Shown: positions 1-38,048 of the stretch, in pieces
How the letters are laid out: every line of letters begins with the position of its first letter
Position numbering within the stretch: position 1 is the first letter of the stretch
Assembly: GCF_000613285.1 (NCBI RefSeq)
Contig: NZ_BAIN01000023.1
Location: 1 to 38,048 of the forward strand
Length of the DNA: 38,048 bases
Direction of reading: 5' to 3'
DNA from: Acetobacter papayae JCM 25143
GTDB lineage: Bacteria; Pseudomonadota; Alphaproteobacteria; Acetobacterales; Acetobacteraceae
Program-made: the position numbers and the translations under genes
The notes under the pieces: model-generated
Told to the model about the DNA's origin: nothing
Database searches by the model: none
Seen by the model: only the letters and a program-made list of their open reading frames with translations

Positions 1-141
1 TCGCGCACTGCCTGGCGCTTGCGCGCCCGCTTAAGCTGTGGCAGCCGTCCTTTTCTTCTGTCTATGCTTGCATCTATTTTTCTTTACCCTAACTTTCGTT
101 CAATAATGCGCGCGCCGCAAAATATTGAAGGAAAGAGGGAA

Positions 142-1125
142 ATGCCCATTTTTGTTGACGGCCCAGAGCTCAGTAAACGTGTAAAATATGCGATGAACAC
201 TGCAAACAGCGCAAGCTTCGCTGTTGCCTTTTGGGGACGTGGCGCTGCCGACGAGATCGGCATACGCGAAGATGCATCGGTACGTATTATCTGTAATCTT
301 GTGGGTGGCGGCACAAACCCAAGTGAAATTCGCAAACTCATTCAGCGGGGTGCCGAGGTAAGACAACTGAACACCCTTCACGCTAAAATCGGCGTAGTCG
401 ACACAATTAGCTTTCTCGGTTCTTCAAATATGTCGACAAACGGCCTTGGCAGTGATGGCTCACAATCTGGGTGGTTAGAGGCAAATATTATTTTTGAAGA
501 TGGTCATAATAAAATCGTCGAAATGTTTGAGGATTTTTGGACTAATTCAAAAGAAATAGAAGATAGTCACCTACGTCAAGCAGAAGAGGCATGGGCCGCC
601 CGCGTGAAAAGTGACGCAGCAGTTGCGGCAATATACCGGGAACGTAATATTATTGACGTGTTGCGTTCCGCCCCCGAGCATCTTGATGCTCTAAATGTAC
701 GGATGGTCGTATATAATCAAGTCGTTTTGGAAGAAGATATAAATATAATCCAAAGCGCAGATGATGAAGCCAAGAGAAGATATGGTGATATATTCGATAC
801 TTACTGGGATTGGGATAGCATGGCAACCGAAGCGCAGGATGCGTATTTAGTCAATTTTGAACGACCGGCTCGCGGACAGATATCAGGAGGAGGCATCTAC
901 CGTAGAGATGTGAAAAAATTTCCTGACTTTCAGTTGAACGGACAGACATTCCACCCAGCATTTAAAATCAGTGATATTGAAGGGATAACGGTAATTCCAA
1001 GAGACGTAGCCGTAATTCGCGCTGCTTTCTATGCTTATGTTCGATCTGGCATGGTTGGCGAAGGAGACAATTGTTATAATTTTCCTCTTTCTGAATTAGC
1101 TCCTTATCTTGATTCTATGAAATAA
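142..1125 (+). CDS. PLD-like (HxK) domain protein
   Basis: A 327-residue protein. The start at 142 is preferred over the upstream in-frame ATG at 19 because a good ribosome binding site (AGGAAAGAGGG) lies just before it. Residues 80-96 hold a phospholipase D superfamily motif: H80-x-K82-x4-D87, then the S94-S95-N96 turn. Only one HxK copy is visible, so an active enzyme would have to dimerise, as in single-domain PLD nucleases such as Nuc and BfiI. The second half (about 160-327) is not recognised; it is rich in acidic and aromatic residues and has no membrane segment. PLD-like proteins of this size often accompany restriction or defence genes, but no partner is visible because the gene sits at the window edge. 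Family assignment is fairly sure; function is not known. Confidence 0.7.
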   Translation: MPIFVDGPELSKRVKYAMNTANSASFAVAFWGRGAADEIGIREDASVRIICNLVGGGTNPSEIRKLIQRGAEVRQLNTLHAKIGVVDTISFLGSSNMSTNGLGSDGSQSGWLEANIIFEDGHNKIVEMFEDFWTNSKEIEDSHLRQAEEAWAARVKSDAAVAAIYRERNIIDVLRSAPEHLDALNVRMVVYNQVVLEEDINIIQSADDEAKRRYGDIFDTYWDWDSMATEAQDAYLVNFERPARGQISGGGIYRRDVKKFPDFQLNGQTFHPAFKISDIEGITVIPRDVAVIRAAFYAYVRSGMVGEGDNCYNFPLSELAPYLDSMK

Positions 1126-1210
1126 TTACATTTAAATTTATGAGTTTGTCGTTATTAAAAAAGTTCACTGGGCAACGCTCATCTCTTAACAAACATACTT
1201 GCGTTTCGTT

Positions 1211-2183
1211 CTACCCCGGCCCCACACTCTCCCCAAACGCGCCAGCGGGCATGCTCCAGCGTGAAGTCACAATCGGCCCGTGCCACTGGTGCTCCAGTGC
1301 GCGGGCCACAAGATCAGGTCTAGCCAGCGCTGCCCCATAGACCCGGCCCCTGTCGGCATACTGGTGCAGTCCACATTCACGCTTCATGGTGCAACCAAAA
1401 CGCTGCTCCAGCACTGCCAGCGCAGCAAAACGCTCGGGCATGATGTGGCGCAGGGTTGCCGCCTGATCCACACTCATGAACACACACAGCGCACAGGAGA
1501 GCCGCCCGAAACCCAGTTGATAGGGAAGTGCGGGGATGACGCCATAGCGCTGCAGGATCGCCCAGATGGCAGCCTCGTTCCATGCGTGCACGGGCCGCCA
1601 GTGATCAACATGCCTGCACCGGCGCTGGCTCGCCCGCGTATCCGTGCGATGCGGGCCAAACACAGTATACCGCGCACGGTTCGGACTTTCTTCGGCCCGC
1701 TCCCCGGTGACGAACAGCGTACGCCGCCCCAGAAAACGATCCTGCGCGCGCAGGGCCATGTCGGCCACATCGATCTTGGCCGTCGCACTGCAATAGCGTG
1801 TGCTGAGGCTCGCACTGACCTGCGGGAAGCGCAGGCGGGTGCCAATGGGGCCTGCGCCGCCACGGCGCACGAGCTGCTGGGGTCTCACACAGAACGGCAG
1901 CGGTGGGCACAGCGTCGCGCAGGATTTCACCCTGCAATCCGCCCTCACGCCAGGACAGATAATAGGGCACCCCAAAATGCTGCGCCAGTGCGCGGACATA
2001 GGGCGTGGTGGAAGGCCAGTCCATAAAGGCCGCCCCCTGCCCGTCCACATCATGGTGCCACAGTTCCATCCGCTCCATGGGTGCGCCACAGTCCAATAGG
2101 TGGAGCAGGGCCGCCACACTGTCCTTGCCGCCACTACAGGCGACAATGATCCTCTCGTAGCTGTTAACGTCGATCTGCTCCAT
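1211..2183 (-). pseudogene. PAPS reductase-family protein, one frameshift
   Basis: Reading starts at 2183 (MEQIDVN) and shows the PP-loop S17-G-G-K-D-S22 that binds ATP or PAPS in the adenine nucleotide alpha-hydrolase fold. After about 100 residues the frame must shift by one base near 1880, at a CCCC run. Removing one C gives a continuous protein of about 323 residues ending at 1211. Downstream conserved pieces are RYCS (C131), FVTGERAEES, HVDHWRPVHAW and GRLSCALC (C230, C233). The three cysteines could hold an iron-sulfur cluster, as in some relatives. It is the last gene downstream of the methylase-helicase, on the same strand and 82 bp away. Members are usually annotated as PAPS reductase, but a role in sulfate assimilation is unproven; DndC-like DNA chemistry is an alternative. 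The frameshift may be a real mutation or a sequence error. Confidence 0.75.
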
Positions 2184-2265
2184 GGTGCAGCGCCTTTCAG
2201 GGGTGTGGTTTCATACTCGCTCCAGTATGCCGTCCGGCGTTGTGACGCCGGACGGCGGAGCGGAA

Positions 2266-5200
2266 TCAGGCCGCGTCCCTGAGGGGGCTGTCTGCCTCCC
2301 TGATCGGGTCGGTCATGGGCATGTCGTCATTAGCCGGGGCCTCCTCCTCCCCTGCCCCACTGGTGGCCGCGAGATCGGCTTCGAGATCCGCCAATGCGGT
2401 GCGTTTCTCATCGAGCAGCGCCTTTTCACGGAACGGGACATCGAGACGCGTGAGGTAGGACGGAAGACGCCGGGCCGCCTCCTCGCCAATCCGCCGGGCC
2501 TCGGCCAGTTCGGCATCAAGACGCAGCACAAGGTTCTCGATCCGGGCCACCAGCCCCAGCGGTTTCGTGTCCTGGTCCACGGTGACATCCTCCGTTGCAT
2601 GCGCGAAAGCGACAGACAGCCCGGCCTCCGTCACCAGCCGGTCCTCGCTAAAACGCTGGCGGCTGACGGCATCGAGCGTGACGGCGAAGCCCCCGAGACG
2701 TCCGAGCGTCCACCGGCCTTCCTGCGCGTTCCTGACGGCCAGACGGATCTGGGCCAGCAGGAACGCCCCGGCCTTCTCACGCTCGGTGATCACACCACGC
2801 TCGGTCTCGAAGCGGAACGCCTCGCCGCGTGTGGCCACACGGGCGGCCAGATCGGCCTCGATCAGCGGAATCCGGGCCTGCGCCCAGGCAATCTCACGCT
2901 CGGCCTGCTGGACTGCCCGGCGCACGGCGAACTGGTCGTCGTAATGGGCAGCATAGAGGCGTTCGAGCCGTGAGAGTTCCGCCTCCAGACCGGCTTTGTG
3001 CATGAGGCGCATATCCCCCGAGGCCAGCGCCTTGGCCATGGCGAACTGATTGCCTTCCCCATTCAGGTCTTCCACACGGCGGATGGAGCGGTCCCCGGAC
3101 ATGGCCAGAGCGATGAAGCGCAGCTTGCGTTCGAGCAACTGCCAGTTGGTGGCATCCACCGAGCCTTCCTGCGCATAGGCAAAAATCCGGATTTCCGGGT
3201 TCTGGTTGCCCTGCCGCTCGATGCGCCCCTCACGCTGGACGATGTCGGAGACCAGCCAGGGCACATCCAGATGATGCAGGGCCAGAAGCCGCTGCTGGGC
3301 GTTGACCCCGGTGCCCATGGTCTGGGTGCTGCCGATCAGGATGCGCTTGTGTCCGGCATTGAGATCGCCGAACAGGCGCTGCTTGGCTTCCGCCTTTTTG
3401 TAATCCTGCATGAAGGCGATCTGCTCGCGCGGCACCCCCATGCGGACCAGCTCGTCACGGATCCACAGATAGGCGGAGAAGCCCCGCTTGCCCTCGGCCC
3501 CCACCGTGCCCAGGTCCGAGAAAATCATCTGCACCGCACCCGGCACCGCATAAGGCTGGCCCGTCTCGGGATTGGTGTAACGGTTCTGCGCACTCTCTTC
3601 CCAGATGGCGAAGACATTGCGGATCATGAGGTCGAGCTTGCTGTCCTCCCCCTCCCCTGCCCGGCCCCAGCCAACAAAGCGCAGATCGAGGGCGGCATGG
3701 CGGGCATCCCCCATGACCGAGAGCAGGATGTCGTCGCCCTTCTGAGGCCTGCCGGTACGGTTCTCAATCGCCGTGATCCGCTCGGCCAGCGTCTTCTGAT
3801 AGGCACGGAAGCGCGCATGAACAGGTGCCACGACAATCTGGCGGTGCCCACCGCGCACGGCTGGCAGGCTCACATAGCGGCGCAGATCGTCCTGCTGCAC
3901 CACATCGGCGAAGTCACGATAGAGCGCCATGAGGTCCGCGACATTGACGAACTCGGTAAAGCGGGTCACGGGCTTGTAGAGACCACTGGGCTGGAGTTCG
4001 AGTTCGGTCCGGGTTTCCCCGAAATTGGCCGCCCAGGCGTCGAACTCATGCAGGCCGCGGCTGCGCAGGGCATCGAGCGCCATAAACCGCTGCACGGAGT
4101 AGAGTTCGCCCAGTGTGTTCGTGATGGGGCTTCCAGAGGCCAGCACCAGTGCGCGGCCGGGATTGATCCGCTCCAGATAGCGGGCCTTGACGAAGAGGTC
4201 CCATGCGCGCTGCGAGCCTTCCGGAGCCACGCCCTTGAGGTCGCCCTGATTGGTGGCGAAGCTCAGCTTGCGGAACTGCTGGGCTTCATCCACGAGGATC
4301 TGATCGATCCCCAGTTCTCCCAGATGCAGCAGATCATCCTTGATGGTCGCCAGCCCTTCGAGCCTGGCTTCCATCGTCTCCTTCATGTGCTCGATGCGTT
4401 TGCGCGACAGCCGGTCGTCTTTGTCTATTTCACAGAGCAGCGTCTCGTAGGCGTCGATCTGATCCTCGATCATGCTGCGCTCGAACGCCGCTTCCACAGG
4501 AATGAACTTGAAGGCGTCATGGGTGATGATGATCGCATCCCAGTTGCCGGTGCCGGCCCGCGCCAGAAAGCGCTGACGTTTGGCCTTGGCGAAGTTCGTC
4601 TCATCCGCCACGAGGATTTTGGCTGTGGGATAGAGCATCAGGAACTCGCGGGCCATCTGGGCGAGGCAGTGCCCCGGCACCACGATCATCGCCTTGCTGA
4701 CCAGCCCCAGGCGCTTCTGTTCCATGACGGCGGCGCACATGGAGAAGGTTTTTCCCGACCCCACGGCATGGGCGATATAGGTGCTGCCCGCGGCGATGAT
4801 CCGCCAGATCACGCGTTTCTGGTGTTCGCGTAAGGCAATGACGGTGCTCGCACCCGGCAGCTTCAGATGGGCGCCGTTGAACAGGCGCGGCACGAGGTTG
4901 TTGTAGGTGTCGTTATAGAGGCGCACCAGCCGGTCAGCCCGCTCGGCATCCTGCCAGACCCAGTTCTGGAACGCCTGCCGGATGGCGGCGAGCTTCTCCT
5001 TCGCGGCTTCGGTTTCCTGCGTATTCAGCACACGGGTATCGTTGCCGTTTGAATCCCTGACCGTATCCCAGATTTTGGGAGAGGCCTGTGTGAGCGCATC
5101 TTCAAGCAGCTCTCCGGCGTGACGGCGTTCCGTGCCCCAGACCGAGGTCGCTTCGGCCCGCCCGAAGAACGGTCGTTTGTCGACACTCCAGCAGGCCACC

Positions 5201-7392
5201 TCGGCGGTATGGTGGATGGTGGTCTCAACCCCCAGCACCTCGCGGGTGAAGGCCACGATGTCACTCACAGGCAACCAGGGCGCACCCAGACGCGCCGTAA
5301 TATCGGACGGCCTCAGATCCTCAGGCTGGGCCCGTTCCAGTGCTGCCGCTGTGCGCGCGAAACGCGGGTCGCTCTTCGCGGCCTCACGGGCTGCCACGAG
5401 CTTGGTGCGCACGGCCCCAGACAGCAGCTCGTCCGACGCCACCCATACATCGCCACCGAAGCGCGAGGCTTCGGGATCGAGATAAACGGCCTCGCCCAGT
5501 TCGGTCAGCGCCTCATCACGCTACTGCCTGTCAGCTCAGCGATCAGGGGCAGATCGACACGCCCCAGGTCATGCAGGCAGACGGCCAGCGCGTCATGCGC
5601 GGAATGGATTTCTGGCTCGATCGGCGCATGGATGACGCGCTCGGTAAACAGCGGCCCCGGCCGTGCGGTCTGGGTCGCCTCATCATACTCTTCAATGGAA
5701 GAGACCAGCCAGACATCGGGATCATCATAGAAGGGCTGGAGGTTGGGCCTGCGGCGGCTTTCGGTTTCCTCGCCGGTGGTGGCGTTCACCCTGACGGTGG
5801 TGTTGGTGAGGTTGATCGGCCCGAACTGGCGGGTAAAGCTCTGCCAGGCCTGCCGCAGCCGATGCTGGTGCCGCCCGAAAGGCTGGTTGTCCATCTGGGC
5901 GCGTAGCACCGCCTTGGCCGCGTCCCGCACGGGGATCATGGCTTCGATGATGCGCGCATGCTTCTGGAACAGACCGTCTTTCTGCTCACCCTTGCGGATC
6001 GGCACTTCCTGACCTGCGCCACCAATGACCTGATGCAGGACACGATTGTGCAGATAATAGCTGCCTTCCTTCAGGTCGGCCCCTGAAGCCGCTGTGCCCA
6101 CGGACAGCCCGTCCAGTTCGGGCCGCGTAATACGCTGCTCTACAGGGGGCAGAAACCGGCTTTCGGGGGCGATGCGGGCCAGAGCTTCCGGCAGGGCGGT
6201 TTGCAGATCCACACCCGCCACCGGCAGACAGCAGTAATCCAGTCCGAACTGACTGCCAGCCCATCCATGCTGGCCTAGCACCTGCGCGGGGTTATCAAGG
6301 AAATAGCGGTTGATCCATAACGGGCCGCGCCCCTCATCACTGTCAGGCACGACCGCCGTTTCCAGCCAGGCCTGATCGCCGGGCAGCTCACCGATCATGC
6401 GCTTGCGGAACACCAGCAGATCGAGCACGACCTCGGTACCGGCCTCAGCACTCATCGCGCCCGCGGGCAGACGCACAGCTCCCAGCAGGTCAGCCTCTTC
6501 GGCGATGTGCCGCCGCGCTTTTGGCTCGCTCTTGTCCAGCGTGTGGCGTGAGGTCACGAAGGCGGCAAAACCACCGGGGCGCAGGGCACTGAGTGAGCGC
6601 GCGAGGAACCAGTCATGGAGACTGAAGCCGCGCAGATCCCGCTGTTCAGGCGTGTTGACCAGACGGTTGGAGAACGGCGGATTGCCGATGGCCAGATCGT
6701 AGTCACTGGCGAGCGTGGCCTTGGTGAAGTCTTCCGACTGATCCACTGTTTGGGATAGAGCTTACGGGCGATACGGGCCGCGATGCTGTCCATCTCAATG
6801 CCGGTAAAGGCAATCCGGCCTTCGAGCCGTTCGGGCCTGAGGGCGATGAACTGCCCGATGCCGCAGCCGGGTTCCAGAACGGAGCCACCCTGAAAGCCAC
6901 GCTTCATGAGCATGTCCCAGATGGCGGTGACTATATGTTCCGGGGTGTAATGGGCATACTGGGTGGAGCGGGCGAGGGCGGCATGCTCCGTCTCGCTACA
7001 GGCAGCTTCCAGCGCCTTACCAAGGCTTTCCCATCCAGCCCGATACGGCTCGCCGCCACGGGGGAAGAGGGCGTTGGCCAGTTCACCGGCCCCAAAGCCA
7101 ATGAAACGGCTCAGCACAGCCTGCTCGTCGGGGGTTGCATTACGGTCTTCGGTTTCAAGCGTTCCCAGCAGCTTGATCGCCGCAATATTGTCCCGCGCAC
7201 GGTCTTTCCAGCTGGTGGCAAGGCCACGGGTGCCCATCAGGCGGAAATCGGTCTGGGGGATGACCAGTGGGGTTTCTGCGACGGGGGAGGGGAGGGGCTG
7301 TCTTCGCCTTCAAGCTCCCCCCAGAACAGGTCTGAGGCGCCACTGAGGGACGAGGAAGAGAACAGGCTGAGCTGATCACCGAACAGGGACAT
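2266..7392 (-). pseudogene. Giant adenine methylase-helicase, three frameshifts
   Basis: One plasmid gene in four frame segments. It begins MSLFGDQLSLF at 7392 (GGAG upstream). Each break behaves as a one-base deletion: near 7280 (C run), near 6752 (AAA) and near 5523. The repaired length is about 1,709 residues. The N-terminal third is an N6-adenine methyltransferase with motif I (VLEPGCGIGQF) and motif IV (IGNPPFSN). The C-terminal two thirds is a superfamily 2 helicase with Walker A AHAVGSGKT, box II VDEAQQ, ASGSPITNT, and motif VI QREGRIERQG. This architecture is widespread on alphaproteobacterial plasmids and is usually called N12-class methylase or SNF2-like helicase; its role is unsettled (anti-restriction or transfer has been proposed). 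The C-terminal piece, 2266-5442, remains open for 1,058 codons. Whether the gene is dead depends on the frameshifts being real. Confidence 0.85.
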
Positions 7393-7643
7393 GGAAGGCT
7401 CCGGACAAACGCCGAACGCCGCCTGCGTCTGGGACGAGGCGGTGATCGGGGAGGATGGGACAACAGCAGGGAAGGGGACTGAGCGCTGTCTCGCGTCAGA
7501 TTTTCTTCTGCATGCTGTCTCCGGAACCGGGCCTGTGGGACGGGGGCAAAGGCGGCGCCTGCGCCGGGATCGGGCTGACTTCAGGCAGACCGACCCACCC
7601 TTTGCGCACGGCGCTCAGGCTGGTCGGAGTTTTTTTGTTGGTT

Positions 7644-7659
7644 GTTGACATCTGTCAAC
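7644..7659 (+). promoter_or_regulatory. parS-like inverted repeat, copy 1
   Basis: GTTGACATCTGTCAAC: two perfect 7-bp arms around a 2-bp centre, about 100 bp upstream of parA. It fits the repABC parS pattern GTTNNCNGCNGNNAAC except for T instead of G at position 8. Likely the ParB (RepB) binding centromere and/or the ParA operator. Confidence 0.75.
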
Positions 7660-7675
7660 TTCGTTTCTGTTTTTA

Positions 7676-7691
7676 GTTGACAGATGTCAAC
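7676..7691 (-). promoter_or_regulatory. parS-like inverted repeat, copy 2
   Basis: The same 16-bp sequence as copy 1, in opposite orientation and 16 bp away. The match extends to 20 bp (7675-7694 against 7641-7660), so copies 1 and 2 together make a larger inverted repeat in the parA leader. Confidence 0.75.
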
Positions 7692-7756
7692 AACACCATA
7701 AAATGCGCTATTATAATTCTTCGATACTATATACCGCACCCGGCGCATTGTGGCGC

Positions 7757-8983
7757 ATGTTGATGAGGGAAACGACCTTGGCCGATATAAGCAATACAGA
7801 TGATAGCAACACGCTTGACGTGCTACTGTCTGATCAAGCCCGCGCACTTTCAAGTCAGCTTCAAGCTCACCGGATGGAATTATTCCCTCCCATGGCGCAG
7901 AAAACTCTACGATCATTTCAAATTGGCGAGGTTGCGAAAATACTTGGGTTGAAGCCAGGATATTTGAGGAACCTCGCATTAGAAGGGAAAGGCCCCATTC
8001 CAGAAATAGGCAACGGTGGCCGTCGATCTTATAGCGCTGACCAAATACTAGAGTTGCGCGAATATTTGGACTCCAACGCGCGCAATGGTCGGAGATATAT
8101 GCCGACACGCACGGCGACAGAAGAACTGCAAGTGATTGCTGTGGTGAATTTCAAAGGCGGAAGTGGAAAGACAACGTCAGCGGCCCATCTAGCTCAAGGA
8201 TTAGCTTTAGATGGGCTGCGTGTGTTGGCGATTGATCTTGACCCACAAGCCAGCTTATCGGCGCTGCATGGCTTTCAGCCGGAGTTTGATGTGCATGAAA
8301 ATGAGACATTATATGGCGCGATAAGATACGACGACAATCGACGTCCCATGTCGGAATTAATCAGGAAAACAAATTTCCCAGGGCTTGATATTGTGCCCGG
8401 GAATATTGAGCTGTCCGAATTTGAATACGAAACGCCACGGTTTTTGGCATCGTCTGATCAAGCTGGTGCGATCTTCTTTTCACGGGTCGATGCTGCGTTA
8501 GAAGACGTGCAAGATAATTATGATGTGGTCATTATCGACTGCCCGCCTCAACTTGGATACCTAACAATGTCTGCTGTGTGTGCAGCTACTGGGCTTCTTA
8601 TCACAGTTCACCCCCAGATGCTTGACGTGATGTCCATGTGTCAATTCCTGCTTATGATGAGCGATGTAATGACACATCTACGGAATGCTGGGGGAAATGT
8701 GTCCTACAATTGGGTTCGATATTTAATGACCCGGTTTGAGCCTTCCGACGCGCCGCAAACGAATATGGCTGGATTTATGAGATCTCTTTTCGGAGATCAT
8801 GTGCTCAAATTTCCCATGTTGAAAAGCACTGCAGTGTCTGACGCAGCGATAACCAAGCAAACAGTTTTTGAGATTGAGAGGCGGCAATTTACGGGCGCCA
8901 CTTATGACCGAGCGCTAGAATCCGTGAACGCGGTGAATGGTGAGATCAGAGACCTAATTTTTAGCTCATGGGGAAGAAGTTAA
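7757..8983 (+). CDS. parA: ParA/RepA plasmid partition ATPase (repABC type)
   Basis: Type Ia partition ATPase that positions plasmid copies by nucleoid-bound ATP cycling with ParB. The sequence shows an N-terminal MerR-like HTH (FQIGEVAKILGLKPGYLRNLALEGKGP) and the deviant Walker A motif KGGSGKTT. Further signatures are IDLDPQASLSALHG and IIDCPPQLGYL, with NETLYGAIRYDD in the style of repABC RepA. Start choice is weak: in-frame ATGs occur at 7703, 7757 and 7763, none with a strong ribosome binding site; 7757 or 7763 gives the usual length of about 406-408 residues. The HTH suggests autorepression through the two inverted repeats upstream. parB follows after 63 bp that contain a third repeat. 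Confidence 0.93.
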   Translation: MLMRETTLADISNTDDSNTLDVLLSDQARALSSQLQAHRMELFPPMAQKTLRSFQIGEVAKILGLKPGYLRNLALEGKGPIPEIGNGGRRSYSADQILELREYLDSNARNGRRYMPTRTATEELQVIAVVNFKGGSGKTTSAAHLAQGLALDGLRVLAIDLDPQASLSALHGFQPEFDVHENETLYGAIRYDDNRRPMSELIRKTNFPGLDIVPGNIELSEFEYETPRFLASSDQAGAIFFSRVDAALEDVQDNYDVVIIDCPPQLGYLTMSAVCAATGLLITVHPQMLDVMSMCQFLLMMSDVMTHLRNAGGNVSYNWVRYLMTRFEPSDAPQTNMAGFMRSLFGDHVLKFPMLKSTAVSDAAITKQTVFEIERRQFTGATYDRALESVNAVNGEIRDLIFSSWGRS

Positions 8984-9004
8984 GCCTCTCCTTCCTTTAG
9001 CTTT

Positions 9005-9020
9005 GTTGACATCTGTCAAC
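9005..9020 (+). promoter_or_regulatory. parS-like inverted repeat, copy 3
   Basis: Identical to copy 1 (GTTGACATCTGTCAAC), in the parA-parB intergenic gap, 27 bp before the parB start. The flanks TT and TTC are also shared with copy 1. Sites between or around the partition genes are usual for repABC plasmids. Confidence 0.75.
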
Positions 9021-9046
9021 TTCACCCAGTTAGAAGGTCTTCGATC

Positions 9047-10051
9047 ATGGCAAGAAAAAACACGCTTGGCTTAATTCCTCCCATCGGTTCCTCAGACGCG
9101 TTGAATACCGCACAACATGTGCGGCCCTCGCAAACATTCAGAACAGGAGGAGCGTTAGGCTCGGTAGCAAAAAGCTTAGGCAGTTTAGCAGAAACTGCAA
9201 GCAAAGCAGATGAGTTAGAAAAAGCCCTGAAAGCAGGAACTGTTATTGTTGAGATAGATCCACAGCTTATTGACGACGCTTTCGTTAGGGATCGCCTTGA
9301 GACCAAAGATGATGGTTACGAGGAGTTAAAAGCAGCCATTGAAAAATCTGGGCAACTGAGTCCTATTTTAGTACGACCCCATCCAACTGTGACAGGCCGC
9401 TATCAAATAGCATTTGGTCACCGGCGGGTAATGATATGCCGCGAACTCCACCGTGCTGTTAAAGCATCTGTAAAGGACATGACCGACCACGAATTAGTGG
9501 TTGCTCTGGGCCAAGAAAACAGCATGCGAACGGATTTGTCATTTTTAGAACGTGCGTTGTTTGCCCAAAACTTGAACGCAAAAGGTTATGACAGAGCTAC
9601 TGTCATGTCGGCATTGGGGGTTGATAAGACCCTGCTGTCACGCATGCTTACAATAGTCGAGAGCATTCCAGGTGCCGTTGTGGATTATGTAGGGCGGTCT
9701 CCGTCCATAGGAAGAACACGCTGGCAAGCTCTCAGCGATCTTTTCCGAGATCCAATCGTGGTTGAAAGATGTGTTCATTGGCTACAAACGGACCGAGCCA
9801 AGACAATCGTTCGCGATGACCGTTTTAAAGCGGTGCTAAAAGAAGCATCTAAAAAAGTGGGAGTTTCGGCTGCTTCTTCTGACAAGCAGAGCGACTGGGT
9901 TTCTGATGATAAAAATGTTTCTATTCAGTTTAGCTTACGAAAAAGTCGGGCAGTCATTGATGTTAATCCGGAAATGGGATCGACATTCAGCCAGTTTTTG
10001 ATTGATGAACTGCCCGCTCTTTACAAGAAGTTTCAGAGTGGTGAAAATTAA
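9047..10051 (+). CDS. parB: ParB/RepB partition protein (repABC type)
   Basis: A 334-residue centromere-binding CTPase-type ParB. The N-terminus (MARKNTLGLIPPI) matches repABC RepB proteins. The ParB/Sulfiredoxin-like core spans about 65-165, with the nucleotide-binding motif FGHRRVMICREL and GQENSMRTDLSFLERA. The HTH lies around 170-200 (GYDRATVMSALGVDKTLLSRML). A variable C-terminal dimerisation part follows. It is transcribed with parA, and its target is presumably the GTTGACA-NN-TGTCAAC repeats. Its stop overlaps by 4 bp the end of the convergent Rep gene. Confidence 0.92.
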   Translation: MARKNTLGLIPPIGSSDALNTAQHVRPSQTFRTGGALGSVAKSLGSLAETASKADELEKALKAGTVIVEIDPQLIDDAFVRDRLETKDDGYEELKAAIEKSGQLSPILVRPHPTVTGRYQIAFGHRRVMICRELHRAVKASVKDMTDHELVVALGQENSMRTDLSFLERALFAQNLNAKGYDRATVMSALGVDKTLLSRMLTIVESIPGAVVDYVGRSPSIGRTRWQALSDLFRDPIVVERCVHWLQTDRAKTIVRDDRFKAVLKEASKKVGVSAASSDKQSDWVSDDKNVSIQFSLRKSRAVIDVNPEMGSTFSQFLIDELPALYKKFQSGEN

Positions 10052-11061
10052 CGCTGGATAGGTGGAGGAGAGGGGGAGAGATATAGCCCCTTTTCGCTAA
10101 TTCTTACTTTGGCTGCTCGATATGCAGCCAAAGCTAATGCCAGAGGCTCTTGGAATTCAGCTTTAAAAGATCGCAGCGTCTTAAATTCTCTGCCGAATTG
10201 GCGCCATAAAGCGGCCCATGAAACCAAGGCATCCGATTGCAGCGCATGGAGCCTAAATGCAAGCCACAAATAAGCGTCAATCGCTCGTGGGGATGTTTGT
10301 ATGTCGCGGATCGCCGCTCGATCAACAAGTATTGGGTGCCGTTTAAGTTCATTGTAGAACGCCTCGGACAACACTATTTTTTCGATCATTCGTGTTGTAC
10401 GCTTGGTTCTTGGGTCTACTTCGCCAACATATTTAAATGCTTCGACCAACCGTTCGTTTACCACTACGGCTTCTCGGTCGGTTCCAAATCGAAAATCTAC
10501 GGTACATGTAGCTAGGCGCTCAATTTGTTCGACTAATTTCTTGGTTACAGGTCCGCCGCGACTTAATCCCAACCTATTAAGAAGTGCTGCCGGGCTTCTG
10601 CCGAGATTAATTTCTCTAGAGTTGTGTTCAAAGGCTTCAGACTGCCAGTCGATAAGCAGCAGCCGCGCAATCGAGCCTGATGGTACGGACAAATCCTCTC
10701 TGCTGTCGTCGTCACGCAGACGGACACCTGGCCTAACAAGAAGCTGTGCATAGTCGGTTTTGATCAACCAATCTTCACCTGGCTTACGTTCACGATGGGG
10801 TAAGCCAGCTAGACACCAAGCACTATAGCTATACCCGATCTCTGAAACGCCCTCGGCTTCTCGAACAAGGGAAGATGAAACAGCGTCAACAATTTTCCGG
10901 CCAGCCCTTCCGGCCAAAGCGTCGTACACGCTAGGTGGAGATGCGACGTCTCTGCCCGCTGAAAAATGGTCGACTATCTCAAGCGCTTTTTGAGTTCCGT
11001 GTTCTTCTACCAGCTTGTGTATGGATACAAACAAATCTGGATGCGGCGGGCATTGATCCAT
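10048..11061 (-). CDS. Plasmid replication initiator (RepA-like)
   Basis: A protein of about 337 residues resembling the plasmid RepA replication proteins (RepA_C-type) common on Acetobacteraceae plasmids. It contains PHPDLF near the N-terminus, EIGYSYSAWCLAGLPHR, LLLIDWQSEA, and winged-helix-like segments around AALLNRLGLSRGG and SPRAIDAYLWLAFRLHAL. It is not a RepC. The preferred start is ATG 11061, which has GAGAAA upstream; 11082 and 11073 are in-frame alternatives. The upstream 0.4 kb holds the iterons, so this is the iteron-binding initiator of the window. It is convergent with parAB. Confidence 0.8.
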   Translation of the reverse strand: MDQCPPHPDLFVSIHKLVEEHGTQKALEIVDHFSAGRDVASPPSVYDALAGRAGRKIVDAVSSSLVREAEGVSEIGYSYSAWCLAGLPHRERKPGEDWLIKTDYAQLLVRPGVRLRDDDSREDLSVPSGSIARLLLIDWQSEAFEHNSREINLGRSPAALLNRLGLSRGGPVTKKLVEQIERLATCTVDFRFGTDREAVVVNERLVEAFKYVGEVDPRTKRTTRMIEKIVLSEAFYNELKRHPILVDRAAIRDIQTSPRAIDAYLWLAFRLHALQSDALVSWAALWRQFGREFKTLRSFKAEFQEPLALALAAYRAAKVRISEKGLYLSPSPPPIQR

Positions 11062-11126
11062 GTTGTTTCTCATTATGCACAATCTGACTGTTGCATAGCA
11101 TGTGACTTAGTTAACGCAGATGTCGA

Positions 11127-11510
11127 TGTGTTCATTGCTTACAGGCGAATGACTTGTGTTTTTTGCTTACGGTCTTCACTGTTGGTGTGTTCATTGCAGA
11201 CGAAACAACCTTTTATTGTTCTATATTATTTATTGTTTCGTAGGCAAAAAACACGTGGAAAACATTACAACCTGCTGTTTTTAAAGCATTTCTAAAAATA
11301 TCAGAATTAGTGCTGTCGGCAAAAAACACATGAGATCAGACGTGGGGTCACTACGAAACTATGTATCGTAGACAATTAACACATGGAACGTGGGGAAAAA
11401 AACTGTCGGCAAAAAACACTAACCATCATGGGATGAGTGCAGGCATTAAACACATAGGCGACGAATCGACTATGCAGATGATGGACAATCTATTGTCGGC
11501 AATAAACACA
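11127..11510. repeat. Iteron array / replication origin candidate
   Basis: About nine 16-bp iterons with consensus GTCGGCAAAAAACACA upstream of the Rep gene. Three lie on the minus strand at 11127-11142, 11155-11170 and 11186-11201. Five clear copies lie on the plus strand at 11240-11255, 11315-11330, 11405-11420, 11439-11454 and 11495-11510. A weaker plus copy lies at 11368-11383 (12 of 16 bases). An AT-rich stretch (about 11205-11240) separates the two orientations and is a reasonable place for strand opening. No clear DnaA box was found by eye. Confidence 0.8.
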
Positions 11511-11533
11511 ACTGACGTCGCTTTGCGGTTGCG

Positions 11534-12967
11534 CTACTCAACCAACGCATGCCCATCAAACGGATCTCCCAGTTCGAGGTAGTCTCCCAGAGCAGCGTAT
11601 GTTGCGTGTCGCGCTAGGCGCTTGAGTTTAACAGGATGCGCACCAGCATCCATTCCGGTCGTCAGCGCCCCCCGTTTCAGGCTGTGCCCGCCAAAGGTCT
11701 TTCCTTCCAGACCGGCGGCACTGGCCCGAGCCTGGATGATGCGGGCGATCGAGCGATCTGTCAGAGGCTGCGCTCCAACAGCGCGCACGTCGTCTGGAAA
11801 AGCCACGGCTCCTTCTTTGCGGACGCGGCGAAAGACGGGGCCAGCCTGTATGCCTGACACGGCCAACCAGGCTCCGTATGCCTTTACCGGGCAATACTGG
11901 TCCTGAGTGTAGGGGAGGGCGATCTCAACGCCTTTGCCTTGCCTGTCGGCCTTGGACTGGGGAAGGGTGACAAGCAAGCCTTTACTGACCAAGGCTACAT
12001 GGCGGATCTCGATGCTGGCCAGCTCCGAACGCCGGAACGCGCCATAAAACCCCACGAGAAGCAAAGCCCGATCCCGCATCCCAGATAGCTTGCTGAGGTC
12101 TATCGCATTGATGATTGTCGCCAGCACATCCTGCGTCGCCGCGGCCTTGCGGCGCGGCGTAAAGCCATCCCTTGCGGCGGTGCGCCTAATCCCCGTCATG
12201 GTTTCGCCGATAGCGGCGTCAGCGGTGGGAACGGCACAGCCTGCCAGACGGTGAAGATAGGTGATCGCGGCCCGTCGCAACTCCAGTGTTGCCGGAGCAA
12301 GGCCTCGACCTCTTTCGTCTGCCAGAAATGCGGCAATGTCGGCCGACCGTGCAGGGAGGCAGGGAAGGGCATGACGATCCGCCCAGGCACACCATGCCCG
12401 GACACCGGCGCGATAGGCTTTGCGTGTGTTATCTGCCTTGGCCTGTAAAGCGTAGGCTGAGGCACTATCGCGCGCGGTTTCAAGGGAGCCATCACGTTGA
12501 GGAACGGCTCTGCCCAGAGAGGCATCAAACCATCGTACAATGATGCCGGGCGTCTGGCCTGCTGGGGACGGCAGGGGAGGGGGCGTGTCAGATTGGGCGA
12601 TAGCGTCGCTGTGTGCTTGTTTGTAACGTGCCAGAAAATACGGAGCTGAACTGAGATGCAGGGTAAGAAACAGTGAGGGGTCATCTGGTGCCACACCGAT
12701 CCGCTCTGCGGCTAGTGCGCGGGCACGGGCCGCGAACGGCACATCATGAGCAATCGCTAGATCGTCTGTGTTGCTCCCGGCAAGTCTGATACCGGACAGG
12801 CGTAATTCCAGTCCTGGGGAGAAACGGGCTGTAGCAAGAATGTCCGGCAGCGTGTCGGCTACTGAACCTACCTCAGTCAGACGGTGTCGGGTAATCCGGT
12901 CACACCGGTCGAACAGGGTAGCGAACGCCCGATCTTTTCGACCGTGGACAATAACGTCATCCAGCAT
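11534..12967 (-). CDS. Tyrosine recombinase / site-specific integrase
   Basis: A 477-residue tyrosine recombinase that probably resolves plasmid multimers or moves a local element. An unusual N-terminal extension (1-165) precedes a SAM-like core-binding domain (about 170-265) and the catalytic domain (about 275-470). Catalytic residues visible are R312 (GAFRRSEL), K339, H428 (GGHSLKRG), H454 (LARHATY) and Y463 (GDYLELG). The position usually filled by the second catalytic Arg (H+3) is K431, followed by R432. The gene abuts the iterons downstream and a strong inverted repeat upstream. It is probably a resident plasmid recombinase and not a phage integrase, but this is inference. Confidence 0.88.
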   Translation of the reverse strand: MLDDVIVHGRKDRAFATLFDRCDRITRHRLTEVGSVADTLPDILATARFSPGLELRLSGIRLAGSNTDDLAIAHDVPFAARARALAAERIGVAPDDPSLFLTLHLSSAPYFLARYKQAHSDAIAQSDTPPPLPSPAGQTPGIIVRWFDASLGRAVPQRDGSLETARDSASAYALQAKADNTRKAYRAGVRAWCAWADRHALPCLPARSADIAAFLADERGRGLAPATLELRRAAITYLHRLAGCAVPTADAAIGETMTGIRRTAARDGFTPRRKAAATQDVLATIINAIDLSKLSGMRDRALLLVGFYGAFRRSELASIEIRHVALVSKGLLVTLPQSKADRQGKGVEIALPYTQDQYCPVKAYGAWLAVSGIQAGPVFRRVRKEGAVAFPDDVRAVGAQPLTDRSIARIIQARASAAGLEGKTFGGHSLKRGALTTGMDAGAHPVKLKRLARHATYAALGDYLELGDPFDGHALVE

Positions 12968-12985
12968 AAACGGAGCCTCGTGCTT

Positions 12986-13022
12986 GCTACTACCCTGTGT
13001 GTCTCACACTCAGTGTAGTAGC
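12986..13022. repeat. Nested inverted repeat upstream of recombinase
   Basis: Outer arms GCTACTAC (12986-12993) and GTAGTAGC (13015-13022) enclose inner arms GTGTG and CACAC (12997-13009). It lies 18 bp upstream of the recombinase start. Candidate recombination core site or autoregulatory operator. Confidence 0.5.
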
Positions 13023-13368
13023 TCACGACGCTAAGCGGTTACCGTATTTTTCACAGCATGCCGTCTTTCTTGCAGACCGGCATGGGGAGAACGTAGAAGG
13101 TCAGCTTTCCAGAAAAAACTCGAATAGCTATCGCGACGACTCACTGCTGGAAGCTATGCATATGAAAGGAGGGACAAAACACCTAGGTAGATTGGTAACT
13201 CTGAACTGATCGGTACGCGTACCATAGACAATATTTAGCGCAAATCGCAAAAGTCTTTAAGCAGAATGAAGTGGTCCCATTCCTCAGGTCAGGCTGAGCT
13301 TATCACCCTGTCCAGAAAAAACGGCACAACTTTACCCTCCAGCTGGGTTGCAACCTCGATGAAGACGC
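13023..13368. other. Intergenic region, no gene seen
   Basis: About 350 bp between the recombinase leader and the end of the metallopeptidase-like gene. A 70-codon plus-strand frame (12997-13209) is open but has no family signal or convincing ribosome binding site. I see nothing else. Confidence 0.5.
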
Positions 13369-14487
13369 TCAAATATCCTTGGCAAAATCCTCGTAGGCTG
13401 GAGGAAAATCGCCGATCCAGTCAGTGATGGACTTTGAGATAATAAGGTCGCGCCATTTCTTATACAGTTTTTCGAAAAGAACATTAGCTTCATCAGAATT
13501 CGCGTTTCCAAGAGCATTAAGTAATGGCGGACCGCTATTTTGGTTATAGAGAAATTCCAACAACGGCCAAACTACAGGTAAAATCGTTTTTAGGACATCT
13601 AATTCTGAATTGGATTTATTTGCTTCGAGGTGGTCAAATAAAACTGCAATTATGATTTTGAATCGGAATGATGTCGGAGGATGAGTGGAATTAAAACTAA
13701 AACTTGTCGTCTCCCAGTCAGCCTGACCTAACCCGCGAAAGCCGCAAAATAGGGCGTACAAGAAAAATACATAAGTAATTTGTCTATCCTGTTCACTTAG
13801 TATAGTAATCGCCTCTTTGGTTTCGTTGTCACTCAGGGTTTTATCCGTTCCGATAAGCATGTGGACCCACCGGTTGCTTGCGAATGTATCCGAATCAAGT
13901 TCGAGCGCTTGCATCGTTAGACGGTCTGGAGTTTCCGTGGAACTGCTTAGGAATTCATGGTGAGCGGCAAGGTGGCGGTACTCATGGTCGATAACAAATA
14001 AAAAGCTTACGGTAATCAAGGCTTGAACCAAGCTATTTCTCCGCTCGTTTTCGACCTGATAACTCGCAAAATCGTTGAGAAAGTTTTCTGGAGAAATGGA
14101 TTTTAAATCAATTTTAGATGAGTAATTAGTTTCTTGGCTATTCACTTCGTCATTGAACCCCGAGAAAAATTCTGAGTTATGTCCAACTCTGTATGCATCC
14201 CATACCAGTTGTGCAATTAGACCGTCGTTTATTATAATATGGTTCCAGTTTGGCATGCTCGTTGACTTTGCTCCCAACGCACGATCCATAGAGATGTGTA
14301 CATGCGTATTCTGCCAAATTTCGGGCCGCGTAAAATTTGAATTCACATAAATCCGTCGGTAGGCTATTGCAAGAAGACGGATGTATAGTGCCTTGAGAGG
14401 GCCGTCAGGCAATAAGTTGACATCAACAACCGCACCGATATCTTTGCGTTGTTTAAGTTCTTCTACAGGACTTAGTTTTTCGCTCAT
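13369..14487 (-). CDS. HExxH metallopeptidase-like protein
   Basis: A 372-residue protein with no close family recognised. It carries HEYRH at 168-172, inside a hydrophobic helix (SFLFVIDHEYRHLAAHHEF), a proper HExxH zinc-peptidase motif. About 25 residues later comes E196-L-D-S-D200, which can supply the third, acidic ligand (ExxxD, gluzincin style as in M48). The rest is helical and soluble, with one moderately hydrophobic stretch (ITYVFFLYALFCGF, about 236-249). It has no signal peptide, so it should act in the cytoplasm. It is AT-richer than the plasmid backbone and sits beside an AIPR gene, so a phage-defence role is possible; the Lit-type EF-Tu peptidase (U49) is a functional precedent for an HExxH abortive-infection protease, but homology to Lit is not established here. 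Confidence 0.6.
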   Translation of the reverse strand: MSEKLSPVEELKQRKDIGAVVDVNLLPDGPLKALYIRLLAIAYRRIYVNSNFTRPEIWQNTHVHISMDRALGAKSTSMPNWNHIIINDGLIAQLVWDAYRVGHNSEFFSGFNDEVNSQETNYSSKIDLKSISPENFLNDFASYQVENERRNSLVQALITVSFLFVIDHEYRHLAAHHEFLSSSTETPDRLTMQALELDSDTFASNRWVHMLIGTDKTLSDNETKEAITILSEQDRQITYVFFLYALFCGFRGLGQADWETTSFSFNSTHPPTSFRFKIIIAVLFDHLEANKSNSELDVLKTILPVVWPLLEFLYNQNSGPPLLNALGNANSDEANVLFEKLYKKWRDLIISKSITDWIGDFPPAYEDFAKDI

Positions 14488-14617
14488 AGCGCTACATTAC
14501 TCCCAATTATCCCAGTTGACTCTGGTCAAGTCAAAGCCACGGTTAGGCAGATGTTCTGTGTTAAGTGAAGTGACCGAACTAGCATTAATAAAGGCTCGGG
14601 CAGGAATAAGCCGCCAG

Positions 14618-14756
14618 AATCAGTTGGAGCGACCACGTTTGGCGTGACCCCCTTTTTGTATTCACTCAAAAGCAGAGTTCCCGTTTTTTATGACTTGGGG
14701 TTGATGGTATGACAAGTGTCTCGGGGGCATGCCCCGAGACACTTGTCTGGCGACCT
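14618..14756 (+). repeat. Dispersed ~140-bp repeat with hairpin, copy A
   Basis: This segment recurs in inverted orientation at 35270-35409, with strong identity over the last ~115 bp. It contains a near-perfect hairpin at 14711-14747 with arms of about 17-18 bp (GACAAGTGTCTCGGGG and its complement) around a GCATGC centre. The first ~30 bp are more diverged and, in copy B, belong to a short open frame. It is probably the remnant of a mobile element. Confidence 0.75.
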
Positions 14757-15205
14757 GATCCGGTGTCGAAAACCAGAAGATAATGATAATTAGAACGCTG
14801 GTTTATCAGTGCATTATGAATCCATTTAATATGGATAATCTTCTATTCAGACCAGAAAAATTCACTAGTTAATGATAAAAAATGGCAAGTGAGTTTTGGG
14901 TGGATGTTAAGAGCTGATTTCTGCTGCGCTTATGTCGGCAGTAGGGGAGGGGGATCAGTTTGTCCGATTTGGTGCGCCAAGACATGTTTTCTGCCATTCG
15001 TTTCACTATGTCCTTCGATCGGCACCAGCGCGAGAGCTGAAGTATTTGCGATGGTTAGACAACACAGGTGGAGACCGTCCGAACTGACGGCTAAATTAGC
15101 CGCCAGTTTCCGTCGCACATACAAACAGAATTAGACTGCAATTATAAATTTTCGAAGGGATTTAAACATCTGCGTTGTAAAACCACCGAAATATATAAGA
15201 AATAT
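14757..15205. other. Intergenic region, probable remnants
   Basis: About 450 bp with no supported gene. Short frames overlap on both strands at 14889-15134 but show no recognisable motif. I read this as degraded sequence next to the dispersed repeat. Confidence 0.4.
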
Positions 15206-16901
15206 TTAAAGGGCGTTAAGCATATCTGTTAGCACAGCTTGTCGTTTCAATCGGTCATTTGTTACCTCGCCTAGACCATTACAAATATCAGCGGCCTTTT
15301 GAAAGGTTGTTGTCGCTTCCTGACCATGTGAGCCCATTATCTCAATTATTTGATTGGACTGTTTGACGGCTTCCTTCGAGCTAAGCTTGCAGCTATCGCG
15401 CCCGCAAACTATCGCACGTACTATAGCAAGAATGTGCCATTTGAACCGTTTCATATTTTGCGGGATCGTTCCATTTGAAACAAGAAGATTAAACCTGTGC
15501 ATCGTTAAGGAAGCAGCATAATACACCTGTTCTTTAACATCGTTCGCGAACATTGTATCACCCAGATCTGAGTACATTTGCTTGGGATACCTGAATGCTA
15601 GCTCGGGCCTCATGCAAAACATTGCGGCTACGCATTTTACAGCATTATGGAGGGAGTAAATTCTAAGTGCCGGAATATCCTGACCTACATATTGCCTGTC
15701 GCGCCGCTCGAGGTAGAGCTTTTTTTCGATATCACTGGTATCGATGGACTCGAAATATTGCTCAACTTCGTACAACGGGTTTGAGAGAAAGGAATTGTGC
15801 ATCGTCTACTTTAGACTGACTGTTCGTCGCACGCACCAACTCAGCGAAAACGTCCTCATCTTGAGTCTCTACAATTTTAACATTTACCATTAAATCGCCA
15901 AGAGCAGCCCGGTTCTCAAACAGGACATTCGAAGTTTGACATCCATTGACGATTTGGAAATTCCGTAGATGGAAGACGTTTCCCTGAAGCTGAACATCGG
16001 GACTGACAATGGTCACACCATTGTTCAACACGGGGAAACGTGAGGCAGAAAGGGAGTGAATTGTTTCAGATATCGACCTATTGACGGGATTCTCGTCACC
16101 CAAATAGGCGCGAACGTTTTCTTCAAAAACCTGACCACGCAAATTTCCGTCCTCAGTAATCAGAAGTTTGTCAACCAAATCGACGCCTTTTACAACTGCA
16201 AGGTATGCCTCATCGATTCCTGAGATTGGAGGGAGAGCAGCATTGCTAAAGGCACTTAGACTGGCTTGTGTTCCTGAATAAGTCCCCACCCAAAGCTTCG
16301 TAAGTTCGTCTCTCCCAAGAATGCTCACTGCAACAACGTGGAAGTACCCTGACTGAGTAAGTTGACGCTCAAATTCCAGTCTGGCCTGCTCAATCTCTTG
16401 GGGGGCTTGATAGAGCCCGGTAGTGACATAGTAAGCGTATATTGACGGCTTGCCATTTCTAACCTTTGGTACATTTTGGATGACCTCATCGAAAGTTCCC
16501 TTTGCCTCAACAAGTATCGAATCCGAAACGTGGTAATCTTCACCAGAGACAAAGCGCAGTACACCTTCCTTAAACTTCAAGAAGTCACCTAGATCAAAAC
16601 GTTCACTGCTTTTCGCTTGGATAAAAACAGTGTCGACATCGCGATTTCGTCTTTGTTCTTCAAAGATTACTTTCGCATCCTCGGAAGAAGGGCAAGGCAT
16701 TTCATCAATAGCGATTGCCACTCCATCGATTCCGTCATCGTCTTCGCCAGTGCAAACGTCGTCCAGTTCAAAGTCAGTTGAGTATCGGGACGAGAGAATG
16801 CTGTAGCTGCAGAATCGTTCGAACTGCATTGAGAGCGACATCGCCCCGCACCCAAAATTTTCACTAAAATTATTCAGATGCGACTGAACGATACGATGCA
16901 T
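15206..16901 (-). pseudogene. AIPR-family abortive phage resistance protein, one frameshift
   Basis: Starts at 16901 and reads 379 codons, then needs a one-base correction near 15779, within the CCC of CTCAAACCCG. Dropping one C gives FLSLKPLYEVEQYF and a continuous protein of about 564 residues ending at 15206. Features of the AIPR family (abortive infection phage resistance) are TVFIQAKSSERFDLGDFLKF, FPVLNNGVTIV, FQIVNGCQTSNVLFEN, and ATNSQSKVDDAQFLSL followed by YLERRDRQY. The N-terminal part has a PD-(D/E)XK-like look (D-x(n)-QAKSS). Expected role: cytosolic phage-defence effector whose mechanism is not well defined. The base composition is AT-rich and its neighbours are defence-like. Whether it is functional depends on the indel being real. 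Confidence 0.75.
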
Positions 16902-17351
16902 AACTGTTAGCTTCCTAATTTAATCTATCTGCCTTCAATACGAACGCGTTTCTTCGGGCATATGAAATTACCCATAAGAATACGAGTCCTACTAAATTCG
17001 AGGGCTTAACCGCAGTAGGCACTGTTGCCTTTTAGCCAAAATATTGCCTCATTGACAAACGGTGGCAACATATTCGACATGATGCACATGCCTCGCAACA
17101 TCGAAGACTGTTTGCCATGAACTGCTTACGGCCAGTTGTAACGTATGACTGCTATGCGGACAGTAATGCAGCATTCTGAGCGTCCGAGATGAGGCAGAAG
17201 CGGCCACCCAGCGGTAAGCTGGGCAGCGTGTGATAATTTAATTGCTCTCTGGTCCGCGAGTGAGCGAGCATTTTACCCTGTGGTTTGCACAGGCGCTCCG
17301 CGCGGCTGGAAAGCCCGATTTAGGCTCATTATCCTCATATTCTGGTTTTTT
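16902..17351. other. Intergenic region between defence blocks
   Basis: About 450 bp with no open frame of note on either strand. It separates the AIPR gene from the left 24-bp inverted repeat. Nothing further seen. Confidence 0.5.
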
Positions 17352-17375
17352 TCGATTGTCGAAATTCCTTAATTA
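17352..17375 (+). repeat. 24-bp inverted repeat, left copy
   Basis: A 24-bp sequence, TCGATTGTCGAAATTCC plus TTAATTA, whose exact reverse complement lies at 24598-24621. Similarity stops abruptly on both sides. It contains the small palindrome TCGA-TTG-TCGA. The pair brackets 7.2 kb containing Gabija, so it may mark the ends of a mobile cargo segment. Confidence 0.7.
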
Positions 17376-17470
17376 CGTTAGTCAATATTCCGATATTCCA
17401 GCACGTTATTGATACCCTTAATTATGCGAATGTCCCTTATTGATGCGAAAAAGGCCCTTAATTAGGTGAC
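17366..17470 (+). repeat. Direct repeats CCCTTAATTATGCGAA
   Basis: Four related 16-bp units at 17366-17381, 17415-17430, 17434-17449 and 17455-17470. The last three are spaced about 20 bp apart, near two helical turns. The first overlaps the left 24-bp inverted repeat. Such arrays are typical of recombinase or transposase binding at element ends, or of a repressor operator. Confidence 0.6.
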
Positions 17471-17813
17471 AAAACGCGACCACGTTTTTATCAACGCACG
17501 GGTCTGCTTCCGTCCTCATATCGGGCATATAGCTACCCAAGCCATTCTCCGGATAGCGGACGTGTCAGTGTCCGCCATTTCACCTTTGGGTTGCTTCTCT
17601 CCTGTAGGTGTCTGCGGTTTCAAGATCAGCGGGTGAAAAATCTCGATTCCGCCCTCATTGAAGCAACTGACTTTTGCAGCGAGCGCTATGCCGCTGTAGA
17701 GCAGGTGTTCCTGTGACGCAGTAACAAGCTTATTTGAGCAACGAAAATGGACTATGGAAAATAGTCCCTCGAATAAGCCAGCTTGAAACACTTCATTATC
17801 AAGGAGATTAACT
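17471..17813. other. Degenerate intergenic segment
   Basis: No supported gene. A 91-codon minus-strand frame (17516-17791) is open but looks non-genic. The stretch around 17521-17575 resembles the tails of the repeats at 19061 and 20291 (shared pattern GCATATAGCT..CCCA and GATAGCGGACGTG against GCAGCAGACATG), so this is probably a third, weaker copy. Confidence 0.4.
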
Positions 17814-17855
17814 CTGAATAACTCTGCAGATGACCCGGCGTTACCCGTCTTCCGA

Positions 17856-18569
17856 GTGTACGAGGCTAGTCAAGATGAAGCAAAAGCGGCTTTAGATCTG
17901 ATTCGTAAATTTCTTAAAACGATAAGCCATCGCACAAATGAGACAGATACTCTTCGTCGTGCAATCGAGCCAATCTTAACAGATGTATTGGGTTTTAGTA
18001 GAGAAGATCTGCACTCTACTATTGATCCCTCTGTTTCGTATAATGGACGTAAATTATACCCTGACCTTATTTATAAGAGCAGAAAAGATACTAATATTTC
18101 TGTCGTAATAGAAGCAAAAAGTGCCAAGGTAAATATTTTTGGTTCCAAGCATGGAGGAAATGGCGGCTTTAAAAATGCGATTGACCAGACTCTAACTTAT
18201 CTCGATGCTTTCGGTAGCGCTGCTGCAATCGTGTCTAATGGTTGGGACTGGTGGCTGTTCCAGGTTGAAAACACCACGCATAGTAACACCGACCGTTCAT
18301 GCTACACTGGATTGCATGTTCGTCTAGACAGGCCGAACCCTCAAAAAGAAGTTGAGATTGTTCGCACATTCATTTCTATTTTTCACCAAAGAAGTGTAAT
18401 CGGCATAGGAGATGATGAGCTCTCACTTCCTTCACCAATGCCTCTTGAGTGGGAACGCGCTTTTTCCATTCCGAAATCCATAATTCGGTTCTATCACTTT
18501 GTTGACCTTCCGTTGAAAGGTCGCGGGTCGGGGTTCTCGTTAGAGAGTTTGGATCTAGATTTCATGTGA
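17856..18569 (+). CDS. HsdR-N-like PD-(D/E)XK nuclease domain protein
   Basis: At least 237 residues from GTG 17856. The reading frame stays open upstream to about 17787, and a good AAGGAG (17801-17806) stands 7 bp before an in-frame CTG at 17814, so the true start may be there or an ATG may have been lost. The core resembles the N-terminal nuclease domain of type I restriction subunits: LYPDLIYKSRKDTNISVVIEAKS (PD...ExK) followed by the QxxxY-like helix QTLTYLDAF and IVSNGWDWWLFQ. It stands alone without helicase, methylase or specificity subunits. Probably a small DNA-cleaving defence or selfish-element protein. It lies inside the 24-bp inverted repeats. Confidence 0.65.
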   Translation: MYEASQDEAKAALDLIRKFLKTISHRTNETDTLRRAIEPILTDVLGFSREDLHSTIDPSVSYNGRKLYPDLIYKSRKDTNISVVIEAKSAKVNIFGSKHGGNGGFKNAIDQTLTYLDAFGSAAAIVSNGWDWWLFQVENTTHSNTDRSCYTGLHVRLDRPNPQKEVEIVRTFISIFHQRSVIGIGDDELSLPSPMPLEWERAFSIPKSIIRFYHFVDLPLKGRGSGFSLESLDLDFM

Positions 18570-18689
18570 GAACACTGTGATATCGATATTTATTGATGGT
18601 CGAACTCTCGACCTCCTATGTTCTCTGATGAGGAACCGACACCGCGTTAGGCCCTGTTAGGGCTTGAAGATATTATGGGTCTACATGGC

Positions 18690-18960
18690 TCTTCATGATG
18701 AGCGTGATGCAGTCTGCGATGTCTGATGATGCGTGGCGGACTGGGAGCTTCTGATCGAGGCGGTGCGGTCTAAGGGCAAAGCTCCGCCACGCAACCTGCG
18801 TTAGACGGTGTCGGTTATCTTCTGGCGTCATTAGAATGGCGCGAAATGGCGATCTCTACCCTCGGAATTCGGCCCTTAGTGGACCGCGGCCCAGCTTTTC
18901 ATTACCTAACAACCCCTGGCATAGATGGTCTTAGGAAAGCTCTATTTCATGTCGCTGGGT
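18690..18960 (+). pseudogene. IS5-family transposase remnant
   Basis: In one frame from about 18739 the translation reads DWELLIEAVRSKGKAPPRNLR, stop, TVSVIFWRH, stop, NGAKWRSLPSEFGP, stop. This is the N-terminal region of IS5-family (IS1031-like) transposases. Each stop is explained by a single CAG-to-TAG or TGG-to-TAG change. No catalytic region or terminal repeats remain recognisable. It is a dead fragment between the nuclease gene and the next gene. Confidence 0.75.
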
Positions 18961-19060
18961 TTGATGAAGGAATCGGCTTTTTCAGTCTTTTATGGAACGC
19001 CTAACAAACTTTAGTCCGTACGAATGTCCGGTATTGTAAATTACGCGCCAGAACTGGACA

Positions 19061-19180
19061 TTCCGCCCCCCCCTGATCCGCCTGTCTGCTCAGTGATACA
19101 GGAGCAGACAGGCGGCATTCGCCTTCCTTGTGGACATAAACCACCTGAAGCACTATTCCGCATAGCGGACATTCAAGGCG
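19061..19180. repeat. Diverged ~110-bp hairpin repeat, copy 1
   Basis: Aligns at roughly three quarters identity with 20291-20400. It contains a perfect 13-bp stem hairpin at 19079-19114 (CGCCTGTCTGCTC and its complement around a 10-nt loop). The second copy keeps an imperfect version of the stem. No coding sense; likely a small palindromic element. Confidence 0.6.
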
Positions 19181-19246
19181 GATACCCAATGCAACTTGAA
19201 CCCGATAGAGCTATCAGAGTGCCCGGTTTGTTACGAAGGAGCGCTA

Positions 19247-20026
19247 TTATTGTAACAATCTAAGGCGGGAACGCGACCGGGAATATGTTTGTATTTCAAA
19301 GCGATTTCTGCCGCCATTGTTCTGGCCGTGGAAGAATATCCGTCTTATTATTAAACTATCCAAATCATTGATAATACCATTTACTTCGAATCGTCTTCCT
19401 TCTTCGATAACCCACAGTTCTACATACCTAGAACGGCCATTGGGTCCCTCATTTCTGGCCTCCTCACAGAACCAGTCTCGTATTGTATTCGCCCGGTAAG
19501 TCCTTCCAACACCTGTCTGTAAAATTGGATGGATTGGAACATTATTTAGTATAAAAATAGAACGTAAAAAACGAAGAGGCCCTGTCACATAATCATTGAC
19601 GGCGGCAAGGTCAGCTTTGATCGCATTTTCGTCCGTATTATTTGACATACGCTTAAATTCTACTGCACACCATTGATCATTCATTGATAAAGGATCATGA
19701 AACATTAAATCTGGATGGATGGTTCCTTCGAGGTGAACGCCAAAGTTTCGTCCTGCGGGCCCGGCAGCTTTGCTACTTTCAATTGTTATCAGTATCTGAT
19801 TCTGATCTATGGGATTTCCTCCAACTTCCCTGAAAATATTTTGATGTGTGAATGTATTCCGGCAGCGATGATAAATTTCAGCCTGCATGTCGCGTTCACC
19901 AAGCCTGAAGTACGATAATGGTGCGCTGCCAATAGCTTTAAAAAGATTAAGAACAGCTAGCCGAGAGATCATAACTCCAGGCTGAATGTCCTCGTTTTCA
20001 TTCACGTACGGAGTGGGCCGAAGCAT
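19247..20026 (-). CDS. Hypothetical PD-(D/E)XK-like protein
   Basis: A 259-residue protein with no family recognised. Residues about 104-127 read TIHPDLMFHDP...QWCAVEFKRM, a plausible PD-(D/E)XK nuclease core (PD, then E-x-K), preceded by a helical N-terminal domain and LGERDMQAEIYHR. It is basic at the C-terminus (SRSRSRLRLLQ). It starts at ATG 20026 with a weak AGGTG ahead, and is AT-rich relative to the backbone. It sits between an IS5 remnant and Gabija, facing away from Gabija, so it is probably its own transcription unit. Nuclease function is inference from the motif only. Confidence 0.5.
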   Translation of the reverse strand: MLRPTPYVNENEDIQPGVMISRLAVLNLFKAIGSAPLSYFRLGERDMQAEIYHRCRNTFTHQNIFREVGGNPIDQNQILITIESSKAAGPAGRNFGVHLEGTIHPDLMFHDPLSMNDQWCAVEFKRMSNNTDENAIKADLAAVNDYVTGPLRFLRSIFILNNVPIHPILQTGVGRTYRANTIRDWFCEEARNEGPNGRSRYVELWVIEEGRRFEVNGIINDLDSLIIRRIFFHGQNNGGRNRFEIQTYSRSRSRLRLLQ

Positions 20027-20510
20027 AATATTTTTCGCACCTTTTAAGGAAATTGAATTTGTATTCTTGGGTTAATGACCTGTCAATGTGATTATTATTT
20101 ACTTTTCGTATTTCGAATGCATGACCTTCCAATATTTAAAAGGGGCGGAAATTTACATAATACTTACCTCAATTCCCGATATGGGTCAGAACGAGAAACC
20201 TCGAGACTTGCACGCCCCAGTATTAAGCTGCCTCCTTATTAAGGAATGTGGCGTCTGCTTGCTCGCTTCAACATCCCTAAGCTGACAGTCGCTTCTCCCT
20301 CCCTGATTTGTCTGTCCGCTCAGTGATGCAGAAGCATACAGGCGGCAGTCGCCTTCTTTTCGAACATACAGCTGCCCATATCGCTTTCTGCGCAGCAGAC
20401 ATGACCTGCGCAAACTTCAGTTATTACCTTGGGCCGAATGCGCTATGTCAGGTCTGGATTAGACGATAAGACAAACAGCTATTGGCGGCTACCTATCGTA
20501 GGGGGAATCT
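20027..20510. other. Intergenic region before Gabija
   Basis: About 480 bp of divergent leader between the minus-strand hypothetical gene and gajA. It holds the second diverged hairpin repeat (20291-20400). No supported gene. The strong Shine-Dalgarno of gajA (AGGGGGA, 20500-20506) lies at its right edge. Confidence 0.5.
20291..20400. repeat. Diverged ~110-bp hairpin repeat, copy 2
   Basis: Counterpart of 19061-19180, in the same orientation about 1.2 kb away. It shares GCTCAGTGAT, ACAGGCGGCA and TCGCCTTC blocks. The two copies flank the PD-(D/E)XK-like gene. Confidence 0.55.
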
Positions 20511-22478
20511 ATGAAAATTGAGCAGTTGACTATCCGCAACTTTAGGTGCTTTGGGCCAGTAGGAGTGACGCTCACCTTCGAAGATGCTGTTACGGCCTTT
20601 GTCGGCAACAACGGCTCAGGCAAGACGGCGATTTTCGCTGCTATTCAAAAAGCCTTCGGCACATCGAGCACCCAACGGACGATCCGGAAATCTGACTTCC
20701 ATGTGCCCATGGAAGACGAGGAACTCCAGTCGGAAACCCTGATGGTGATCGACTGTTTGCTTGGCTTCCCGGAGTTGGAAGAGGACGATGCGGATACGGA
20801 TGCAATACCCGAAGTCTTCAATCAGATGGCCACGAGCGGAGAAGACGAGCCGCTGAAGGTGCGTATGCGCCTCGAAGCAAAGTGGATCGACGACGGTACG
20901 CCCGAAGGAACGATAGAGGAGGCCTTCCGATGGGTGCGCGCAACGGACGACCATTTCGTTTGGGACGAGTGTCAGGCGGTACAAGCCGTCGAGCGAAACT
21001 TCATCCAGCTGATATATGTCCCCGCCAACCGCAACGCAGCCGATCAGGTCACGAATCTACTCAAAGGACGTCTATGGCGTGCGGCGAAATGGTCTCAGGA
21101 GATGATTGAACAGGCAGAGACCTCGGCGAGCGCGCTTCAAGACAAATTTGATGCCGAAGATGTCACGGAATTTATTCTGGAACGGCTCAAAACCCGATGG
21201 TCGGAAGTGTACACCGGAGACACGGACACGACCCCGAAGCTCAGACTGGTCGAAACCAGACTTGAAGAACTCGTTCGGCGCGCGGAATTTGTCTTCTTTC
21301 CGGACGAGGCCGCGCGGGAGCGCCGCCTCGAAGATCTCAGCGATGGACAACGCTCTCTTTTCCACATCGCACTGACTGCAGCGACACTCGAAATCGAACG
21401 CGATGCTTTACAGGAGGTGCCAGCGAGCAGCGTGTTCGATCAGGAGAAACTTCGCCGAACTTTTCTAACAATCCTTGCAATCGAAGAGCCGGAAAACTCC
21501 CTCTCGCCGTTCTTCCTATCCCGGATCATGCGTCAGGCACGCGACATCGGCGGCGCTGCCGATGCGCAGGTGATTCTTTCTAGTCACAGCGCCAGCATTC
21601 TTAGCCGGGTAGAACCCGAAGAAGTGCGATACGCTCGCCTAGACACCGAGACCCGCGAGTCTTCGGTGAAGCTCCTTACCCTTCCAGAAGATGGCACCGA
21701 AGCTCGTAGGTATGTGCGTTTGGCCGTTCGTGCTTATCCCGAACTATACTTCGCACGGTTCGTCGTGCTGGCTGAGGGCGAATCCGAGGCGATCGTGCTC
21801 CCTGCCATCGCCGAGGTATCGGACTTCCCGCTTGACCGATCATTCGTTCCTATTGTGCCGTTGGCAGGACGGTTCGTAGCTCATTTCTGGCGTCTCCTGT
21901 CGGATATTAAGATCCCCTATGCGACCCTACTGGACCTCGATGCCGGACGACAGCACGGAGGTGCGAAGACGGTGCAGTATGTTGTGGAGCAACTCGCTGC
22001 CGTTGGGAACGACCTCACCGCCAACAGGTTCGTTATCGACGGGAAAATCGATCTCGATAAGCTTGACAAGATCGACAACCAGGAACTCATTGACCAAGAT
22101 CAGAACCATCCGTGGCTCAAGGCGCTGAGACGAGAAGGCGTGTTCTTTTCATCCCCGCTCGATATCGATTTTTCGATGCTGGAGGTGTTCCCAGACGTTT
22201 ACCAGAAGCCGAGACCGGGCGGCCGTGGCCCCAAAAAGAGTGCGAAGGCGCTCAAGGACAAGAAAAATATCACGCTGAAGACCGAAGGCGATCCCGATCT
22301 TTACGACGACGGATGGGACAATAGCTTTATCTGGTATCCGTATCTGTTCCTGAGCGAGAGCAAGCCCGAAGCCCATCTCCGCGCCTTGAGCGAAATAGAG
22401 CCGCAAGACCTTAAAAAGGAAGCTCCAAAAGAACTGGAAGAGCTCATCGCTTACGTTAAGCGTAAAGTTATCTCATGA
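20511..22478 (+). CDS. gajA: GajA-like OLD-family ATPase/nuclease (Gabija)
   Basis: A 655-residue nuclease-ATPase of the Gabija phage-defence system. An ABC/SMC-type ATPase half has Walker A G32-NNGSGK-T39, signature LSDGQ (276-280), Walker B ILAIEEPE (321-328) and SSHS with H359. It is followed by a TOPRIM half with the acidic motif AEGESE (E422) and DLD (475-477). This order defines class 2 OLD nucleases. In studied Gabija, GajA is a nucleotide-sensing DNA-nicking enzyme that forms a large complex with GajB. The start is well supported by AGGGGGA 4 bp before ATG. The stop overlaps the gajB start by 4 bp (ATGA), so translation is coupled. GC content is close to the backbone, unlike its AT-rich left neighbours. 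All key motifs look intact. Confidence 0.9.
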   Translation: MKIEQLTIRNFRCFGPVGVTLTFEDAVTAFVGNNGSGKTAIFAAIQKAFGTSSTQRTIRKSDFHVPMEDEELQSETLMVIDCLLGFPELEEDDADTDAIPEVFNQMATSGEDEPLKVRMRLEAKWIDDGTPEGTIEEAFRWVRATDDHFVWDECQAVQAVERNFIQLIYVPANRNAADQVTNLLKGRLWRAAKWSQEMIEQAETSASALQDKFDAEDVTEFILERLKTRWSEVYTGDTDTTPKLRLVETRLEELVRRAEFVFFPDEAARERRLEDLSDGQRSLFHIALTAATLEIERDALQEVPASSVFDQEKLRRTFLTILAIEEPENSLSPFFLSRIMRQARDIGGAADAQVILSSHSASILSRVEPEEVRYARLDTETRESSVKLLTLPEDGTEARRYVRLAVRAYPELYFARFVVLAEGESEAIVLPAIAEVSDFPLDRSFVPIVPLAGRFVAHFWRLLSDIKIPYATLLDLDAGRQHGGAKTVQYVVEQLAAVGNDLTANRFVIDGKIDLDKLDKIDNQELIDQDQNHPWLKALRREGVFFSSPLDIDFSMLEVFPDVYQKPRPGGRGPKKSAKALKDKKNITLKTEGDPDLYDDGWDNSFIWYPYLFLSESKPEAHLRALSEIEPQDLKKEAPKELEELIAYVKRKVIS

Positions 22479-24328
22479 GCCTCGTTCGTCCTGAAGACTG
22501 GGTGCCTCAAGGCATAGAAGAACTCGAAGATCGCGCTTGGGAGGCACTTCGGGAAACTGACCGCAGCGTATGCGTCACTGCCGGAGCGGGTGCGGGCAAG
22601 ACTGAGTTCCTTGCGCAAAAAGCCTCCTACCTTCTACAGACCGGCCTTTGTCCCGCGCCCAAACGAATCCTTGCGATAAGCTTCAAGCGCGACGCCGCGG
22701 AGACGCTTTCGGCCCGCGTGCGGAAACGGTGTCCAGAGGGACAGGCTCGGCGGTTTGTGTCCCTGACATTCGATGCATTTGCCAAAGGGCTTGTCGATCA
22801 GTTTCGGATGGCGGTGCCGGCCCAGTACAGGCCACCAGCAAACTATGAGATCGCCTTTCCGACCAAAGATGCGTTAGACGACTTTCTGATGCGCGCCGGA
22901 ATTCACGGCATCAATGCTCAGCAACTCGTGCGCATTATCGCATACGTCCGGATCGGCGATGCTGACCAAGGCATACCAGCCAACGTTCAGACCGTATTCG
23001 ACAAATATTGGAACGATCAGTTGCATGGGCGACCCACCGCTTATCTGACGTTTCCGATGATAAATCGTCTTGCAGAGTATCTCGTACGCGCCAACCGCCG
23101 TATCCACGCCGCGATCCGGATGACTTACCCTGTCATTTTCCTCGATGAGTTCCAGGACACGCAGCGCGCTCAGTTCGAGTTGCTCACCGCCGCCTTTGAC
23201 AAAAACCATAACACATTTACCGCGGTCGGAGACGACAAGCAGCGCATCATGGGATGGGCGGGCGCTATGCCGAACGGCTTCGAGGTGTACACGCAGCAGT
23301 TCGATGCAAGACCCATATCGCTACTCTTGAACTGGCGCTCGCATACCGATCTCGTGGCGATCCAGCATATCGTCGCGCAAAGCATCGACCCCAATGTAGA
23401 GCATGCGGTTGCGCGCGGGAAAAAGACGGTCGATGGACATGTCTGCGCGATTTGGGATTTCGGAAGCGAAGAGGAAGAAATCGAAGGCCTGGCAGGCTGG
23501 ATAGCCGAGCAGGTCGGTGACGGTATTCCGGCCCATGAACTGGCAGTCCTTGTGCGGAACCGCCCCGAACTTTTGGAGAAAGAATTAGGCCCGGCTCTTG
23601 CCGAACTCGGCGTCCCTCTTCGAAACGTCGCACGGAATGTCGGCTCGATCGCGATCCAAGACTTGCTCGCCGAAGAGCTCGCCGAGCTTCTCCTTCCGCT
23701 ACTGAGGCTTGGGGCAGAAAAAAGAAACCCCGCGGCATGGTCGTTGGCTCAAGAGCAGCTACGAAGGCTGGAGGCTATATCTCTTGACGACGACCTCGGA
23801 CTCCAACGATCGGCGGCGCGCACCGAAGCTCTGGTAAAATCGATCAGGGCCTACATTACCTCGCATGATCCGCGTGCTGCCAACGCAGTGGGTGCTGTCG
23901 CTCTCCTAATCGAGGAAATAGGCGAGGCGGTCATAAGGCGCGTGACACCGTCATACACACGCAATGCCGACTTCGCTCGCGTGGTGGAAGGTTTCGAACT
24001 CCTGCTGTCCGAGTGCCTTGGCGATGCCGACAGTTGGAGCCAAGCGCTCGACCGCTTCGAAGGGCGTAACCAAGTGCCGTTGATGACCATCCACAAGAGT
24101 AAAGGAATGGAGTTCCATACGGTTGTCTTCTTCGGCCTTGATAGTAACAGCTGGTGGAGCCTAACCCCTAACAAAATGGAGGAGATGAACTCGTTCTTTG
24201 TGGCACTCACGCGCGCAAAACAGCGCGCGTTCTTCACCAACTGTAGAGATCGCGGCGGCAGGATTAACTGGCTGGAAAGTCTGCTTGGTGCGCACGTGCC
24301 TCGTATCGCGAGCAAGGACATCGCCTAA
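22475..24328 (+). CDS. gajB: GajB-like UvrD-family helicase (Gabija)
   Basis: A 617-residue superfamily 1A helicase with Walker A AGAGAGKT (36-43), Walker B FLDEFQDT (222-229), motif III VGDDKQRIMGWAGA (251-264), motif V MTIHKSKGMEFH (537-548) and motif VI VALTRAKQR (576-584). Immediate coupling to an OLD/TOPRIM nuclease marks it as GajB. In the described system GajB binds the nicked DNA ends and helps trigger the antiphage response. It is somewhat longer than the roughly 500-residue type protein. No truncation or lost motif. It is the last gene before the right 24-bp inverted repeat. Confidence 0.9.
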   Translation: MSLVRPEDWVPQGIEELEDRAWEALRETDRSVCVTAGAGAGKTEFLAQKASYLLQTGLCPAPKRILAISFKRDAAETLSARVRKRCPEGQARRFVSLTFDAFAKGLVDQFRMAVPAQYRPPANYEIAFPTKDALDDFLMRAGIHGINAQQLVRIIAYVRIGDADQGIPANVQTVFDKYWNDQLHGRPTAYLTFPMINRLAEYLVRANRRIHAAIRMTYPVIFLDEFQDTQRAQFELLTAAFDKNHNTFTAVGDDKQRIMGWAGAMPNGFEVYTQQFDARPISLLLNWRSHTDLVAIQHIVAQSIDPNVEHAVARGKKTVDGHVCAIWDFGSEEEEIEGLAGWIAEQVGDGIPAHELAVLVRNRPELLEKELGPALAELGVPLRNVARNVGSIAIQDLLAEELAELLLPLLRLGAEKRNPAAWSLAQEQLRRLEAISLDDDLGLQRSAARTEALVKSIRAYITSHDPRAANAVGAVALLIEEIGEAVIRRVTPSYTRNADFARVVEGFELLLSECLGDADSWSQALDRFEGRNQVPLMTIHKSKGMEFHTVVFFGLDSNSWWSLTPNKMEEMNSFFVALTRAKQRAFFTNCRDRGGRINWLESLLGAHVPRIASKDIA

Positions 24329-24597
24329 GCGCGACAAACATCTTCTCATCATGTCCGCAGCTCATTGCGAGATGAGCGGCAAATCTCCCAACCCGACTGA
24401 TAAGGGCAACGACCAAGAGTGTCGGATTTGGAGCATGCTCTCATGCGGATGGGGCGACTAGATACTAGCGCATGTCGGTCGTGAGCAACGTGCAACCGAA
24501 TAGCAGCTTTTTGCTTACCACGCGCGTTAGCCGACTGTCTGCTCTCCCCCTAAGATGGACATGGAGTGAATCGTCGGCATGGAAGCTGGAATTCTCC
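24329..24597. other. Intergenic region after Gabija
   Basis: About 270 bp with no supported gene and no obvious Rho-independent terminator for gajAB. It ends at the right 24-bp inverted repeat. Confidence 0.5.
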
Positions 24598-24621
24598 TAA
24601 TTAAGGAATTTCGACAATCGA
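24598..24621 (-). repeat. 24-bp inverted repeat, right copy
   Basis: Exact reverse complement of 17352-17375. Only one CCTTAATTA-type unit is present at this end, against four at the left end. Confidence 0.7.
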
Positions 24622-24642
24622 CTGGCTTTGTGCCCGGATTTT

Positions 24643-24676
24643 TTTATGTCCGACAAGAGAACTTATCGGACATAAA
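24643..24676. repeat. Palindrome resembling a resolvase site
   Basis: Arms of 15 bp (TTTATGTCCGACAAG and TTTATGTCCGATAAG in reverse complement, one mismatch) around the loop AGAA. The core TGTCCGA(C/T)AA resembles serine-resolvase half-sites (TGTCYGATAA). It is not followed by a U tract, so a terminator is unlikely. It lies 21 bp outside the right 24-bp repeat. Confidence 0.5.
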
Positions 24677-24750
24677 GCCGGGGGAGGGGGCAGAAATGAG
24701 AAAATAATCTATTTTCAAGCTAATGGTCAGTTAGAGTGAATTGGAACTCC

Positions 24751-24779
24751 TTGCCTTCACGTTTGTAAAGGCGTATTTT
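24751..24779 (+). promoter_or_regulatory. Candidate promoter of the relBE-like pair
   Basis: TTGCCT (24751-24756) and TATTTT (24774-24779) with a 17-bp spacer, 28 bp before the antitoxin start. Reasonable sigma-70-like spacing; not tested. Confidence 0.35.
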
Positions 24780-24806
24780 GTGCGTATCTGGCAAGGAGAA
24801 AAAAGT

Positions 24807-25049
24807 ATGGCGTCCATCAATCTGAGGATCGACAGCACCCTGAAGGATCAGGCTTATGCCCGTCTCGCGGAGCTGGGCGTGACGCCGTCCGACCTGATCC
24901 GCCAGACCTTCGAATATGTCGTGCAGACCGGAAAACTGCCCGTCTCGCGGCATGTCCTCTCCAGTGAGGACGCGGATCTGCTGCAGGTGGTGCGTGAACG
25001 TCTTGCCACACCACAAGCCCCTGTAACGGTGACACTGGATGAGCTGTGA
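24807..25049 (+). CDS. RelB/DinJ-family antitoxin
   Basis: An 80-residue antitoxin. The start at 24807 (MASINLRID) has a strong AAGGAG ahead and is preferred over the longer frame from 24741. The N-terminus is a ribbon-helix-helix (INLRIDSTLKDQAYARLAELGVTPSDLIRQTFEYV), which would bind the operator as a dimer. The C-terminal tail (about 50-80) would wrap the toxin. It overlaps the toxin gene by 11 bp, the usual arrangement for coupled toxin-antitoxin operons. It should repress its own promoter. Confidence 0.88.
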   Translation: MASINLRIDSTLKDQAYARLAELGVTPSDLIRQTFEYVVQTGKLPVSRHVLSSEDADLLQVVRERLATPQAPVTVTLDEL

Positions 25050-25335
25050 GCTCTATACGCTCCAGTTCGACCCGCGCGCCCTGAAGGAGTGGCGCGGGCT
25101 TGATCGCACAATCCAGATACAATTCAAAAAAGTTCTGGCCAGACGGCTGGAAGCCCCCCGGGTTGAGGCCGCCCGCCTGTCTGGTACGCTGGGTGACTGC
25201 TACAAGATCAAGCTCAGGGCCAGCGGCTACAGGCTTGTCTACCGGGTGATCGACAGCCAGGTTGTCGTACTCGTTCTGGCGATTGGCGAGCGGAACCAGT
25301 CCAGGGCCTATGAACAGGCCGGGAAAAGGCTCTGA
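25039..25335 (+). CDS. RelE/ParE-superfamily toxin
   Basis: A 98-residue basic toxin with the RelE fold signature: YTLQFDPRALKEWRGLD at the N-terminus, LSGTLGDCYKIKLRASGYRLVYRV in the middle and VVVLVLAIGERNQSRAYEQA at the end. RelE-type members cut mRNA on the ribosome; the basic and aromatic residues near the C-terminus are consistent with this, but a ParE-type target cannot be excluded from sequence. It ends 2 bp before the DUF1612 gene. Probable role: plasmid stabilisation by post-segregational killing. Confidence 0.88.
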   Translation: MSCELYTLQFDPRALKEWRGLDRTIQIQFKKVLARRLEAPRVEAARLSGTLGDCYKIKLRASGYRLVYRVIDSQVVVLVLAIGERNQSRAYEQAGKRL

Positions 25336-25337
25336 GT

Positions 25338-26408
25338 ATGCGCATCGAACGTCTTGCCGCTCGCCCAGACGATGTAGCAGCCGCCCTGACCCGTACTGCC
25401 CTGGCATTTGGCGCCCTCGACCAGCAGCTGCGCCGTCACCCTCTGCGCGAGGCCGTGCTGTTCAGGGCGCGGCTGGAAGCAGCCCGGCAGTGCGCGGCCG
25501 TGGATGGCTTTCTGATCGACCCCTGGCAGCTGGCCGCGAGCCTTGAGGGGTTGCGACCGCGCATACGCGGCCACGATGTGTACGAGCGGGGCAGCGAGGT
25601 CGATGCCCTGCGTTACGCTTTTGAGCAGTATCAGTGGCTTGCACGGGCTTCAGCATCTCAGGAAGAGCGCATGACCGAAGCGCTCGGCCGTGCAGCCCTG
25701 CCGGTTGGCCGCTTGGGTGTGCTGTGGGGCAGTGCGCTGGCCTTTCGGGAGTGGATCGAAGGCGGTGAGGCGCGTGCCCCCTTCCGTGGGGCGCTTGTGC
25801 GGCTATGGCAGAAAGAAGGGGTGTTTGGCGGCCTGTATCCCGTAACGGGAGCGGCGGCATTTCGAACGGGCAGCTCCTGGGATGAGCGGCGCTGGCTTCC
25901 TACATGGCTGGGCGCTCTGGAGCGCGAAGCGGCCGGGATCAGAGATATGGTTCACACGCTGGAGCGGTCATGGCGGGACGCGCGGGCGCAGGCCGGTGAT
26001 CAGCGGCGTAATTCGAAAGCGGCTCTGGCCATCGACATCATTGCCGCCCATCCCGTGATTTCAGCCACGACTTTGGCCGCGCGGCTGCCGGTGTCGGTTC
26101 AGGCGGCGTGCGTGCTGCTGGAGCGGTTCGTCGAGCGGGGGCTGGTCGTCGATGTCACGCACCGTGCTGCGCGACGTCTCTTTGCGCTGAAGGATCTTGC
26201 GCCGCTCCGTGAAGCGATTGGCGCGCGGGAAAAACCTGTACCGGGGCGTAAAAGGGGGCGGCCAGCGTTGGGAGAGGGTGCCGCTCCTGTCGAGCACGAT
26301 GTTACTTCGGTCGAGGAGACGTTTAAGCCTTTACCCCGGTGGCAACCCGATTTCTCCGAGCTGGAGGCGGCAATGAACGAAGCAGAGAGCGTCATACTGA
26401 CTGCGTAG
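25338..26408 (+). CDS. DUF1612/HTH plasmid protein (RHE_PE00001 family)
   Basis: A 356-residue protein. The N-terminal two thirds match the DUF1612-type domain found on rhizobial and Acetobacteraceae plasmids (AARQCAAVDGFLIDPWQLAASLEGLR, VFGGLYPVTGAAAFR, WLPTWLGALEREA). A winged-helix/HTH segment lies about 232-285 (AHPVISATTLAARLPVSVQAACVLLERFVERGLV). A basic KRGRP patch near 305 looks like an AT-hook. It starts 2 bp after the toxin stop and so is in the same transcript. Function is not known; DNA binding and a role in plasmid maintenance are inferred. Confidence 0.75.
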   Translation: MRIERLAARPDDVAAALTRTALAFGALDQQLRRHPLREAVLFRARLEAARQCAAVDGFLIDPWQLAASLEGLRPRIRGHDVYERGSEVDALRYAFEQYQWLARASASQEERMTEALGRAALPVGRLGVLWGSALAFREWIEGGEARAPFRGALVRLWQKEGVFGGLYPVTGAAAFRTGSSWDERRWLPTWLGALEREAAGIRDMVHTLERSWRDARAQAGDQRRNSKAALAIDIIAAHPVISATTLAARLPVSVQAACVLLERFVERGLVVDVTHRAARRLFALKDLAPLREAIGAREKPVPGRKRGRPALGEGAAPVEHDVTSVEETFKPLPRWQPDFSELEAAMNEAESVILTA

Positions 26409-26458
26409 AGTGACTTGCCTCGTTCATCATCTTCGTAAAATGGAATGGGTCAAAGTAG

Positions 26459-26490
26459 ATGGAGGGGTCGAAAAACCCTCCACCTTTTTC
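26459..26490 (+). terminator. Rho-independent terminator
   Basis: Stem TGGAGGG/CCCTCCA (26460-26466 and 26476-26482), loop GTCGAAAAA, then CCTTTTT. It ends the relBE-DUF1612 transcript about 50 bp after the stop. Confidence 0.75.
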
Positions 26491-26559
26491 TCAGGAGAAC
26501 AGGTTTCCACTTATCCCAAAAGGGTCACACCCATTCACGTGCGCCCCTTGACGGAAGCA

Positions 26560-27126
26560 CTAAAGCTGATTGGCAATGCGTCGATAGGACCGCGCCAGAC
26601 TGACATTCATCTCCGCGACGCTTTCGGAAAATGCTGTCGCATCTTGCGTGACCTGCGGGATCGTCAGCAGATCCGTATTCGAATGAATCGTCGTCGTGGA
26701 TGGAATATAGAATTCCGCAGGCAAGACGCAGTCCTCAACGACGGAGTTGTGTCTCACCACACAACCATGTTCGACCGTGCAGTTGAAAATCACGGAATTG
26801 AAGCCAACGAATACCTCGTCTCCAACAGTGCAGGGACCGTGAATAATCGAGCGATGGGCGATTGAAGTGCGCGATCCGATTGTCACGGCCGCACCATCTT
26901 TCGAGTGGATGACAACACCATCCTGAATGTTTGATCCACTCCCGATCCGGATGGGCTCGACATGGCCATTTTTATCGGCTTCATCGGCACGAATGACGGC
27001 ATAGGGGCCGATGAAGACATCGTCCTCGACAATCACATGACCGCACAGGATCGCGGTCGGGTCGACAAAGGCGCTTTCAGAAACAACGGGGAAATCACCA
27101 CGCGGATTTGGTCTCAGCATAGCCAC
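26560..27126 (-). CDS. Gamma-class carbonic anhydrase-like protein (CamH type)
   Basis: A 188-residue left-handed beta-helix protein of repeated hexapeptides (IGSGSNIQDG, VTIGSRTSIAHRS). The three metal ligands of gamma carbonic anhydrases are in place: H74 (VVIHSKDG), H91 (IAHRS) and H96 (IIHG), with the usual 5-residue gap between the last two. It lacks the acidic loop of the archaeal Cam enzyme, so it is CamH-like. The start is GTG at 27126 with AAGGAG seven bases ahead. It is the last gene of the folE-hisI-zigA-adh-camH operon, 11 bp after adh. Gamma enzymes can use iron instead of zinc, which would suit a zinc-limited cell; that point is inference. Catalysis of CO2 hydration is not assured for all members. 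Confidence 0.85.
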   Translation of the reverse strand: MAMLRPNPRGDFPVVSESAFVDPTAILCGHVIVEDDVFIGPYAVIRADEADKNGHVEPIRIGSGSNIQDGVVIHSKDGAAVTIGSRTSIAHRSIIHGPCTVGDEVFVGFNSVIFNCTVEHGCVVRHNSVVEDCVLPAEFYIPSTTTIHSNTDLLTIPQVTQDATAFSESVAEMNVSLARSYRRIANQL

Positions 27127-27137
27127 GTTTCGTCTCC

Positions 27138-28301
27138 TTAAAGATCGGTCAGAATTACGCCAGGCAGGTCATTCGACAGGGTTTCGCCTGGCTGATAGTG
27201 CATGACAGAGCGAATGGCCTCTCCCCGATGCAGAAGATCAAATGCTGTATTGATCCGGTCATGCGTCATGTTATGGGTGATGTAGGGATCGACGCTGAAC
27301 TTGCCCGCCAGCCATTCATCGACCATGCCGGGCAACTGCGAACGCCCTTTTACGCCCCCAAAGGCCGTGCCCCGCCAGACCCGCCCTGTGATCAACTGGA
27401 AAGGCCGCGTCGAGATCTCCTCGCCAGCCCCAGCGACACCGATGATCGTGCATTCGCCCCAGCCTTTATGGCAACACTCAAGGGCCGCACGCATGACATC
27501 GACCCGACCGATCGCCTCAAAGGAATAATCCACGCCGCCCCCCGTCATCTCCACGATCACTTTCTGGATTGGATCGGTATGATCGATCGGATTGACGAGA
27601 TCGGTCGCACCCAGATTTCGGGCCAGCAGGAACTTGGCTGGATTGGTGTCAATGCCGATGATCCTTGCGGCACCAGCCATGACAGCCCCCTGAATGACGG
27701 CCATGCCAATCGCGCCGAGACCAAAGACAGCCACGGTCGAGCCCGGCTCCACCTTCGCGGCGTTCCGCACAGCACCCATACCTGTCGGGACGGCGCACCC
27801 CATGACGCTGGCTTTGGCAAGCGGCGCATCTTTAGTGATCTTCGCCACGGCAATTTCGGGCAGCACGGTGTATTCGCTGAACGTGCTGGTGCCCATGTAA
27901 TGAAAGATCTGCCGGCCCTTGTATGAAAAACGGCTGGTGCCGTCTGGCATCAGCCCAAGCGCCTGTGTCTCACGGATGGTCGAGCAGAGATTGGTCTTGC
28001 CCGAGCGGATCATTGGGCAGTTCGGGTCTTCGGGAATATAGAGCGGAATGACATGATCACCTGGGACAACAGAGGTGACGCCTTTGCCGACATCCTCGAC
28101 GATACCCACCCCTTCATGACCGAGAATACACGGAAAGCGTCCTTCTGGATCATGCCCCGACAGGGTGAACATATCTGTATGACACAGGCTCGTGGTCACG
28201 ATGCGAACCAGAACCTCGCCCTCTTTCGGGCCTTCGAGATCAACCAGATCGATCTCAAGCGGCATGTTAGGTTCCCACGCAATAGCTGCTCGGGTTTTCA
28301 T
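27138..28301 (-). CDS. Class III alcohol dehydrogenase-like, altered structural zinc site
   Basis: A 387-residue medium-chain dehydrogenase close to S-(hydroxymethyl)glutathione dehydrogenase (FrmA/AdhC). Catalytic-zinc ligands are kept: C40 (SLCHTD), H62 (GHEGVG), C169 (VMGCAV). The NAD-binding GLGAIG is at 194-199, and [14 protein letters not shown] and [13 protein letters not shown] are class III signatures. The structural-zinc loop, normally C-x2-C-x2-C-x7-C, reads [16 protein letters not shown]. Positions 92 and 98 are therefore Asp and Ile, and only C95 and C106 remain, so this zinc should not bind normally. It starts at ATG 28301 with GAGGA 9 bp ahead. It sits 36 bp after zigA in the zinc operon. 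Formaldehyde or long-chain alcohol oxidation is expected; a zinc-sparing paralogue is inferred. Confidence 0.9.
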
Positions 28302-28337
28302 AAAAATAGTCCTCAGTAATGATGTGTGATTGCTCGT

Positions 28338-29566
28338 TCAGGCCGACTCAAGACTTTCCGGCTGACGGCGCCAAACCGGAAAGGGATCAGGAAGGCTTAC
28401 GTAGCGTGACGGCTCAAAAGCGGTGTCTCCGAGGTCCGGCACAAGACAGTCATCCAGTGCCCGACATAGGCCTGTTTCATCCATCTCCGCGGTGCCTATA
28501 AAGACGATTTCCTGACGCCGGTCGCCAAAGACCGGATCCCAGTTCCCCAACACGAAGTCGCGCCACTGATCGCTATCCGGCCAATCATTTTTCGGAATCG
28601 CGGCCCACCAAAGTCCCATCGCCTCGCTCCGCACAAGGCTCCGGCCTGACTCATTTCGCCCACCCAGTCCGGGCGCGTGGCCAGCCAGAAATGCCCCTTG
28701 GCGCGCACGACGCCAGACCAACTCCGATCAAGAAAGGCCTGGAATTTCGCGGGCTCGAACGGACGGCGCGCACGGTAGACAAAATTACGGATGCCATACT
28801 CGTCCGTTTCGGGAACATGATTGGCAAAGCCGTAGAGTTCCTTGAACCACAACGGATGCTGATGTGCCTTGTCGTAATCGAAACGCCCGGTATTCAGTAT
28901 CCGTTCAACTGGCACCTGCCCCATATCGGTATCGATGATATCGGCGTCCGAATTCAAGGCACGAATGATCTTCCGTGCCGCGTCTACCTGATTCGGCGTG
29001 GCGGTGGAGACCTTGTTTATCACCACGACATCGGCAAACTCGATCTGTTGGACGAGCAGATCGACCAGTGCGCGCTCATCGTCCTCGCCTGCTGTTTCGC
29101 CCCGATCCTTCAGGAAATCGCTAGAGGAATAGTCGCGTAGGAGATTGACCGCGTCCACGACCGTCACCATCGTATCTAGCCGTGCGATGTCGCTCAGGCT
29201 GACGCCATTCTCATCGCGGAACTCGAATGTGGCGGCAACGGGCAGCGGCTCTGCGATGCCAGTAGATTCGATGAGCAGATAATCGAATTTCTCTTCCTCC
29301 GCGAGCCGCCGCACTTCCTGCAACAGATCATCGCGCAGCGTGCAGCAGATGCAGCCATTGGTCATCTCGACCAGCTTCTCATCGGTGCGCGACAGATTAC
29401 TGCCGCCCTCACGCACCAGATCGGCGTCGATATTGACCTCGCTCATGTCGTTCACGATGACCGCGACCTTATAACCTTGGCGGTTATTCAACACATGATT
29501 GAGCAGAGTTGTCTTACCCGCGCCCAGAAAGCCAGACAGCACGGTAACGGGGAGCCTGTTGTCCAT
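28338..29566 (-). pseudogene. zigA: COG0523 GTPase metallochaperone (ZigA-like), one frameshift
   Basis: Starts [20 protein letters not shown] at 29566 behind a good GAGGAG. Walker A GFLGAGKT is at 12-19 and the metal-binding CxCC motif is C72-I-C74-C75 (NGCICC). [11 protein letters not shown] and VVVINKVS complete the G domain. The C-terminal CobW domain breaks near 28634: after MSQAGAL the frame must go back one base to give [19 protein letters not shown] and the rest, so one base is missing around CTTGTGCGG. The repaired protein is about 409 residues. Members of this subgroup are Zur-regulated and are thought to hand zinc to client enzymes using GTP. It lies 13 bp after hisI, central in the operon. 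Without the missing base it would lose most of the C-terminal domain. Confidence 0.88.
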
Positions 29567-29579
29567 AGGTGTTTCTCCT

Positions 29580-30089
29580 CTAGAGCTGCGTCGGGTTTGG
29601 GACGTCGCCATAGACAGCGACCGGATCAAAGGTTTTGTGCGTTTCGCAAAAGACGAGTTCTGTTGATGACGCTGAAACGACTTCATCAGTAGGGAGATCG
29701 ACACGCCGGTAAAAACAGCTTCGATAACCCACATGGCAGTTCGCTCCTGTGCCCGCAGTGCGCACGCGCAGCCAGACTGCGTCCTGATCGTCGTCGATCC
29801 TCATTTCGATGACATGCTGGATCAACCCGCTCGTGGCACCTTTCCGCCAGAGGCACTGGCGACTTCGGCTCCAGTAATGCGCCTCTCGGGTTTCGATGGT
29901 ACGGGCGAGCGCCTCAGCGTTCATGACGCCGACCATCATGACATCACCGCTCTCTGCGTCTGTCGTGACCACGGTCAGCAGTCCGCTAGCGTCGAAACGC
30001 GGGGCAAGATCGCTTCCTTCCTCGACCTGCTCGATAGAGACGCGCTTCCGGAATGCGGTTGATGCGAAAAAGACAGTTGCGCCCGTCAT
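29580..30089 (-). CDS. hisI: Phosphoribosyl-AMP cyclohydrolase (HisI), zinc-ligand variant
   Basis: A 169-residue HisI that opens the purine ring of PR-AMP in histidine synthesis. Recognised by [18 protein letters not shown] and [15 protein letters not shown]. The zinc cysteines C118 and C125 remain. The canonical DCDxD motif is D99-D-D-Q-D103, so the third zinc Cys is Asp100. The spacing to C118 is two residues longer than usual. The start overlaps the folE stop by 4 bp (ATGA). Extra residues C79, C148 and H151 occur and could compensate. A chromosomal hisI surely exists elsewhere, so this is a paralogue, probably expressed when zinc is scarce; that is inference from context and the altered site. 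Confidence 0.88.
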
Positions 30090-30696
30090 ACGCCCCCCAT
30101 TCCTGCCATAGCGAAGAACTGGCGACGCAAGGGTTCCGACGTCTCGAACTCGCCCAGCAGGCGACTGGTGACCATGCTCACACCCGGCTTATGCACCCCA
30201 CGTGTGGTCATGCACTGATGCGCCGCGTCGATCACGACTGCGACGCCGCGCGGCTGAAGAACGCTCTGGATTGTATCAGCGATCTGCGCCGTCAGTTTTT
30301 CCTGAATCTGAAGGCGATGGGCGAAGACGTCCACGAGACGCGCCAGCTTGCTGATGCCAACCACCCGCCTGTCGGCAGGTAAGCCACATGCGCCTTACCG
30401 ATCAGCGGAATGATATGATGTTCACAATGGGATTCCAGCCGAATGTCGCGCAGCACCACCATTTCGTTATAGTTTCCGGTCTCTTCGAAGGTCCGCTCCA
30501 GAAGAGCGACCGGATCATCCTGATACCCCTCGAAAAACTCTTCATAGGCCCGCACCACACGGTCAGGCGTGCCGACAAGCCCCTCGCGATCAGGATTATC
30601 TCCGGTCCAGGCGAGCAGAGTCCGCACCGCCTCTTCTGCCTGGGCCCGTGTCGGTCGCGCCCGGACTTTCCGGGCCGTTTCAATCAGTGCGTCCAT
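30086..30696 (-). pseudogene. folE: GTP cyclohydrolase I (FolE), one frameshift
   Basis: First enzyme of tetrahydrofolate synthesis. The first frame gives [13 protein letters not shown] and [26 protein letters not shown] with zinc ligands C91 and H94. The frame then shifts at about 30376, where GGCGGGTGG lacks one base. The second frame continues [25 protein letters not shown] and DAAHQCMTTRGV, holding the remaining zinc Cys. Repaired length is about 203 residues. This is the zinc-dependent FolE1 type and not the zinc-independent FolE2 found in many zinc-starvation regulons. The gene starts 34 bp from the shared Zur-like box (GGATGAGG as ribosome binding site) and is the first of the minus-strand operon. 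Confidence 0.88.
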
Positions 30697-30729
30697 TCAG
30701 CCTCATCCCGTCATTGACTATGTTATGTT

Positions 30730-30746
30730 ATGTTATAATATAACAT
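30730..30746. promoter_or_regulatory. Zur-box-like palindrome in divergent promoter
   Basis: ATGTTATAATATAACAT, a 17-bp palindrome with one central base, matching the core of proteobacterial Zur sites (ATGTTATANTATAACAT). Extra ATGTT units precede it. It overlaps a candidate -10 (TATAAT, 30734-30739); TTGACT at 30714-30719 could be a -35 but the 14-bp spacing is short. Repressor bound here would block both the folE and the DUF1826 operon. Confidence 0.85.
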
Positions 30747-30783
30747 TATGGGTGTCAGCCACTTCCCGTCAAGCTCCGGAACC

Positions 30784-31512
30784 ATGCCTATTTTCACACA
30801 GCCTCAGCCAACGGCGGAAATCTCACGTCTTTCATCACCGAAACCAGAAACTCCGGTCTTCAACGATCAGGAGCGTCCCGGTGCCATGTTGTTCATGGAG
30901 AGCTGGCCCGCGCCAAAGGTCGACGCGGCTAAAGACGCCGCCTTAACCTGTCCCGCCCCGCATGTGGTCGCCTGTGCCCACGCGGCAGTCGTGATGGATC
31001 TGAAACGGCCCGATGTTGATATGGTCGTATGGGGCCGCAGGGTTCCAGCAGCATGGGAGATATCCCTCACAGAGTGGTCGGGCTCCCCGTCTCCCCTCAC
31101 TCTCTTCGGTACGCCTTCGGAGATCGCGGATTGCCTTGAGACCCCGGCTGTGCGTCAGGATTGGCCTCCCGTCATTCTGACTGATGTCAGGGATCTGTCC
31201 TCTCTGTTCGGTGTTCTGACAGGAGGCGTCCGGCAGCACATCCGACTGATGACGCCCCCTAGTGGTGAAGCTGCGTTCGAATTGCCCCCCGATGTACTCA
31301 GGCTGATCTGTGGCTATGGGCACACCGGGGCGGAGTGGTGCAGCAGTCAGGACCCGAAGAGCGGCATTGTCAGTGCCCTGTCGTCTTTCGCCGTTGCGTT
31401 TATCAAGGGCGCGGCTGAAAGCGAATCTGGCTGCTTCCATCGTCTCCCGGCCAATGTCCCAAACGGTCCGATGCCGGGGACAATCCTTATGATGGATACA
31501 GTTTCCCGATGA
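30784..31512 (+). CDS. DUF1826 domain protein
   Basis: A protein of about 242 residues. The in-frame ATG at 30748 lies almost inside the Zur-like box, leaving no room for promoter and leader, so 30784 is preferred. The C-terminal half has the family's LRLICGYGHTGAEWC, VAFIKGAAES and GCFHRLPANVP blocks; the histidine-bearing C-x2-FH stretch common in relatives is replaced by SGEAAFELPPD. DUF1826 genes are frequent neighbours of COG0523 chaperones and Zur sites; biochemical function is unknown. It is the first gene of the plus-strand operon, and its stop overlaps the zur-like start by 4 bp. Confidence 0.75.
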   Translation: MPIFTQPQPTAEISRLSSPKPETPVFNDQERPGAMLFMESWPAPKVDAAKDAALTCPAPHVVACAHAAVVMDLKRPDVDMVVWGRRVPAAWEISLTEWSGSPSPLTLFGTPSEIADCLETPAVRQDWPPVILTDVRDLSSLFGVLTGGVRQHIRLMTPPSGEAAFELPPDVLRLICGYGHTGAEWCSSQDPKSGIVSALSSFAVAFIKGAAESESGCFHRLPANVPNGPMPGTILMMDTVSR

Positions 31513-32015
31513 AAGAACGTGTCACACGGCCTTCTCGCAGCGTCGATCCGGTTTCCAATACCCCAAATGGCCGGACCACGTCTTTGCTGAGTGATGTGCT
31601 CGATGCGCTTACTAAAACAGATTTACCGTTATCAGCTTACGATATCCTCCGGTGTGTCAGTCGTCCGGATAGCCGCCCCCTCGCCCCGCCTACAATTTAT
31701 AGGGCCCTGGAAAAGCTGATCGCCGATGGGCTCGTCGGACGGCTCGAAAGTCGAAATGCCTTCGTTCGGATCCAGACAAGCAATCCGTCGCGCCTCGTCT
31801 ACTGTATCTGCGATCGATGTGGCGCCGCTCAGGCGGTGGAAAACACGCCATCCTGTCAGTTGATCGACAGCGCAGCCGAGACCCTTGGTTTCCAGGTCAG
31901 GCATCGGGTGATGGAATTACAGGGCGTCTGCGCGCAGTGCATTACCCGTCCTTCTTTCTCGCCCGCGTCTCAACACCCCCTACAGAACGACCTTCCGGCA
32001 CGCGCCCCCAAATGA
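31509..32015 (+). CDS. zur: Zur-like Fur-family regulator
   Basis: A 168-residue winged-helix regulator. The recognition region is PLSAYDILRCVSRPDSRPLAPPTIYRALEKLIADGLVGRLES. The structural Cys4 zinc site is present (C101-D-R-C104 and C141-A-Q-C144). In E. coli Zur the sensing site uses Cys and His in the hinge before the first CxxC. Here that hinge is NAFVRIQTSNPSRLVYCI, with no His and only C99. The regulatory zinc site therefore appears lost or changed. It overlaps both neighbours by 4 bp (ATGA), so it is tightly coupled to DUF1826 and thrS. It probably acts on the palindrome at 30730 and so on its own operon. It may be a second Zur-like copy beside a chromosomal Zur. Confidence 0.85.
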   Translation: MKERVTRPSRSVDPVSNTPNGRTTSLLSDVLDALTKTDLPLSAYDILRCVSRPDSRPLAPPTIYRALEKLIADGLVGRLESRNAFVRIQTSNPSRLVYCICDRCGAAQAVENTPSCQLIDSAAETLGFQVRHRVMELQGVCAQCITRPSFSPASQHPLQNDLPARAPK

Positions 32016-33934
32016 GCCGCGGCCCTCTTATCGCCCTTATTCGTCAAGGTTCTCCCATGTCATTGACCACCATCGCTTCCCGTTCCGCATCACATTCCCC
32101 AAAGGATGTTCTCGCCCGCCGTGTGAACGGGATTATCATCGATCTCACCACGCCTACATCCGGAGACCGACCATCTGACCCTGTCTGCCGTGCGGACGCC
32201 GATGCCCTTCCCCTGCTCCGTCACGACACAGCACACGTCCTCGCACAAGCGGTCAGCGAACTGTTTTCCGATACCGCACTCGCGACAGGACCTGCCACAG
32301 AGCACGGATTTTTCTACGATTTCGCTGCTGAGCACACCTTCACGGATGATGACCTCGTCCGGATCGAAGCCCGTATGCATGAGATCGTCGACCGGGACGA
32401 AACGATCGTCAGGGAGGAATGGGATCGCGAGACAGCGCTTTCCTGGTGCAGGGAAAATGGACAGCCCTACAAGGCCGAGATCATCCGATCTTTGCCTGCA
32501 GATGCCGTCCTGAGCTTTTACCGGCAGGGCGGCTTCGTCGATCTCTGCCGGGGACCGCATCTCGCCAGCACAGGACAGATCGGACACGCCTTTCGGCTTC
32601 TCGGTACGGCTGGTGCTTACTGGAAAGGCGATCGGAACAATCCAATGCTCCAGAGGATTCACGGCACGGCCTGTCGTGACGCCGACGAACTGGCAGCTTG
32701 GGAGCGGTGTCAGGAAGAAGCTGCACGGCGCGATCATCGCCGTCTCGGGCGTGAGATGGATCTGTTCCATTTCCAGCCTGAAGCACCGGGAGCGGTATTC
32801 TGGCACCCGAACGGCTGGACACTATTCCAGACTCTTCTCGCTTATCTGCGCGAGCGCCAGCAGGCCGAGAACTATGTGGAGATCAATACACCAGACATTA
32901 TGGATCTGTCTCTCTGGCAGACTTCCGGTCATTGGGAGAAATTCGGGGAAAACATGTTCACCACTGAGACCGAGGGCCGTACCTACGCCATCAAACCCAT
33001 GAATTGCCCTGGTGGTGTGCAGGTTTTCCGTCATGGCTTGAAGAGCTATCGCGACCTGCCCCTACGGATGGCTGAATTCGGTAAGGTTCATCGCTTCGAA
33101 CCGTCGGGGGCACTGCATGGCCTCATGCGCGTGCGCGCATTCACACAGGATGACGCGCATATTTTCTGTACGCCAGAGCAGATGGAGGCCGAGACACAGC
33201 GGATCTGCCATCTCGTGCTTTCGATCTATAAGGATTTTGGCTTCGACGATGTCCGTATCAAATTCTCCGACCGACCTGAAAAACGTGTCGGATCGGACGA
33301 TATCTGGGACCGCTCGGAAAAAGCGTTACAGCGCGGGGTCGAAGCTTCAGGCCTTTCCTACACGCGTAATCCAGGAGAAGGCGCCTTTTACGGCCCCAAG
33401 CTGGAGTTCGTATTGCGTGATGCAATCGGACGAGATTGGCAGTGCGGTACCGTTCAGGTCGATCTCAATCTGCCTCAACGTCTAGACGCTCATTATATTG
33501 GTACGGATGGGGACAAGCATGCGCCCGTCATGCTGCACCGCGCCCTGTTCGGTTCGCTGGAACGCTTCATCGGCATTCTCCTTGAACACCATGCCGGCCA
33601 CCTGCCTTTCTGGCTCGCACCTGTTCAGGTCGTGGTAGCGACGATCACCGTCGCTGCAGACGCTTACGCGCACGATCTAGCCGACACGCTCCGCCAGCGT
33701 GGCATCCGCGTTGCATCTGATCTGCGTAACGAGAAAATTGCTTACAAGATCCGCGAGCACAGCCTCGCGAAAGTGCCCTTGCTGCTGATCGTCGGAAAGA
33801 AGGAAGAGCAAGCGGGAACCGTCTCCATCCGGGAATATGGAAATCCAGAAACGCCAACAATGAGCACGGATACGGCCATCAACAGGCTGATCAATGCATC
33901 GTATTGTCGCCTGACGCGGGTCTTTGACGTATGA
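32012..33934 (+). CDS. thrS: Threonyl-tRNA synthetase paralogue, short TGS domain
   Basis: Class II synthetase charging tRNA-Thr. The start at 32012 overlaps the zur stop as ATGA, like the previous gene pair; ATG 32057 behind AAGG is the alternative. Residue numbers below are from 32057. The editing domain has H56-x3-H60 and C164-x3-H168. The catalytic zinc ligands are C317 (MNCPG), H368 (DDAHIF) and H494 (VMLHRA), all intact. Class II motif 2 (FGKVHRFEPSG) and the C-terminal anticodon-binding domain (RVASDLRNEKIAYKIREH) are complete. The N-terminal TGS domain is about 17 residues shorter than in E. coli (H56 against H73). Zinc-regulated extra thrS genes are known, for example in cyanobacteria. 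Last gene of the plus-strand operon. Confidence 0.93.
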   Translation: MSRGPLIALIRQGSPMSLTTIASRSASHSPKDVLARRVNGIIIDLTTPTSGDRPSDPVCRADADALPLLRHDTAHVLAQAVSELFSDTALATGPATEHGFFYDFAAEHTFTDDDLVRIEARMHEIVDRDETIVREEWDRETALSWCRENGQPYKAEIIRSLPADAVLSFYRQGGFVDLCRGPHLASTGQIGHAFRLLGTAGAYWKGDRNNPMLQRIHGTACRDADELAAWERCQEEAARRDHRRLGREMDLFHFQPEAPGAVFWHPNGWTLFQTLLAYLRERQQAENYVEINTPDIMDLSLWQTSGHWEKFGENMFTTETEGRTYAIKPMNCPGGVQVFRHGLKSYRDLPLRMAEFGKVHRFEPSGALHGLMRVRAFTQDDAHIFCTPEQMEAETQRICHLVLSIYKDFGFDDVRIKFSDRPEKRVGSDDIWDRSEKALQRGVEASGLSYTRNPGEGAFYGPKLEFVLRDAIGRDWQCGTVQVDLNLPQRLDAHYIGTDGDKHAPVMLHRALFGSLERFIGILLEHHAGHLPFWLAPVQVVVATITVAADAYAHDLADTLRQRGIRVASDLRNEKIAYKIREHSLAKVPLLLIVGKKEEQAGTVSIREYGNPETPTMSTDTAINRLINASYCRLTRVFDV

Positions 33935-33975
33935 CGGGCCTGCGCAATGCTCTCATGACCGGTTACAAGTCCACT

Positions 33976-35274
33976 GACCTGGAGGGATCGAAGAACTATT
34001 GGTTGATGTATCTTGGTTTTGATTTTGGGCTTTTGGCGTGCTGATTGACGCTATCTGGGGTAGGATTCGATCTGCGTTTTGAGCAGATCGAGTGTTGTCC
34101 CCTGCTGAATGACTACGCGCTCGCGTTCAATCTTTCGAGGAAGAGGAAGCGGCGCATGTTGTAGACGATATTGGCCAGGCCGATCCTCATGGTGGCTCGG
34201 GTGATACCGACAGTCCGGACAAACAGCCCCGTCTGTGACTTCTGATCGGCAAAGACATGCTCGACACGCGAGCGGATGACCGACTTTCCAGCATTTGATT
34301 TCTGGATATGCCGGGGCATAGGCTTGAGATGCGGCTTTTTGCGATGAACCTTGGAAACAAATCCCTGCTTTTCCATGAAGTCTTCGTTGGCTTTTGAGCG
34401 ATAGGCCGTGTCAGCCCAGACACTTGAGGCCGTATTGGTTTTATCCAGCAGCCCCTCTCTCAATCTCGCGCCATCACTGGCGGCGGCATGCGTTGTTTTC
34501 CATTTCCGGATGAACCGGTATTTCCGATCGATGGAAACATGCGATTTATAGCCAAAGAACGGGATGGCGAGATCACTGGATGGCATGGTTCCATCATCCT
34601 GCCGCTTCGCTTTGGTGAACTTTAGCGTCCAGCGCGCATGACGATCCTTGTGCGACAGCTTTGACGGCCTGTCCTGCCAGTCTTCAGGAATACGTCCTTC
34701 CCGAAGATCGGCTTTCTCTGCGTTGGTGTTCCGCTGCTTTGGAGCCGCTACCAGTGTGGCATCCAGGATCTGGCCTGACATCGGCAGATAGCCCGCGCTG
34801 CGCAGGGTCGCATCAAAGCGGTTGAACAGCCCATCGATCGCACCCGCCTGGGTCAGACGCTCGCGAAACAGCCAGAGTGTTTTGGCATCCGGCACCCGAT
34901 CCGAAAGTCCCAGACCAAGGAAACGCATAAAGGAGAGGCGATCGTTGATCAGATATTCCGTCCGCTCATCAGACAAATTGTTGAGCGTCTGGATCACCAG
35001 AATTTTGAACATCAGCACCGGATCAAATGGCGGTCGTCCGCCTTTGCTTCCGTCAGAATACGCCAGAGCCTTCTCCAGGTCAGGGCGGAAGACTTCAAAA
35101 TCCACAGTCCGGGAAAATGCTTCGAGCTGATCACCAAGCCCGCTCAGCCGGGCAAGCCGCTCTTCAACGTCAAAAAATCCCGCCTGCTTCATGATCCATA
35201 CTCCAATCAACGCAAGGAAAATGGAATCACAGAGCAGACCTCAATAACAGAGGGTTTTTCGAACCCTCTAGGTC
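33976..35274 (-). mobile_element. IS5-family insertion sequence
   Basis: About 1.3 kb around the transposase gene, bounded by imperfect inverted repeats (33976-33996 and 35254-35274; core GAGGGWTCGAARAAC, 18 of 21 positions alike). No clear target duplication was seen. It sits between thrS and the TonB receptor and borders the dispersed hairpin repeat on its right. Confidence 0.8.
34113..35192 (-). CDS. IS5-family transposase
   Basis: A transposase of about 359 residues from ATG 35192 (MKQAGFFDVEERLARL); 35210 is an in-frame alternative. N-terminal IS5-type domain (GRPPFDPVLMFKILVIQTLNNLSDERTEYLI). DDE catalytic core: D in GQILDATLVAAPKQRN, D in VWADTAYRSK, E in RVEHVFADQK. The YREK-like C-terminal helix region (FVRTVGITRATMRIGLANIVYNMRRF) is complete. 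It appears intact, so the element may be active. Confidence 0.93.
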   Translation of the reverse strand: MKQAGFFDVEERLARLSGLGDQLEAFSRTVDFEVFRPDLEKALAYSDGSKGGRPPFDPVLMFKILVIQTLNNLSDERTEYLINDRLSFMRFLGLGLSDRVPDAKTLWLFRERLTQAGAIDGLFNRFDATLRSAGYLPMSGQILDATLVAAPKQRNTNAEKADLREGRIPEDWQDRPSKLSHKDRHARWTLKFTKAKRQDDGTMPSSDLAIPFFGYKSHVSIDRKYRFIRKWKTTHAAASDGARLREGLLDKTNTASSVWADTAYRSKANEDFMEKQGFVSKVHRKKPHLKPMPRHIQKSNAGKSVIRSRVEHVFADQKSQTGLFVRTVGITRATMRIGLANIVYNMRRFLFLERLNASA

Positions 35275-35490
35275 GCCAGACAAGTGTCTCGGGGGCATGC
35301 CCCCGAGACGCTTGTCATCCCACCAACCCCAAGCCATAAAAAACGGGAACTCTCCTTTTGAGTGGATACAAAAAAGGGGGCACGTCACTCCACGTCGGGC
35401 CAGCCGATTGGGACGATCGTGCCGAAGCCAGACACATCGCCGCAGCCCTTCAAAATGCAGCAGAAAGACTATCGAAAAGGGATACAACAC
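35227..35490 (-). other. Short frame, possible transposase remnant
   Basis: An 87-codon frame (HFEGLRRCVWLRHDRPNRLARRG and on) overlapping the IS right end and the dispersed repeat. The NRLARR portion aligns with NQLERP translated from copy A at 14.6 kb, so this may be the degraded end of an older mobile-element gene. No family was recognised and I do not call it a gene. Confidence 0.3.
35270..35409 (-). repeat. Dispersed ~140-bp repeat with hairpin, copy B
   Basis: Inverted counterpart of 14618-14756, about 20.5 kb away. Its hairpin is at 35279-35316. It begins at the edge of the IS inverted repeat, sharing AGGTCGCCAGA with copy A. Confidence 0.75.
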
Positions 35491-35493
35491 CCT

Positions 35494-37867
35494 CTAGTAT
35501 GTATATTTAACCTCTCCGATAAACATTCTTCCCGTAGATGGTGTCGCTCTATTGGAGAACAAGCTTTGGTAATTTAAACGGTTAGCCAAATTATATCCAT
35601 TCATTGATATTTTCCAATGTTCGTCGAAACGGTGTGAAATAACAGCACTAAAATCAACATTAGCCGGCACCCTCAGTGTATTAGCTGCATTAAGCCACAC
35701 ATGTTGACGCCACGTAACGCCTCCCCCCAATCATAAAATTGTAAGGCTTGCTCGCAAACGCATTGTACGCAGTCCAAAAAGTCGCCTGATTATGGGGCAC
35801 ATAGGGAATATTTTTCCCCAAATTAGAAGAAGTACTAGAGGTTGTTGTGCTGCTATCATACAGTGCATAAGTTCCCGTAACATTCCAGCCTGGCAGGATA
35901 ACGCCACCAGCCGACAGCTCAAGACCTTGATTGCGCTGCTTGTCCGACGACCCCTCCAGTTCACCTGTTACTGGATCTGCATTCAAGGCGTTCCCCTTAT
36001 CAAGGCGAAAAAGAGAAGCTGTTAGTCCAATACGATCATGGAAAATACTATATTTGGCGCCAATTTCATAAAGTTGTGATTTTTCTGGGCTGGCAAAAGA
36101 AGTCGTTCCTGGGCGAATAGGAACCGAGCCGTTTGTGACATACATACCCATTGGGGTAGTAGAGCTTGCCCATGTAAAGTAATATGTCTGGTGACTATCA
36201 GGCGTAATCATTAGACTTACACTTGGGTTGAATACACCGCTGACGTCATGGAAATGTTTATCAGGATATTTTGAGACATCACCTCCCGTTACATTATATG
36301 CGGTTTGCCAACGATCCCATCTTCCCCCCCCCTTAATAGACAACCAATTTGTGAACCAAATTTGGTCAAAGAGGAAAATTCCAGTGTCAAATCCATATCC
36401 ATTACTATTAGCTTTAGCACCAATACCGCCAAGATTGACTAGACCGCCCGGATTTGAATTTCCGGGAACCAAATTCAGGTTACCTACATTCGGATTGGGA
36501 TTGACTAAACTAGCATATGGTTTGGCATTTAAATACGTATATTGCTGCCGACTGTCGCTAACATTCTCAATATCAAAACCAGCTACAAGCTGATGCCTTA
36601 AAAAACTAGTTTTAAAGTTTGCCACCATAGAAAAGACATTCTGAACAGACCAGCTCTGTTGCTGGTATGGTAAGGGCGCCATATAAGTTCCTGCACCAAG
36701 TCCATTTCCTGCTCCATTAGGCCCCGATCGAGCAACCAGCGCATCTGCTGGAGTGCCAGAAAAATAATTATTCACGCACGTGCTGTCACAAGTAGCCTTC
36801 GAGCCAGCAAATGTTCTATAATACTGCCCACCTCTTAGATCATCATAAAATGTGATATGGTCGTTAAGTTTATAAGTAAATCGTGCTGTTTCCATATTAT
36901 CATTTGTCGAATTTTGATCGCTGCTTGTACCGTAGAAGTTTGTACGGCGCACCCCATACTCGGTAATAGGTTGACCATAAGCGGCACCAGGTTTTGTAAC
37001 AACAGGCACACCAAAATCCGGTATGGAATTCTCTTGTTGATGCATATATTGCAATATTAAGGTTGATTTTTCGCCCAATCCAAACGCTATTGAAGGTGCG
37101 ACGCCCCAACGGTGCGAATAAATATAGTCACGTCCAACAATGTCATGCTCATCGCCCATTCCTGTGATTCGAAACGCCGTCGTTTCGTTTATTTTATGAT
37201 TTACATCAAGTGTACCGCGATAATAATTACCAGATCCTCCAGAAAACTCAGCCGAAGCACGGTTAACCAGCGTTGGAGTTTTTGTGATCATATTGATCGC
37301 TCCACCAGTCGTTCCATTACCAAATACTTCTGATGACGGGCCTTTAATAACAGAAACAGTTTCCATATTAAAGGAGTCTCTTGAATAAACTCCGTAGTCC
37401 CTTAACCCATCTTCATAAATATCATTTTGCGCCTGAAAGCCTCGGATGAGAAATTGATCACCGTTCATCCCCCCTGCCCCTTCACCAATTGATGAAGTGA
37501 CACCAGGTACATCCCGGAGCGCTTCGTCCAAAGATTTAACATTTTGTTGTTGCATTAACTGTTGGGGAACAACGTTAATTGTCTGTGGCGTGTGCATCAC
37601 ATCTTGCGGCATGCGAGACAAACCAAGATAATCGTGCATTGTATTGAAACCATGCCCGGTTACTATCAGACTTTCTACTTCACCCTCTGATATCTCGTCC
37701 TTTTTTTTCTGAGATTTGGCGTTTTCCTTGTATGAATGCTTTTTCTTGATGTCTTTTGATGAAGATTCGGCATGAGCATTTATGGCAGCGGATAACATTA
37801 CTCCTGCAGCTGTCACTGAGACAAAACCATTTTTACATTTTTGGTTCAGATTTCTATGCTTTCTCAT
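35494..37867 (-). pseudogene. TonB-dependent siderophore receptor, one frameshift
   Basis: Outer-membrane receptor that imports ferric siderophores using TonB energy. A signal peptide is visible at the N-terminus (VSVTAAGVMLSAAINAHA). The plug domain follows (MPQDVMHTPQTINVVPQQLMQQQ, LRDVPGVTSSIGEGAGG, FLIRGFQAQNDIYEDGLRDYG, VIKGPSSEVFGNGTTGGAINMITK), then a beta-barrel. At a G6 run near 35725 one extra base shifts the frame; with five Gs it reads YNFMIGGGVTWRQHVWLNA and ends VKYTY, with the terminal aromatic residue expected of outer-membrane barrels. Repaired length is about 790 residues. As written the protein loses the last ~70 residues, several barrel strands. AT-rich compared with neighbours. 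The plug resembles FhuE/Fiu-type receptors; the substrate is unknown. Confidence 0.85.
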
Positions 37868-37931
37868 CTTTTCTCACACAAATCACATTGACTGATGAGG
37901 GAGCCATAACATGTATCGCGCCATATGTTAA

Positions 37932-37946
37932 TGCGAGTTATTATCA
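37932..37946 (-). promoter_or_regulatory. Fur-box-like site
   Basis: TGCGAGTTATTATCA matches the 7-1-7 Fur pattern (TGATAATnATTATCA) at 11 of 14 positions, about 65 bp upstream of the receptor start. It fits iron repression of a siderophore receptor. Confidence 0.45.
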
Positions 37947-38048
37947 TGCGCATGGACAAGCAATATACCTGAAGTCTACACACTTATGACCATCCGTTTG
38001 ATGCGAGGCCAAAAAACAGCACACTCACTGTCACAGATCCCAAGTGGA

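Follow-up and report, generated by a model that had tools for sequence, protein, structure and literature searches.

Class III alcohol dehydrogenases (ADHs), which remove formaldehyde, carry one catalytic and one structural zinc per subunit. A 38,048-nucleotide contig of Acetobacter papayae JCM 25143 (NZ_BAIN01000023.1, analysed in full and hereafter called the window) encodes a class III ADH paralogue in which the lobe for the structural zinc is altered. The question raised by this locus is whether the paralogue is a zinc-saving enzyme, as a preliminary description of the DNA had proposed. The comparisons made here support that reading, and we consider it likely that this class III ADH is under Zur control and spares zinc, the structural zinc having been lost and the catalytic one kept.

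The ADH gene is located at 27138..28301 on the minus strand and is an open frame of 387 aa. Its product scored 622.2 bits against TIGR02818 (class III ADH / S-(hydroxymethyl)glutathione dehydrogenase; NCBIfam cut-off 543.95) and thus belongs to this family. The homology to canonical class III ADH / GSNO reductase (TIGR02818; PDB 4dl9, 1teh, and 7aas) extends over the full length, with 58-60% identity in the structural matches, and the catalytic zinc ligands, DPEG, R110, T112, and Q113 are common to both. The window ADH differs in that two of the four cysteines are exchanged, a C-terminal extension of ~16 residues is present, and the gene lies in a zinc-starvation locus. Instead of the four-cysteine structural-zinc lobe of class III ADH, translation gave E-D92-P-N-C95-P-M-I98-R-S-G-K-T-N-L-C106. 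The codons of this remodelled lobe (27984..28028, minus strand) are 28026-28028 for D92, 28017-28019 for C95, 28008-28010 for I98, and 27984-27986 for C106. The preliminary description had named these four residues exactly; the span that it gave, 27990..28040, covers D92, C95, and I98, but C106 lies just outside. The exchange of two lobe cysteines suggests a need for one zinc atom, not two.

The catalytic zinc ligands C40 (28182..28184), H62 (28116-28118, with E63), and C169 (27795-27797), all on the minus strand, are retained in the translation and the alignment, as had also been claimed. These C/H/C ligands were kept in 49/49 D-C-I-C proteins and 46/46 canonical proteins. D51 and E53 were present in all 49 members of the D-C-I-C clade, and R110 was invariant in all 81 aligned proteins; we take these three positions to be the glutathione-adduct pocket, equivalent to human Asp56, Glu57, and Arg115. 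Twenty alignment columns separate the clade from the canonical copies. They include D92, P93, I98, positions of the C-terminal extension, and A170 and P172 beside the catalytic C169. D92 and I98 occurred in 49/49 clade members and cysteines at the same positions in 46/46 canonical copies, 40 of the 49 being from genomes selected for the lobe. The C-terminal extension (about residues 371-387) was seen in the zinc clade and was absent from the canonical and Binatia-type copies compared. An AlphaFold model was built from the 81 aligned proteins. Its overall fold was usable (mean pLDDT 78.4), and the best Foldseek match was GSNOR 7aas. pLDDT was below 50 at residues 90-92 and 97-105; hence, the model says nothing of the lobe geometry. 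The low values are probably due to an alignment made up solely of D-C-I-C proteins.

The setting of the gene was described beforehand as a zinc-limitation operon, and its neighbours bear this out. The minus-strand gene order is folE, hisI, a ZigA-type COG0523 gene, ADH, and a gamma-carbonic anhydrase-like gene. FolE (GTP cyclohydrolase I; 30089..30696, minus strand) was recognized by family match and tblastn in two frames with a break near 30375. The HisI paralogue (29580..30089, minus strand) was identified from the family profile and motif comparison. The ZigA-type COG0523 GTPase (28341..29566, minus strand) also lies in two frames, with a break within about 28630-28700. It gave two tblastn pieces, and its N-terminal part scored 529 bits against NF038288 (cut-off 600). 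The gamma-class carbonic anhydrase-like hexapeptide protein (26560..27126, minus strand) had hexapeptide family matches and was 95% identical to a Gluconobacter plasmid 'carbonate dehydratase'. Divergent genes on the plus strand encode a DUF1826 protein (30748..31512; PF08856), a Zur-like Fur-family regulator (31509..32015; PF01475; 73.5 bits against NF008646 for Zur, under its cut-off of 167), and a ThrS paralogue (32057..33934; TIGR00418, 655 bits; 90% to an Acetobacter plasmid copy). The operon is linked to COG0523, Zur, and zinc-related genes. A perfect Zur-box-like palindrome, ATGTTATAATATAACAT, lies at 30730..30746 between the divergent transcripts, at the head of the operon; the palindrome scan gave another site at 30725-30741, which overlaps the first and has 2 mismatches. 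Two Zur-box-like sites with at most 3 mismatches were found versus 0.04 expected, and the perfect palindrome is a candidate Zur box of the operon. A search of the whole window against Rfam at gathering scores gave no match.

As assembled here, folE and zigA each run over two frames, but plasmid relatives have them whole, so that either decay or draft error may be the cause. The ADH could likewise be a decaying gene on a mobile element, and its lobe change damage of the same kind; a frame break in the ADH of Gluconobacter oxydans ATCC 9937 and an ADH remnant on an Acetobacter plasmid fit this. We regard this explanation as highly improbable, since the lobe is common to a clade spanning Alpha- and Gammaproteobacteria, the catalytic residues are intact, and the comparison of the window ADH with the Gluconobacter cadivus copy gave dN 0.010 and dS 0.28, a dN/dS of about 0.04. 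Judged by this ratio, the ADH is under purifying selection. A pseudogene was ruled out by the dN/dS together with the conserved catalytic residues.

The conservation of the lobe was assessed with homologs found by similarity. In a tblastn search of plasmids, the best 60 of 4315 matches were inspected. The nine top records were three from Gluconobacter (96.7-97.9%; two of the three proteins identical) and six from Rhodobacterales (79-82%), and the tenth was at 70%. The D-C-I-C lobe was present in 9/9 of these best-ranked records, with C95 and C106 retained throughout. The plasmid ADH of G. oxydans ATCC 9937 has its frame break close to its end. Genomes were searched in draws of 150 Acetobacteraceae, 385 Alphaproteobacteria, 17 genomes from the family of G296, 295 from the family of G532, and 398 from the phylum; the draws overlap, and short fragments would be missed under the strict E-value limits. 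Besides the window, 13 rows representing 12 distinct genes matched at 76% identity or more, and all 13 had D-C-I-C, with C95 and C106 conserved; one of the copies, L262, came from a genome chosen as the centre of a similarity search. A chance or lone mutation was ruled out by this conservation in 9/9 plasmid and 13/13 genome matches. The 44 remoter matches whose DNA was compared (at most 71% identity), among them a second class III ADH of A. papayae itself, had all four cysteines. The Binatia/Desulfurellaceae group is a known exception, being remoter relatives with D-C-I-C. In the Acetobacteraceae draw, the window copy was the sole clade member among 150 genomes, and the next match was at 67%. 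On these searches, the clade is patchy but sharply bounded. Phage relatives reached 63% at best among the matches listed and are not relevant. The second ADH of A. papayae (draft genome of 3.04 Mb in 177 contigs) is a fragment at a contig end with the four cysteines (ECRECKSC...C), so that the same genome contains a zinc-rich isozyme.

To survey the spread of the lobe, genome contigs were searched with a degenerate DNA pattern encoding it; at least 118 loci were found, all reading EDPxCxxIxSGKTNLC. Because the pattern fixes the lobe, these loci show spread and context, never conservation. They came from Acetobacteraceae, Rhodobacterales, Rhizobiales, Halomonadaceae, Salinisphaera, Pseudomonas, and some metagenome-assembled genomes (MAGs) of other phyla. 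Among the 118 listed loci, 111 were at least 75% identical to the window ADH and seven were at 68-71%. Twelve of the 13 rows found by similarity were also caught by the pattern, the exception (L269) reading GRTNLC; such an overlap is expected if the lobe is constant.

The genomic context was then compared within genomes. From the pattern set, 43 genomes were chosen for diversity, and their class III matches were excised with 9 kb on each side, contig permitting; two partial matches of one genome (G571) were left out. The excised copies were 40 of the main type (at least 77% over the full length, about 385 aa), three of the Binatia/Desulfurellaceae type, and 46 canonical ones, all C-C-C-C. COG0523, Zur, DUF1826, HisI, ThrS, CysS, FolE, gamma-CA, Znu/Azt, DUF1007, and HflD-like proteins served as zinc markers, called by tblastn at bit thresholds that we set. 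In these lobe-selected genomes, markers were found within 9 kb of 31/40 main-type, 0/3 Binatia-type, and 2/46 canonical copies (Fisher p 6e-13 for main-type versus canonical), and strict markers near 31/40 D-C-I-C versus 1/46 canonical copies. Accordingly, 44 of the 46 canonical copies had no zinc marker in their vicinity. Both exceptions were in G. cadivus, one ~10 kb from the zinc copy on the same contig and the other adjoining an ordinary hisI. Homologs with four cysteines in the same operon would speak against zinc saving; none was present among the operon copies examined, which have D-C-I-C instead (40 of them from lobe-selected genomes). A further set was assembled from similarity matches, and in it markers were near 7/11 clade copies versus 0/8 canonical ones. 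Ten of these 11 clade genes had been caught by the pattern as well.

A Zur-box-like site (at least 12/16 matching, at most 400 bp upstream of ADH) was found for 20/41 main-type genes (the 40 plus L290) versus 0/46 canonical genes; shuffle means were 0.3 and 0.2, respectively (p 1e-8). A wider count gave 22/51 versus 1/57 canonical genes, and that one was AT-rich. A marker or a Zur-box-like site of its own accompanied 37/40 D-C-I-C versus 2/46 canonical copies. No marker was found within 9 kb of 9/40 clade copies (4/11 in the similarity-found set), and three of the 40 (L175, L198, and L207) had neither a marker nor a 12/16 box. Another class III match was found in 36 of the 40 main-type genomes, one of them merely partial, and four were without. 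As the rows share descent, the p-values of 6e-13 and 1e-8 overstate their independence. The within-genome pairing is a stronger argument than the p-values.

In a tree computed without the lobe columns, a branch with SH-aLRT 100 set the 49 main-type rows, including the window, apart from all others. By this tree, the D-C-I-C copies are one clade, which spans Alpha- and Gammaproteobacteria and includes acetic acid bacteria, halomonads, and Pseudomonas. The three Binatia-type copies examined were 69-71% identical, 369 aa long, and also had the D-C-I-C lobe. In the quick tree, they stood apart from the zinc clade. A tree forcing the two together was better by lnL +13.45 (p-AU 0.694), so a single origin of the lobe is possible. 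Independent loss of the lobe in Binatia, suggested by the quick-tree placement, was not favoured, given the higher likelihood of the joined tree. In five Binatia/Desulfurellaceae MAG loci (L053, L087, L210, L215, and L216), D-C-I-C was the sole class III match; the ADH of L216 has LytB and acyl-CoA dehydrogenase genes as neighbours. Zinc markers were near 0/3 of the Binatia/Desulfurellaceae copies examined, and hence the rebuilt lobe is not linked to zinc loci everywhere.

These single copies with the lobe and no zinc markers nearby, and the likelier joined tree, would also suit an explanation in which the lobe change is a neutral trait of the subfamily and the gene sits in Zur loci as an extra copy of a zinc enzyme, not as a zinc saver. 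ThrS and FolE of the window seem, by eye, to retain their ligands at the positions that we assumed for them, which points the same way. In Haas 2009 (PMC2770081), copy number is likewise offered for paralogues that kept their zinc residues. Against neutrality, D92 and I98 are fixed in the clade, as noted above for the partly lobe-selected set. Earlier work cited in PMC9895041 further reports that alanine in place of any of the four cysteines of human beta-beta and chi-chi ADH or bacterial phenylacetaldehyde reductase led to no expression or to <4% activity. In view of these reported effects, the lobe change is unlikely to be neutral, and we regard the extra-copy explanation as improbable.

The HisI of the same operon has undergone a similar change. 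Its motif is DDDQDA, versus DCDGDA in PDB 1zps and DCDADA in the chromosomal HisI of A. papayae. DDDQDA was found in 23 of the 24 pattern loci with a HisI match, the exception being Pseudomonas putida (L165), and in 43/47 of all scanned, overlapping loci. The exchanged Cys of the DCD motif is presumably a zinc ligand of HisI. At the level of their motifs, HisI and ADH of the zinc loci share one kind of exchange, Cys to Asp.

D92 together with C95 and C106 could form a weak or three-ligand metal site. A further explanation is that the lobe still binds a metal through these three residues, with a water molecule or the backbone supplying a further ligand, but less tightly or with a preference for a different metal (Fe, Co, or Mn); the paralogue would then be a metal-promiscuous variant that is perhaps served by the COG0523 GTPase. 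C95 and C106 are present in every clade member found by similarity (9/9 plasmid and 13/13 genome matches), and the Cys-to-Asp change of HisI suits a changed metal. Asp and Glu are, moreover, structural ligands in archaeal D-C-C-C and E-C-C-C enzymes according to PMC9895041. I98, in contrast, cannot be a ligand, so that three ligand side chains remain, and a disulphide or packing may also explain the kept cysteines. We think this metal-binding variant unlikely. The same source also states that a yeast xylitol dehydrogenase tolerated exchanges to Asp better than those to Ser, and it suggests that loss of the structural site begins with Asp; Asp at the first ligand position, D92, fits that proposal.

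The reading that we favour, that of a zinc-sparing enzyme, would work as follows. The ADH would be the zinc-starvation copy of S-hydroxymethylglutathione dehydrogenase / GSNO reductase. At low zinc, release of Zur from the palindrome (30730-30746) would allow transcription of the folE-hisI-zigA-adh-gammaCA operon. The catalytic zinc (C40/H62/C169) and the class III pocket residues would be retained, and the lobe, rebuilt as E-D-P-x-C-x-x-I-x-S-G-K-T-N-L-C, would fold with no structural zinc bound stably. The lobe may be held in place by D92 and the conserved residue P93, and perhaps by a C95-C106 disulphide. The same activity would be supplied with a single zinc per subunit rather than two, and the canonical four-cysteine copy would be used when zinc is plentiful. 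For the clade as a whole, we infer that its members would fold without stoichiometric structural zinc and act in zinc starvation. A bolder extension is that zinc loci of Alpha- and Gammaproteobacteria used one recipe twice, with Cys-to-Asp exchanges in class III ADH (C92 to D, accompanied by C98 to I) and in HisI (DCD to DDD), fold and activity being kept with half as much zinc or with a different metal, and that a C95-C106 disulphide replaces the structural zinc of the ADH and makes its lobe a zinc/redox switch. We consider this doubtful.

Known Zur-regulon systems offer a partial precedent. In PMC2770081 and PMC6103462, the zinc-independent paralogues FolE2, DksA, HemB2, PyrC2, and ribosomal proteins are likewise second copies of zinc proteins next to COG0523 or Zur genes with ligands lost. 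The window ADH differs from them in that, as judged from its residues, it would alter the structural zinc site alone and keep the catalytic zinc. Class III ADH is absent from the nine families of Haas 2009 (PMC2770081). ADH is named among zinc-free paralogues or Zur-regulated enzymes in PMC6103462, in which adhA is listed for two Corynebacterium species and adhP, in the activation column, for Neisseria. Corynebacterium adhA (PMC6103462, Table 3) is also an ADH in a Zur regulon; it is listed there as a zinc-dependent ADH, and the available text mentions neither membership of class III nor a lost lobe. The xylitol dehydrogenases of Pichia stipitis and Saccharomyces cerevisiae have lost the structural zinc and kept the catalytic one, with Asp among the replacements (PMC9895041). 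They differ from the window ADH in belonging to another subfamily, and the available part of that source does not connect them with zinc regulation.

The preliminary description had stated that no zinc-sparing class III ADH in a Zur-type operon was known. This stands for the literature searched, which included the available parts of PMC2770081, PMC6103462, PMC5387054, and PMC9895041: no Zur-associated class III ADH lacking the structural site was found in it. ADHs in general have already been named as Zur-regulated (PMC6103462). A literature search for 'lacks structural zinc' together with ADH found nothing. An RNA-seq study of zinc in Paracoccus denitrificans does not use the word 'dehydrogenase' in its main text; its strain may or may not carry the gene. 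In the zinc-sparing paralogues described in the sources available, the zinc site of the counterpart is missing; here, a two-zinc enzyme family seems to drop the structural zinc alone. The clade lives without two cysteines that are reported to be essential in human ADHs, class III included, and the way its lobe is built may reveal how such a zinc becomes dispensable.

The zinc loci vary in other respects. On an Acetobacter pasteurianus plasmid (L012), the zinc operon is present, but of the ADH only residues 227-387 remain, split over two frames, and a hypothetical ORF is annotated in its place. In the Rhodobacterales loci L013-L018, a GlxA/AraC-family regulator is divergent from ADH, and a GlxA-like match of at least 150 bits occurred in 14 of 40 wider loci.
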